A stretch of 25,738 nucleotides of DNA from a virus: positions 1 to 25,738 of the IMG/VR virus record IMGVR_UViG_3300033977_000265. One strand, 5' to 3'. Positions 1 to 25,738 of this stretch are shown here, in pieces; the first letter of the stretch is position 1, and each line of letters starts with the position of its first letter. The notes under the pieces are model-generated. The model was not told where the DNA came from. It saw nothing but the letters and a program-made list of their open reading frames with translations, and did no database searches. A program made the position numbers and the translations under genes.

Positions 1-450
1 GTGATCCCTAGCTCCCCGTCAAACGCTTCAATGGATGAGTCTTACGAGAGTAGAGCTAAAGCTCAGAAAAAGTTGGTTGAGGAGCTTAAGGTTCAATGGG
101 AGCTCTTATGGAGTGAGCGCTTCGACGATAAGGAGAGAGCTGAAGGCATCTCGGTGGATGACTATTCACTTTTGCGTGTTGAGAGAGGCACCATTATTCA
201 TGCAACTAGGGACTTTAAGGCGTTAAGCTTTAAGGAGATTCTTGAGCAGCACATGGTTGAAAATCCTGATCGCTTTGTTCAGCCTGAAGCTAACGTTGGC
301 GGCTGGAACAAGTTCATAAAGAAAGAAATAACCAATCAAAGTCCTCAGAAGCGGGGTAAACGCATCGCTTCTTACATTTCTGAAAAACCTGATACACGTG
401 GGGTACAGCAGCTTAAAAAAAGAGGACGAGGCTGGCTCCACACCGTCTAA
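1..450 (+). CDS. Hypothetical protein, possibly cut by the window edge
   Basis: An open frame of 149 codons begins with GTG at the first base, so the true start may lie outside the window. A further in-frame ATG gives MDESYESRAK from base 31. The product is hydrophilic and charged. An amphipathic Lys/Glu-rich helix spans residues 17-50 and the C-terminus is basic (QKRGKRIASY, then LKKRGRGWLHTV). No catalytic motif, signal peptide or membrane segment is seen, and I do not recognise the family. It is the only left-end gene on the plus strand and converges with the ABC-ATPase/GNAT gene, their stops about 20 bases apart around a shared hairpin. It is probably an early or regulatory gene of the element, but that rests only on orientation. 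Confidence 0.6.
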   Translation: MIPSSPSNASMDESYESRAKAQKKLVEELKVQWELLWSERFDDKERAEGISVDDYSLLRVERGTIIHATRDFKALSFKEILEQHMVENPDRFVQPEANVGGWNKFIKKEITNQSPQKRGKRIASYISEKPDTRGVQQLKKRGRGWLHTV

Positions 451-470
451 ACTTTTAACGTCAAAAGTTT
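449..470. terminator. Bidirectional terminator-like hairpin between convergent genes
   Basis: AAACTTTT-AACGTC-AAAAGTTT is a perfect 8-bp inverted repeat with a 6-base loop. It overlaps the stop codons of both convergent genes. On either strand the stem places a run of T at the 3' side of the first arm, which suits archaeal T-tract termination. Confidence 0.5.
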
Positions 471-1953
471 AATCCTTGCCACTATTATTCGAACGCCAGA
501 ACAAGTAAACCTTTACCTGCAGCAGCGTACTAAAGATCTTAATCAGCTTAGCGATTTTACTTGAGTCTGCACTTTGTACATTCTTGAGGTAGTCGGATGT
601 TTTTCCGAAGGGTTGTCCGCTGCCGAGCTCTTGTCTAAACCTTAAGTGTTTGTTTTTAGCGAATGCCGCTTTCAGCATGTGCGTTTGTTGAGAGTTTAAA
701 CTCTCAAGTTTTTGTCGAACGTAATGTTCGCTGCATAAAAGATGCAGGTCAAAACCTAACCCGGAAAGCGTATTTGACACGTCAGATAAGCTGTTAGCAG
801 ATTGCTGCTGTGTTATTTTCTGCATGCCTGCCTTTTCAGCGAAAGGAGAATACTTTGCCATAACTGCGATCATCTCAACATAGGGCGTTCCCACTGAGGG
901 AAGCGTTTCCCTGATCAACTTGGCACCTAAGCCTATTGTTCGGTACTTTGGATGGATAACCACTCGGCTGATGATGCTTAGTTGCTTGTTAATTTCTTCA
1001 ATCGACATGTAAGGAAGCACCAGCCGTCTTCCGCGGCAGCGGGGCGGCGGATAACTGTAAACGACGACGCCGCAAAGCTCTTCTCCTCTGATTAACCTGA
1101 AGATCTTGCGGGGAGCAGCAATCCTATGTCCTCGGTAATGGAAACGGCTGAGTCTACGCCAGTCGTCCATCGTTCCCTGCTCCACCCTCATTTCTTTGAT
1201 AAGACTGCACTCTGCCGCGGGCTTGCCGGGATAGTAGCTGATTTGTATTTCTTCGCCGAAACGCTTATGCACGTGCACGCTAGGCGAGAGATCCCTCGAC
1301 AAGTCGCCATGTGTAGTAGCCGCAATCACAGCCTTACCCTGCTGCCGCGCGATCTTCTGCAAGTTAAACGCTATAATCTTCGCCGTATCCCTGTCTAAGC
1401 AAGCCGCGAACTCGTCCATGAGCCACCACTGCTTGCCGCTCTCGATCAATTTAGCGATGCGGTAGCGGTACTTCTGGCCATCACTTAACTGATTGTATGT
1501 GCGCAAGAACAGGAAAGCGTCGTTTAACCCGACTTTGCTGAGCAGCTTCAAGCCCTCCTCAACCGTGGCGCCAACAGTCTCGATCAAAGGCTTATCAACA
1601 TTAACTGCAACTTCAGACAAATCAATTGCTTCACCATCTAAGTCTGCTTTGATGGCACGTAGCAAAACGCTCTTTCCGCTTCCGCTATCCCCACTGATGT
1701 ACACTATGTCGGTTGGGCTAATCTTGAGTTCAGCGTCAAGAACCTTGAACCGTTGAGCCTCATCGATGCCTAAACCAAACGCTTCAGCCACAACAAGACT
1801 TCGGGGAGTGATCTGAGTGCGCGTTTCGTAGCTAATGTTAAATGCGAACTTACCTGCTACCCTATCATAGGTTCTTCGAAACTGCCTGATACGGAAATAT
1901 TCACGCCTTCTCAAGTTGCATAGCCTCTGCTGGCAACAATTAAAAATGATCAA
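469..1953 (-). CDS. ABC-type ATPase fused to a GNAT acyltransferase domain
   Basis: The 494-aa protein has a complete ABC nucleotide-binding core in residues about 60-230: Walker A GDSGSGKS, an ABC signature-like LSDGQKYR, Walker B WWLMDEF and a switch histidine in ATTH. There are no membrane helices, so it is not a transporter. Residues about 255-390 look like a GNAT fold, with FHYRGHR near its start, then SRVVIHPKYRTIGLGAKLI containing the acetyl-CoA loop R-x-x-G-L-G, and YVEMIAVMAKYSPFAEKAGM. The last 100 residues are basic and unassigned. The start used is TTG, with no clear Shine-Dalgarno sequence. Proteins of this ABC+GNAT layout occur in archaea and phages, but their substrate is unknown to me. 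Acylation of DNA, as by Mu Mom (also GNAT-like), is only a speculation. It is the last gene of the minus-strand run. Confidence 0.85.
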   Translation of the reverse strand: MIIFNCCQQRLCNLRRREYFRIRQFRRTYDRVAGKFAFNISYETRTQITPRSLVVAEAFGLGIDEAQRFKVLDAELKISPTDIVYISGDSGSGKSVLLRAIKADLDGEAIDLSEVAVNVDKPLIETVGATVEEGLKLLSKVGLNDAFLFLRTYNQLSDGQKYRYRIAKLIESGKQWWLMDEFAACLDRDTAKIIAFNLQKIARQQGKAVIAATTHGDLSRDLSPSVHVHKRFGEEIQISYYPGKPAAECSLIKEMRVEQGTMDDWRRLSRFHYRGHRIAAPRKIFRLIRGEELCGVVVYSYPPPRCRGRRLVLPYMSIEEINKQLSIISRVVIHPKYRTIGLGAKLIRETLPSVGTPYVEMIAVMAKYSPFAEKAGMQKITQQQSANSLSDVSNTLSGLGFDLHLLCSEHYVRQKLESLNSQQTHMLKAAFAKNKHLRFRQELGSGQPFGKTSDYLKNVQSADSSKIAKLIKIFSTLLQVKVYLFWRSNNSGKD

Positions 1954-1962
1954 AAACAGAAG

Positions 1963-2052
1963 TTATCTTGTTACGCCCATGACTTGGCGCTTTTTCAGCT
2001 TCTTGCGCACTTCTTGAAGTTTGGCTTTACGTTTTTCTTCCAACAAAAACAC
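1963..2052 (-). CDS. Possible 29-aa basic coiled-coil peptide
   Basis: A GTG-started frame inside the end of the 80-aa membrane protein gene encodes a very charged helix (EEKRKAKLQEVRKKLKKRQV) and stops 9 bases before the ABC-ATPase start. It lies +1 relative to the membrane protein frame. It could be an independent peptide or a displaced C-terminal tail of the membrane protein. No canonical slippery site is present. The helical Lys/Glu pattern looks coding, but the length makes the call weak. Confidence 0.35.
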   Translation of the reverse strand: MFLLEEKRKAKLQEVRKKLKKRQVMGVTR

Positions 2053-2269
2053 CGATAACTATCCCACTTAGGCCTGTGATGGCGCTGAACACTTCGCTGT
2101 TCCAACTATGCAAAAAACCCATGCTAGCAATCTCAAGTGCTGAAAGGCATGCGGTCATCCCGACGCCGAATTTCACGATGTAGACAAGTGTGTCATCGGG
2201 TTCTTCCGCGATGAAGTGCCCTCGACGGAAGGTATGACGCGTCAAGGCGCGTCTAATCGGGTCGTCCAT
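2027..2269 (-). CDS. Small membrane protein, holin candidate
   Basis: This 80-aa product has two hydrophobic stretches: VYIVKFGVGMTACLSALEIA (residues about 29-48) and ITGLSGIVIGVFVG (about 64-77). They are joined by a short polar turn, the N-terminus is charged, and the protein ends GRKT. The ATG start overlaps the end of the upstream 146-aa gene by 17 bases, implying translational coupling. Size, two helices and position beyond the tail genes fit a holin-like or tail-end membrane protein. No homology is recognised, so lysis is an inference. Confidence 0.65.
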   Translation of the reverse strand: MDDPIRRALTRHTFRRGHFIAEEPDDTLVYIVKFGVGMTACLSALEIASMGFLHSWNSEVFSAITGLSGIVIGVFVGRKT

Positions 2270-2693
2270 CTATGCTCAGCCTCTGCTGAAACCTTCTACG
2301 TTGGAAGGTTGTGGATCGTTTGAGAGTGCGGTGCCCACCCGCCATAAAGCTACTCACGAGTTTTCCAGCGACTTCTTTAGGAACATAATCCTGCATCAAA
2401 GCTGAAACATTGAATACCCAGCCTAATGGGATTGCCGTGTAATCAAGGTCGTAAACTCCGTCTGCGTAGCGGAAACTGTTTTGGGCGATCACGATATGCT
2501 TAGCTCTGCTGCCTAAGACGCCGATGAATATGCCCCAGCTTTTGACGGGTATGTCAATTGCGGCTCCGCTGTCCATGCTCTTGCCGACGCTAGCATCGCA
2601 CCATTCAATCATTACTAAGTCTCCTGGGCTCAGCCGTTCAAGCTGCTTTTTCAGTTCTCTTTTCTTCTCTTTTTGCTCCAAAACCTTCACCAT
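2253..2693 (-). CDS. Conserved-looking hypothetical with SH3-like beta-barrel core
   Basis: This is a 146-aa protein. A charged N-terminal helix (EQKEKKRELKKQLERL) is followed by a beta-rich core starting LSPGDLVMIEWCDASVGKS, then VKSWGIFIGVLGS and HIVIAQNSFRYADGVYDLDY. The LSPGDLV.IEW phrase is typical of small SH3-type barrels. The last 40 residues are Arg-rich (TLKRSTTFQRRRFQQRL), suggesting nucleic acid or membrane-surface contact. The ATG at the right end has no Shine-Dalgarno sequence. AT-rich TATA-like stretches lie 40-80 bases upstream, so it may start a separate transcript with the membrane protein and ABC-ATPase genes. No enzymatic role can be named. Confidence 0.75.
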   Translation of the reverse strand: MVKVLEQKEKKRELKKQLERLSPGDLVMIEWCDASVGKSMDSGAAIDIPVKSWGIFIGVLGSRAKHIVIAQNSFRYADGVYDLDYTAIPLGWVFNVSALMQDYVPKEVAGKLVSSFMAGGHRTLKRSTTFQRRRFQQRLSIDGRPD

Positions 2694-2822
2694 GGAATTA
2701 GCGTGATAAAAAAGTGAAAAAACATAATTATTATTTGGCTTTTAATGAAAAAACAAAGAACTTTACTATTTATTTTCCAAAACCGCTTCAATTTTTTAAG
2801 TAATCCATTGTTAGTATGAAGC

Positions 2823-2853
2823 TAACCCAGAAAAAGGGGGTTAAAAAGAAATT
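2823..2853 (-). terminator. Hairpin and T-tracts after the 127-aa membrane protein gene
   Basis: Just after the stop codon the minus strand reads TTTCTTTTT, then TAACCC-loop-GGGTTA with TTTTT inside the loop. This combines a 6-bp stem with two T-runs. It separates the tail gene block from the left-end genes. Confidence 0.4.
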
Positions 2854-2854
2854 A

Positions 2855-3238
2855 TTAACCTGAAGTTTTCGCGGTTGGCATGGTTGGAACTGCTGCCTGC
2901 GCCTGGCTATATTTAGTGACAAGCTGACTAAGCATGCTTGTAATATCGGCTGTTAGAACGTTAGGATCAACCGATTGTGCATTCGCGCCTGAAAGAGCAG
3001 CGGTATTTCTTATGCTATTGATTGTGTTTGCGACGCCTTGAATTGCGGTGTTCAAATCAGCCGTTGCAGTCGCTGGATCAGCAAGGTAATGGGCTAAAGC
3101 GTAGCTTAAGACGCCTAGTAAACCGAGAATCGATGCGACATAAGCGGTGTACGGCAAGTCGGCAGGTACAGAAAGCATACCGACCACGATTAGCAGCATG
3201 CTCACTGTTTTCAGATGATTTTGGGTTTGAACATTCAT
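2855..3238 (-). CDS. Two-helix membrane protein with Ala/Thr-rich tail (holin-like candidate)
   Basis: The 127-aa product starts MNVQTQNHLK. It has hydrophobic helices at about 11-25 (TVSMLLIVVGMLSV) and 30-50 (YTAYVASILGLLGVLSYALA), followed by an extracellular or cytoplasmic helical tail of about 75 residues rich in Ala, Thr, Asn and Gln. A strong Shine-Dalgarno GGAGGTG lies 12 bases before the ATG (around 3251-3257), unusual among the many weak starts here and suggesting high expression. It follows the large tail protein gene directly, the place where many siphoviruses keep a holin. A two-helix topology with a long soluble tail could also be a virion or host-envelope anchor. Confidence 0.75.
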   Translation of the reverse strand: MNVQTQNHLKTVSMLLIVVGMLSVPADLPYTAYVASILGLLGVLSYALAHYLADPATATADLNTAIQGVANTINSIRNTAALSGANAQSVDPNVLTADITSMLSQLVTKYSQAQAAVPTMPTAKTSG

Positions 3239-3338
3239 AAAACACTTTCACCTCCTATTAACCAAGGGTTACTGTAAAAAATGGGGAACATTACCGATTG
3301 GTTGCCGTCAGCGGGAAAAGGCTCTATTTACTAATTAG

Positions 3339-6239
3339 TTAGCTTCCGGCGCCTGCAAGAAGAGCTAAGGCAATATCTAAAGCTAAAAAGGGACCCGCAG
3401 ATCCTGAAGGCAATTGACTTGGCCACAACAATCCCGTCGGATCTGCCATGTCATAAACTTGACCGCCTGAAAGCGTGCACCACTTGATAAAAGCGATTAA
3501 TCCGGAAGTTAACGAAGCGTACTTTGTGCTATTCACCGTTTTTGCTGCAATGCACATGTGTGCCGAATAACCCGAGTAATTATTTTGAGTTTGACCAGAG
3601 GCTCCTGTGTAAGGGCAATAGAATATGCCGCCCCAGACTCCTCGAGTAACCGTTATGATGTAGTCGATGCAAGGTTCGCAGATGCCGTTACTGTAGTCGC
3701 CCACGTTCTGATAAGCGCTCTTAGCGAACTCGTACACTGCTCGGCTGCACAGGGCCTGCGTGTAACTGATTTTTTCTTGATAATTAAACGGGATAAGCGC
3801 GTTTTGACCATAAGGGTAAGACGTGTCAAAATAGTATGCAGAACTGTGCCAGCCGCTGACACACATGCTGTAGTAGAGGTTATTCGCGAAAGTTTGCACG
3901 CTGTAGCCTGCACCTGTCTGAAGACTGGAGCCGTAAGCGTCCATGGCGTGCTTAGCTGACAAGAGGCATTCTGCGCAGTCTGCAAGCAAAGCAGTTGTGT
4001 CTGTTGTTCCATTATCAATCATGTTCGCAATCAGGTTAGTTGAGTAAGCTACAGTGTGATCATACTGCAGCTGCCGAAGGAAACTCATGGCATTTTGAAC
4101 GTTAGTTTTGTATCTGGTGCCGCTGGTTAGTTGATCGTAGTAGCTCATCGCCCATGCAAGTAGTGCGGCGCCTGAATCCACTTTCACATTAGCTATGTAA
4201 GTGTACGGCGAATAAGGCTCATACTGTTGATACCAGCTGCCGTCCGAATTCTGCAGAGAAGCCCACAAATCTAAGATACTTTGTACTTGCGAATAATACG
4301 AAGAACCGCCGTATTGCAGAAGGGCCAAACAAACGTATCCTGATTCGTAGCTGTTCATCGTGCCTCCTGCGGATGATTGAACGATATCATTTGATGAAAC
4401 GCAGTCATTCAGCAAATAACTGAGCGTTACCGTGAAACTGCTTTTTATGCTTGTTCCAACGATGAGATATGCTCCTGCTGGCAGAGTATAGTTTTTCGCT
4501 ACAACTTGAGTAAGGGGTTGAAAAAACAGTGCCTGCACCTCACTGGGTTGTAAGGCTCTCCCCCAAATCATGCATTCAGCTATGACGCCTGCATAATTTG
4601 ATCCGCCGAGGTAAGTGTCGCTTGTTGACGATCCTAAAGCTCCTGTTTGCGCTTGGCTAAAATAGGGGTTTCCTGTAGCAGGATTAACTAACAACTGATT
4701 AATTCCTGAAGGGTCAGAAACGTAGAGGTACATGTTTGTTCCATCATAGACGCCCATGACGAAGCATCTGCCGCCTACGCTTGCCACGCCGTTTGGAGAA
4801 GTCAGGTATTGCCATGATCCACTGACATAGACGCCGAAACGGATCGCCCCTGAAGCGCCGTAGAGCTCAAGGACATAGCAGTTGGCCTTTCCAATCAGGC
4901 TCGCTAAACTTGTAAGTGCTGAAGGGCTAAACCATCCGCCGATCGCAAAAGCGGAGCAACTGCCTGAACCTATAGAGTTGCCTGCATTTGGACAGTCAAC
5001 GTATCCGCCGCTTGCGATATCAAGAAAGAATTCGCCGGGGAAAGCTGAACTCGTTATCCAACCGCCGGCCGAACCAAAAGTTATGGTGCCAGGGCACATT
5101 GGAATGTTAGGCGTTGAGTCATTTGCAGTTGTGCCTGTGCCTTCCGTTAAATGGTAAAGGTCAAGAAGCCCTTGAAGAGTAACATTGATAGGTATTTGCG
5201 TTTGAGGCTGAGTGGTGTAACCCGCTAAGTCGTCTGTGTCATTATCCTGCTGCAGAGCATCAATGTCCATCTGAGGCATCGCAGCGTCAACCTCAACCTG
5301 ACAGACAACCACGTTCTTCGTGATCCGCTGAATAATGTAACTGCCAACCAGATCTAAATCAGGCCTATTAGCGCTAACATATTGGCCAGGATGCCAAGTT
5401 GCAACTTGACTGATCAAACACTCCAGGCTATTGCCGTCACTAGGATTGTTAAGTTTCTGAAGCTTTAAAGCAGCAACGTTATTGAGCGTATTAATGTCAG
5501 AAACTTTCTTAACAGTAAAGGTCGCAATGCTCCCGGTGTCGCTTGCTGAATAGTCGGAAGAGTAGACCGCACCTTGGATGGCCGCGCCGCTTGCATTAAC
5601 ACCTTTTACAATAACAGTGTCAACTGTCTTGCTGTAGTCTAAGCCTCTTTTGCTGTTGTCGTCACAGTAGCCAAGCTTCTGTTGAGTGCTGTCTCTTGTG
5701 CCGATGTTGAAGCCGTTAGCGTCACCCCAATAATCTAAACCGCAGGCAGTCGCAAGATCCTGCATCGCCGTGAAACAGTTAGCGTTGTTAAATGTGATGC
5801 TCACGTTTAAAGATGGCATAACGCCTACGGTTACACCTGCTAAACCACAAATGTAGGCTGCAATCGTTGAGACAGCTGTGTTAGTGTATGCTTGAGTAAC
5901 TGTGCTACTGGCCTGTGCAAGCTTCATGAAAACCGCATTGTACAATGTAACCTCGATAGTTGTGGGGCTATACTGGAGCTTACCGATAAGGGCGCATTGA
6001 TTTGCAAGCGGAAAAATCAGCGTGCCATTAAACAGGCACTGAGCATAAGGCAAGGCTTGAACGATTGCCCGGTTAGCGGCTGTGTTTGGAATGTCAAAAA
6101 TGCATTCTTCTTGTCCTGCAGCGTTGCCGCCGCCGCTTAAGCTACTGAGCTCTTCCATAATATGGTCTATCTGCGCATTCTGGAAGTTAACCCACGCGGA
6201 ACCATTCCAGTACTGAAACTGCCAGCTAACTGAACTCAT
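3339..6239 (-). CDS. Tail-tip hub protein with LamG-like and alpha/alpha-toroid domains
   Basis: This 966-aa protein shows three regions. Residues about 1-345 look like a baseplate hub/tail-lysin type N-terminus (SWQFQYWNGSAWVNFQ, then YICGLAGVTVG, LDYWGDANGFNIGTRD, WHPGQYVSANRPDLDLVGSY). Residues about 360-575 match a LamG/concanavalin-like sandwich (YHLTEGTGTTANDSTPN, GGWFSPSALTSLASLIGKAN, MGVYDGTNMYLYV, CMIWGRALQPSEVQALF). Residues about 610-960 are helical hairpins of alpha/alpha-toroid type with a QW-like motif (LQNSDGSWY), DSGAALLAWAMSYYDQ and YSGYSAHMCIAAK. Such toroids occur in polysaccharide lyases, glycosidases and terpene cyclases. Here the toroid probably binds or cleaves host surface glycan. 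Catalytic residues cannot be named with confidence. Its ATG overlaps the previous stop (ATGA). It is the largest gene in the window. Confidence 0.8.
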   Translation of the reverse strand: MSSVSWQFQYWNGSAWVNFQNAQIDHIMEELSSLSGGGNAAGQEECIFDIPNTAANRAIVQALPYAQCLFNGTLIFPLANQCALIGKLQYSPTTIEVTLYNAVFMKLAQASSTVTQAYTNTAVSTIAAYICGLAGVTVGVMPSLNVSITFNNANCFTAMQDLATACGLDYWGDANGFNIGTRDSTQQKLGYCDDNSKRGLDYSKTVDTVIVKGVNASGAAIQGAVYSSDYSASDTGSIATFTVKKVSDINTLNNVAALKLQKLNNPSDGNSLECLISQVATWHPGQYVSANRPDLDLVGSYIIQRITKNVVVCQVEVDAAMPQMDIDALQQDNDTDDLAGYTTQPQTQIPINVTLQGLLDLYHLTEGTGTTANDSTPNIPMCPGTITFGSAGGWITSSAFPGEFFLDIASGGYVDCPNAGNSIGSGSCSAFAIGGWFSPSALTSLASLIGKANCYVLELYGASGAIRFGVYVSGSWQYLTSPNGVASVGGRCFVMGVYDGTNMYLYVSDPSGINQLLVNPATGNPYFSQAQTGALGSSTSDTYLGGSNYAGVIAECMIWGRALQPSEVQALFFQPLTQVVAKNYTLPAGAYLIVGTSIKSSFTVTLSYLLNDCVSSNDIVQSSAGGTMNSYESGYVCLALLQYGGSSYYSQVQSILDLWASLQNSDGSWYQQYEPYSPYTYIANVKVDSGAALLAWAMSYYDQLTSGTRYKTNVQNAMSFLRQLQYDHTVAYSTNLIANMIDNGTTDTTALLADCAECLLSAKHAMDAYGSSLQTGAGYSVQTFANNLYYSMCVSGWHSSAYYFDTSYPYGQNALIPFNYQEKISYTQALCSRAVYEFAKSAYQNVGDYSNGICEPCIDYIITVTRGVWGGIFYCPYTGASGQTQNNYSGYSAHMCIAAKTVNSTKYASLTSGLIAFIKWCTLSGGQVYDMADPTGLLWPSQLPSGSAGPFLALDIALALLAGAGS

Positions 6240-6631
6240 GTGAACAACACCACGAACGCTGCGCCTTGCTTAAGCACAAGCGTGTACATGTACCGTTGCA
6301 GGTTGCCCTCTGCTTTCTGCTCAAGGCTTTTAACAATGAGAACCCAGCTGCCGTTGTACCGTGAAATAGGCGAAGTTAAAGTTACCTCCTGCCCGTTCAG
6401 ACTAAGCAGCGGATCACAAAAGCTAGTATCCAAGTAAGACTGGGTTTGGCCAGAAACGTAAAAGAAGCCCTTAAGCGTCAAGGTTCGCACATCCAAGCCT
6501 TCGCTGACGACAACGCTCTGCTGGCCATCAACCTGAAAGTCAGTTTCAACAATCGGGTTCTCATCAGTAATGTTCTGCGGGTTCACGGGAAAGGTCACCG
6601 TTGTGGACCCAGCAGTAATCAGCCAACTCAC
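6236..6631 (-). CDS. Distal tail (Dit-like) / baseplate protein
   Basis: A 131-aa protein placed between the tape measure and the tail-tip hub, exactly where siphoviruses carry Dit. The sequence has the familiar pattern of such proteins: an N-terminal beta strand, then VTFPVNPQNITDENP, SEGLDVRTLTLKGFFYVSG and a C-terminal strand pair (GSWVLIVKSLEQKAEGN, YMYTLVLKQG). The GTG start follows the tape-measure stop with no gap (TAG then GTG), and its own TGA overlaps the hub ATG, so the three genes are translationally coupled. No carbohydrate-binding insertion is present, so this is the minimal ring-forming form. Confidence 0.7.
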   Translation of the reverse strand: MSWLITAGSTTVTFPVNPQNITDENPIVETDFQVDGQQSVVVSEGLDVRTLTLKGFFYVSGQTQSYLDTSFCDPLLSLNGQEVTLTSPISRYNGSWVLIVKSLEQKAEGNLQRYMYTLVLKQGAAFVVLFT

Positions 6632-7900
6632 CTAAAACCGCCTCTGCAACGCCTGAGCCGTACCCTGATTAACCGCGTTAATCACGTCATTCAGGCCCGT
6701 CGTCCGATCGATCTTGCCAATGTTGATCGTCGGGTTAACTGTGATGTGCTGGGTTCCGCCGCCGAGCCCCATCTGATTCACATTCGCGCCAGAAACACTC
6801 ATCAAACCATTTTTCAACGGCTCCAACCTCTCGGTAAGATTCCTTGAAAGCTCAACACTCTTGCTGATTTGCGTGTTAAACTCTTCCGCCGCAGGCGCCG
6901 CATGCGCAAAACACAAGGCTTTAAGCGCGTTGCCTAAGCCGCCGATGATGTCTGCTAACGGCTTCACCGCCGACGCTACCTTGCTGATGGCTGATTCAAA
7001 CATGTTGATCGGCGCTAAAACCGCATCTAAATCGGCGACAAGGATACCCTTGAAAAATTCGCCCACAGGCTTCAAAATATCATTCCACACAAAACTAAGT
7101 GCAGAGCCTAACGCGCTTATGGCTTTCTCAATGTCCGTTAAAGCAGTTTTAAAAGCGCCTTCAAGAACGCTGCCAACATCGTTGACTGCGTCTCGGAAGG
7201 GTGCACAGTGCTCATAAGCCTCGTAAAGCCCAACCGCGAGCGCTGCTATACCCGCGATTACGAGGACAATCGGGTTAGCCGCAAGAAAATCCATAGCAGT
7301 GCCCACAGCCTCAGTTGCGCCAGTAACAGCCGTTGCAATCCCCGGGTAAGCTGTCAACAGCGTGTTCAGGCTTGTAAACATGGTTAAGGCTGACGGAATA
7401 ATCATCACTGCACTCATCATCATAGCACTGTTAACGTTGTTCTGAGCTACTTGCACCCGTTCCTGAGCAACCGACAGCGTGTCCTGCGCGTCTTTCAGCT
7501 TGTCCGCAGCGTCCTTCGCCTGTGTGCTGTTCGCACCGTAATCCATCACCGCTTTGTTGTAAGCCTGCTGAGCCAAAGTTACCGCTGTCGTGTCCTTCTC
7601 AACCGTTACATGCGCTCGGTCAAGGCTGACCTCTGCGCTTTCCAAGCTGTAAACGCTCATGACTAAGCCTGCGCTTGCAGTTGCCATGGTGCCGATTGCC
7701 GACACGTTGTTCTGTATGCTCGTTGCGACTAAAGGCTGATTATCGGCGATTGCGGCAGTTGAAGTGTTAACGCTGCTTGCCATTTCAGAAGCGCTTGATT
7801 CTACATTGTCGAAACACTCGGAAGCGTTGCTGCTAAGGTCTTCGAAAACGCTTGACGCTTCATCAAACGCTGTAATATTAAACTCAACGTTGGCACTCAT
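6632..7900 (-). CDS. Tail tape measure protein
   Basis: This 422-aa protein is mostly helical. It has a long Ala/Gln/Asp-rich coiled coil (residues about 90-160), two hydrophobic stretches (VIIPSALTMFTSLNTLL; IVLVIAGIAALAVGLYEAY) and a Gly-rich end followed by HITVNPTINIGKI. That ending is common in tape measures. Tape measures in this class set tail length at roughly 0.15 nm per residue, so 422 residues would imply a short tail of about 60 nm. That is inference, not measurement. It sits upstream of the Dit-like and hub genes as expected. However, it is separated from its usual neighbour, the tail assembly chaperone, by 2.4 kb of secreted-protein genes. The ATG has no obvious Shine-Dalgarno sequence. 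Confidence 0.8.
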   Translation of the reverse strand: MSANVEFNITAFDEASSVFEDLSSNASECFDNVESSASEMASSVNTSTAAIADNQPLVATSIQNNVSAIGTMATASAGLVMSVYSLESAEVSLDRAHVTVEKDTTAVTLAQQAYNKAVMDYGANSTQAKDAADKLKDAQDTLSVAQERVQVAQNNVNSAMMMSAVMIIPSALTMFTSLNTLLTAYPGIATAVTGATEAVGTAMDFLAANPIVLVIAGIAALAVGLYEAYEHCAPFRDAVNDVGSVLEGAFKTALTDIEKAISALGSALSFVWNDILKPVGEFFKGILVADLDAVLAPINMFESAISKVASAVKPLADIIGGLGNALKALCFAHAAPAAEEFNTQISKSVELSRNLTERLEPLKNGLMSVSGANVNQMGLGGGTQHITVNPTINIGKIDRTTGLNDVINAVNQGTAQALQRRF

Positions 7901-7966
7901 GAATTCTCAACTTCCGAACCAGAACTTTTCTAAAAGTCGAAGCATACTGGCAAATAATCATTGGAA

Positions 7967-9154
7967 TTAAAAACTCTTGGAGGAGCGCTTGCCTGCTCGC
8001 TTCAAGCTGAGGGAAACCGCAACAGTTGTTATCAATGTCATTGCTAATAATAGAACCGGGGCGTTGAACTCGGGTATTGACTTCAAAGGTGCCACAGAGG
8101 GAAGAGATGAGTCTGAAATAACTAAGATTGTTGAGTCTCTAGTTATAGTGAAGAGTTCTCCCTTGCCGGAATCAAAAACTGACATTCCCAGATAAGACCC
8201 AACAGTAAAGTTCTCAATCACCTTGTTAGTGCTGTCAGATATTATCGACATTGTGTTGTCACCTGTGTTTCCAACGAATATTACGCCTTTGTTTGAATCA
8301 TAAGTTGCTTGTATAGGTAGGTTTCCAACAGGAATGGTTGCGACTTGAGAGTTAGTTCTGTCTGATACAGCTATAACTGTGTTATTACCTGGGCTTGGCA
8401 AATATAATTCTCCTGTTCGAGAGTCAAATGCTGCATCCGGAGTGACATTGTCACTTATAGGTATGGTTGCAACAGTAGAATAATTGGTATCGGAAATTAC
8501 CGATAGAAAATTAGCTGGATTGCCTCCCGGTTTGCCTCCATTTTCCTGCTCATATATTACAAATATTTCCCCTTTGTCTCGGTCATAGATCAATCCTGAA
8601 GGACCTGGATTGTTCCCCAATGATAAAGACCTGATAATGCTGTTGGCACTATCGGAAATTACTGTCACAACCCCGGTGAAAAAATCCCATAACCATATTT
8701 CCCCTTTCCCGGAATCATAAATTAAACCCCCCATAGCTCCTCCATAATTAGGATTTCCTGTAAAGTTAAGGGTTGCAAGTAGAGTATTCGTTCGGTCCGA
8801 AATGACCGAAACCGTGCTATACCCATTAATCGTAAACATCTCATTCTTCCCAGAGTCATACGCCAGATTTGTCGGGCCCTCTTCTACGGTCACAGTTGAG
8901 ACCAACGAGTTATTGGCGTCAGAAATTACTGAGACTGACTCCGAAGGTATAGAAACATTCATTCCCATCTCGTTTATGTAAGGTATAAGACTGGTTGCCC
9001 ATATCTCACCCTTGCCAGAATCATAAGCAATCTCGACAGCATTCATAGAGATTTTGGCGGTTACTTCAATAGCATGAACCGAATTGGCACCCAACAACGC
9101 AAGAATTAACGTCAATAGTCCCAAAGCAAGGAAGAATTTCTTTGTACTTTTCAT
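7967..9154 (-). CDS. Secreted seven-bladed YVTN beta-propeller with C-terminal membrane anchor
   Basis: The 395-aa protein has a signal peptide (KKFFLALGLLTLILALLGA, cleavage near VHA). It then has seven repeats of the form YDSGKGEI(W/F)...VSVISD..NS.VATI; I count seven YDSGKGE-type segments, giving a seven-bladed propeller. A C-terminal anchor follows: SIPEF, a hydrophobic helix (PVLLLAMTLITTVAVSLSL) and a Lys/Arg tail. YVTN propellers are common in archaeal cell-surface proteins and adhesins. The PEF-helix-basic ending resembles archaeosortase-type sorting signals. It overlaps the upstream secreted gene by ATGA, so the two are coexpressed. Nothing resembles a virion protein. It is probably displayed on the host surface, possibly to change adhesion or block superinfection (inference). 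Confidence 0.85.
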   Translation of the reverse strand: MKSTKKFFLALGLLTLILALLGANSVHAIEVTAKISMNAVEIAYDSGKGEIWATSLIPYINEMGMNVSIPSESVSVISDANNSLVSTVTVEEGPTNLAYDSGKNEMFTINGYSTVSVISDRTNTLLATLNFTGNPNYGGAMGGLIYDSGKGEIWLWDFFTGVVTVISDSANSIIRSLSLGNNPGPSGLIYDRDKGEIFVIYEQENGGKPGGNPANFLSVISDTNYSTVATIPISDNVTPDAAFDSRTGELYLPSPGNNTVIAVSDRTNSQVATIPVGNLPIQATYDSNKGVIFVGNTGDNTMSIISDSTNKVIENFTVGSYLGMSVFDSGKGELFTITRDSTILVISDSSLPSVAPLKSIPEFNAPVLLLAMTLITTVAVSLSLKRAGKRSSKSF

Positions 9155-10119
9155 GGAATCGGGTTCCTCTTTAGCCTGAAATGCACAAGACTAGCCATAC
9201 CAACTCCAGCTAGTGCAAGAACTATAAGAAAGCCTGAAATACTGAATTCGGGCACAGTCGGCGTTGCAGGCACTGAGGAGGCTTGTGATGCTAAGTCCGT
9301 GGGCGGATAGAATAGGTTCGTCTCTGGCAATAGGGATGCGGGCACCATTTGGTTGAAGAGGAAGCCGTTTCCGTACTCACTCAGGCCTGCCGTAGCCACT
9401 GCGAATGGCGCTGTATCATTGTACAGGGTAAATGAACTGTTAGTTATGGTCTCGTAGCCTATCCTGTAAACAGTGACAGTGACGGATTTCGGTTTGCCGC
9501 CGCTCCACACTCCGAGAGCACGCGCAGGCGGATTCTCTGAAATGAAGGCTATTGAGCCAATATGCGGGCTGAGAACCGAAGTGCCTGCCGTCCAGTTGTC
9601 GCTGAAGCTGCCGCTAAGTGAGCTGTAAATGTTAATGTTTGCTAGTTCATTCACGTCATTAACAGAGTTTTCTTCATGCGAGAAAGCCGCTACGTCCGTA
9701 TAATTGGTTCCGATAAAATAAGCATAATACTCTGTTTGTCCCACATCCTTGGTTATTTTGACTCCGTACAGCTCGACGATGGCGTCGCAGCCCGTGATTT
9801 GAACGCTTGGCAAGCGTGTAAAATTCAAAAAAACCACGGACGCCGTTTCGTTGCCAGGTATGTCCCCGTAGTAAGCGTATGCCACGTTGACTTTGAACTG
9901 TGAAGCGGAAGAGGCTTCATACACGGGCGCCGTTAGAAATGGGTATCCGCTGTTTGACTGCCCAGAAGATTGAGCTGAAGCCTCAGTAAGGAATACAGCA
10001 AGTACAATTACAACAACGATGACAGCGAATGCTGAAAGATGTTTTGCATGCGCCATAACGCGCCCGCTGTCTAGCAATGAGTGCTTAAAAGGTTTGGCTT
10101 TTCCTGCGCGTGGCAACAT
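9151..10119 (-). CDS. Secreted surface protein with PEF-type C-terminal anchor
   Basis: A 322-aa protein. It begins MLPRAGKAKP, but the second ATG (10056), giving MAHAKHLSAFAVIVVVIVLA, makes a neater signal peptide ending near ASAQ. The first ATG has a GAGG just upstream. The mature part is beta-rich with several NxT/S sites and no recognised domain. It ends TPTVPEFSISGFLIVLALAG, then LVHFRLKR, matching the anchor of its downstream partner. It overlaps that partner's ATG. It is preceded by its own promoter-like sequence and two overlapping inverted repeats rather than being fused into the tail operon. It is likely host-derived cargo expressed from an integrated genome. Confidence 0.75.
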   Translation of the reverse strand: MLPRAGKAKPFKHSLLDSGRVMAHAKHLSAFAVIVVVIVLAVFLTEASAQSSGQSNSGYPFLTAPVYEASSASQFKVNVAYAYYGDIPGNETASVVFLNFTRLPSVQITGCDAIVELYGVKITKDVGQTEYYAYFIGTNYTDVAAFSHEENSVNDVNELANINIYSSLSGSFSDNWTAGTSVLSPHIGSIAFISENPPARALGVWSGGKPKSVTVTVYRIGYETITNSSFTLYNDTAPFAVATAGLSEYGNGFLFNQMVPASLLPETNLFYPPTDLASQASSVPATPTVPEFSISGFLIVLALAGVGMASLVHFRLKRNPIP

Positions 10120-10166
10120 TGCCTCAAGTGATTCCTCTGATTTCTTCAGCTTATCCCCTAAGTACG

Positions 10167-10176
10167 ATTTAATAAA
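10167..10176 (-). promoter_or_regulatory. TATA-like box for the secreted-protein pair
   Basis: The minus strand reads TTTATTAAAT about 53 bases before the ATG at 10119. That would place transcription start near 10146 and leave a leader carrying GAGG. It lies just downstream of paired inverted repeats, which strengthens the promoter reading. Confidence 0.4.
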
Positions 10177-10195
10177 TGATATTTAGTTCTATTTA

Positions 10196-10222
10196 TGGAA
10201 CAAGCTGTTCCAATTTTGGAAC
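10196..10222. repeat. Two overlapping inverted repeats sharing one half-site (operator candidate)
   Basis: TGGAACA-AGC-TGTTCCA (10196-10212) and GTTCCAA-TT-TTGGAAC (10207-10222) are both perfect in the arms and share the central GTTCC. This gives three alternating GGAAC/GTTCC half-sites in 27 bases. The element lies about 20 bases upstream of the TATA-like box of the secreted-protein pair, an activator-like position. Confidence 0.5.
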
Positions 10223-10260
10223 GCAATCAAGTCTTAAACTGTGTCTAACCTTAAGTCGAA

Positions 10261-10805
10261 CTATGGGTTCTCAAGCTTCCGAATCAGCTTAATTCCTTCA
10301 AGAAGGGTCTGGATTTGAAGACGCGAAAGCCTTCCAGCTTTAATCAGGTCATACGCTGGGTAGAAATGGCAGATCAATATTAGGCTTTGAAGTTCGCCGG
10401 AGTTGTTGAACCAGGCTTCAACGTCTTCCTGGCTGGCAAAAAACTCGCGTTCAAAACCGTTTCCTGCAAGACGCGTGACACATCATAAGGTAAAGCCTTA
10501 AGCTTTTCAAGAGTGATCTCTGAATCTGCAACTGCCAAGGACCTGAACAGTGCTTGCAGGTTTCTTTCCCTGGCATCATCAGGGTATTTCTTCGCAATCT
10601 CACTAATATCTGCCTCAGACAATAGCACATAACGGACTTCACCGAGGCCTTCAACGAAGACACTACGCAAATCTTTTGCTTGTCTTAGCACATCGTTGAT
10701 GCTGAATTTGCCAAGGCGCTCCCGCATCTTAACCTCATACTCTTCCATCTGCTTCTTGAGACGTTCAAAGCCTTCCTGGTCGAATTTCTCTTCTGGTTGA
10801 CTCAA
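10261..10805 (-). CDS. Frameshifted tail assembly chaperone (gpGT-like, 181 aa)
   Basis: A -1 slip at the T TTT TTG site (10437-10443) moves ribosomes from the 141-codon frame into a second frame that stays open for 58 more codons to TAG at 10261. The predicted product shares its first 123 residues with the short form. It then continues ASQEDVEAWFNNSGELQSLI and ends in an amphipathic helix (LQIQTLLEGIKLIRKLENP). The extension has normal coding composition and no start codon of its own, so it can hardly be expressed otherwise. In lambda and many tailed phages the G/GT pair is made the same way and loads the tape measure protein for tail tube assembly. Position after the major tail protein fits. 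A simple indel in a broken gene is the alternative. Confidence 0.75.
10380..10805 (-). CDS. Tail assembly chaperone, unshifted form (gpG-like, 141 aa)
   Basis: The gene begins with TTG, preceded at good spacing by AGGAG (in ACAGGAGAAATAAAATTTG). The product is helical and acidic to mixed. It starts with a coiled-coil-like segment (EGFERLKKQMEEYEVKMRER), then has VFVEGLGEVRYVLLSEADI and a second helical region. After the slippery site the zero frame adds only 19 residues (LPARKTLKPGSTTPANFKA) before TAA. It follows the major tail protein gene with a 146-base gap. I assign the role from position and frameshift architecture rather than from sequence identity, since these chaperones are poorly conserved. 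Confidence 0.75.
   Translation of the reverse strand: MSQPEEKFDQEGFERLKKQMEEYEVKMRERLGKFSINDVLRQAKDLRSVFVEGLGEVRYVLLSEADISEIAKKYPDDARERNLQALFRSLAVADSEITLEKLKALPYDVSRVLQETVLNASFLPARKTLKPGSTTPANFKA
10409..10443 (-). promoter_or_regulatory. Programmed -1 ribosomal frameshift site with downstream stem
   Basis: On the minus strand the zero frame reads AGT TTT TTG, so the heptamer T TTT TTG permits perfect re-pairing of the P-site tRNA and standard A-site re-pairing (TTT TTT). Two to four bases later AGCCAGG can pair with CCTGGTT across a 12-base loop: 7 bp including one G-U, or 5 strong pairs without the ends. Slippery heptamer plus stem is the usual arrangement for -1 frameshifting. Confidence 0.75.
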
Positions 10806-10912
10806 ATTTTATTTCTCCTGTAACTTTTGAGCCACTTCGCAGCTCCAACGTGATGACCGAGAAAGGAAAGGCGATAATCGCGTTGCTGCGCAACAAGTGA
10901 GTGCTCAGTTAC

Positions 10913-10945
10913 CGTCAAAAACTGGAAACAAAAATGGGAAAAGAA
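10913..10945 (-). terminator. T-rich attenuator-like tract after the major tail protein gene
   Basis: Directly after the major tail protein stop, the minus strand has TTCTTTT, ATTTTTG and AGTTTTTG within about 35 bases. Archaeal RNA polymerase terminates at such T-runs. Partial termination here would let the tail tube protein be made in excess over downstream genes. Confidence 0.35.
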
Positions 10946-10951
10946 CGGCGC

Positions 10952-11362
10952 TTAGAATGTGCCAACCGCAACTGATGTTGCCTTAGCTGAGAAGCTGTCG
11001 CTGACCGCGCTTTTAGCATCCCACTTCAGGTCGAACTGCGTGATGATGCAGTTGCTGAAAGTGTACTTCGGAGCGCCTGAACCCGTTGTTGCGCCTTTCG
11101 GGGCAATGATAATAGTTACTGCAGTGCCGGAAGCAATCGCGTCAGACAACGCGGTGTTATCAGTCCACAACTGCTCAGCCTTGATCTCATAATGCTGATT
11201 CGTAGCTGCCAAAAGCACCGGCTGATTTGGATTAGTGCCGCCAGTAGCAAATTCTTCAACAGTATCATTCTTAATGCTGAAACTAGCGTTCTTCAGGTTA
11301 GCCACTGCTGTACCAGCAATTTGAACCACGCCGTTAATGCCTACGCCAAGAAAAGTACTCAT
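10952..11362 (-). CDS. Major tail (tube) protein
   Basis: The 136-aa product starts MSTFLGVGINGVVQIAG and is almost all beta strand. It includes NASFSIKNDTVEEFATGG, QPVLLAATNQHYEIKAEQLW and a C-terminal FDLKWDAKSAVSDSFSAKA. The N-terminal 'G.v.iaG..va.l.nasfsi' pattern followed by a strand-loop-strand is typical of small siphovirus tube subunits. It has the best ribosome binding site of the tail module (GGAGGTGA, about 10 bases from the ATG), as expected for an abundant protein. It is followed by T-tracts and then the frameshifting chaperone, the standard order. The family call is from pattern and position. Confidence 0.75.
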   Translation of the reverse strand: MSTFLGVGINGVVQIAGTAVANLKNASFSIKNDTVEEFATGGTNPNQPVLLAATNQHYEIKAEQLWTDNTALSDAIASGTAVTIIIAPKGATTGSGAPKYTFSNCIITQFDLKWDAKSAVSDSFSAKATSVAVGTF

Positions 11363-11389
11363 CTTTCACGTTCACCTCCAACTTTTTGG

Positions 11390-11512
11390 TTAATCAATTA
11401 AATGGACGGTGCCGTCTGGGCAGTACACTTTATCGCCCTTCACCGCTTTCTTAAACCGCAATTTGCACTGATACAAAGAAAGAGCACAACCGTCGCAATC
11501 ACGTGACAACAT
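11390..11512 (-). CDS. 40-aa cysteine-containing microprotein (zinc-knuckle candidate)
   Basis: The frame runs from ATG to TAA as MLSRDCDGCALSLYQC, KLRFKKAVKGDKVY, CPDGTVHLID. Four cysteines (C6, C9, C16, C31) include one CxxC pair, so one zinc ion could be bound. It fits exactly into the gap between the gp10-like gene (18 bases upstream) and the major tail protein gene (28 bases downstream). That position in a packed operon supports it being real. Function is unknown. A tail-completion or regulatory role is possible. Confidence 0.6.
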   Translation of the reverse strand: MLSRDCDGCALSLYQCKLRFKKAVKGDKVYCPDGTVHLID

Positions 11513-11530
11513 ACTCAAATTTCACCCGAA

Positions 11531-11899
11531 CTATCCGAAATACGCTTCCTGGAGCTGCTGCAAAGCCCCAGCAACCTCTGAAGCAAACGCGTTTTGGTAC
11601 TGCTGCAAAGCTCTAGTCATAAACAGCCTTGCAGACATGCGCCGGGTGCCAAACTCGACGTAAGCAGCGTAGGGCGCATTCGCGTAGAATGTGATGCTGA
11701 AATTGCTGTTCTGCCGCACCCCTAAAGTGCTCTTCAGAAAGCCTGTGCGAACAGGTACAAGCACGTTACTCAGTTGCAGCATCTGCTGCTGGGCCACACG
11801 CATAAGAGCAGCGCCGACAGCCTCAGGGTAATCCCCCATAAGCTGCTGAAGAGCAACTGTAAGGCCTTGTTCAAGAGTCACTTGAATGCTAACGCTCAC
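11531..11899 (-). CDS. HK97-gp10-like head-tail joining / tail completion protein
   Basis: This 122-aa protein has the typical gp10-like layout: an N-terminal helix (TVALQQLMGDYPEAVGAALM), then VLVPVRTGFLKSTLGVRQN and YANAPYAAYVEFGTRRM. This is the 'p..TG.Lr.S......n...YA.yvEfGT..m.ar.f' signature of the family. It ends in a helical tail. It starts with GTG overlapping the previous gene's TGA, showing translational coupling with the tail-terminator candidate. In HK97-type phages this gene lies between the adaptor and the tail tube genes, as here. Confidence 0.85.
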   Translation of the reverse strand: MSVSIQVTLEQGLTVALQQLMGDYPEAVGAALMRVAQQQMLQLSNVLVPVRTGFLKSTLGVRQNSNFSITFYANAPYAAYVEFGTRRMSARLFMTRALQQYQNAFASEVAGALQQLQEAYFG

Positions 11900-12378
11900 T
11901 GCGGCAGCACCTCAAAGTTGCTGACAACCACTTTGAAGCTCTCACGCTGGATCTGAGGTAGCTCACCGCGGACATATTCTCCGTCGACTGAAATGCTGTC
12001 AGCTCCAAGCAATGATACGCCTGTCTGCTGCTGGATCCCGTGGATAACCGCGAGGATCAGTTGCCGAACGGCTTCTCGAGTGCCGATGCAACTGTCTGTC
12101 CCGCCTAAAATTGCCGTGTGCAAGATCACGTCGATTACAACGGTTTCGTGGATAAAATTGGTCTGAGCCGAAAGAACCTCTATTGACACGGGGTTAGTCG
12201 GGTTATACGTGCTGATAATCGCTTTCTGGCTCACTTGCTCAACTGAGTTCATGGTTTCAAACTTGTCATGGCTCCAGCAGACATCCGTCACTTGCAGGCC
12301 TGTGCTCTCGCTATTCCAACTAGCCTGGAGCAAGTTGCTTATTTTCTCTGGAAACGTGTTACTTGGCGGACTTGACAT
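11896..12378 (-). CDS. Tail terminator / tail completion protein candidate
   Basis: I start it at ATG 12378 (MSSPPSNTFPEKISNLL), which has AGGAG about 10 bases upstream. Upstream in-frame starts at 12396 and 12408 (GTG) are possible and give up to 170 aa. The protein begins with an amphipathic helix (FPEKISNLLQASW), then beta strands (IVIDVILHTAIL-type segments) and a helix (REAVRQLILAVIHGIQQQTG). It ends with a strand (RESFKVVVSNFEVLP). This alpha/beta layout and the position just before the gp10-like gene match tail terminator (gpU-like) proteins. Sequence similarity is not strong enough for certainty. It is coupled to the downstream gene by a GTGA overlap. Confidence 0.55.
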   Translation of the reverse strand: MSSPPSNTFPEKISNLLQASWNSESTGLQVTDVCWSHDKFETMNSVEQVSQKAIISTYNPTNPVSIEVLSAQTNFIHETVVIDVILHTAILGGTDSCIGTREAVRQLILAVIHGIQQQTGVSLLGADSISVDGEYVRGELPQIQRESFKVVVSNFEVLPQ

Positions 12379-12487
12379 TCTTCTCTGACTCCTCATCTCG
12401 CGTAGCACACATACAAGCAGGACGCGCGTAACATTCCTTGCAGTCGGTGATTTTAAGCTCAGTGGTACCCCAATAACAAGGAATCAT
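12359..12487 (-). CDS. 42-aa cysteine-rich microprotein
   Basis: The ATG frame encodes MIPCYWGTTELKITDC, then KECYARPACMCATRD and a charged tail ending VKSAK. Cysteines at 4, 16, 19, 25 and 27 include CxxC and CxC pairs, so a small zinc site is plausible. It overlaps the start of the tail-terminator candidate by 20 bases in another frame, as is common for coupled viral genes. A GTG 15 bases further upstream is an alternative start. Confidence 0.5.
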   Translation of the reverse strand: MIPCYWGTTELKITDCKECYARPACMCATRDEESEKNVKSAK

Positions 12488-12553
12488 AACTTTGCTTTTT
12501 CACCCCTGCGCAGAATGAAACTGCAACACAGCATCACGGAAGGGCGGTGGCCG

Positions 12554-12750
12554 CTACCTGGCCGATTTTTTCATGCTTTTCATGTTAGCTTGGCTAAGCT
12601 TCTCAATCTTAAGCGGTCTGCTACTGCCGTCCTTGAAGGCGCCATCAGGATGTAACTTACGATTTTCTATCCACTGTTCAAGCGAGGACCCTAAAGCTTT
12701 TTCTCTTCGACGATACTGTTAAGTCTTCTGTCATGACTTTTTCTTGCCAT
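12554..12750 (-). pseudogene. Frameshifted small gene next to the Fic cassette
   Basis: Starting six bases after the Fic stop, ATG opens MARKSHDRRLNSIVEEKKL and stops. The -1 frame from the AAAAA run continues as ALGSSLEQWIENRKLHPDGA, then FKDGSSRPLKIEKL and SQANMKSMKKSAR to a stop at 12554. The second part reads like genuine basic protein but has no start codon of its own. Joined, they make about 65 aa. The local sequence G AAA AAG is a poor slippery heptamer, so mutation or a sequencing indel is more likely than programmed frameshifting. I do not recognise the product. Confidence 0.45.
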
Positions 12751-12756
12751 TTCTTC

Positions 12757-13350
12757 TTAATCTTTCTTCACGCATTTTATAGATAAAGAAATGTATGGCA
12801 TCATGCGTAGAAGAAAAGTCTTTGTAGCAAGAACAGGGACTCTTTGTTTGAGAGGAATCCTGGAAATAGGGTACTCTTTAATATCCGACCTACAGAGAAC
12901 ATTATTCAGCACAGTTATGGGTGTTCTGACAGTGTTCTTAACTATCCAGGATAGAATATCATTTAGTGAGTGTTGGTTCAGAGCAATCTCAATAGTGTAT
13001 TCGTCAGCATTGTAGGGAATCACAAACCTGTAGCCATTCCAATGAAGATAGAAGTTTGTTGCCAGTAGAGCTGATCGTTTGTTTCCATCAACAAAGGGAT
13101 GAAAGACAATGATAGAGTGCATAAGAATCGTGGCTCTCTGCAATATGTGAGGGTAAAGAGCTTTCCCACCTATTGTCGTTCTGGGTCTTTGAACACACGC
13201 ACTTAACATGCTCGGGTCATAATCCAAAACAATAGGAAAACCAGAAACTATGGGGCGTTCTGTATTTTTATAAAGTTCAATCAGAACATCATATAAAGTT
13301 CTGAGCCATTCTTCATCGATAGGAATTTCGTCAGTGAGCTTGGGAGCCAT
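12757..13350 (-). CDS. Fic/Doc-family toxin
   Basis: A 197-aa protein. Its active-site loop HPFVDGNKRSA (residues 84-94) is the Fic/Doc signature. A preceding helix (LQRATILMHSIIVF) and a following helix (LATNFYLHWNGYRF) complete the fold, and the N-terminal phrase RPIVSGFPIVLDYDPSML resembles Doc. The GN is followed by K rather than G, as in P1 Doc, which phosphorylates elongation factor Tu instead of transferring AMP. By analogy the target here could be the archaeal elongation factor (inference). A 50-aa gene 27 bases upstream is the presumed antitoxin. The pair sits inside the structural gene module in the same orientation and is probably an addiction or anti-competitor cassette. Confidence 0.85.
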   Translation of the reverse strand: MAPKLTDEIPIDEEWLRTLYDVLIELYKNTERPIVSGFPIVLDYDPSMLSACVQRPRTTIGGKALYPHILQRATILMHSIIVFHPFVDGNKRSALLATNFYLHWNGYRFVIPYNADEYTIEIALNQHSLNDILSWIVKNTVRTPITVLNNVLCRSDIKEYPISRIPLKQRVPVLATKTFLLRMMPYISLSIKCVKKD

Positions 13351-13377
13351 AGAAAAGAAGGTAGGGGCTTTAGCTTT

Positions 13378-13530
13378 TTAGCTTTTGGCTAGGTTGTCAA
13401 AGACTTTTTTGTTTTGCTTGATTATGTTAGCCACTGATTTCTGCAAGTCATTTTTTCCAGCATCTGTACTTACATCTGTGCAAGTAAATTTAGACATTTG
13501 TACTACAACCTCGCGCTTTCTTTTACCCAT
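13378..13530 (-). CDS. Probable antitoxin of the Fic/Doc pair (50 aa)
   Basis: The ATG frame encodes a small basic protein that starts MGKRKREVVVQMSKFTCTD. It ends in a helix (LQKSVANIIKQNKKVFDNLA) and stops 27 bases before the toxin ATG. AGGAG lies 8 bases before the start. Size, position ahead of the toxin and shared orientation support the antitoxin call. The sequence is not recognisably Phd, and I cannot see the (S/T)xxxE(G/N) inhibitory helix of class I Fic antitoxins, so it may belong to a separate archaeal antitoxin family. Confidence 0.65.
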   Translation of the reverse strand: MGKRKREVVVQMSKFTCTDVSTDAGKNDLQKSVANIIKQNKKVFDNLAKS

Positions 13531-13538
13531 ATTGTTTT

Positions 13539-13611
13539 CTCCTAGTATATATCGTTAACTCAAGAACATCGTATTTCCCAATTATCAATTATGAAAGGAA
13601 AATATTAATAC
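13539..13611 (-). promoter_or_regulatory. Promoter region and Shine-Dalgarno of the toxin-antitoxin pair
   Basis: AGGAG at 13539-13543 is well spaced from the antitoxin ATG. ATATATAC at 13545-13552 looks like a TATA box but is too close to the start to serve it. GTATTAATATTTT at about 13600-13611 is better placed and gives a leader of about 50 bases. Confidence 0.4.
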
Positions 13612-13799
13612 AAAATCAGTATTGGTGCCTTTTAGATTTTTGTTGTCGTATACTGCCTATAATAACTTTGATGATATCGCGCGCATCCATGCGGAAAAAG
13701 CCTCAAGATTTAGAGCATGTCATTTTCAATTTGGTCAACTCTATCTTGGAGTTCCAAGTTTCCTCTCTTCGACGCTTACTCATAGCACGCACCCTAACT
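13612..13799. other. Non-coding or decayed stretch between adaptor-linked gene and toxin-antitoxin pair
   Basis: This stretch upstream of the toxin-antitoxin promoter carries no convincing gene on either strand. A plus-strand frame around 13691-13790 (KPQDLEHVIFNLVNSILEFQ) has a coding-like look but lacks a good start. It then runs antisense into the 48-aa gene, so it may be a remnant. Confidence 0.4.
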
Positions 13800-13946
13800 T
13801 TACATTGGCGTGACGACTTCAACATCATACCCAGCGTCCATAAGCCGCTTAAGCTCCGTGCTTGAAACAGTCATCTTGACGCCGTTAACCTTCGCAAGAA
13901 CGAGGTTATGATGATACAAATTTTCGAGATCGCTGCCTTGACTCAT
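13800..13946 (-). CDS. 48-aa hypothetical protein coupled to the adaptor-like gene
   Basis: Its ATG overlaps the TGA of the adaptor-like gene (ATGA). It encodes MSQGSDLENLYHHNL, then VLAKVNGVKMTVSSTEL, KRLMDAGYDVEVVTPM. Predicted structure is a short beta hairpin followed by a helix and a strand. The polished end and the tight coupling make it a credible small structural or assembly gene. No family is recognised. Confidence 0.65.
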   Translation of the reverse strand: MSQGSDLENLYHHNLVLAKVNGVKMTVSSTELKRLMDAGYDVEVVTPM

Positions 13947-14725
13947 GGCGAAACCAAACCTCCCTCATACCTGGGCACTTGCCTTGCAGCCTCGGCTTCA
14001 GCCGCCACAACAACGGTGGTAACGTTCTGCAGGCTACGGATGGCGCTTTCCCGGTAACCAGCAATAGCCGTCTTAATCGCTGAAGCGTAAGGTCCTGCAC
14101 GCGCAACACGCATATCGCCCAAGAAGTAATCGTATGCACCCACCATGGCGCCGCCGACGCTGGCTACAAGTACGCCTAGGCAGGCAAGGTCTAAAGCGGC
14201 TAGTTCAGCGTTAGGCCATCTGGGGTCAGTCACCTGCGACAAGCTAGGAACAAGCGAAAAAATGTACTTGTTCGCGTGGTCAACATGAGCCTGCACGGTA
14301 TCAGCGGAAACTGTTAAGCCGAAAACAGTGAAATTATCGTTACTGTCTGGCCCTATGATGTTCAAGTGAGTGATAACTTCACCAAGCGTGGTGAACTGAG
14401 GATACTGCAAAGAAAAAACAATGTTCAAGTCAGCGCCAACAGGGAAAGTTTGCGTCAAGCCAGACGGGTAAGTAACAGTGAAAAATCCTATGCAGCTGCC
14501 ATAATAATTCGTGTTGCCAGGCTGCCAATTGTACTGGACCACGCCAGCGGTCGCGTTAACTATCGTCGCTGGATTACTGAAAAGAACTACGCCACGCTGG
14601 CTCATAGTAAAAACCACTGTTGCGCCTGTCAGGTTCGCAGCTGTCCCATCGGGATTCAAAAGCGTCGCTTGCAGAGACGGCTGCAAATCGCCAGTATTCA
14701 TCCTGAAAACAGTCGACGTAGACAT
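13943..14725 (-). CDS. Adaptor-like head-tail connector with N-terminal BppU-like domain
   Basis: A 260-aa protein in two parts. Residues about 8-105 resemble the N-terminal domain of baseplate upper proteins (GDLQPSLQATLLNPDG, NLTGATVVFTM, then VVQYNWQPGNT and GFFTVTYPSG), a beta sandwich used in tail structures. Residues about 130-250 are helical and look like a gp6/adaptor-type connector (HANKYIFSLVPSL, WPNAELAALDLACLGVLVAS, YASAIKTAIAGYRESAIRSL). The ATG has AGGTGAG just upstream. It lies between the zinc-ribbon microprotein and the 48-aa gene in a tight operon. A BppU domain fused to a neck protein is unusual. The second half carries the functional inference. Confidence 0.6.
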   Translation of the reverse strand: MSTSTVFRMNTGDLQPSLQATLLNPDGTAANLTGATVVFTMSQRGVVLFSNPATIVNATAGVVQYNWQPGNTNYYGSCIGFFTVTYPSGLTQTFPVGADLNIVFSLQYPQFTTLGEVITHLNIIGPDSNDNFTVFGLTVSADTVQAHVDHANKYIFSLVPSLSQVTDPRWPNAELAALDLACLGVLVASVGGAMVGAYDYFLGDMRVARAGPYASAIKTAIAGYRESAIRSLQNVTTVVVAAEAEAARQVPRYEGGLVSP

Positions 14726-14746
14726 TTTCTCACCTGATTAACAATA

Positions 14747-14875
14747 TTAAAACGGTCTGTGACAGCGGTTGCAGCGGACAGGCTTCGCGTTCTTAACGAA
14801 AGAGTCCGCGTTCAAATAACCGCAGCTTTTGCAGCGGTAATCTTCAACCGTTAAGCCGATCTTGTTTTTCTCCAT
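14747..14875 (-). CDS. 42-aa zinc-ribbon microprotein
   Basis: The ATG frame encodes MEKNKIGLTVEDYRCKSCGY, then LNADSFVKNAKPVRCNRC, HRPF. Two CxxC knuckles (C15/C18 and C35/C38) are spaced like a rubredoxin-type zinc ribbon. It starts 2 bases after the stop of the winged-helix gene and ends 21 bases before the adaptor-like gene. It is likely a DNA-binding or late regulatory factor carried in the head operon. The fold call is good and the function unknown. Confidence 0.75.
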   Translation of the reverse strand: MEKNKIGLTVEDYRCKSCGYLNADSFVKNAKPVRCNRCHRPF

Positions 14876-14877
14876 AA

Positions 14878-15231
14878 TTAATCAGCATTTGATTCTTGAA
14901 TGAGAGTGAACACGACTTTTCTGCCGTTACGCTGTTTCTTTGCAAGTCCCATAGTTACAAGCAGGTTAAGATATCTGCTTTCGTCAGCGCGAGACCTTTC
15001 AGTTATCGCCGCCATCTCATCAGCAGTAAAGGATCCCCGCTTAAGAGCATGCCAGGTCCTGTACAAGTGGTAAGGCAGGTCAATTTCGAACTCGACAATT
15101 TTAGCATGATCATTCACGAATTTTAGCATAAACATGTTTAGCTTCGCGTATTTATCTTCAAGAGCCTTAACACGTTGCTCAAGGTCAAAAAACATGCTTT
15201 TTACTTTGCGAATATCTTCTCTGCGTTTCAT
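14878..15231 (-). CDS. Coiled-coil plus winged-helix DNA-binding protein
   Basis: I use ATG 15231 (MKRREDIRKVKSMFF). A TTG three codons upstream is also possible. The N-terminal half is a coiled coil (FFDLEQRVKALEDKYAKLNM). The C-terminal half reads as a winged helix: LPYHLYRTWHALKRGSFTADEM (shortened here: helix 1 and 2), AAITERSRADESRYLNLLVT (recognition region) and the wing GLAKKQRNGRKVVFTLI. That is the MarR/ArsR-like pattern of archaeal regulators, including the helix-to-wing phrase 'LvtMGLakk.r.GrkvvFtl'. A regulator inside the capsid-tail operon could control late genes. Confidence 0.7.
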   Translation of the reverse strand: MKRREDIRKVKSMFFDLEQRVKALEDKYAKLNMFMLKFVNDHAKIVEFEIDLPYHLYRTWHALKRGSFTADEMAAITERSRADESRYLNLLVTMGLAKKQRNGRKVVFTLIQESNAD

Positions 15232-15256
15232 CCCCAGCAAACTGTTACTTACCTGA

Positions 15257-15436
15257 TCATTCTGCTACAACCGGCGCACCATCGCCTCGCAAAGTAACAG
15301 GTGTTCCGTTCCCTTTCAAGGTGACAGGTGCACCGTCACCGCGCAGAGTAACTGAGCGAGTGTAAACTACTCCGTGAATTGAGTTAAACTCAGGCCAGTT
15401 AAAGGCGCTGTTGAATTCTGCTGATGCTTGGCTCAT
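15257..15436 (-). CDS. 59-aa protein with three tandem nine-residue repeats
   Basis: The ATG overlaps the methyltransferase stop (ATGA). The product opens MSQASAEFNSAFNWPEFNS, then has three copies of V-T-L-(R/K)-G-(D/N)-G-(A/T)-P (residues 29-55) and a short end VVAE. The repeats are strand-turn units that could stack as a beta ladder or prism. The encoding 27-base units differ mostly at synonymous positions, so they are old and under protein-level selection. The role is unknown. A virion decoration or tail-spike-like piece is one guess. Confidence 0.65.
   Translation of the reverse strand: MSQASAEFNSAFNWPEFNSIHGVVYTRSVTLRGDGAPVTLKGNGTPVTLRGDGAPVVAE
15272..15352 (-). repeat. Three tandem 27-base repeats inside the 59-aa gene
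   Basis: Each unit encodes VTL(R/K)G(D/N)G(A/T)P. The nucleotide copies have drifted, mostly in third positions, while the protein copies are kept. Confidence 0.6.
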
Positions 15437-15996
15437 TTGGGTTTCCTCTTTGTTAAAAATACGGTTATGTCTGTTATCGCGTTAACGTAGTGTGCCGCAG
15501 CGAAAGTCATTACTTCAGCAGCTTTATTAACGAAGTCGGGGTGCCATGTGTAAGCGTATTCAAAGTCGAAATCCGCTTTTATGCCGTAATGGTCAAGCTT
15601 GTTCACGCCGCGCCAGCCCTTATTATAGTATAGGAACGTGCACTCGCTGATTGGACGGACGTGAAAGGGATCCTGCATTGAGCGCACGCTTGACCAATAA
15701 GGCGCGATAATCGTGCATTTGCCGCCGACTTTCAGTATCCGGTAAATCTCATCCATGAACTTGTGGATCTCTTTCACGTGTTCAATGTAGTGGCTGCAGT
15801 AAACTTCGTCAACACTATTATCAATGGCGAACGTCCAAGGGTACTTTTCAAGATCATAAACGATGTCTACGCCTTCCATTTTAACGGCGTCAACACCGAT
15901 GAATCCTGGCTGCTTCCGCTGCCCACAGCCGATGTCGTACTTAACGGGTTTAGGCTCTTCTTGACTTTTAACTTTTTCAGCGCGTTTCTTACCCAT
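15433..15996 (-). CDS. Class I SAM-dependent methyltransferase
   Basis: The 187-aa product has motif I as YDIGCGQRKQPGFIGVD (residues about 20-36, SAM-binding loop), an acidic strand end at IVYDLEKYPW and VDEVYCSHYIEHV. The typical YRILKVGGKCTIIAP strand/helix follows. No target-recognition domain or NPPY-type DNA methylase motif is visible, so a small-molecule, sugar or protein substrate is more likely than DNA. It starts with ATG immediately after the HNH stop. Two genes upstream is a glycosyltransferase, and together they could decorate a virion or surface glycan (inference from context). Confidence 0.8.
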   Translation of the reverse strand: MGKKRAEKVKSQEEPKPVKYDIGCGQRKQPGFIGVDAVKMEGVDIVYDLEKYPWTFAIDNSVDEVYCSHYIEHVKEIHKFMDEIYRILKVGGKCTIIAPYWSSVRSMQDPFHVRPISECTFLYYNKGWRGVNKLDHYGIKADFDFEYAYTWHPDFVNKAAEVMTFAAAHYVNAITDITVFLTKRKPK

Positions 15997-16386
15997 TTAT
16001 TCGCATCCTGACAGATATTTCTCTATATTTGAGCGATTCATCTGAAGCCAACCTAGCATGGTGTTGCAACTTAGGCATAAAAGTCCTCTGACTGCACCAG
16101 TTTTATGATTATGGTCAATGCATAATGAATAGCCGTTTCTTTGTTTTCGTCCACAAATCGCGCAGACCCCATTTTGTTTTTTCAGCAAGGTTTGAAATTG
16201 TTCTTCTGTTACACCATATAACTTAAATCGGAATCTTCGCCGTTCTTTCTCACAATAATATTCTCGCCGCCTAAGATAGCAGGCTTTTTGTGTTGCTTTA
16301 AAACGTTCAAGATTTTTTAATCGCCAAATTTTAGCACGTTGAGCATTTGTTAAGCGTGGTTTTTCGGCTATTTCCTTGTCAGCCAT
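15997..16386 (-). CDS. HNH endonuclease of the recombination endonuclease VII type
   Basis: I start at ATG 16386 (MADKEIAEKPR). A TTG five codons upstream extends it to 134 aa. The C-terminal half holds the full motif: CAIC, then IDHNHKTGAVRGLLC and SCN. That gives a zinc site of CxxC plus CxxC and a DHxH catalytic core, as in T4 endonuclease VII. The N-terminal half is a basic helix (TNAQRAKIWRLKNLERFKAT), probably for DNA contact. In many viruses these act on branched DNA or as free-standing homing-type enzymes. Here it sits between the glycosyltransferase and the methyltransferase, so it may be an insertion into that pair. Its start lies 52 bases from the upstream gene end, in an AT-rich gap. 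Confidence 0.85.
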   Translation of the reverse strand: MADKEIAEKPRLTNAQRAKIWRLKNLERFKATQKACYLRRREYYCEKERRRFRFKLYGVTEEQFQTLLKKQNGVCAICGRKQRNGYSLCIDHNHKTGAVRGLLCLSCNTMLGWLQMNRSNIEKYLSGCE

Positions 16387-16438
16387 TATTTTCACACACA
16401 ACTGAGTATGTGAAAATTATCCTATTTTAATTTTTTTC

Positions 16439-17176
16439 TTACCAAACTATGTCTCGTTCCCAGTCCAGATGACCCACTTTTACTCTCGTATCACACGCCA
16501 CTTTATAACCCAGTTGATGAATACGTTCAAAAAAGAAAAGGTCTTGCGTGTACGCTCGCACACCGCCGCCTTGTGGATTATACTCTTGCAGCGTCTTAAA
16601 GAAGGGTTGTGTTAAGCGTTTGTCTTTGAATATGCTGAGTTTGAACAGGTCGAAGCCCATGCCCAGTCCCATGCATGGTTGTACCGTGTTCGGAATAGGT
16701 TTCTGCGGGATAAAGTTGAGCGGCATCGCGTGGGGGTTGCCGTAAATCATGGGCTGTCCGCCTTCGCCCTTCGTCCAGTACAAACCGCCGGCAACGTCAT
16801 AATCCTTCATGTCCTCGTAAAGCTTGAGCACGCCATCGGGTGGGGGCATGTTGTCAGTTTCCATCGTGAGCACGTACTTCCACTTTGAAAGGTCAGGATG
16901 GCTCAGGATAAAGTTGATTGCCGCGTTGTACGCTTCGCCGACTTCCATGTCGTAGATGAACAGGCGAATGAACTTCTGGTTCATCGGCGTCATCATGCTC
17001 ATCCATGACTGCGTAACTTTGCTGGGCATAGTCTTCAACGCAGGAATAACGCAGATTGTTGACAAGTCCTGGTATGACTGTGCGTTTTCCAGTCGCTGAA
17101 CGCTTTTGTCTAAGTCGCGATTATGAAAGCCGCCGATGTCGTCCATGATTACGAGTTGAGGCTTCGCAGACGACAT
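16439..17176 (-). CDS. GT-A-fold glycosyltransferase
   Basis: I start at ATG 17176 (MSSAKPQLVIMDD), with GGTGAT 4 bases upstream overlapping the end of the previous gene. The open frame extends further but lacks a good start. The 245-aa protein shows the GT2-like order: an N-terminal strand, YNAAINFILSHPDLSKWKYV, then a metal-site motif LTMETDNMPPPDG in place of D-x-D. These are followed by VAGGLYWTKGEGG, CMGLGMGFDLFKLS and the acceptor-side ending TQDLFFFERIHQLGYKV, DTRVKVGHLD. The donor sugar is unknown. Substrate could be virion protein, DNA or host glycan. It is coupled to the fibre-like gene upstream, which hints at glycosylation of a virion component. Confidence 0.75.
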   Translation of the reverse strand: MSSAKPQLVIMDDIGGFHNRDLDKSVQRLENAQSYQDLSTICVIPALKTMPSKVTQSWMSMMTPMNQKFIRLFIYDMEVGEAYNAAINFILSHPDLSKWKYVLTMETDNMPPPDGVLKLYEDMKDYDVAGGLYWTKGEGGQPMIYGNPHAMPLNFIPQKPIPNTVQPCMGLGMGFDLFKLSIFKDKRLTQPFFKTLQEYNPQGGGVRAYTQDLFFFERIHQLGYKVACDTRVKVGHLDWERDIVW

Positions 17177-17181
17177 CGTTA

Positions 17182-17907
17182 TCACCAGAGCCAATGTTGC
17201 GCGTAAGTCACGGGAACGTTTGAGGCTGCGAAGAAAGTGGCGATGCAACCTTGATAGTAAGGTGAGTCAGCAATTGTTGTTCCTGAACTTGCCTGCGCTT
17301 CTGACGACGCAACATAATACAAGAAGCCGTTGCTTGCGTAACAGCTGCTGTTGCCATTGTTGAATGATGCGCCATCAAGAAGCGTGAAACTGTTTAACGG
17401 ATTGGACTGTGTTAAAGTAGCTCCTCCTGCTGCACCTACAACACCAATCCACAATTCCTCAGTCAGTGTTGTTTTCGCTGATGTGCTTGTAACTCCTGAA
17501 CTGCTCTGCACCGCCGCGCCCGTATTATTTGTTTGGTCAACTGGACTAGACGTAACTAAACCACTGAACTCGTAAACATCAGCAATCGCACATGACTGAG
17601 AATCTGGCGTAGCACTAAGATTTACTGTTATTCCAGTAGACGGACTTGAACCGACGATACCATACCAGATTTCGGCGTCGGCCCCCGCAGTTGCCGTGTC
17701 AGCAGTAGCGTTTGTCCATGTGACACCTGACTGAGTTATGCTTGAAATAGATGCCGTTGTGGCACCATTATCATTCAAAACATAAGTCAGAATCAACATG
17801 TTTCCAGTAGTGGGCGTTTTAGCCATTGTCACCGAGATGCTTGTCCCACTACTCCATGTTCCTCTGCCCGACTGCCCTGAAACAAGTGTCGGAGTCTGAT
17901 AACTCAT
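17182..17907 (-). CDS. Fibre- or decoration-type beta-sandwich protein
   Basis: A 241-aa Ser/Thr/Gly/Ala-rich beta protein. It carries the phrase order seen in many environmental tail-fibre and adhesin domains: ISVTMAKTPTTGNMLILTYV, then SGVTWTNATA, AEIWYGIVGSSPSTGITVNL, IADVYEFSGLV and a late ELWIGVVGAAGG. There is no signal peptide, so it is intracellular until assembled. It is not a credible HK97-fold capsid protein: the wrong size, no long spine helix. The gene follows the portal through a 16-codon coupling frame. It may be the intact relative of the domain fused to the portal. Confidence 0.65.
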   Translation of the reverse strand: MSYQTPTLVSGQSGRGTWSSGTSISVTMAKTPTTGNMLILTYVLNDNGATTASISSITQSGVTWTNATADTATAGADAEIWYGIVGSSPSTGITVNLSATPDSQSCAIADVYEFSGLVTSSPVDQTNNTGAAVQSSSGVTSTSAKTTLTEELWIGVVGAAGGATLTQSNPLNSFTLLDGASFNNGNSSCYASNGFLYYVASSEAQASSGTTIADSPYYQGCIATFFAASNVPVTYAQHWLW

Positions 17908-17954
17908 TTTCTACGCCTACCCTTCTTCAATTCGAACCATAACGCTGTGATCAT
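17904..17954 (-). CDS. 16-codon coupling frame between portal and fibre-like gene
   Basis: ATG overlaps the portal stop (ATGA) and its own TGA overlaps the next ATG. It encodes MITALWFELKKGRRRK. It may pass ribosomes from the portal message to the fibre gene rather than make a functional peptide. Confidence 0.3.
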   Translation of the reverse strand: MITALWFELKKGRRRK

Positions 17955-19459
17955 GGCACCTCACTCGCTATTAGTTGGTAGCCGCTGACGCTCCACGTGT
18001 TAGCCGCGTTAACGTTCGCGTACAAGTTATAAGTAATCGCCGTGGAAACCGACGGTGCATCAATCATCGGCAGCGCAAGAGCCCACGTGGCAAACCACTC
18101 TGACGCAGTTGCGGAAGTTACTGATCTGCCGCCGAAGACGTAGGGGAACCCAACGACGGTTTGTCCAGCGCTGTTGCTTCGCCACCAGTTAAGCGTGCAT
18201 GTTCCGCTGGTGCCAACCAGAACTAACCCGGCGTTCAACATGATACTGTTTTTGCTGTTGCCTGGCGAGACAGTGACTGAAGCCTCCCAAATCGGCTTCC
18301 ACCTAACACGCGGAATCTCCTGCCCTTCACCGAACTCCTCATCGATAAGCTGCTTAAACAGAACGGTCTCCAACAAGTCGCCGATGATCTCTTGAATCAT
18401 GCGCAGCCGGGTGACATACTCCTGCATCACCACGTCAGCCGTAGCCCGGTTAGCGCCCTCGCTCTCGCCGAGAAAAATCTTGGGAACGCCGAGGACGGCT
18501 TCGCGCTCCTTGTAGAGGTAGTTAAGCCAAAACTCAACGTTGATCTCCTTAGTCATGCTCTGAATCGCTTGAGCCTCCACGTCGCCGCGGATAAACACGT
18601 CGGTGCCAGGCCTACGGGTTTGAAAAGCCTCCTTCAATGATTGAAGCTGGGCGTCGCTGAAAGGGTTCTGAGGAGTACCAGCCTTCACCACAAGCATAGG
18701 CTTAGTGTAAGTGTGGCAAATAGCCGCCATGTCATTCTCAAACTGGTTGATTAACGCCTGAATCTTCAACAGCGGCCTAAGCAAGCTGGTACCGTACGAA
18801 AACTCGTACCACCAACTTTTAGCGCCCCAACGCAAGGGTATCATATCTTGGGCTGTGAAAACCACAGGCGGCATAGTTAACAGTTGAATATACCCAAAAA
18901 CCTCGCCGTAAGCATCGCGCCGGGGACGCATATAAACTGGGTCGAGCGGCTTAAGCCAAGCGACCGCGCCGGTGTCTTCGTCGCGGCAAATCTCCAGGTA
19001 AGCGTTGCCGAAAACCAGCATGTCAGCCGCGGCAACCCGCAATGTATGCAGAATGTTCTGCTCATCAAGCCAATCCGTTAACCACTCGCGAACAGCGTCC
19101 TTGCCGCCGTCCAACACGAACCCGTTCGAAATAGCCAAGTTCACGGTGACATCAATCGCCGCCTTAATGTACGGCGTAAAAGTGTACAGGTCCTTGTACT
19201 TCGGCAGGTCCTCAATCGGCGTCGCGCCCCAGACCAGATCCCACTGCGCCGTGTAGGGAGGCGTAACAAAACCGGCGCCCGCTCCCTTCAACATGTACTT
19301 GTTAACGTAATTCATGAGAACATTGTCTTTTTCCCAAGAAACCGGGATATCCTCTTTAATCTGCTGCCTGCTGACCGCTGGCGGCACATCCCGCTGAGCA
19401 CTAAACGCGGCCCTAACAGAACGCAAACCCCTACGAACACGATCAACAACAAAACTCAA
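17951..19459 (-). CDS. Portal protein fused to a fibre-like C-terminus (chimeric)
   Basis: Residues 1 to about 392 are a phage portal: YTFTPYIKAAIDVTVNLAIS, AADMLVFGNAYLEICRD, WLKPLDPVYMRPRRD, the stem/clip region and YKEREAVLGVPKIFLGESEG with ANRATADVVMQEYVTRL, a hallmark portal segment. After VRWKPIWE the sequence switches to a beta-type module (ASVTVSPGNSKNSIML, then CTLNWWRSNSAGQTVVG and NLYANVNAANTWSVSGYQLI) unlike any portal C-terminus I know and like a fibre end. The total length (502 aa) is portal-like by coincidence. It starts with TTG, has GGTGAT close upstream, and follows a TATA box. This suggests deletion of the capsid genes between two structural genes, or an assembly join. Confidence 0.85.
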   Translation of the reverse strand: MSFVVDRVRRGLRSVRAAFSAQRDVPPAVSRQQIKEDIPVSWEKDNVLMNYVNKYMLKGAGAGFVTPPYTAQWDLVWGATPIEDLPKYKDLYTFTPYIKAAIDVTVNLAISNGFVLDGGKDAVREWLTDWLDEQNILHTLRVAAADMLVFGNAYLEICRDEDTGAVAWLKPLDPVYMRPRRDAYGEVFGYIQLLTMPPVVFTAQDMIPLRWGAKSWWYEFSYGTSLLRPLLKIQALINQFENDMAAICHTYTKPMLVVKAGTPQNPFSDAQLQSLKEAFQTRRPGTDVFIRGDVEAQAIQSMTKEINVEFWLNYLYKEREAVLGVPKIFLGESEGANRATADVVMQEYVTRLRMIQEIIGDLLETVLFKQLIDEEFGEGQEIPRVRWKPIWEASVTVSPGNSKNSIMLNAGLVLVGTSGTCTLNWWRSNSAGQTVVGFPYVFGGRSVTSATASEWFATWALALPMIDAPSVSTAITYNLYANVNAANTWSVSGYQLIASEVP

Positions 19460-19484
19460 ACCAAATCACCATCAATATTACAGG

Positions 19485-19494
19485 ATATTATATA
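19485..19494 (-). promoter_or_regulatory. TATA box of the portal operon
   Basis: The minus strand reads GGTATATAATATCC, a near-ideal archaeal box A centred about 30 bases before the TTG. Transcription would begin within a few bases of the start codon, giving a very short leader. It is the clearest core promoter in the window and probably drives the whole head-tail operon. Confidence 0.65.
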
Positions 19495-19847
19495 CCTGAG
19501 TTTTCACCCTTTTTTATTCACCATAAAATTTGTACAATTTTAATATGAGTGCTAGATGCTATGATTGCAATTTTGCTAATTTAGCGTAATCTACACCTTT
19601 CCTAAGATGCTCCTAGTGAGCACTTTATACAATAGACCGCCATCACGTTTGTCTAAAGCAAGCAACCACATGGATGAGCAATGGAAAAATCAATCGCAAA
19701 ACCTAGTTTATAAAAAGCCCTAAAAAGTTAGGTATGTAATATGTGCCAAAATTGTTATAGGAGCAAAATTATAAGGCATTAGCTGGATACTTAGCTAACA
19801 AGGTTACCCACGAGAGATAAGTCGGATCGGAAAAAGTATTAGTCCCT
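19495..19847. other. 353-base stretch with no gene
   Basis: AT-rich, with stops in all frames. It contains the upstream part of the portal promoter, a small palindrome GCTAA-T-TTAGC (19575-19585), and a plus-strand TATA-like GTTTATAAAA near 19707 that could serve the exonuclease remnant. No tRNA or other RNA fold is convincing. Confidence 0.5.
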
Positions 19848-20177
19848 TTGAGCTTGCCTCGTCAAGGGACAGTAGTTGACATTGAAGCTACACACTTCAA
19901 GGCGTCAAAAGGCGAACTATTTACTGTAGGTTTTCTATCTGACAAGGGATTTACCATATTTCAAAGGCTATATTCATCCGAAACAGCGTTTAAACGATTG
20001 ATTACGGAGGAAGTGCCTAATTTTTCAGAGCCTTGGTTTGCTTTTAACAAAGAATGCGAGAAGAGCCAAGGCCATACCGACACGGGGCTCTATTCATTGA
20101 CTTTGATCGCAATAGAATATTTGCATGAGACAGATGTTTTGGGCACCACTAGGACAAGTTCGTCCTTTATGATATGA
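19848..20177 (+). pseudogene. Broken DEDD-type exonuclease-like gene
   Basis: The frame opens at TTG with LPRQGTVVDIEATHF. VVDIEAT is the DxE motif of DEDD 3'-5' exonucleases (RNase H-like fold), and ELFTVGFLSDKGFTIFQRLY and EPWFAFNKECE continue the pattern. Similarity stops near base 20057. The +2 frame then carries REEPRPYRHGALFIDFDRN, which looks like the continuation, so an indel has probably broken it. The rest of the ORF to 20177 runs antisense to the 62-aa gene. It has no good start and no later DEDD motifs. The remnant stands alone on the plus strand between portal and SDH genes, which suggests insertion of host DNA. Confidence 0.5.
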
Positions 20178-20278
20178 GCTGCAGAAAGTCGTCTAACTTG
20201 GGAGTTAGGAATAACCACAATTTCGGAAGGCTTTGCAGAGTTGCTCAATGATTCTTCCTCTAGATATATTATCTCCAT
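20090..20278 (-). CDS. 62-aa hypothetical protein downstream of the SDH protease gene
   Basis: The ATG overlaps the last codons of the protease gene by 10 bases (ATGGAGATAA). The product starts MEIIYLEEESLSNSAKP and is beta-rich (EIVVIPNSQVRRLSAAHI, ELVLVVPKTSVSCKYSIAI). Coupling to the protease suggests a partner. It overlaps the exonuclease remnant on the other strand. Unrecognised. Confidence 0.5.
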   Translation of the reverse strand: MEIIYLEEESLSNSAKPSEIVVIPNSQVRRLSAAHIIKDELVLVVPKTSVSCKYSIAIKVNE

Positions 20279-21390
20279 TGCTGTGATGTAAACTTTACGG
20301 CTGGTGGATTCATAGAGAGACTTTGGGTCAATTGGACTAGTTGTGGTATCATTTGAACCAGGAGTTGAGGCGGTAATATTTGCAGTATTTGTTGAATTTG
20401 CTGTAACGTTGGAGGTGGGAGTATTTCTCCCTCTTGCATAAAAGAATGTGTCTTCGCACCGCTCTCAATGACTCCAGTCTCTTCAGAGAAGTTAGCAGAT
20501 TGTTGACCACTTTGACGTAGGATCTGAGCAGGGTCGAAAGGCTGGAGTAGTTTCAGGTCTATTTCATATTGCTTGTATAGAGACCACATCAAGTTCTCCA
20601 CTTTTTGAGGCGGTTCTACGACTTTCAGACCTATTATATCGTGAGCTTCTTTTCTGCTGATGGGATAGCTGTGTGTGTAGAGAGTCTCGGTTAGGATCTC
20701 TACTATTTTGTCGATTTTTTCTTTGTTTTTTACTTTGGTCGAGTCCATGTGAAGGCAAAGTAGCTTGGGCACAAGTATTCGAATGAGGTTGTAAGTACGG
20801 TGCACGTTGCCCAAGGCGATTGGATTTATCTTGTCTGTCAAGGCCTTGAAAACCCCTTGAGTACTCTCTTCAGTATCTAACTTGGCAATGTCTCTCGCCA
20901 GAGTGAAGTAGGCGGTCAGGTCCTCAACGCTTATTGCCCATCTACCTGCAGGGTTAAGCGGATCTATTGGATTGAAGACGTTTGCGGTTGTAGGGTCAAC
21001 TGGACTTATCTCACCCATCTTCCCCATCACTATTTCGTCTGCTCCTAGACAAATCATTGTAGCGGCACTATGCGCCCTGAATGGAATCAGAACCGAGAAG
21101 TACTTGCAATGTTCCCTGATAAGCCGGACTAGGCGTAGCGGGACGTTTGTATCGCCGCCTCGGCTGTACAAGAAAAGATCTATTCTTTCTTGGTATCCAA
21201 TCGCTTCCAAATGATCGTAAAAAGGCCTGATCGCATCAGACGCTATCGCGGTGGCGAGATCTGGGATTACTCCTTGAGGATACCCTTGACGATCGCCCAG
21301 AAAGTAACAAATTATCCGCGAATTTGTTTCCACTTCAAGATCTCTGATAAGCCCCCGTCTTCTCTCAATTGCTTGGTCTCTTACACTCAT
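20269..21390 (-). CDS. SDH-family serine protease (ClpP/SppA-fold)
   Basis: A 373-aa protein. Residues about 25-200 match the serine dehydrogenase proteinase (SDH_sah) family: IDLFLYSRGGDTNVPLRLVR (oxyanion-type loop, residues 77-80), FRAHSAATMICLGADEIVMG (nucleophile candidate S108) and GKMGEISPVDP. A Gln/Pro-rich C-terminus (PQLLVQMIPQLVQLTQSL) follows. There is no signal peptide or membrane helix, so it acts in the cytoplasm. It lies between terminase and portal, where a phage might keep a capsid maturation protease. However, SDH proteins are usually cellular and this one has its own TATA-like promoter, so I favour acquired host cargo. A role in capsid processing is possible but unsupported. 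Confidence 0.75.
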   Translation of the reverse strand: MSVRDQAIERRRGLIRDLEVETNSRIICYFLGDRQGYPQGVIPDLATAIASDAIRPFYDHLEAIGYQERIDLFLYSRGGDTNVPLRLVRLIREHCKYFSVLIPFRAHSAATMICLGADEIVMGKMGEISPVDPTTANVFNPIDPLNPAGRWAISVEDLTAYFTLARDIAKLDTEESTQGVFKALTDKINPIALGNVHRTYNLIRILVPKLLCLHMDSTKVKNKEKIDKIVEILTETLYTHSYPISRKEAHDIIGLKVVEPPQKVENLMWSLYKQYEIDLKLLQPFDPAQILRQSGQQSANFSEETGVIESGAKTHSFMQEGEILPPPTLQQIQQILQILPPQLLVQMIPQLVQLTQSLSMNPPAVKFTSQQWR

Positions 21391-21426
21391 CTACCGTTCC
21401 TACCATGGTGTAATAAGGCAGGACAA

Positions 21427-21434
21427 CATATATC
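21427..21434 (-). promoter_or_regulatory. TATA-like box of the SDH protease gene
   Basis: GATATATG on the minus strand lies 37 bases before the ATG and predicts a leader of about 15 bases holding AGGAACGG. A second AT-rich run (AAAATATATAATAAT, about 21520-21534) immediately follows the terminase stop. Confidence 0.4.
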
Positions 21435-21543
21435 GTTTTCCAAAGATAGAACATTGAAGGATGAAATAGCCACTACAGAATCGAAAGATTCTGACGGAAA
21501 ACAAGGAATGGTACAGCATTATTATATATTTTGGGCATTATTC

Positions 21544-22977
21544 TTAATCTGCCATCACGGCGCCGCGACCAGGCATAGGCGCCTGCACCGCACCATAGCA
21601 GCTAAGAGCCAAGGCCCAGAAAACGTCGTCGTGAGTGCCTTCTGGATGACTGAACCCAACATGCCCCGTTTTCATAAGCATGTACCTTTCAACGTTTAAC
21701 TCGACAGTAAGGTCGATGTCGCCAGAGCTGCGAACAGGTACGTAGGAAATTTTCACTTCGCCCAGACGCATCCGCTCACGCAAGATGTTAGCCATGTCTT
21801 CCTTAGAGTTAACCGTGAATGTTACGCCGGTGACGCCTTGAACTCCGCCCTTTACCATGTCCTCAACGATGCCAACTCCAACACCGGTGTAGTCGACGTA
21901 GACGGATCGAATTACACGCCAGCGGTCCTGAAGGCTCTTAACGTAGCCGATCACACTGGCGTATTCAGTGTGTAGAGGAAACCTGTGAACGTGAACTACT
22001 CTCAAAACGTGTCCCTGCTTCTCTATCACAACCACAACGCTGTAGTCTTGTTTTTGCCCGAGATCAACGCCGACGAAAAATTCGCCGCTGGCAGGCTGCG
22101 ACTCAAACGGATAAGGCACGAGTTCGCTGTCAATACAGCTAACGATGAGACTTTGAGTGAGCCAAACGTCCTCGTCCTCAGCCCATTCAGCTTCCATTTC
22201 ACGGCGCCACCGCGCAGGGTCGTTAAGCAATTGCCTGCGAATCTTCTCAAGAATTCCAAGCTTAAGCGGCCCATTGGGCTCTTGCGCCCTCTCCCAGGTT
22301 ACATGGTGCCTTGCGAAATCGCTGAAATCCTCGTGATTGCAGATTTTCCAGAACAGGCTGTCACTGTTCCAGGGCGTGCTGGTGCAGATGAATTTGCCGT
22401 TGGTTGTCCCAAGCGTAAACAGGATGGCGTCGTAAAGGTCTTCAGCGTTCGGGATAAAATTAAACTCGTCCGCATAAACCACGTGCAAGGTGGGACCCCT
22501 AATCGTGTCAGGGCTATTCGGGAAAGCTTCAATTACGCTGCCGTTAGCGCAGGTTATCCTGGTTCTTTGAACGATAATCTTCGGGTCAGATGGAAGTTTA
22601 TTGGCGAAATATCCGATTCGCCGAATGATTAGTTTAGTCTGACGCAGAGAAGGGCCGACAACACCGATGTAAACGTTCGGGTTAGCCATGGCATAATTCA
22701 AAAGCATGCCCGAAACGGTGAAGCTTTTTCCAGCCTGCCTGCACCATCGGGCGGCCACAAACTGGTTCTTCTGAAAAAGCTCAATCAACTCTTTCTGATA
22801 GTCGGTCGGCTCAACGCCTAAGACTTGACGAAAAAACCCTAACGGGTCAGTCTTAAGAGTTTCAACCTTGCTGAGTCTCTGCTGTTCAAAAACGTTAACG
22901 TCCTCACGCAACCTGTCGCACTCAGAAAACAATTGTTTAGGACGCAGTGTCCTGGGACTTTTTCGCCAACTCCGCAT
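21544..22977 (-). CDS. Terminase large subunit
   Basis: The 477-aa protein is the DNA packaging motor. ATPase: Walker A RWCRQAGKS (residues 77-85), Walker B LHVVYADE (about 164-171) and coupling motif CTSTPW (198-203). Nuclease (RNase H-like): FVGVDLGQKQDYS with D305, VYVDYTGVG with D362 and the final acidic pair THDDVFWALA (D450/D451). All key residues are present, so it should be active. The ATG used overlaps the upstream fragment. A TTG at 22932 (codon 16) is an alternative. Length is normal. It should pair with a small subunit, of which only a fragment is visible upstream. In most relatives the portal follows directly. Here 2 kb of other genes intervene. Confidence 0.95.
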   Translation of the reverse strand: MRSWRKSPRTLRPKQLFSECDRLREDVNVFEQQRLSKVETLKTDPLGFFRQVLGVEPTDYQKELIELFQKNQFVAARWCRQAGKSFTVSGMLLNYAMANPNVYIGVVGPSLRQTKLIIRRIGYFANKLPSDPKIIVQRTRITCANGSVIEAFPNSPDTIRGPTLHVVYADEFNFIPNAEDLYDAILFTLGTTNGKFICTSTPWNSDSLFWKICNHEDFSDFARHHVTWERAQEPNGPLKLGILEKIRRQLLNDPARWRREMEAEWAEDEDVWLTQSLIVSCIDSELVPYPFESQPASGEFFVGVDLGQKQDYSVVVVIEKQGHVLRVVHVHRFPLHTEYASVIGYVKSLQDRWRVIRSVYVDYTGVGVGIVEDMVKGGVQGVTGVTFTVNSKEDMANILRERMRLGEVKISYVPVRSSGDIDLTVELNVERYMLMKTGHVGFSHPEGTHDDVFWALALSCYGAVQAPMPGRGAVMAD

Positions 22978-23089
22978 ACTTCCGCCTCAACTCCAGAAGC
23001 TCAGCCTCAAGACCGCGACAATTAACATTACCTGTAAGCAGCTCTGCGGTTGTTGTTTTCTGGCGCAGAACAAAGACGCCACAACAACG
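22937..23089 (-). pseudogene. Fragment in the small-terminase position
   Basis: An open frame without any usual start codon encodes CCGVFVLRQKTTTAELLTGN, then VNCRGLEAELLELRRKYAEL, AKKSQDTAS. It overlaps the terminase start by about 40 bases. The second half is a charged coiled coil typical of a small-terminase C-terminus. The missing start and the neighbouring broken ribbon-helix-helix gene indicate that the 5' part was lost. Confidence 0.35.
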
Positions 23090-23244
23090 TTAACATCTTC
23101 ACGACCTCAGTAACAATCAGCAAAGACCTTATGACCTGGGTTAACGAGCAGATTGAGCGGCGACGATTCAGGGAAGCCAGCCACGCAATAGAGTATTAGC
23201 TCCATCATCTTAAAGAAGAAGACGAAAAGAGGGAGAAAGAATAG
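23053..23244 (+). pseudogene. Ribbon-helix-helix regulator with in-frame amber stop
   Basis: The plus frame reads NIFTTSVTISKDLMTWVNEQ, then IERRRFREASHAIEY, TAG (23197-23199), and continues in the same frame LHHLKEEDEKREKE to TAG at 23242. Strand-helix-helix spacing and SVTISKDLM...RFREASHAIEY are classic ribbon-helix-helix features. The residues after the amber codon complete the expected last helix. Only TTG starts (23050/23053) are available. Nonsense mutation is the simplest explanation. Readthrough is possible but unsupported. Confidence 0.6.
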
Positions 23245-23262
23245 TGAATCGTATAGACGGAA

Positions 23263-23892
23263 TTATGTTTTTTTGGATACTATTTGCGCTTCAAGCATTT
23301 TGTTCTTTATTTCAATAATTGTTGACTCTAGCCAGGAAAGTCTCTCTAAGTCAAGCTCAAGGTGAATATGGTTTGATTTTTCCCTGTCAGAAGTTCCGAT
23401 TCGCAGAATTGCAATAGGCTCAGGTTTCTTAAAGTAGTTACTGCTTGCATAGCGGACGTCAACTCGCCAACGAAGAGACGAGAGAAGCGGAATTGCTTCA
23501 AGTCTCGCTTCCATTAAGGCCTGTTCTAGTTTTTCCCACAGTGCAGGCAATTCGTTTAGTATTTTGTTAGTTTTTTCTTTATCAAAATGAAGTGATTCCA
23601 AGTCGGCTCGCAAATCGCCAATGTTACTTAGTTCCGAAGCGTCTATTAACAAAAGACCGGCGAATCTTCCTGCTGTAAGCACATCGTCCGCTGTCTTTAA
23701 CTTGAACTTAGAAGCTAATTTGTCGCACTCCTCAAAAGAAATTGGTTTTTGACTTAAGCGTACATCGGCTGACCATTGCAAGAACTCTGGGATTTTATCC
23801 GAGGGTATTCTATTGAATGCCTCGGCGTCTGACAACAAGGGAGGGCCAGCTTCAGTTTTTTTCAGCATATTTAGTTTAATTTTTTCAGACAT
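23263..23892 (-). CDS. COMM-domain-like protein
   Basis: A 209-aa protein. Residues 20-135 are predicted all-helical (FNRIPSDKIPEFLQW, FEECDKLASKF, TAGRFAGLLLIDAS, LEKLEQALMEARL-type segments). Residues about 138-203 read SLRWRVDVRYASSNYF, PEPIAILRIGTSD, HIHLELDLERLSWLESTIIE. This is the conserved W-(R/K)-(V/L)-D-V strand, the p..L.l.....g....fel.l..l..L...i pattern, and the terminal helix of eukaryotic COMM domains. The helical-N plus COMM-C layout and total length match COMMD proteins (about 190-200 aa), which act in endosomal retrieval complexes in eukaryotes. An archaeal or viral role is unknown. It is 14 bases downstream of the HTH regulator and so probably cotranscribed with it. Confidence 0.6.
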   Translation of the reverse strand: MSEKIKLNMLKKTEAGPPLLSDAEAFNRIPSDKIPEFLQWSADVRLSQKPISFEECDKLASKFKLKTADDVLTAGRFAGLLLIDASELSNIGDLRADLESLHFDKEKTNKILNELPALWEKLEQALMEARLEAIPLLSSLRWRVDVRYASSNYFKKPEPIAILRIGTSDREKSNHIHLELDLERLSWLESTIIEIKNKMLEAQIVSKKT

Positions 23893-23906
23893 GTTTATCC
23901 CCTATG

Positions 23907-24734
23907 TTAATATCTCCGCGCTCTGAGAGAATAAAAATCAGGTGCTTCTTGCACACAATTTACCGATTGGACCCCGACAAGTTTAGAGCTAACGGGCATG
24001 CGTAGTGGTCCTCCGAGTTCGGTCACTTGCATATTCCAGACTGGGTCTATGTATTTAGCAATTCTGCATGCTTCATCGATATATTCAGCTGGCAATTTTA
24101 TCTGATTAGCCATATCCTCCTTTGGCATAGTTTTGAGAGTAATTGCTTCCAAAAGCATCATAAACCTTTTAGACAGTACCCTAGAATTCATGAACTCTAC
24201 CGCGCCTTGGATTCTACTTGCGCCTAGACTGTCTGCTTTCTTGTTGATGTCATTAATTGCTTGCTCCAGTTTCAACGCCCGAAGGTCAGAGATTGATCCA
24301 GCATTATCTTTCAAAAATTTCGAGAAACTCTGTAAGTCATTCTCAAATTCATCTTTGTTGACAATGCCCATTAGTCGGTCACATCTAGAGTTGATATATC
24401 GTTGCAGAACTTCTCTGTGTTCTAATTCAGTCTTTCTGGTGAGGAATTCAATCGTGCTGTAATAGTTTGATTCTAAGCATGCCTGCAGAATTTTGCGCTT
24501 TGTACTAGCTTTAATATCTTCAGTACTCTTTTCCCAATCGTAAACGGTCTTTCGAGTTATTTCAATCTCTTTTGTGGCAGCGCTCATATTACCTATGCAA
24601 TCCTTGATTTGCTTAAACAAAGAAAGCACGTCATATTTACTGAGGCTCTGCGAGTATCTGTTCAATAGATATTCATAATCAGATTTACGAGTGTCCAATG
24701 TTTGTGCGGTTTCCATGGTTAAATCTACTCCCAT
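23907..24734 (-). CDS. HTH transcriptional regulator of the control region
   Basis: I choose ATG 24734 (MGVDLTMETAQTLD). The frame runs on to a GTG at 24758, but those codons lie inside a palindromic operator. The 275-aa product has a helix-turn-helix-like region (residues about 35-80: YDVLSLFKQIKDCIGNMSAA, TKEIEITRKTVYDWEKSTED), the recognition helix being TRKTVYDWEKS. It is followed by long helices (LSKRFMMLLEAITLKTM) and a C-terminal region that could receive a ligand or protease. A palindrome 6 bases from the start and a TATA box 28 bases upstream imply leaderless, self-repressed transcription. Together with the divergent zinc protease it looks like a lysogeny-type repressor (inference). 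Confidence 0.7.
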   Translation of the reverse strand: MGVDLTMETAQTLDTRKSDYEYLLNRYSQSLSKYDVLSLFKQIKDCIGNMSAATKEIEITRKTVYDWEKSTEDIKASTKRKILQACLESNYYSTIEFLTRKTELEHREVLQRYINSRCDRLMGIVNKDEFENDLQSFSKFLKDNAGSISDLRALKLEQAINDINKKADSLGASRIQGAVEFMNSRVLSKRFMMLLEAITLKTMPKEDMANQIKLPAEYIDEACRIAKYIDPVWNMQVTELGGPLRMPVSSKLVGVQSVNCVQEAPDFYSLRARRY

Positions 24735-24739
24735 TTTTC

Positions 24740-24766
24740 TGTATAGTGGACTATACACTTAATAAG
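24740..24766 (-). promoter_or_regulatory. Operator O1 and TATA box of the HTH regulator
   Basis: TGTATAGT-GG-ACTATACA (24740-24757) is a perfect 8-bp inverted repeat. CTTAATAAG (24758-24766; minus strand CTTATTAAG) abuts it as the box A, centred 28 bases from ATG 24734. A protein bound at O1 would cover the transcription start. Confidence 0.7.
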
Positions 24767-24808
24767 TCTTGTGTATCTATGAGAACTAAAATGCCTTGTC
24801 GTCATAGT

Positions 24809-24828
24809 TTGTATAGTCAACTATACAA
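24809..24828 (+). promoter_or_regulatory. Operator O2 in the divergent promoter region
   Basis: TTGTATAGT-CA-ACTATACAA is a second copy of the O1 palindrome, with one more pair on each arm, centred 70 bp away. It lies just upstream of TATA-like sequences (GTGTATTATC near 24836; CTAAAATAC near 24855) facing the zinc protease gene. Confidence 0.7.
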
Positions 24829-24931
24829 CCAAATAGTGTATTATCGTGCTTCCTAAAATACTTTTCTTGATTGCCGCGACCGTGCCTTAGCGAGCAAACT
24901 AGCAACAGTTAAAAACCGAGAAACGTATATC

Positions 24932-25738
24932 ATGCACTTTAGGGATGGCTTGGACACCTGCTGCCCTGGGATTCAGACAATTCAACGTATCTATGGCGGT
25001 AACTTAGATGCTGCTGTACTTCACGGCATTGCAATAGATCTGATTGAAAAAGCCTTCCATCTAAAGACAAAACGCGCCCAGTTCGCTAGCGTGGGTCAAA
25101 TAATTGACCCAATTACAAAAGAAGTGTTGCAGACCCAAAGCATTAGTGAAGTTATTGAGTTGGACTCTGACTTCTTTGGCCATCTAGTAGGCATTGCAGA
25201 AGTTGATATAGCTGGTTACTATGATATCCAGAACGGGACAATATTCTTGGACAATAAAAAGTGGTGCATGGATACATTGATGCATGAAACCTTGCACAGC
25301 AGGTCGGCGTTTTCGAAGAAACCATGTTACCCAAATTTTGACTTTGTCATTGAAGGCATAACTGAATTGCTAGTGGGTTTGGTCTTCAAGCGCACGTTAC
25401 TTGATTGTTACTTAGTTTGGCAAACGATTGATAATTGCTTTCATAATAGCTATGATGAGTTTGTGCAACCCTGGCATTACTTGACGTACAAGATAAATTT
25501 CGATCAAATAATAGAATTATATTTCAATCAGAGAATCAATGACCCAATTCAGGAACTCGGGCGTATACTGGGAAAAAGCTGTGACAAAGCTTTTGAAAAG
25601 CTATTTTCAAACTATTCCCCAACTGAAGCGACATTTCGAGAGAAATTCATTGACCTAATGGGTAAACTTTACGGTAGCGAGTTTGCCGAGTTTATGAGCA
25701 CCAACTTGAAAGAAACAATAACTTTAGAGAGCTTATGA
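24932..25738 (+). CDS. HExxH zinc metallopeptidase (ImmA-like role suggested by context)
   Basis: The 268-aa product contains MDTLMHETLHSRSAF: H118-E119-x-x-H122 is the zinc-binding catalytic motif. The third ligand candidate is E141 or E145 in VIEGITELLVG, about 20 residues on, as in gluzincins. There is no signal peptide or membrane helix, so it is cytoplasmic. It diverges from the HTH regulator across a region with two operator copies. That arrangement recalls ImmA/ImmR or phage repressor/antirepressor protease pairs, in which the protease cleaves the repressor to release the genome. Sequence similarity to ImmA is limited to the motif, so that role is an inference. The stop codon coincides with the window end. 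Confidence 0.75.
   Translation: MHFRDGLDTCCPGIQTIQRIYGGNLDAAVLHGIAIDLIEKAFHLKTKRAQFASVGQIIDPITKEVLQTQSISEVIELDSDFFGHLVGIAEVDIAGYYDIQNGTIFLDNKKWCMDTLMHETLHSRSAFSKKPCYPNFDFVIEGITELLVGLVFKRTLLDCYLVWQTIDNCFHNSYDEFVQPWHYLTYKINFDQIIELYFNQRINDPIQELGRILGKSCDKAFEKLFSNYSPTEATFREKFIDLMGKLYGSEFAEFMSTNLKETITLESL

Follow-up and report, generated by a model that had tools for sequence, protein, structure and literature searches.

The question raised by this locus is whether a short gene in the tail region of a virus encodes two proteins, the longer of them made by ribosomes that slip back one base. An earlier note had proposed this for a 141-codon gene, on the pattern of the tail assembly chaperone frameshift of phage lambda, gpG/gpGT (reviewed in PMC5009743). 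The 25,738 bases that we analysed (hereafter, the window) make up an entire IMG/VR virus record and code for a terminase large subunit, a portal protein, an HK97-gp10-like protein, a tape measure protein, and a protein weakly matched to a tail tube. We consider it very probable that the gene is the lambda-type tail assembly chaperone gene of a Bathyarchaeia-infecting caudovirus and that it is expressed by programmed -1 ribosomal frameshifting. Its features, together with the slip sites of distant lineages, are collected in Table 1.

Table 1. Features of the chaperone gene and its neighbours in the window, and slip sites in distant lineages (G, genome; C, contig)
Feature	Position or record	Strand	Remark
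Probable major tail tube protein	10952..11362	-	Upstream neighbour of chaperone gene; weak Phage_tube_2 match
0-frame ORF, gpG-like product, 141 codons, TTG start	10380..10805	-	Conserved 0 frame
Slippery heptamer T TTT TTG, P-site TTT, A-site TTG	10437..10443	-	In frame with 141-codon ORF
-1 frame extension, T-like domain, 58 codons + TAG at 10263..10261	10261..10437	-	
Dual-coded overlap, slip site to 0-frame stop, 18 codons + stop	10380..10436	-	
Predicted downstream hairpin	10396..10433	-	Window fold only; probably incidental
Two extra genes, 395 and 322 aa	7967..10119	-	Between chaperone gene and tape measure
Tape measure protein	6632..7900	-	PHROG tape-measure matches, e.g., E 5.7e-14
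T TTT TTA	G001 C133 and C30		
T TTT TTA	G054		Two copies on 2.2 Mb contig
T TTT TTA	G088		
T TTT TTA	G002 C6 and C26, with G001 C152		Two copies in G002
T TTT TTG	G144		Two copies
A AAT TTT	G114		
A AAT TTC	G264 and G292		
C CCT TTC	G271		
C CCT TTC	G034		Weak homology, E 3e-4

In the window, the T TTT TTG to which the earlier note had pointed (10443..10437) is indeed in frame, and it is the sole in-frame heptamer of the form X XXY YYZ in the gene. By eye, an AGGAG lies about 10 nt 5' of the TTG start at 10805 (AGGAGAAATAAAATTTG). The first codon of the extension, GCC (10437..10435), re-reads the last base of the heptamer, and when the two frames are joined the predicted fusion has 181 aa, so that both product lengths given by the earlier note, 141 and 181 aa, were reproduced. 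The -1 frame of 58 codons was confirmed to lack a start of its own, since the stretch from the preceding stop in this frame, 13 codons ahead of the slip, to the slip itself contains no ATG, GTG, or TTG; the first TTG comes 22 codons past the slip. The string TTTTTTG is no commoner in the window than expected by chance (7 found versus 11.7 expected), and codon shuffling gave a suitable in-frame heptamer in the window's overlap 9% of the time, which makes the window alone only suggestive. The case for a frameshift site is made by the relatives, not by the window alone.

Close relatives were gathered with three queries, namely the fusion, the tape measure, and the tail tube protein. The resulting clade has ten distinct members, which are the window, L002-L007, L010 (identical to L012), L013, and L016, and the fused proteins of the nine relatives show 72-85% identity to that of the window. 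All ten carry T TTT TTG or, in L005 and L007, T TTT TTA at the identical codon, and in all ten the 0-frame stop follows 18-23 codons after the slip. The -1 extension has 57-62 codons, that of L003 being cut by the end of the contig. Its stop abuts or overlaps the tape-measure start (MSANVEF...) in L002, L004, L006, L007, L013, and L016, and lies ~20 bases upstream of that start in L005; the end of the window's own extension is followed by inserted genes. We found pN/pS to be 0.19 in the 0 frame up to the slip. Past the overlap, the extension gave 0.27 in the -1 frame versus 1.7 and 1.4 in the other two, with third positions variable in 33 of 35 codons and first and second positions in 15 of 35 each. 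Synonymous divergence in the dual-coded overlap was 0.32-0.37 in both frames versus 0.79 upstream. Only 2 of the 53 codons with an invariant residue are themselves invariant, one of these being the slip-site TTT. The -1 extension is therefore under purifying selection, and in the -1 frame only. A further record, L008, has a decayed copy of the gene (~10001-10478) whose frame is broken several times and whose slip site reads TTTCTTG; it was left out of the counts for and against. A match in Bifidobacterium (L009) was rejected as a relative, being a chance match to what is, by eye, a 3-dehydroquinate synthase.

Profile searches covering 257 Bathyarchaeia genomes and 398 genomes drawn from the phylum yielded nine further lineages that keep the design at ~20-40% identity, eight of them with clear homology. 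G264, G292, and G271 represent a second class of the phylum, from which seven genomes were sampled. Wherever an extension is present and its end known, it has 56-63 codons (56-59 in the Bathyarchaeia lineages and ~60-63 in G264, G292, and G271), and the extensions have a loose pattern in common, AQ..G.I.H.YP.YTL...G.LT..Q..FL..W..W. In no lineage tested, close or distant, does the open -1 frame contain ATG, GTG, or TTG ahead of the slip; the first such codon after it is 3 to 46 codons in, at a place that differs between lineages. The alignment of relatives that the earlier note had suggested thus came out in its favor, with heptamer and -1 extension conserved in the ten members of the close clade and in the nine distant lineages. 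In total, the design was found in ten lineages with five different heptamers, spanning two classes, and the product of the codon-shuffle probabilities, each lineage counted once, is ~5e-13. One additional lineage lacks the device. In G086, there is neither slip site nor extension and the 0-frame gene ends at the tape-measure start, which indicates that the T-like domain is not universal.

The earlier note had placed the gene between the major tail protein and the tape measure. This order is correct, but in the window two genes, at 10119..9151 and 9154..7967, separate the chaperone gene from the tape measure, which begins at 7900. The gene follows that for the tube protein, and in most relatives it is adjacent to the tape measure, with the -1 stop abutting or overlapping the tape-measure start. 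The match of the window's tube gene to Phage_tube_2 (E 0.0025) is under the Pfam cut-off; relatives have a tube gene in the same place. The two extra proteins, judged by eye, are of a secreted or anchored type. They have no Pfam match above cut-off, and in most relatives their genes are absent between chaperone gene and tape measure. The surroundings of the chaperone gene look like a place where cargo genes for secreted or membrane-anchored proteins insert, in the window (7967-10119, minus strand), in L010 (3956-5753), and in L003 (5186-5948), where a reverse-strand gene has a 5' fragment of the chaperone gene next to it. Similar fragments are found on four contigs of G001 (C151, C50, C6, and C166), and close to the C151 fragment is a repeat gene similar to that for the window's 395-aa protein. 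Elsewhere in the window, 469-1953 (minus strand) encodes an ABC-type ATPase with a GNAT-like C-terminal part, and by eye the second archaeal class has a similar ATPase gene directly after the chaperone's -1 frame (L072, L073, and L074). A Fic/DOC family gene (12757-13350, minus strand) sits amid the structural genes.

A stem after the heptamer, which the earlier note had also reported, is present in the fold of the window (-14.3 kcal/mol, with z of -1.6 over 61 nt and -0.4 over 70 nt) but is not conserved. Relatives do not keep the hairpin, most folding no better than shuffled sequence, and an alignment fold found little covariation support. We therefore rejected the stem as a conserved stimulator.

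Across these records, the gene has a dual-frame architecture with selection in both frames, keeps X XXY YYZ through base changes, and offers no alternative start. Could the fused protein arise otherwise than by slipping ribosomes? RNA polymerase slipping on the six-T run would produce mixed mRNA, in which transcripts with one additional U encode the fusion; the run is present at the site in the window's clade and in most distant lineages, and an extra U reaches the same frame. However, the layout is unchanged where the heptamer is A AAT TTT, A AAT TTC, or C CCT TTC, and G114, G264, G271, and G034 have runs of only 3-4 identical bases at the site (four C in a row in G271, the fourth preceding the heptamer). 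Moreover, polymerase slippage on a T run would not need the tandem-slip form X XXY YYZ, which is conserved while X is T, A, or C, as fits the re-pairing of two tRNAs. We consider transcriptional slippage improbable as the explanation, and the mechanism of slippage could differ between lineages.

The -1 frame might also be translated as a separate protein, with no fusion, through reinitiation or a non-canonical start codon, given that reinitiation coupling is frequent among overlapping tail genes and that starts other than ATG, GTG, and TTG are conceivable for this ORF. This is harder still to accept, since those three codons are missing before the slip in every lineage tested and later ones shift in place, and since a separate start would leave the fixed heptamer unexplained. 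Least likely is an assembly or sequencing indel that split one continuous gene. The slip site is a homopolymer and the sequence a metagenome assembly, but the same break recurs, at an unchanged position, in MAGs and in independently assembled records from many samples, among them lineages whose site has no long homopolymer; 0-frame stop and dual-coded overlap have both been conserved, and no relative was found with the single continuous fused frame to which the earlier note had looked as counterevidence. The number of independent records excludes an indel in practice, in line with the doubt that the note had expressed about a chance indel.

With an indel excluded, the re-pairing pattern favors programmed -1 ribosomal frameshifting, and the retention of heptamer and extension in relatives supports the lambda gpG/gpGT layout put forward at the outset. 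We infer the ribosomal nature of the slippage, and likewise its efficiency, according to which most ribosomes would produce the 141-aa G-like protein. In a minority, the P-site tRNA-Phe (on UUU) and the A-site tRNA-Leu (on UUG) would both re-pair one base back, with UUU UUU, and these ribosomes would add the 58-residue T-like domain to give the 181-aa GT-like protein. U UUU UUA shifted less readily than A AAA AAG in E. coli tests (reviewed in PMC5009743). A chaperone role is suggested by gene position and by lambda; by this analogy, the G part would serve as a coat for the tape measure, tail tube protein would be brought in by the T part, and neither product would stay in the finished tail.

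The archaeal host assumed by the earlier note is well supported for the virus group, through the genomes of relatives rather than the window itself. The closest genome relatives are in Bathyarchaeota MAGs, namely L007 (PLSP01000115) and the decayed L008 on the 195 kb contig PLTA01000034, and the Bathyarchaeia genome G054 has two copies of the gene on one 2.2 Mb contig.

The lambda slip site is G GGA AAG, as opposed to T TTT TTG here, and our searches detected no sequence similarity between lambda gpG/gpGT and the products of the window. The putative chaperone family had no match in Pfam, PHROGs, or NCBIfam, nor in a phage collection searched with DNA and protein, and a profile search of PDB returned nothing useful. 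AF2 modelled the 0-frame product poorly (mean pLDDT 46), and the structure prediction of the -1 extension was weak (mean pLDDT 63). Since the G-T frameshift persists where sequence similarity is low (PMC5009743), the absence of a family match does not exclude an analogous function.

All the archaeal precedents that we found are predictions in haloviruses. Predicted -1 frameshifts in HVTV-1 and in HCTV-1, -2, and -5 are reviewed in PMC5009743, and a -1 frameshift at G GGA AAT has been predicted in Hardycor1 (PMC7911831). These resemble the present case in being archaeal tailed viruses with the same gene position and a -1 shift between G and T frames, and differ in having haloarchaeal hosts, whereas the hosts here are Bathyarchaeia and a related class. 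The second codon of the slip site is UUN in every lineage here, unlike at the predicted halovirus sites. A +1 frameshift has been proposed in HSTV-2 (PMC5009743) and suggested for HF1-group haloviruses, for which no X XXY YYZ heptamer was reported (PMC7230728); these archaeal viruses have the same gene pair with the same presumed purpose and the opposite direction of shift. In two papers on Bathyarchaeia viruses and proviruses, PMC10848311 and PMC11705971, the word frameshift does not occur. The device is thus known, and archaeal examples were predicted before; the present case adds a new host group and protein family, UUN as the second codon, and a new depth of comparative support.

Given an uncatalogued chaperone family, UUN second codons, and no conserved stimulatory structure, we suggest tentatively, leaning slightly toward doubt, that slippage may depend on the heptamer and host tRNA alone. 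If so, properties of host tRNA such as tRNA-Phe modification would underlie -1 slippage in these archaea. Archaeal recoding has been little documented, and these findings add conserved frameshift cassettes from a largely uncultured group. They also point out what is probably the tail chaperone family of these viruses, whose genes would otherwise pass for unrelated short ORFs in annotation.
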